DNA from: a bacterium
Lineage (GTDB): Bacteria > BMS3Abin14
DNA length: 10,415 bases
Reading direction: 5' to 3'
Assembly: GCA_029210545.1 (NCBI GenBank)
Contig: JARGFV010000091.1
Coordinates: 1-10,415 of the forward strand
The notes under the pieces are model-generated. The model was not told the DNA's origin and ran no database searches. It saw only the letters and a program-made list of their open reading frames with translations. This document shows positions 1 through 10,415 of the stretch, one piece after another (position 1 is the stretch's first letter; the number at the start of each line of letters is the position of its first letter). The position numbers and the translations under genes are program-made.

Positions 1-164
1 AAAGTCCAATCCGGGACTTTTCGCTCCACGGAAAGGGAAAAGCGTCGTTTTCCCTTTCCTCACAAATCAATGACTTAGGGTGTGGGTCATTGATTTGAGC
101 GCCCCGCGCGGGGCGCGTTGATGGACTTTTTGCGAGTCCATCAACTTTTAACCGCATCGCGGTT
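1..164. repeat. Multi-hairpin intergenic repeat element (right part and flank)
   Basis: Six inverted repeats follow each other almost without gaps. Arms are 1-7/14-20 (7 bp), 30-41/48-59 (12 bp, loop GCGTCG), 63-74/86-97 (12 bp), 99-116 (an 18-base perfect palindrome of G and C), 117-127/135-145 (11 bp, loop TTTTGCG) and 150-155/159-164 (6 bp). The first 60 bases recur exactly at 10354-10413. The sequence GGACTTTTTGCGA at 123-135 is the inverse of TCGCAAAAAGTCC at 10348-10360. A full element would therefore be about 141 bp with 13-14 bp terminal inverted repeats, like a MITE. No protein is encoded. The pairing and repeat identity are seen directly; the element boundaries and mobility are inference. 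Confidence 0.8.
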
Positions 165-342
165 GGTATGAGGTAGCGTTCCGGACCTATAAGGGCAACC
201 GCTTCAGGACGGGACATGGCGGATTTCCGCAGGGGTTTGTCTTGGTGTCGGTCTACTGGATCGGGTAGATCGCCGCAGGTTCAGACGCGACAAAGTGAGT
301 GACACCTGTTTAGCGTCACCCGATGTGCTTGTCAACCTCTAT
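165..342. other. Non-coding, structure-rich stretch between the repeat element and the GGDEF gene
   Basis: No convincing gene is present. Several pairings are visible on the + strand: GCGGTTG at 159-165 with CAACCGC at 196-202, GCGG/CCGC at 219-230, a 7-bp hairpin at 250-256/265-271, and GGTGTC at 244-249 with GACACC at 301-306 enclosing it. The 159-165 strand is shared with the last hairpin of the upstream repeat, so the two folds exclude each other. I do not recognise a known RNA family. It could be an undescribed structured RNA, the rest of a longer repeat, or chance pairing. No clear terminator follows the GGDEF gene, which ends at 343. Confidence 0.35.
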
Positions 343-1320
343 TTATTTGACGTGACAGGCATCGCCCCCCTGCCTGCGGGCCTCCATGAGGGCGTCATCG
401 ACCCTGCTGATAAGGGCCTTCTCCCCTTCGGCGCTGTACATGGAAAGACCGATACTCAGGGTCGTGGGGGGATCACTCGGGATGGGCAGCCTGTTTTTGG
501 CCTCGATGATCCTCTCGGCGATCTCACGGGCAGCCTTCTCTTCCTCCCCTACAAGGAGCACATGCCACTTTGACCCTACCCGGCACGGCACGTCCAGGCT
601 GCACACCTCGCCATCGATGATATCCGATATGGCCATGAGAAATTCATCTCCCTTGAGGTGACCGTACATGGCGTTGTACTCCTTGAATTTGTTGAGACGG
701 ATATCCATGAGGGCTATTTTGGAATCCAGTTTTTCAGCTCTTTGCACCTCCCTGTGGAGCTCCTCGTGCCAGAACTTGAAGGTGTAAAGCCCTGTCATGG
801 GGTCGATATTGGATAAGGAAAGGACCTTGTCGCCGAGGCTGCCATGGTCCAGGACCAGGGTACACAGGTTGGCCAGGTCCCTTATGATCGTTTCACGATC
901 TTTTGCAAAGCCGTCCGGATCACCGCTGGAAAGGTACATGAACCCCACCTGCTTGCCGCGGATCCCCATGGGCATGGCCAGGAGGGAGGCAAATGTGTGC
1001 TCGAATGTATAGCCAGGGCTCCCGGCACGCTCGTCCTCGCTGGTCATGATGAAGCTGGTGGTGGCGCCTGCCATCTCCCTGATCAGCCCCTCGAAGGGGC
1101 CGGAGTGAAACTTTTTGACAAATTCATTGCTCCACCCCTTGGCGTTGACGACCTTGAAGGTGCCGGCCCGCCCATCCACCAGGATGATGGCCACGGCCAG
1201 GCAATCAAAGGAATCCTTGATGCCCTGGAGGGCAAGGCTCAGGATCTCCTCGCTGGTAAGGGATGAATCAACTTTTTCGAGGATCCCCCGGATCAGGTCC
1301 AGTTCGTTTGTCGAATTCAC
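343..1320 (-). CDS. GAF domain protein with degenerate (probably inactive) GGDEF domain
   Basis: A 325-residue cytoplasmic signalling protein without membrane segments. Residues about 10-160 resemble a GAF-type sensor fold. Residues about 170-320 are a GGDEF-family domain, shown by DPMTGLYTFKFW (173-184) and FKEYN..YGHLKGDEFL (212-228). The catalytic signature is lost: the GGDEF site reads GSKWH (249-253), the two Asp normally four and two residues before the Phe are Arg208 and Asn210, and the usual ND is NA (216-217). Diguanylate cyclase activity is therefore unlikely; it may bind a nucleotide, act as a receiver, or serve as a scaffold. The start is GTG at 1320 with AGGAGG six bases upstream. 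A promoter lies at 1442-1471. It runs in the same direction as coaE but has its own promoter and a 180-base gap. Family assignment is firm; biological role unknown. Confidence 0.85.
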   Translation of the reverse strand: MNSTNELDLIRGILEKVDSSLTSEEILSLALQGIKDSFDCLAVAIILVDGRAGTFKVVNAKGWSNEFVKKFHSGPFEGLIREMAGATTSFIMTSEDERAGSPGYTFEHTFASLLAMPMGIRGKQVGFMYLSSGDPDGFAKDRETIIRDLANLCTLVLDHGSLGDKVLSLSNIDPMTGLYTFKFWHEELHREVQRAEKLDSKIALMDIRLNKFKEYNAMYGHLKGDEFLMAISDIIDGEVCSLDVPCRVGSKWHVLLVGEEEKAAREIAERIIEAKNRLPIPSDPPTTLSIGLSMYSAEGEKALISRVDDALMEARRQGGDACHVK

Positions 1321-1441
1321 AGCCTGCCTCCTTTCCGATCAGAAACATGAGTGAAAAACAGATGCGTCCGCACAATGCTGGTGATCACGTCGAGCGAAGA
1401 TGGCATGCGGTTGCAAGAAAGGTGCATCCGATTATGCTGAA

Positions 1442-1471
1442 ATTATAGCAGAAAGCCGGGCGACCAACCAA
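1442..1471 (-). promoter_or_regulatory. Predicted sigma70-type promoter for the GAF/GGDEF gene
   Basis: On the minus strand there is a perfect -10 TATAAT (1442-1447) preceded after 18 bases by TTGGTT (1466-1471). It lies about 120 bases upstream of the GTG start, between coaE and the GGDEF gene. Confidence 0.55.
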
Positions 1472-1500
1472 CCGGAAGGTCTGTCAGCCTGCCCCATACG

Positions 1501-2094
1501 CTAAACCATCTGGTCGAGCACGGACCGGACCTGGGACCTTGTCTTCCCCACGGGGCCGCTGTTCTCAACGATCCAGGAAGCGACACGCTCCCTCTCCCGG
1601 TCGTCTGCCTGGTGGGCCATGCGCAAAGCCGCCTCGTCGCGAGTATACCTGCCAGACCTTACGAGGCGGTCCATACGCACATCTTCAGGGGCCGTCACCA
1701 GGACGACACCGTCGTAGTGCCCTGCTCGATCCCCCTCCGCCAGCAGGGGAACCTCCACCACAACCACCGCGCCGGGGTCTTTCCTCAGAAGTTCCCTCAC
1801 GACCTTGTCCTCCGCTTCCCTGATCAGGGGATGCAGGATCGATTCCAGCTTTTCACGCCGGGATGGGTCAGAGAAAACGTGACCGGCCATCTTTTTTCTA
1901 TCCATTTGACCTTCCGGAGTAAAAAAGCTGTCTCCAAAGGCCTCCCGGACCATCCGGGACCCTCTCGTCCCGGGTTGGATCACCCGTCGGGCGATCTCGT
2001 CGGTGTCGACACCCTTGGCCCCGAACTCCTCGAAGATCTCACGAACCGTGGACTTGCCGGACCCCAGACCTCCGGTGATGGCGATCACCGGCAC
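1501..2094 (-). CDS. coaE: Dephospho-CoA kinase
   Basis: A P-loop kinase that phosphorylates the ribose 3'-OH of dephospho-CoA with ATP, the last step of coenzyme A synthesis in the cytoplasm. The Walker A motif GGLGSGKST is at residues 8-16. The family motifs DTDEIARRV..PG and EVPLLAEG follow in the right order. At about 197 residues it has the normal length. I chose GTG at 2094, giving VPVIAITGG, the usual short lead into the P-loop. A TTG at 2118 also keeps the frame open, but it lies inside a 7-base repeat array (2107-2134) and would add residues absent from the family; no strong ribosome site settles the matter. It is divergent from bioY. Function is near certain, exact start moderately so. 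Confidence 0.93.
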   Translation of the reverse strand: MPVIAITGGLGSGKSTVREIFEEFGAKGVDTDEIARRVIQPGTRGSRMVREAFGDSFFTPEGQMDRKKMAGHVFSDPSRREKLESILHPLIREAEDKVVRELLRKDPGAVVVVEVPLLAEGDRAGHYDGVVLVTAPEDVRMDRLVRSGRYTRDEAALRMAHQADDRERERVASWIVENSGPVGKTRSQVRSVLDQMV

Positions 2095-2106
2095 GGCGAA
2101 TACCAG

Positions 2107-2134
2107 TCCAAAGACCAAAGACCAATGGCCAAAG
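2107..2134 (-). repeat. Heptamer repeat array A (4 units)
   Basis: Read on the minus strand it is CTTTGGC, CATTGGT, CTTTGGT, CTTTGGA in exact 7-base phase. It lies at the 5' edge of coaE and is one of five such arrays in this window, all in gaps outside the atp operon. Confidence 0.6.
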
Positions 2135-2176
2135 TAAAGGTCAAACCTATTGGAACCGCAACTTTTTGCATAACCC

Positions 2177-2197
2177 CTTTGGGCCTTGGGCCTTGGG
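2177..2197 (+). repeat. Heptamer repeat array B (3 units)
   Basis: CTTTGGG, CCTTGGG, CCTTGGG in 7-base phase, in the gap between the divergent genes coaE and bioY. It is related to arrays at 2107, 3541, 3776 and 3910. Confidence 0.55.
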
Positions 2198-2277
2198 CTG
2201 CACTATTTTTCTGGACTTCATGTCGCCCCCATATTAGATTACCAACCAACTCAAATCAATCAGTCATGGAGAAGCGC

Positions 2278-2823
2278 ATGACCCGGTCCAGAACGAAAGA
2301 CATCGTGCTCGTGGCCCTGACCGTGGCCCTGACGACAGCGGGAGCCTACCTGAGGCTGCCCATCGGGCTTGTTCCCATCAGCCTTCAGACCCTTTTCGTC
2401 CTGCTGTCCGGCGCCATTCTCGGTCCCTGGGTGGGCGCTGCCGCCATGGCGAGCTACATCGTGCTGGGGCTCTCCGGCCTTCCCCTGTTCACCGGCGGCG
2501 GCGGACCTCAATATATCCTGTCACCCACCTTTGGCTTTCTCCTCTCCTTTCCCCTGGCCTCGATGGTGGTGGGTCTCATCATCCCTCCGGACGGCCGATA
2601 CGGGACTTTCCGCAGACTGGTGGCCCTTGTTTCCGGTACCCTTGTCATTTATCTGGTAGGGGTCCCGTGGCTGGGGCTGAACCTCCATATCGTTCAGGAG
2701 AAGAATCTGGGTGCCGGGACCCTGATGATGATGGGGATGGTGCCATTTCTTCCGGGCGATCTGCTCAAGGTGGTCTTCGCGACCCTGCTTATCGAGCCGG
2801 TCCGTCGGGCCCTCCCTGGCTGA
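2278..2823 (+). CDS. bioY: Biotin transporter BioY (ECF S component)
   Basis: Integral membrane protein that binds biotin; it works alone or with the energy-coupling EcfA/EcfT module. The 181 residues are almost wholly hydrophobic, with about six helices. BioY hallmarks are clear: LVPISLQTLFVLLSGAILGP (31-50), GLPLFTGGGG (67-76), SPTFGFLLSFP (82-92) and FLPGDLLK (157-164). I chose ATG at 2278, with GGAG six bases upstream; ATG at 2266 in the same frame would add four residues and has no such site. No bioMN/ecfAT or biotin synthesis gene is visible, so it may use a shared energizing module or be part of a biotin scavenging strategy. A weak promoter may exist before it (TGGACT, 17 bases, TAGATT), and I saw no clear BirA operator. 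The 3' end overlaps a possible Cys-rich ORF on the other strand. Confidence 0.93.
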   Translation: MTRSRTKDIVLVALTVALTTAGAYLRLPIGLVPISLQTLFVLLSGAILGPWVGAAAMASYIVLGLSGLPLFTGGGGPQYILSPTFGFLLSFPLASMVVGLIIPPDGRYGTFRRLVALVSGTLVIYLVGVPWLGLNLHIVQEKNLGAGTLMMMGMVPFLPGDLLKVVFATLLIEPVRRALPG

Positions 2824-2944
2824 AGAGCCTTGGAGCGCTCCCCCACACGCCGTCTGCCGCTTTCGATACCGTCTCGAACACCTTTTCATTGACGTACCCG
2901 CAGACGCCGCACGGTTGGCAACCGCAGCCGGAACAGCTACCCAC
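2789..2944 (-). CDS. Possible Cys-rich miniprotein, unrecognised
   Basis: A short ORF of about 51 residues whose N-terminus reads GSCSGCGCQPCGVCGYVNEK, giving the spacing C-x2-C-x-C-x2-C-x2-C. Five Cys so closely set suggest binding of a metal or an Fe-S cluster. The rest (VFETVSKAADGVWG and onward) is soluble and has no known motif. Start candidates are GTG at 2944, with GAGGGG five bases upstream (preferred), and GTG at 2950. The last 35 bases overlap the 3' end of bioY, tail to tail, so the C-terminal part is constrained by bioY and may not be meaningful. Upstream in the same frame are TGA (2954-2956), another TGA (2966-2968) and TAA (2993-2995), then the ORF at 2993-3091. It may be a real small protein, a decayed remnant, or chance. 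Confidence 0.35.
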   Translation of the reverse strand: MGSCSGCGCQPCGVCGYVNEKVFETVSKAADGVWGSAPRLFSQGGPDGPAR

Positions 2945-2992
2945 CCGCACCCCTCACCCCGGCGATCACTCCCGGATGCAGACCTCACCCTT

Positions 2993-3091
2993 TTAAAACG
3001 TCCAGGTAACGAACCCGCTTCCCAGCATCCGTCCCCAGAGGGGTATTTCGCCTTCCCGGAAAAGAGCTGACCTCAACTCATCGCAGTCCAC
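2993..3091 (-). CDS. Possible 32-residue ORF, unrecognised
   Basis: GTG at 3091 is preceded by AAGGAG (3100-3105) at 8 bases, the best ribosome site in this gap. It would encode MDCDELRSALFREGEIPLWG followed by RMLGSGFVTWTF, 32 residues with a natural-looking composition. It overlaps the last 14 bases of the membrane protein gene upstream, suggesting translational coupling. It is in the same frame as the Cys-rich ORF at 2789-2944, separated from it by three stop codons over about 50 bases. I do not recognise a family. It could be the head of a gene broken by point changes, with the Cys-rich ORF as its tail. Confidence 0.3.
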   Translation of the reverse strand: MDCDELRSALFREGEIPLWGRMLGSGFVTWTF

Positions 3092-3350
3092 CGGGGGGTC
3101 TCCTTGTATATTGACCGTCGAATAAGGCGTCGTCGAAGAAAAGATAGATCTCTGACAGGAACCCGGTGTGGTAGTTCACCAGGATAAGAAAGATAAGGGA
3201 CACGATCATGGTCATGTAGAAGATCACGGTAGCCTCAGCCCGGCCGGCCTCGATCCTGGGAGCCAGGAACCGGTGCACGAACAGCCACACCAGGGTGCCC
3301 AGGAAGGCGAGATAAAGGATGAAAAACCCGAAGGTTAGAAAATATAGCAT
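3078..3350 (-). CDS. Small two-helix membrane protein, unrecognised
   Basis: Ninety residues with two strongly hydrophobic segments, about 2-25 (LYFLTFGFFILYLAFLGTLV...) and 42-59 (VIFYMTMIVSLIFLILVN), joined by a basic and acidic linker that holds RFLAPRIEAGRAEA. A Phe/Asp-rich stretch (SEIYLFFDDALFDG) and a basic tail follow. The sequence does not look like an antisense shadow: hydrophobic runs and charged linkers are well ordered. ATG at 3350 is the first possible start since a TGA lies two codons before it; no good ribosome site is visible, so translation may be coupled to something upstream. I cannot name the family. It may form a unit with the two short ORFs downstream. Confidence 0.6.
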   Translation of the reverse strand: MLYFLTFGFFILYLAFLGTLVWLFVHRFLAPRIEAGRAEATVIFYMTMIVSLIFLILVNYHTGFLSEIYLFFDDALFDGQYTRRPPGGLR

Positions 3351-3440
3351 CGGTCAGTGGCCAGGAAGATTCCCTTGAGAGTCAGAAAGCCGTTAAGGGT
3401 CATAACGATTCAGGATATGAAGGAGAAGGGGGAAGGTCAA

Positions 3441-3476
3441 GTAATAGTAATGGTAATGGTAATAGTAATGGTAATG
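3441..3476. repeat. Perfect 18-bp tandem duplication built of hexamers
   Basis: GTAATAGTAATGGTAATG occurs twice in a row, that is six GTAATR hexamers. It lies in the gap between the tRNA terminator and the small membrane protein gene. Such a tract is likely to vary in length by slippage. Confidence 0.85.
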
Positions 3477-3540
3477 GTCGAACAACAATGATCTGGGGTC
3501 TGGGGTCCGTGCGGAAGGCAGTCGGAACCTGTTTCCCCAC

Positions 3541-3575
3541 TCTGGATATTGGACTCTGGACTCTGGACTTCCGAC
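3541..3575 (+). repeat. Heptamer repeat array C (5 units)
   Basis: TCTGGAT, ATTGGAC, TCTGGAC, TCTGGAC, TTCCGAC in 7-base phase. Its last unit runs into the outer arm of the hairpin that ends the tRNA-Pro gene. Confidence 0.65.
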
Positions 3576-3625
3576 CAGAAAAAAAGGGGCCCGGCACAAA
3601 GCCGGGCCTTTTGTTTTCTGGTCGG
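3571..3625 (-). terminator. Terminator hairpin of tRNA-Pro, extended to include the tRNA 3' end
   Basis: On the minus strand GGCCCGGC, loop TTTGT, GCCGGGCC, then CC and seven T form a normal intrinsic terminator. Outside this core CCGACCAGAAAA and TTTTCTGGTCGG also pair, giving 25-base arms (3601-3625 and 3571-3595) with 22 matched positions around a 5-base loop. The outer arm is the last seven bases of the tRNA, including CCA. Confidence 0.8.
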
Positions 3626-3695
3626 GATGGCGAGATTTGAACTCGCGGCCTCATGGTCCCGAACCATGCGCGCTACCAAGCTGCGCCACATCCCG
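3619..3695 (-). tRNA. tRNA-Pro (anticodon CGG)
   Basis: A 77-base cloverleaf with encoded CCA. The acceptor stem is CGGGATG/CATCCCG with discriminator A. The D arm is GCGC-AGCTTGGTA-GCGC. The anticodon arm is CATGG-TTCGGGA-CCATG, so the anticodon is CGG and reads CCG (Pro). The T arm is GCGAG-TTCAAAT-CTCGC. The C at position 1 and the GGCGCAG D region fit proline tRNAs. It stands alone, with its own promoter and terminator. Confidence 0.96.
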
Positions 3696-3724
3696 TAATG
3701 CTGTTCTTCGTGAAACAGACGCCT

Positions 3725-3752
3725 ATTATAGGCACCAGACTTTAAATGTCAA
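3725..3752 (-). promoter_or_regulatory. Consensus sigma70-type promoter for tRNA-Pro
   Basis: On the minus strand a perfect TTGACA (3747-3752), 16 bases, and a perfect TATAAT (3725-3730). Transcription would begin near 3718, about 23 bases before the mature tRNA. It matches the strong constitutive promoters expected for stable RNA. Confidence 0.85.
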
Positions 3753-3775
3753 AGGGAGAGAGATGATAAAAACAG

Positions 3776-3803
3776 ATCCAAGATCCAAGATCTAATATCC
3801 AAG
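3776..3803 (-). repeat. Heptamer repeat array D (4 units)
   Basis: On the minus strand CTTGGAT, ATTAGAT, CTTGGAT, CTTGGAT in 7-base phase. It lies just upstream of the tRNA promoter, in the gap between atpC and tRNA-Pro. Confidence 0.6.
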
Positions 3804-3873
3804 AAGAATGAGCGGGTTCGCCATGTGGCACCCCATTAAAAACAATTGAAAACAATGGGTTGTAAACACAGCC

Positions 3874-3909
3874 CAAAAAGAAAGAGCGCTTTTCGCAAGG
3901 CGCCCTTTT
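3874..3909 (-). terminator. Intrinsic terminator of the atp operon
   Basis: On the minus strand AAAGGGCGC pairs with GCGCTCTTT (nine pairs, one G-T) around a 10-base loop and is followed by CTTTTT. It starts about 35 bases after the atpC stop codon, where the operon should end. Confidence 0.7.
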
Positions 3910-3937
3910 CCTGGATCCTGGATTTTGGTTCTTGGAC
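3910..3937 (+). repeat. Heptamer repeat array E (4 units)
   Basis: CCTGGAT, CCTGGAT, TTTGGTT, CTTGGAC in 7-base phase. It lies between the atpC stop and the terminator hairpin, so it is transcribed as part of the atp 3' untranslated region. Confidence 0.6.
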
Positions 3938-3943
3938 TCGCCT

Positions 3944-4360
3944 CTATTTTTTTCCAGCCACCTGGACCCTTATCACTGCTTTTTCCAGGCGGACCTTGGC
4001 CCTCTCGTAATCCGGGTCGTCCTTGCCGGCGGTGAGCATCTTCTCGGCCTCTTCCAGAGCCATGCGCGCCCGGTTCACATCGATCTCGGTGGCCCTTTCG
4101 GCGGCCTCCACCAGGACCTTGACGCTGCCTCCTGTCACCTCCACGTATCCCCAGGAGACAGCCAGGTGCTCAGCCTTGCCCCCGGTACGGTAGACGAGTT
4201 CCCCCACCTTGAGGGTGGTGAGGAACGGGATGTGCCCCTCGAGGACTCCGAACTCCCCTTCGATACCGGGAAGGACGACCTCGTCCACCTCTTCCGAGAC
4301 GACGACTCTTTCCGGCGTGACGATCTCGAGCATAATCTTTCCGCTGGTAGCTTCTGCCAT
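3944..4360 (-). CDS. atpC: ATP synthase F1 epsilon subunit
   Basis: Part of the central stalk, at the foot of gamma on the c ring; it couples rotation and can inhibit ATP hydrolysis. The 138 residues are the usual length. The N-terminal beta-sandwich carries LEIVTPERVV (11-20) and GEFGVLEGHIPFLTTLK (35-51). The C-terminal part from about residue 88 is a two-helix domain rich in Glu, Arg and Ala. It holds IDVNRA at 93-98, which fits the I(L)DxxRA motif linked to ATP binding by epsilon in some Bacillus enzymes. ATG at 4360 lies 12 bases after atpD. It is the last gene of the operon, followed by the terminator at 3874-3909. Confidence 0.97.
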   Translation of the reverse strand: MAEATSGKIMLEIVTPERVVVSEEVDEVVLPGIEGEFGVLEGHIPFLTTLKVGELVYRTGGKAEHLAVSWGYVEVTGGSVKVLVEAAERATEIDVNRARMALEEAEKMLTAGKDDPDYERAKVRLEKAVIRVQVAGKK

Positions 4361-4372
4361 GGTCTAGTCCGA

Positions 4373-5857
<1,485 letters not shown>

Positions 5858-5868
5858 CTACGGCCGGC

Positions 5869-6726
5869 TTATTTCATCGCTTCCTTGCCGCTGACAACCT
5901 CGATGAGCTCGGTGGTTATCGCAGCCTGGCGTGTCCTGTTGAACAGGAGGGTCAGCTTGTCGATCATCTCCTCGGCGTTCTTGCTCGCCGCCTCCATGGC
6001 GGTCATCCGGGCACCGTGCTCGCTGGCTATCGACTCCAGGAAGACCCTGTATACCTGGACGTTGATGTGCCGCGGCAGGAGCTCTTTTAGAAGGACTTCC
6101 TCGGAGGGCTCGAAGGTGTATTCCACCGCGTTGACCTCTTCCGTGATGTCCATGGGCTTGATGGGCAGCAGCTGCTCCACGATGACCTTCTGCTGGATAG
6201 CCGACTTGAACTCGTTATAGACCATGAAGACCTGGTCGAACTCCTCGCTGAGGTAGTTTTCAACCATGTCGTTTCCGATGGCGGCAGCGTGCGAGAACGA
6301 GATGTCGGAAAGGATGTTCAGGGACACTTTCCGGATTTTTCTATCCCGGCGCTTGAAGTAATCGGAAGCCTTCCGGCCGACGAGGTGGAGGGTGAACTCC
6401 CAGTTCGGGTGCTCATTCATGAACCGCTCGGCCCGCCGGATGATGTTGGAGTTGAACGCTCCGCAAAGCCCCCGATCGGAGGTCACCACCAGCAGGTCCA
6501 CCTTTTTCGGCTCCCTTGTAACGAGGAGAGGGTGGGCCTGGGGGTTGGTTCTCAGGGCGAGGCTCGAAAGAACCTCCAGCATCTTGTGAGCATAGGGCCG
6601 CGACGCCAGGATGGCTTCCTGGGCACGGCGAAGCCTTGATGCCGCCACCATCTTCATGGCCTTGGTGATCTGCTCGGTGTTCTTGACCGACGTGATCCGC
6701 CGCTTGATATCCCTCAGGGTGCTCAT
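5869..6726 (-). CDS. atpG: ATP synthase F1 gamma subunit
   Basis: The rotating shaft inside the alpha3beta3 ring. The 285 residues match the family. The N-terminal helix reads MSTLRDIKRRITSVKNTEQI and continues TKAMKMVAASRLRRAQ, a hallmark. The middle Rossmann-like domain has VTSDRGLCGAFNSNI. The C-terminal helix has ARMTAMEAASKNAEEMIDKL and ends in a QAAITTELIEVVSG block, also conserved. No insert like the redox loop of plant chloroplasts is present. ATG at 6726 is about 50 bases after atpA; AAGGAG is upstream but at 14 bases, a long spacing. Confidence 0.97.
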   Translation of the reverse strand: MSTLRDIKRRITSVKNTEQITKAMKMVAASRLRRAQEAILASRPYAHKMLEVLSSLALRTNPQAHPLLVTREPKKVDLLVVTSDRGLCGAFNSNIIRRAERFMNEHPNWEFTLHLVGRKASDYFKRRDRKIRKVSLNILSDISFSHAAAIGNDMVENYLSEEFDQVFMVYNEFKSAIQQKVIVEQLLPIKPMDITEEVNAVEYTFEPSEEVLLKELLPRHINVQVYRVFLESIASEHGARMTAMEAASKNAEEMIDKLTLLFNRTRQAAITTELIEVVSGKEAMK

Positions 6727-6776
6727 GTGTTGTCTCTGTTCTCCTTAGGGTCGAAGTCTTCCGCTCGCTCTGCTCA

Positions 6777-8294
6777 CTATCCGTAAACGAACTCTTCCTT
6801 GAACCTGGCAAGGGCGCCGTCCATCCTGCCCTTGATGTCGTCGGTAAACTCGTTTTTCTCGGCCAGTTCTTGCATGAGCTCGCCATAACGGTTGTCCATG
6901 AAGTGGTAAAGCTCAACCTCGAACTTGCCCAGGGCTTCCACGGGGTAGCCGTCGATGTGTCCGTTGGTGGCAGCATAGATGAGGACAGCCTGCTTGGACA
7001 CCGGCAGAGGCACATACTGGCCCTGCTTGAGGATCTCCACCAGCCTCTCGCCCCGTGCCAGCTGCATCTGGGTCGCCTTGTCAAGATCCGACCCGAACTG
7101 GGCGAAAGCCGCCATTTCACGGAACTGGGCCAGTTCGAGGCGAAGCCGGCCTGCCACCTGCCGCATGGCGCGCACCTGGGCGGAACCGCCGACCCTGGAT
7201 ACCGAGATGCCCACGTTGATGGCGGGCCTGATGCCCGAAAAAAACAGGTCGGACTCGAGGAAGATCTGTCCGTCGGTGATGGAGATGACGTTGGTGGGGA
7301 TGTAGGCCGAAACGTCACCGGCCTGGGTCTCGATGATGGGCAGGGCCGTCAGGGAGCCCCCACCCTCTGCGTCGCTCATCTTGGCGGCGCGCTCCAGAAG
7401 TCTTGAGTGGAGGTAGAAGACGTCCCCGGGGTAGGCCTCGCGGCCGGGGGGGCGACGGAGAAGCAGGGAAAGCTGCCTGTAGGAGGCGGCGTGCTTGGAA
7501 AGGTCGTCGTAGATAACCAGGGCGTGCTGACCGTTGTCCCTGAAGTGCTCGCCCATGGAGCACCCGGCGAAGGGTGCGAGGAAAAGCAGGGGGGCCGGCT
7601 CGCTGGCGGTTGCGGCGACGATGATGGTGTACTCCAGGGCGCCCTGCTCTTCCAGGTCACGGGCGACACGGGCCACGGTAGACGCTTTCTGTCCCACCGC
7701 GACGTAGATGCAGATGACCGGGTCGGGGGAGTGCTGCTGGTTGATGATGGTGTCGATGGCCACAGCCGTCTTGCCTGTCTGGCGGTCGCCGATGATGAGC
7801 TCCCTCTGGCCGCGGCCGATGGGGATCATGGAATCGATAGCCTTGATGCCGGTCTGGAGTGGCTCCTTAACCGGCTGGCGCTTGACGATACCGGGTGCGA
7901 TAACCTCTACCAGGCGGGTGGCTTCGGCCTCGATGGGGCCCTTGCCGTCGATGGGCTGGCCCAGGGCGTTGACCACCCTGCCGAGCAGGCCTTTCCCGAC
8001 GGGGACCTCAACGATTCGCCCGGTGCGCTTGACGATGTCGCCTTCCTTGATGAGCTGATATTCACCAAGAAGGACAATACCCACGTTGTCCTCCTCGAGG
8101 TTGAGCACCATCCCGAAGACCTCCCCGGGCAGCTCGACGAGCTCACCGGCCATGGCGTTCTCGAGGCCGTGAACACGGGCGATCCCGTCACCGGTGGACA
8201 GGACGATCCCTGTCTCCTTGACGTCAACCGTCTTTTCAAACCCCTCGATCTGTTTCCTGATAATCTCGGTTATCTCTTCAGCTCTTATCTGCAT
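6777..8294 (-). CDS. atpA: ATP synthase F1 alpha subunit (regulatory)
   Basis: Alternates with beta in the F1 head and holds the non-catalytic nucleotide sites. The 505 residues are the normal length. Walker A GDRQTGKT is at 169-176, a Walker B-type strand ALVIYDD at 258-264, and the [17 protein letters not shown] segment holds the arginine finger Arg367 that reaches into the catalytic site on beta. The N-terminus ([20 protein letters not shown]) is the helix that docks onto delta. ATG at 8294 lies six bases after atpH; the ribosome site GGGGAG overlaps the end of atpH, so the two are probably translationally coupled. Confidence 0.98.
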
Positions 8295-8300
8295 CGCGAC

Positions 8301-8846
8301 CTATCTCCCCTTGCTGAGGCTGTCTTTGATCAACGCCAACTGGTTCTTGAGGCTTCCGTCGTAGACCTGGCTGCCCATGTAGGCGACCACGCCTCCGAGC
8401 AGGCTCTCGTCCTCCTCGATCTCGAGGATGACGTCCTTTCCGGATATCCTGGAAAGGGCCTCCTTTATCTTGTCCTTCTCTTTGTCTTCAAGTTTCGAGG
8501 CCGAAACGACCATGGCCCTGGTTCGGTTTGTCAGCTGGTCCGACAGATCCCTGTACGACCGTGAGATCTCACCGATGCCGAGGATCCGGTTCTTCTCGTT
8601 GAGAACGTGGATGAACCGCATGGTCAGTTCCTGGATGCTCCCTTTTCTGAGGATCTCCTCCAGGACCTTTTCCTTGATCTTATGGGCTATGGTGGGATCC
8701 GAAAATACGTTGACCAGGTCCGGGTTTTCGGCGAACAGCCCGGAGATCTGCTCCAGTTCCTGCCCGACCTCGGTTACAGAGCCGGCTTCCTGCGCCAGGC
8801 CGATAACCGCCTTGGCATAACGTTTTGCCAGGACGAACCCGATCAC
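8301..8846 (-). CDS. atpH: ATP synthase F1 delta subunit
   Basis: Links the top of F1 to the b/b' stator so that the head does not spin with the shaft. The 181 residues match the family. The N-terminal six-helix domain carries LAKRYAKAVIGLAQEAG (6-22), and the C-terminal domain has the conserved segment ESLLGGVVAYMGSQVYDGSL before the end (SVDGSL-like). The start is GTG at 8846, which overlaps the atpF stop by four bases (GTGA), so its translation is coupled to atpF. It ends in TAG six bases before atpA. Confidence 0.96.
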   Translation of the reverse strand: MIGFVLAKRYAKAVIGLAQEAGSVTEVGQELEQISGLFAENPDLVNVFSDPTIAHKIKEKVLEEILRKGSIQELTMRFIHVLNEKNRILGIGEISRSYRDLSDQLTNRTRAMVVSASKLEDKEKDKIKEALSRISGKDVILEIEEDESLLGGVVAYMGSQVYDGSLKNQLALIKDSLSKGR

Positions 8847-9448
8847 TGGTTGGCCTCCAGCTTCTCCAGATATTCTGCGACAAACCTCTGGTGGTCCTCA
8901 GGGGTTACCTTCCGGCTGATGATCTCCTCAGCCAGGGCCACGGCAGCCGCTGCCGCCTCCCGCGTCAGGATATCCTGGGACTTCTTGAGTTCCTGTTCAA
9001 TGGCCGCCGCGGCCTCTACTTTGAATTTTTCCACCGAGGCCTCGGCGTCGGATAAAATCCTCGCCTTCTCCACTTCCGCTTCTTCCCTGGCGTTGGCGAT
9101 GAGCTCCTCGATCTCCTTGTCCACCCCGGCCAGCCGATCCTCGGCTTCCTTCATGCGGACCTCGGCCTCCTTGCGTGCCGCCTCGGCATTCCGGATCATG
9201 GTGCGTACCGACTCGATGCTGTTGCGGACGGCCTCCACAGCCGGTTTCCGGGCGAAGTACAGGAGAGCGCCTACCAGGACCGCGAAGTTGATGATCCGCA
9301 TGACCAGGTCGTAGATGGCCTTGCCCCCGCCCTCGTTTCCTTCACCGCCGGTAGCGGCGAAAGCCAGCACGGGCACCAGGGCCGCGGCCAGAACCAGAAC
9401 AAACCGCCCAGGGGCAGGTCGCATCAAAATTTTCATGGTTGTCCTCAC
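8843..9448 (-). CDS. atpF: ATP synthase Fo subunit b
   Basis: One strand of the peripheral stator: a membrane anchor and a long, charged coiled coil. About 201 residues. Residues 16-31 are hydrophobic with FVLVLAAALVPVLAFAA, like a signal peptide, and a second hydrophobic segment at 48-66 (LVMRIINFAVLVGALLYFA) is the true anchor of the b family. From 68 on the protein is rich in Glu, Lys, Arg and Ala without Pro until near the end (KVTPEDH). The start may be GTG at 9448 (GGGAGG five bases upstream, GTGA overlap with atpF') or ATG at 9436 (GAGG six bases upstream). The extra N-terminal hydrophobic segment may be cleaved or may be a second helix; sequence alone does not tell. Confidence 0.93.
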   Translation of the reverse strand: MRTTMKILMRPAPGRFVLVLAAALVPVLAFAATGGEGNEGGGKAIYDLVMRIINFAVLVGALLYFARKPAVEAVRNSIESVRTMIRNAEAARKEAEVRMKEAEDRLAGVDKEIEELIANAREEAEVEKARILSDAEASVEKFKVEAAAAIEQELKKSQDILTREAAAAAVALAEEIISRKVTPEDHQRFVAEYLEKLEANQ

Positions 9449-9870
9449 AACGCCCTCCCCACCAGCCTGGCTATAATAGCCTGGGCGAGGGAGTTCGCTT
9501 CACCCTGAAGGGCCTGCCTGGAAAGTTCGGCCTGTTCAGCGATCTTCTTCCTGGCGCTCTCGAACTCCGCGTCACTGTCTTCCCGGGCCTTCAGGAGGAC
9601 CCTTCGGAACTCGCCAAGGGCCTCGTTTCGAAGGGAGGTCCTGATCCCCATGGCTTTCAGCTTGGCGCTGTGCAGCCTGGACTCGTACTCCTCGATAGTC
9701 TCCTGTGCAAGGCCGCCCAGCCGCTTTTTCATTTCGGCGGACTCCTTGACGAGAGCCTCCCTTTCGTCCAGGACGCGAAGAACGGGCCTGAAAAGCAGGT
9801 AGTTGAGAATTACCAGTAAAATCAAAAAGTTGGCAAGCTGGACCAATAAGGTAAAGTTAACGCTGATCAA
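9445..9870 (-). CDS. atpF': ATP synthase Fo subunit b'
   Basis: The second, shorter b-type stator subunit. The 141 residues begin with MISVNFTLLVQLANFLILLV, and the single membrane helix spans about 7-27; the motif LFRPVLRVLDER (26-37) follows and the rest is a charged helix. The start is TTG at 9870, supported by GGAGG five bases upstream; no ATG or GTG lies nearby in frame. Separate b and b' genes occur in cyanobacteria, alpha- and deltaproteobacteria, where b/b' form a heterodimer. It overlaps atpF by four bases. The 161-base gap between it and atpE holds a possible promoter. Confidence 0.93.
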   Translation of the reverse strand: MISVNFTLLVQLANFLILLVILNYLLFRPVLRVLDEREALVKESAEMKKRLGGLAQETIEEYESRLHSAKLKAMGIRTSLRNEALGEFRRVLLKAREDSDAEFESARKKIAEQAELSRQALQGEANSLAQAIIARLVGRAL

Positions 9871-9886
9871 GTCGGCCTCCGGCTCA

Positions 9887-9906
9887 TTGTATACAAAATA
9901 TTGTAT
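9887..9906. promoter_or_regulatory. Operator-like dyad upstream of atpF'
   Basis: TTGTATACAA (9887-9896) is a perfect 10-base palindrome. With a 4-base spacer (AATA) a further TTGTAT follows at 9901-9906, so ATACAA/TTGTAT also form an inverted repeat. It lies 16-36 bases before the TTG start. Palindromes of this kind are bound by several one-component regulators; no regulator gene is present here. Binding is inference. Confidence 0.4.
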
Positions 9907-9950
9907 GTCAAAGCGACCCTCAAACTATTAGAAGACGCTTTGACTGTCAA
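9907..9950 (-). promoter_or_regulatory. Possible internal promoter inside a 9-bp inverted repeat, atpE-atpF' gap
   Basis: On the minus strand TTGACA (9945-9950) is followed after 17 bases by TAGTTT (9922-9927), a perfect -35 with a weak -10. The 9-bp arms GTCAAAGCG (9907-9915) and CGCTTTGAC (9936-9944) flank the -10 with a 20-base spacer. Another TTGACA at 9906-9911 has TACAAT after only 14 bases, which is short. Confidence 0.4.
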
Positions 9951-10031
9951 CCGTTTTTCCCGTGCCGACAGTCGTTGGAACCTGCCCCTGACAACCTTGA
10001 AAATTTTTCTTCGAGCCACTCTGCCAGTCCA

Positions 10032-10286
10032 TCAACCCTTGACAACGAAGATCAGGAGAAGGGCGATGACAAGGGCGTAGATACCCGTGGACTCGGCAAC
10101 CGCCTGCCCGACAAGCATGGTCCTGGTGAGAAGGCCCGCCTGGTCGGGGTTTCTTCCGATAGCTTCGCAAGCCTTGCCGGCGGCAAAACCCTCGCCGATG
10201 CCGGGGCCGATGGCTCCAAACCCCATGGACACACCCGCACCCAGAAGAGCCGCTGCGCGGATCAGTTCAATTCCTGTGATCTCCAT
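10032..10286 (-). CDS. atpE: ATP synthase Fo subunit c, two-carboxylate (Na+-type) ion site
   Basis: The 84-residue hairpin of two helices that forms the rotor ring. Helix 1 is about 8-40, with [13 protein letters not shown] (27-39); the polar loop has GRNPD (44-48); helix 2 is about 53-82, with [14 protein letters not shown] (60-73). The ion-binding carboxylate is Glu65. Ser66, Thr67, Val63, Tyr70 and Pro28 match the Na+ site of Ilyobacter tartaricus without any renumbering, but position 32 is Glu rather than Gln. Glu32 plus Glu65 is the two-carboxylate site described in Fusobacterium nucleatum and seen in Clostridium paradoxum. A strong ribosome site (AGGAGG) lies 10 bases before ATG at 10286. 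atpB is not adjacent: the 67 bases upstream are non-coding and then the hairpin element begins. Confidence 0.97.
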
Positions 10287-10347
10287 AATCTGCTTTCCTC
10301 CTTGAGTAAAAACGATCCCGAAATTAAAGAATCAAACTCTGACAGGG

Positions 10348-10415
10348 TCGCAAAAAGTCCAATCCGGGACTTTTCGCTCCACGGAAAGGGAAAAGCGTCG
10401 TTTTCCCTTTCCTTA
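10348..10415. repeat. Left part of a second copy of the multi-hairpin element, cut by the window end
   Basis: Bases 10354-10413 equal 1-60, in the same orientation. The copy includes the left terminal sequence TCGCAAAAAGTCC (10348-10360), the inverse of 123-135. After 10413 the match ends (TA here, CA at 61-62), so the two copies are not identical. It lies about 62 bases upstream of the atpE start codon and may carry or disturb its leader. Confidence 0.8.

What the first reader, a model, noticed from the sequence alone, without database searches (positions are those of the whole stretch)
10032..10286. c subunit with a two-carboxylate ion site, suggesting a Na+-coupled ATP synthase
Glu32 and Glu65 are both present, with Pro28, Val63, Ser66, Thr67 and Tyr70 at exactly the positions of the Ilyobacter tartaricus Na+ site (where residue 32 is Gln). 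In Fusobacterium nucleatum the Glu32/Glu65 pair was shown to form a Na+ site in which one carboxylate stays protonated. This suggests Na+ bioenergetics, or at least dual specificity, in this organism. The a subunit, which would help decide, is outside the window.
Basis: partly seen in the sequence, partly recalled or inferred. Interest (0 to 1): 0.7.

Follow-up and report, generated by a model that had tools for sequence, protein, structure and literature searches.

The report
Sodium motor with dead rotor sector
The ATP-making enzyme encoded here has a rotor part built to carry sodium ions, and its operon also encodes a conserved three-hairpin rotor part that has lost every ion-binding acid, in a lineage that appears to keep one catalytic head and two different membrane motors (sodium-type and proton-type).

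Summary
In detail: window:10032-10286(-) encodes an 84-aa c subunit with Glu32, Val63, Glu65, Ser66, Thr67 and Tyr70, the full Na+ ligand set of the solved Fusobacterium c-ring. The missing a subunit lies on contig C63, which abuts this contig in relatives. Between a and this c sits an unexpected gene, c3: a fused triple-hairpin c subunit with no ion-binding carboxylate (Ser/Gln/Gln at position 65). It is intact, under purifying selection, and present in all 12 family genomes; the two deepest keep Glu in hairpin 1. Related genes with 2-6 hairpins, Gln in nearly every middle hairpin, lie between a and a Glu32/Glu65 c in about 80 genomes, mostly Desulfobacterales. The single c has a far stronger ribosome-binding site than the multi-hairpin c (55 of 57 loci), as expected if c is the many-copy and c3 a low-copy ring member, like A. 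woodii c1 but longer and with fewer sites. These lineages have one ordinary F1 but two Fo sets: this Na+-type one and a separate H+-type a-c pair. Na+ coupling, ring composition and sharing of F1 are inferred; nothing was measured. Two H+-coupled enzymes with similar motifs warn against certainty. New variant of the hybrid-rotor kind.

The parts
10032..10286 (-). atpE: single-hairpin c subunit with two-carboxylate Na+-type site (Glu32, Glu65, Val63, Ser66, Thr67, Tyr70); strong ribosome-binding site AAGGAGG
10191..10193 (-). codon of Glu32 (GAG)
   Evidence: read
10092..10094 (-). codon of Glu65 (GAG), principal ion-binding carboxylate
   Evidence: read
9445..9870 (-). atpF' (b' stator stalk), TTG start
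8843..9448 (-). atpF (b stator stalk)
8301..8846 (-). atpH (delta)
6777..8294 (-). atpA (alpha), ordinary F1 type (above TIGR00962 cut-off, below the N-type cut-off)
5869..6726 (-). atpG (gamma)
4373..5839 (-). atpD (beta), ordinary F1 type
3944..4360 (-). atpC (epsilon)
10340..10415 (.). copy of a dispersed repeat at the contig end; copies also lie at the other end of this contig and near the ends of C63 and C54. In relatives the c3 gene and atpB continue from here (G000:C63:13756-14490 and 13054-13746, outside the window)

Best explanation
The window c is the ion-carrying, many-copy rotor subunit of a Na+-type Fo encoded by atpI-atpB(a)-c3-atpE(c)-b'-b, joined to F1 (delta, alpha, gamma, beta, epsilon). 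Na+ binds between neighbouring c hairpins through Glu65, Glu32 (kept protonated, as in F. nucleatum), Ser66, the Val63 carbonyl and a water held by Thr67. The low-copy c3 supplies three linked hairpins of the same ring that carry no ion, forming an ion-silent sector, as one hairpin does in A. woodii c1. If the ring has 11 hairpins, like all Na+ F-rings characterised by 2013, one c3 plus eight c would give 8 sites per turn, about 2.7 Na+ per ATP. Shown: sequences, operon, conservation, predicted hairpin packing. Inferred: Na+ as coupling ion, c3 inside the ring, its copy number, the ratio.
For: Full Na+ ligand set, conserved. Synteny atpI-a-c3-c-b'-b-delta-alpha-gamma-beta-epsilon in relatives, including one complete genome. 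c3 present in 12/12 family genomes, omega 0.06-0.15, no stops. Gln65 in 144 of 146 middle hairpins of the multi-hairpin family, so the replacement is not random decay. Where a hairpin keeps Glu65 it mostly keeps Glu32 (89 of 98), so sites persist or vanish as units. AlphaFold2 model of c3 (pLDDT 92.6, pTM 0.88) matches A. woodii c1, a known ring member, best of all solved chains: Z 18.1, 1.7 A over 159 residues. Shine-Dalgarno strength: c -10.4, multi-hairpin c -4.3, a -5.2 kcal/mol; c stronger than multi-hairpin c in 55 of 57 loci, and c3 starts with GTG/TTG in 8 of 12 family genomes. Rnf-type proteins present.
Against: No measurement. Similar motifs occur in H+-coupled enzymes: B. pseudomallei N-type ring, S. 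ovata. Three neighbouring silent hairpins (up to five in relatives) would leave the a-subunit arginine without a carboxylate partner over a long arc, a mechanical difficulty that A. woodii (one silent hairpin) does not face. Hairpin 3 of the family c3 has a longer cytoplasmic loop than normal (alignment), which may weaken contact with the central stalk. Ribosome-binding strength is only a proxy for copy number, and the loci are not phylogenetically independent.
Confidence: 0.6

Rival explanations
1. c3 is not part of the working ring. It acts as an assembly scaffold, plug or regulator for the c-ring, next to AtpI, and the ring is a plain Na+ ring of the window c.
For: c3 lies right after atpI-atpB; it has no ion site at all in most of the family; its weak ribosome-binding site fits a low-abundance factor; three silent hairpins in a ring are mechanically awkward.
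Against: Many relatives keep working Glu pairs in hairpin 1 and often in the last hairpin, which a scaffold would not need. The closest solved relative, A. woodii c1, sits in the ring. Helix packing is predicted as in a ring.
Confidence: 0.2
2. The enzyme is H+-coupled, or uses both ions, despite the Na+-type ligand set.
For: Two-carboxylate N-type ring of B. pseudomallei is H+-selective; S. ovata ATPase has the Na+ motif but is Na+-independent; the two-Glu ring of M. acetivorans is discussed as using both ions (PMC3692424).
Against: The N-type ring has Thr62/Met63 where this one has Ser66/Thr67; here all ligands equal F. nucleatum. The same genomes keep a separate H+-type Fo, so the two sets plausibly differ in ion.
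Confidence: 0.15
3. c3 is a decaying duplicate without function.
For: Loss of all ion-binding carboxylates.
Against: Intact in every genome where it is complete, omega 0.06-0.15, conserved Gln rather than random residues, fixed place between a and c.
Confidence: 0.03

Closest known systems
Fusobacterium nucleatum two-carboxylate Na+ c-ring (3zk1/3zk2; PMC3692424)
   Same: Identical ligand residues Glu32, Val63, Glu65, Ser66, Thr67, Tyr70
   Different: As described there, a ring of 11 single-hairpin c; the operon here adds a fused triple-hairpin siteless c3
Acetobacterium woodii hybrid F/V rotor (4bem; c1 + c2/c3) and Clostridium aceticum (PMC7911925)
   Same: Operon with a multi-hairpin c followed by a single-hairpin Na+-type c; Glu replaced by Gln in the extra hairpin; c1 is the best sequence and structure match of c3
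   Different: A. woodii c1 has 2 hairpins and one site with Gln32-type ligands; here 3 hairpins and no site (relatives 2-6 hairpins), and the single c has Glu32
Archaeal multi-hairpin c/K subunits (M. jannaschii triple, M. kandleri 13 hairpins; PMC2359735)
   Same: Fused hairpins in one chain
   Different: Those are A/V-type; the 13 M. kandleri hairpins keep full sites; here F-type, with a separate single-hairpin c in the same operon
N-type ATPase (B. pseudomallei c17; PMC5376962)
   Same: Two carboxylates in the c site
   Different: Different operon order with atpQ/R, H+-selective, Thr62/Met63; window alpha and beta score below the N-type model cut-offs

Membership tests
Na+-type F-ATP synthase c subunit (I. 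tartaricus / F. nucleatum) | Gln/Glu32, Glu65, Ser/Thr66, polar residue 67, Tyr70 in register | tested here: met
Na+-type F-ATP synthase c subunit (I. tartaricus / F. nucleatum) | Na+-dependent ATPase and Na+ protection against DCCD/NCD-4 | not testable with these tools
   biochemistry needed; sequence exceptions known
Na+-type F-ATP synthase c subunit (I. tartaricus / F. nucleatum) | partner a subunit of Na+ type | tested here: inconclusive
   a found and in a clade apart from the H+-type a; RLFGNI.GG(A/S)II versus RLFGNM.G(DH/HE); no solved Na+ a subunit was available as reference
Hybrid-rotor F1Fo (A. woodii type) | one operon with a multi-hairpin c having fewer sites than hairpins and a single-hairpin Na+-type c | tested here: met
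Hybrid-rotor F1Fo (A. woodii type) | hairpin 1 of the long c keeps a site, the extra hairpin has Gln | tested here: not met
   in G000 all three hairpins lack Glu65 (Ser, Gln, Gln); met in relatives G004 and G009 (Glu, Gln, Gln)
Hybrid-rotor F1Fo (A. woodii type) | both c types present in one ring | not testable with these tools
   needs purified ring
N-type ATPase | operon atpD-C-Q-R-B-E-F-A-G and alternate F1F0 models above cut-off | tested here: not met
   order differs; TIGR03324 613.6 < 750.5 and TIGR03305 597.1 < 752
Ordinary F1 head | alpha and beta above the standard F-type models | tested here: met
   TIGR00962 839.7 > 484.45; TIGR01039 835.8 > 462.85

The most novel reading that the evidence does not exclude
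One F1 head is served by two exchangeable membrane motors: a H+-type Fo (a_H-c_H, at the head of a respiratory operon in this family) and a Na+-type hybrid Fo whose rotor contains an ion-silent multi-hairpin sector. The cell would choose its coupling ion and its ion/ATP ratio by choosing the Fo. Cultured sulfate reducers such as Desulfonema magnum show the same gene set with the Na+ Fo as a free-standing a-c(3-5 hairpins)-c-b'-b cassette in the species mapped.
Probability: 0.35. Interest if true: 0.9.

Novelty: new variant of a known kind. Interest (0 to 1): 0.74.

Why it matters
Ion/ATP ratios are usually read off as (number of c subunits)/3 on the view that every hairpin carries an ion. Here is a broad group of F-type rotors, mostly in marine sulfate reducers, in which evolution seems to have silenced up to five hairpins in a row by Glu to Gln, and in the window's own lineage all hairpins of the long subunit. 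If they are in the ring, they ask how far a rotary motor can coast without an ion, and they would change energy budgets for sulfate reducers, whose Na+/H+ specificity a 2026 study could not settle from the c subunits (PMC13343851). One F1 with two Fo sets would be a switch between proton and sodium energetics at the level of enzyme assembly. Cultured strains make it testable.

Tried and rejected
Oxaloacetate decarboxylase beta as Na+ pump: none in 12 genomes. N-type ATPase identity: rejected by operon order and model scores. Chance or pseudogene origin of c3: rejected. A second F1 for the second Fo: no second ordinary F1 alpha/beta pair in complete G001 or complete D. magnum; the further PF00006 hits were an A/V-type pair and a more distant family member, and in D. 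widdelii FliI inside a fli operon plus a second alpha/beta pair with its own a, probably N-type. Deciding Na+ versus H+ from the a subunit: no solved Na+-type a subunit to compare with. Ring size from the curvature of the six-hairpin model: coordinates not available, only pLDDT 83.8, pTM 0.84. Literature on hybrid rotors in sulfate reducers: the A. woodii ring paper is not held and the 2015 distribution review (Brandt and Muller, Biol Chem) was seen only as a citation, so I cannot exclude that some of these genes were listed there; the searches I ran found no description of 3-6-hairpin F-type c subunits or of one F1 with two Fo sets.

Full report
OBSERVATION. Window 10286->10032 (-) encodes an 84-residue c subunit. 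Pro28, Glu32, Val63, Glu65, Ser66, Thr67 and Tyr70 are at the stated numbers, and the alignment to the solved Na+ rings of F. nucleatum, I. tartaricus and A. woodii keeps the register. These are the ligands reported for the F. nucleatum ring, where Glu32 is held to stay protonated (PMC3692424). Nine of nine relatives with the gene on held DNA keep them.

THE WINDOW AND ITS MISSING NEIGHBOUR. The window is the whole contig C91 of a 2.72 Mb, 97.5% complete genome. It carries atpE-F'-F-H-A-G-D-C on the minus strand and stops about 130 bp before atpE. The only atpB found in this genome is on C63, in the order mnmE-mnmG-rsmG-parA-parB-bactofilin-atpI-atpB, followed by a 244-aa gene, and C63 ends there. 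Related repeat copies lie at both ends of the window contig and near the ends of C63 and C54, which explains the assembly breaks. In eight family relatives the two halves are contiguous, among them G001, a complete single-contig genome: atpI-a-[247 aa]-c-b'-b-delta-alpha-gamma-beta-epsilon. One relative (G008) has them apart, but its scaffold has a run of N inside the 247-aa gene. So the a subunit of this c is the C63 one, and a second c-like gene lies between them.

THE SECOND c: c3. The 244-aa product is three fused c hairpins. At position 65 they have Ser, Gln, Gln; at position 32, Met, Ser, Ser. No ion-binding carboxylate remains. It is found in all 12 genomes of the family. The other family rows that can be read at hairpins 1-2 show the same loss, except G004 and G009, which keep Glu32+Glu65 in hairpin 1. 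In a tree of the a subunits G004+G009 are sister to the rest of the family (support 85), so the site was probably lost within the family. dN/dS of c3 is 0.06-0.15, like a (0.06-0.11), with no stops: it is a working gene.

HOW WIDE IS IT. A scan of one genome per species found 225 relatives; the best 80 were read. They are Desulfobacterales above all, with single or few cases labelled Cloacimonadota, Hydrogenedentota, Coatesbacteria, Margulisiibacteriota, Planctomycetota, Myxococcota and Methylomirabilota. Of 76 complete multi-hairpin genes, 51 have four hairpins, 15 three, 7 five, 2 six, 1 two. The commonest patterns at position 65 are E-Q-Q-E (24) and E-Q-Q-Q (24). Middle hairpins have Gln in 144 of 146 cases. 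Nearly all are followed by a single-hairpin c with Glu32/Glu65. A Hydrogenedentota locus (L136, G-Q-Q-Q) has also lost every site. Rows share ancestry, so the counts are not independent events.

WHAT c3 PROBABLY DOES. The best sequence match among solved chains is A. woodii c1, a two-hairpin subunit (Glu in hairpin 1, Gln in hairpin 2) that sits in the ring with single-hairpin c subunits. The AlphaFold2 model of the closest held c3 (pLDDT 92.6, pTM 0.88) superposes on A. woodii c1 at 1.7 A over 159 residues, Z 18.1, ahead of all V-type subunits. Hence the hairpins are predicted to pack as neighbours in a ring; this does not show that they are in one. Copy number can be guessed from translation signals. 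The c gene has ATG and a strong Shine-Dalgarno (mean -10.4 kcal/mol), the multi-hairpin gene a weak one (-4.3) comparable to or slightly weaker than the single-copy a (-5.2); c is stronger in 55 of 57 paired loci. In the window's family c3 starts with GTG or TTG in 8 of 12. In the window family b', b and delta also have fairly strong signals, so the proxy is rough. The pattern is what a ring with many c and one long subunit would need. With 11 hairpins (the count of all Na+ F-rings characterised by 2013, PMC3692424) this gives 8 sites and about 2.7 Na+ per ATP here, against 3.3 in A. woodii (PMC7793690). This ratio is an inference.

SODIUM OR PROTON. For Na+: full ligand set; an a subunit in a clade apart from the H+-type a, with Ala/Ser where the H+-type has His or Glu nine residues after the essential Arg; Rnf-family RnfC-D-G-E on C83 and a second RnfA/E-type gene on C7, RnfD in 11 of 12 family genomes; a membrane pyrophosphatase in 10 of 12, with the GNTTAA motif in the two relatives read, which by general knowledge marks the K+-dependent class that includes Na+ pumps. 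Against certainty: the H+-selective two-carboxylate N-type ring and the Na+-independent S. ovata enzyme with a Na+ motif. Sequence cannot settle it.

TWO Fo SETS, ONE F1. The genome has a second c gene (C54:15959-16285) with a signal peptide, Gln32 and a single Glu, near a contig end. In relatives an H+-type a lies directly before it, and both head an operon of multihaem cytochrome, cytochrome b, Rieske and further redox proteins. In G000 that a is not seen, because the contig ends first. Complete G001 has one ordinary F1 alpha/beta pair, one A/V-type pair and one more distant PF00006 hit. Complete Desulfonema magnum has one F1 operon (bactofilin-b'-b-delta-alpha-gamma-beta-epsilon), a separate a_H-c_H, and a separate Na+-type module atpI-a-c3-c-b'-b; D. 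widdelii, D. alkenivorans and D. alkaliphila have the same three parts with c4 or c5. In the window's family the Na+ module lies between bactofilin and b' of the F1 operon, as if a cassette had been inserted there; whether one b'/b pair serves both Fo sets was not tested. That both Fo sets use the same F1 is an inference from gene counts.

VERDICT. The larger finding is a conserved carboxylate-free, triple-hairpin rotor subunit in the same operon, the extreme member of a widespread series of multi-hairpin F-type c subunits, in genomes with one F1 and two Fo sets. It is a new variant of the hybrid-rotor kind. I could not read the 2015 survey of hybrid rotors, so some members may have been listed there.

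Noticed in passing
G000:C54:15959-16285 (L008:7960-8286); relatives L146-L155: Second, H+-type c gene with signal peptide; in relatives preceded by an H+-type atpB and followed by a multihaem cytochrome/cytochrome b/Rieske operon. A second Fo set without its own F1.
   Followed up: partly
L070-L142 (most Desulfobacterales loci); L169-L184: Na+-type Fo module atpI-a-cN-c-b'-b with its own b'/b but no delta or F1 genes within the fetched flanks; F1 sits elsewhere in the genome.
   Followed up: partly
L136 (Hydrogenedentota), 7022-8002: Four-hairpin c with no carboxylate in any hairpin (G-Q-Q-Q), apparently an independent total loss; its single c has Gln32/Glu65.
   Followed up: no
L060 (G037), 10618-10881: A single-hairpin c-like gene without Glu65 (Ser) next to atpB, with a separate Glu32/Glu65 c gene downstream: a siteless c without hairpin fusion.
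   Followed up: no
L058 (G013), 8368-9318: Four-hairpin c with E-Q-E-D at the site position directly after atpB, no F1 genes recognised in the 18 kb fetched.
   Followed up: no
L154 (G006:C88): One family member also carries what looks like an N-type ATPase operon (beta-epsilon-...-a-c-b-alpha).
   Followed up: no
window 1-150 and 10340-10415: Dispersed repeat (AAAAAGTCC...GACTTTTTGCG, CGCGCCCCGCGCGGGGCGCCCAAATCAATGAC) at both contig ends and at the breaks next to the other atp genes of this assembly.
   Followed up: partly
G000:C16 (L009): Separate A/V-type ATPase operon with a single-hairpin K subunit (about 72 aa, Gln in helix 1, Glu-Thr in helix 2), preceded by a sensor histidine kinase gene inside the cluster.
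   Followed up: no
window 9870 and relatives: atpF' (b') starts with TTG in 8 of 8 family members tested.
   Followed up: no
G000:C83 and C7: rnf genes are split: RnfC-D-G-E together beside lpxC, and a second RnfA/E-type gene on another contig; the same split is seen in complete G001.
   Followed up: partly
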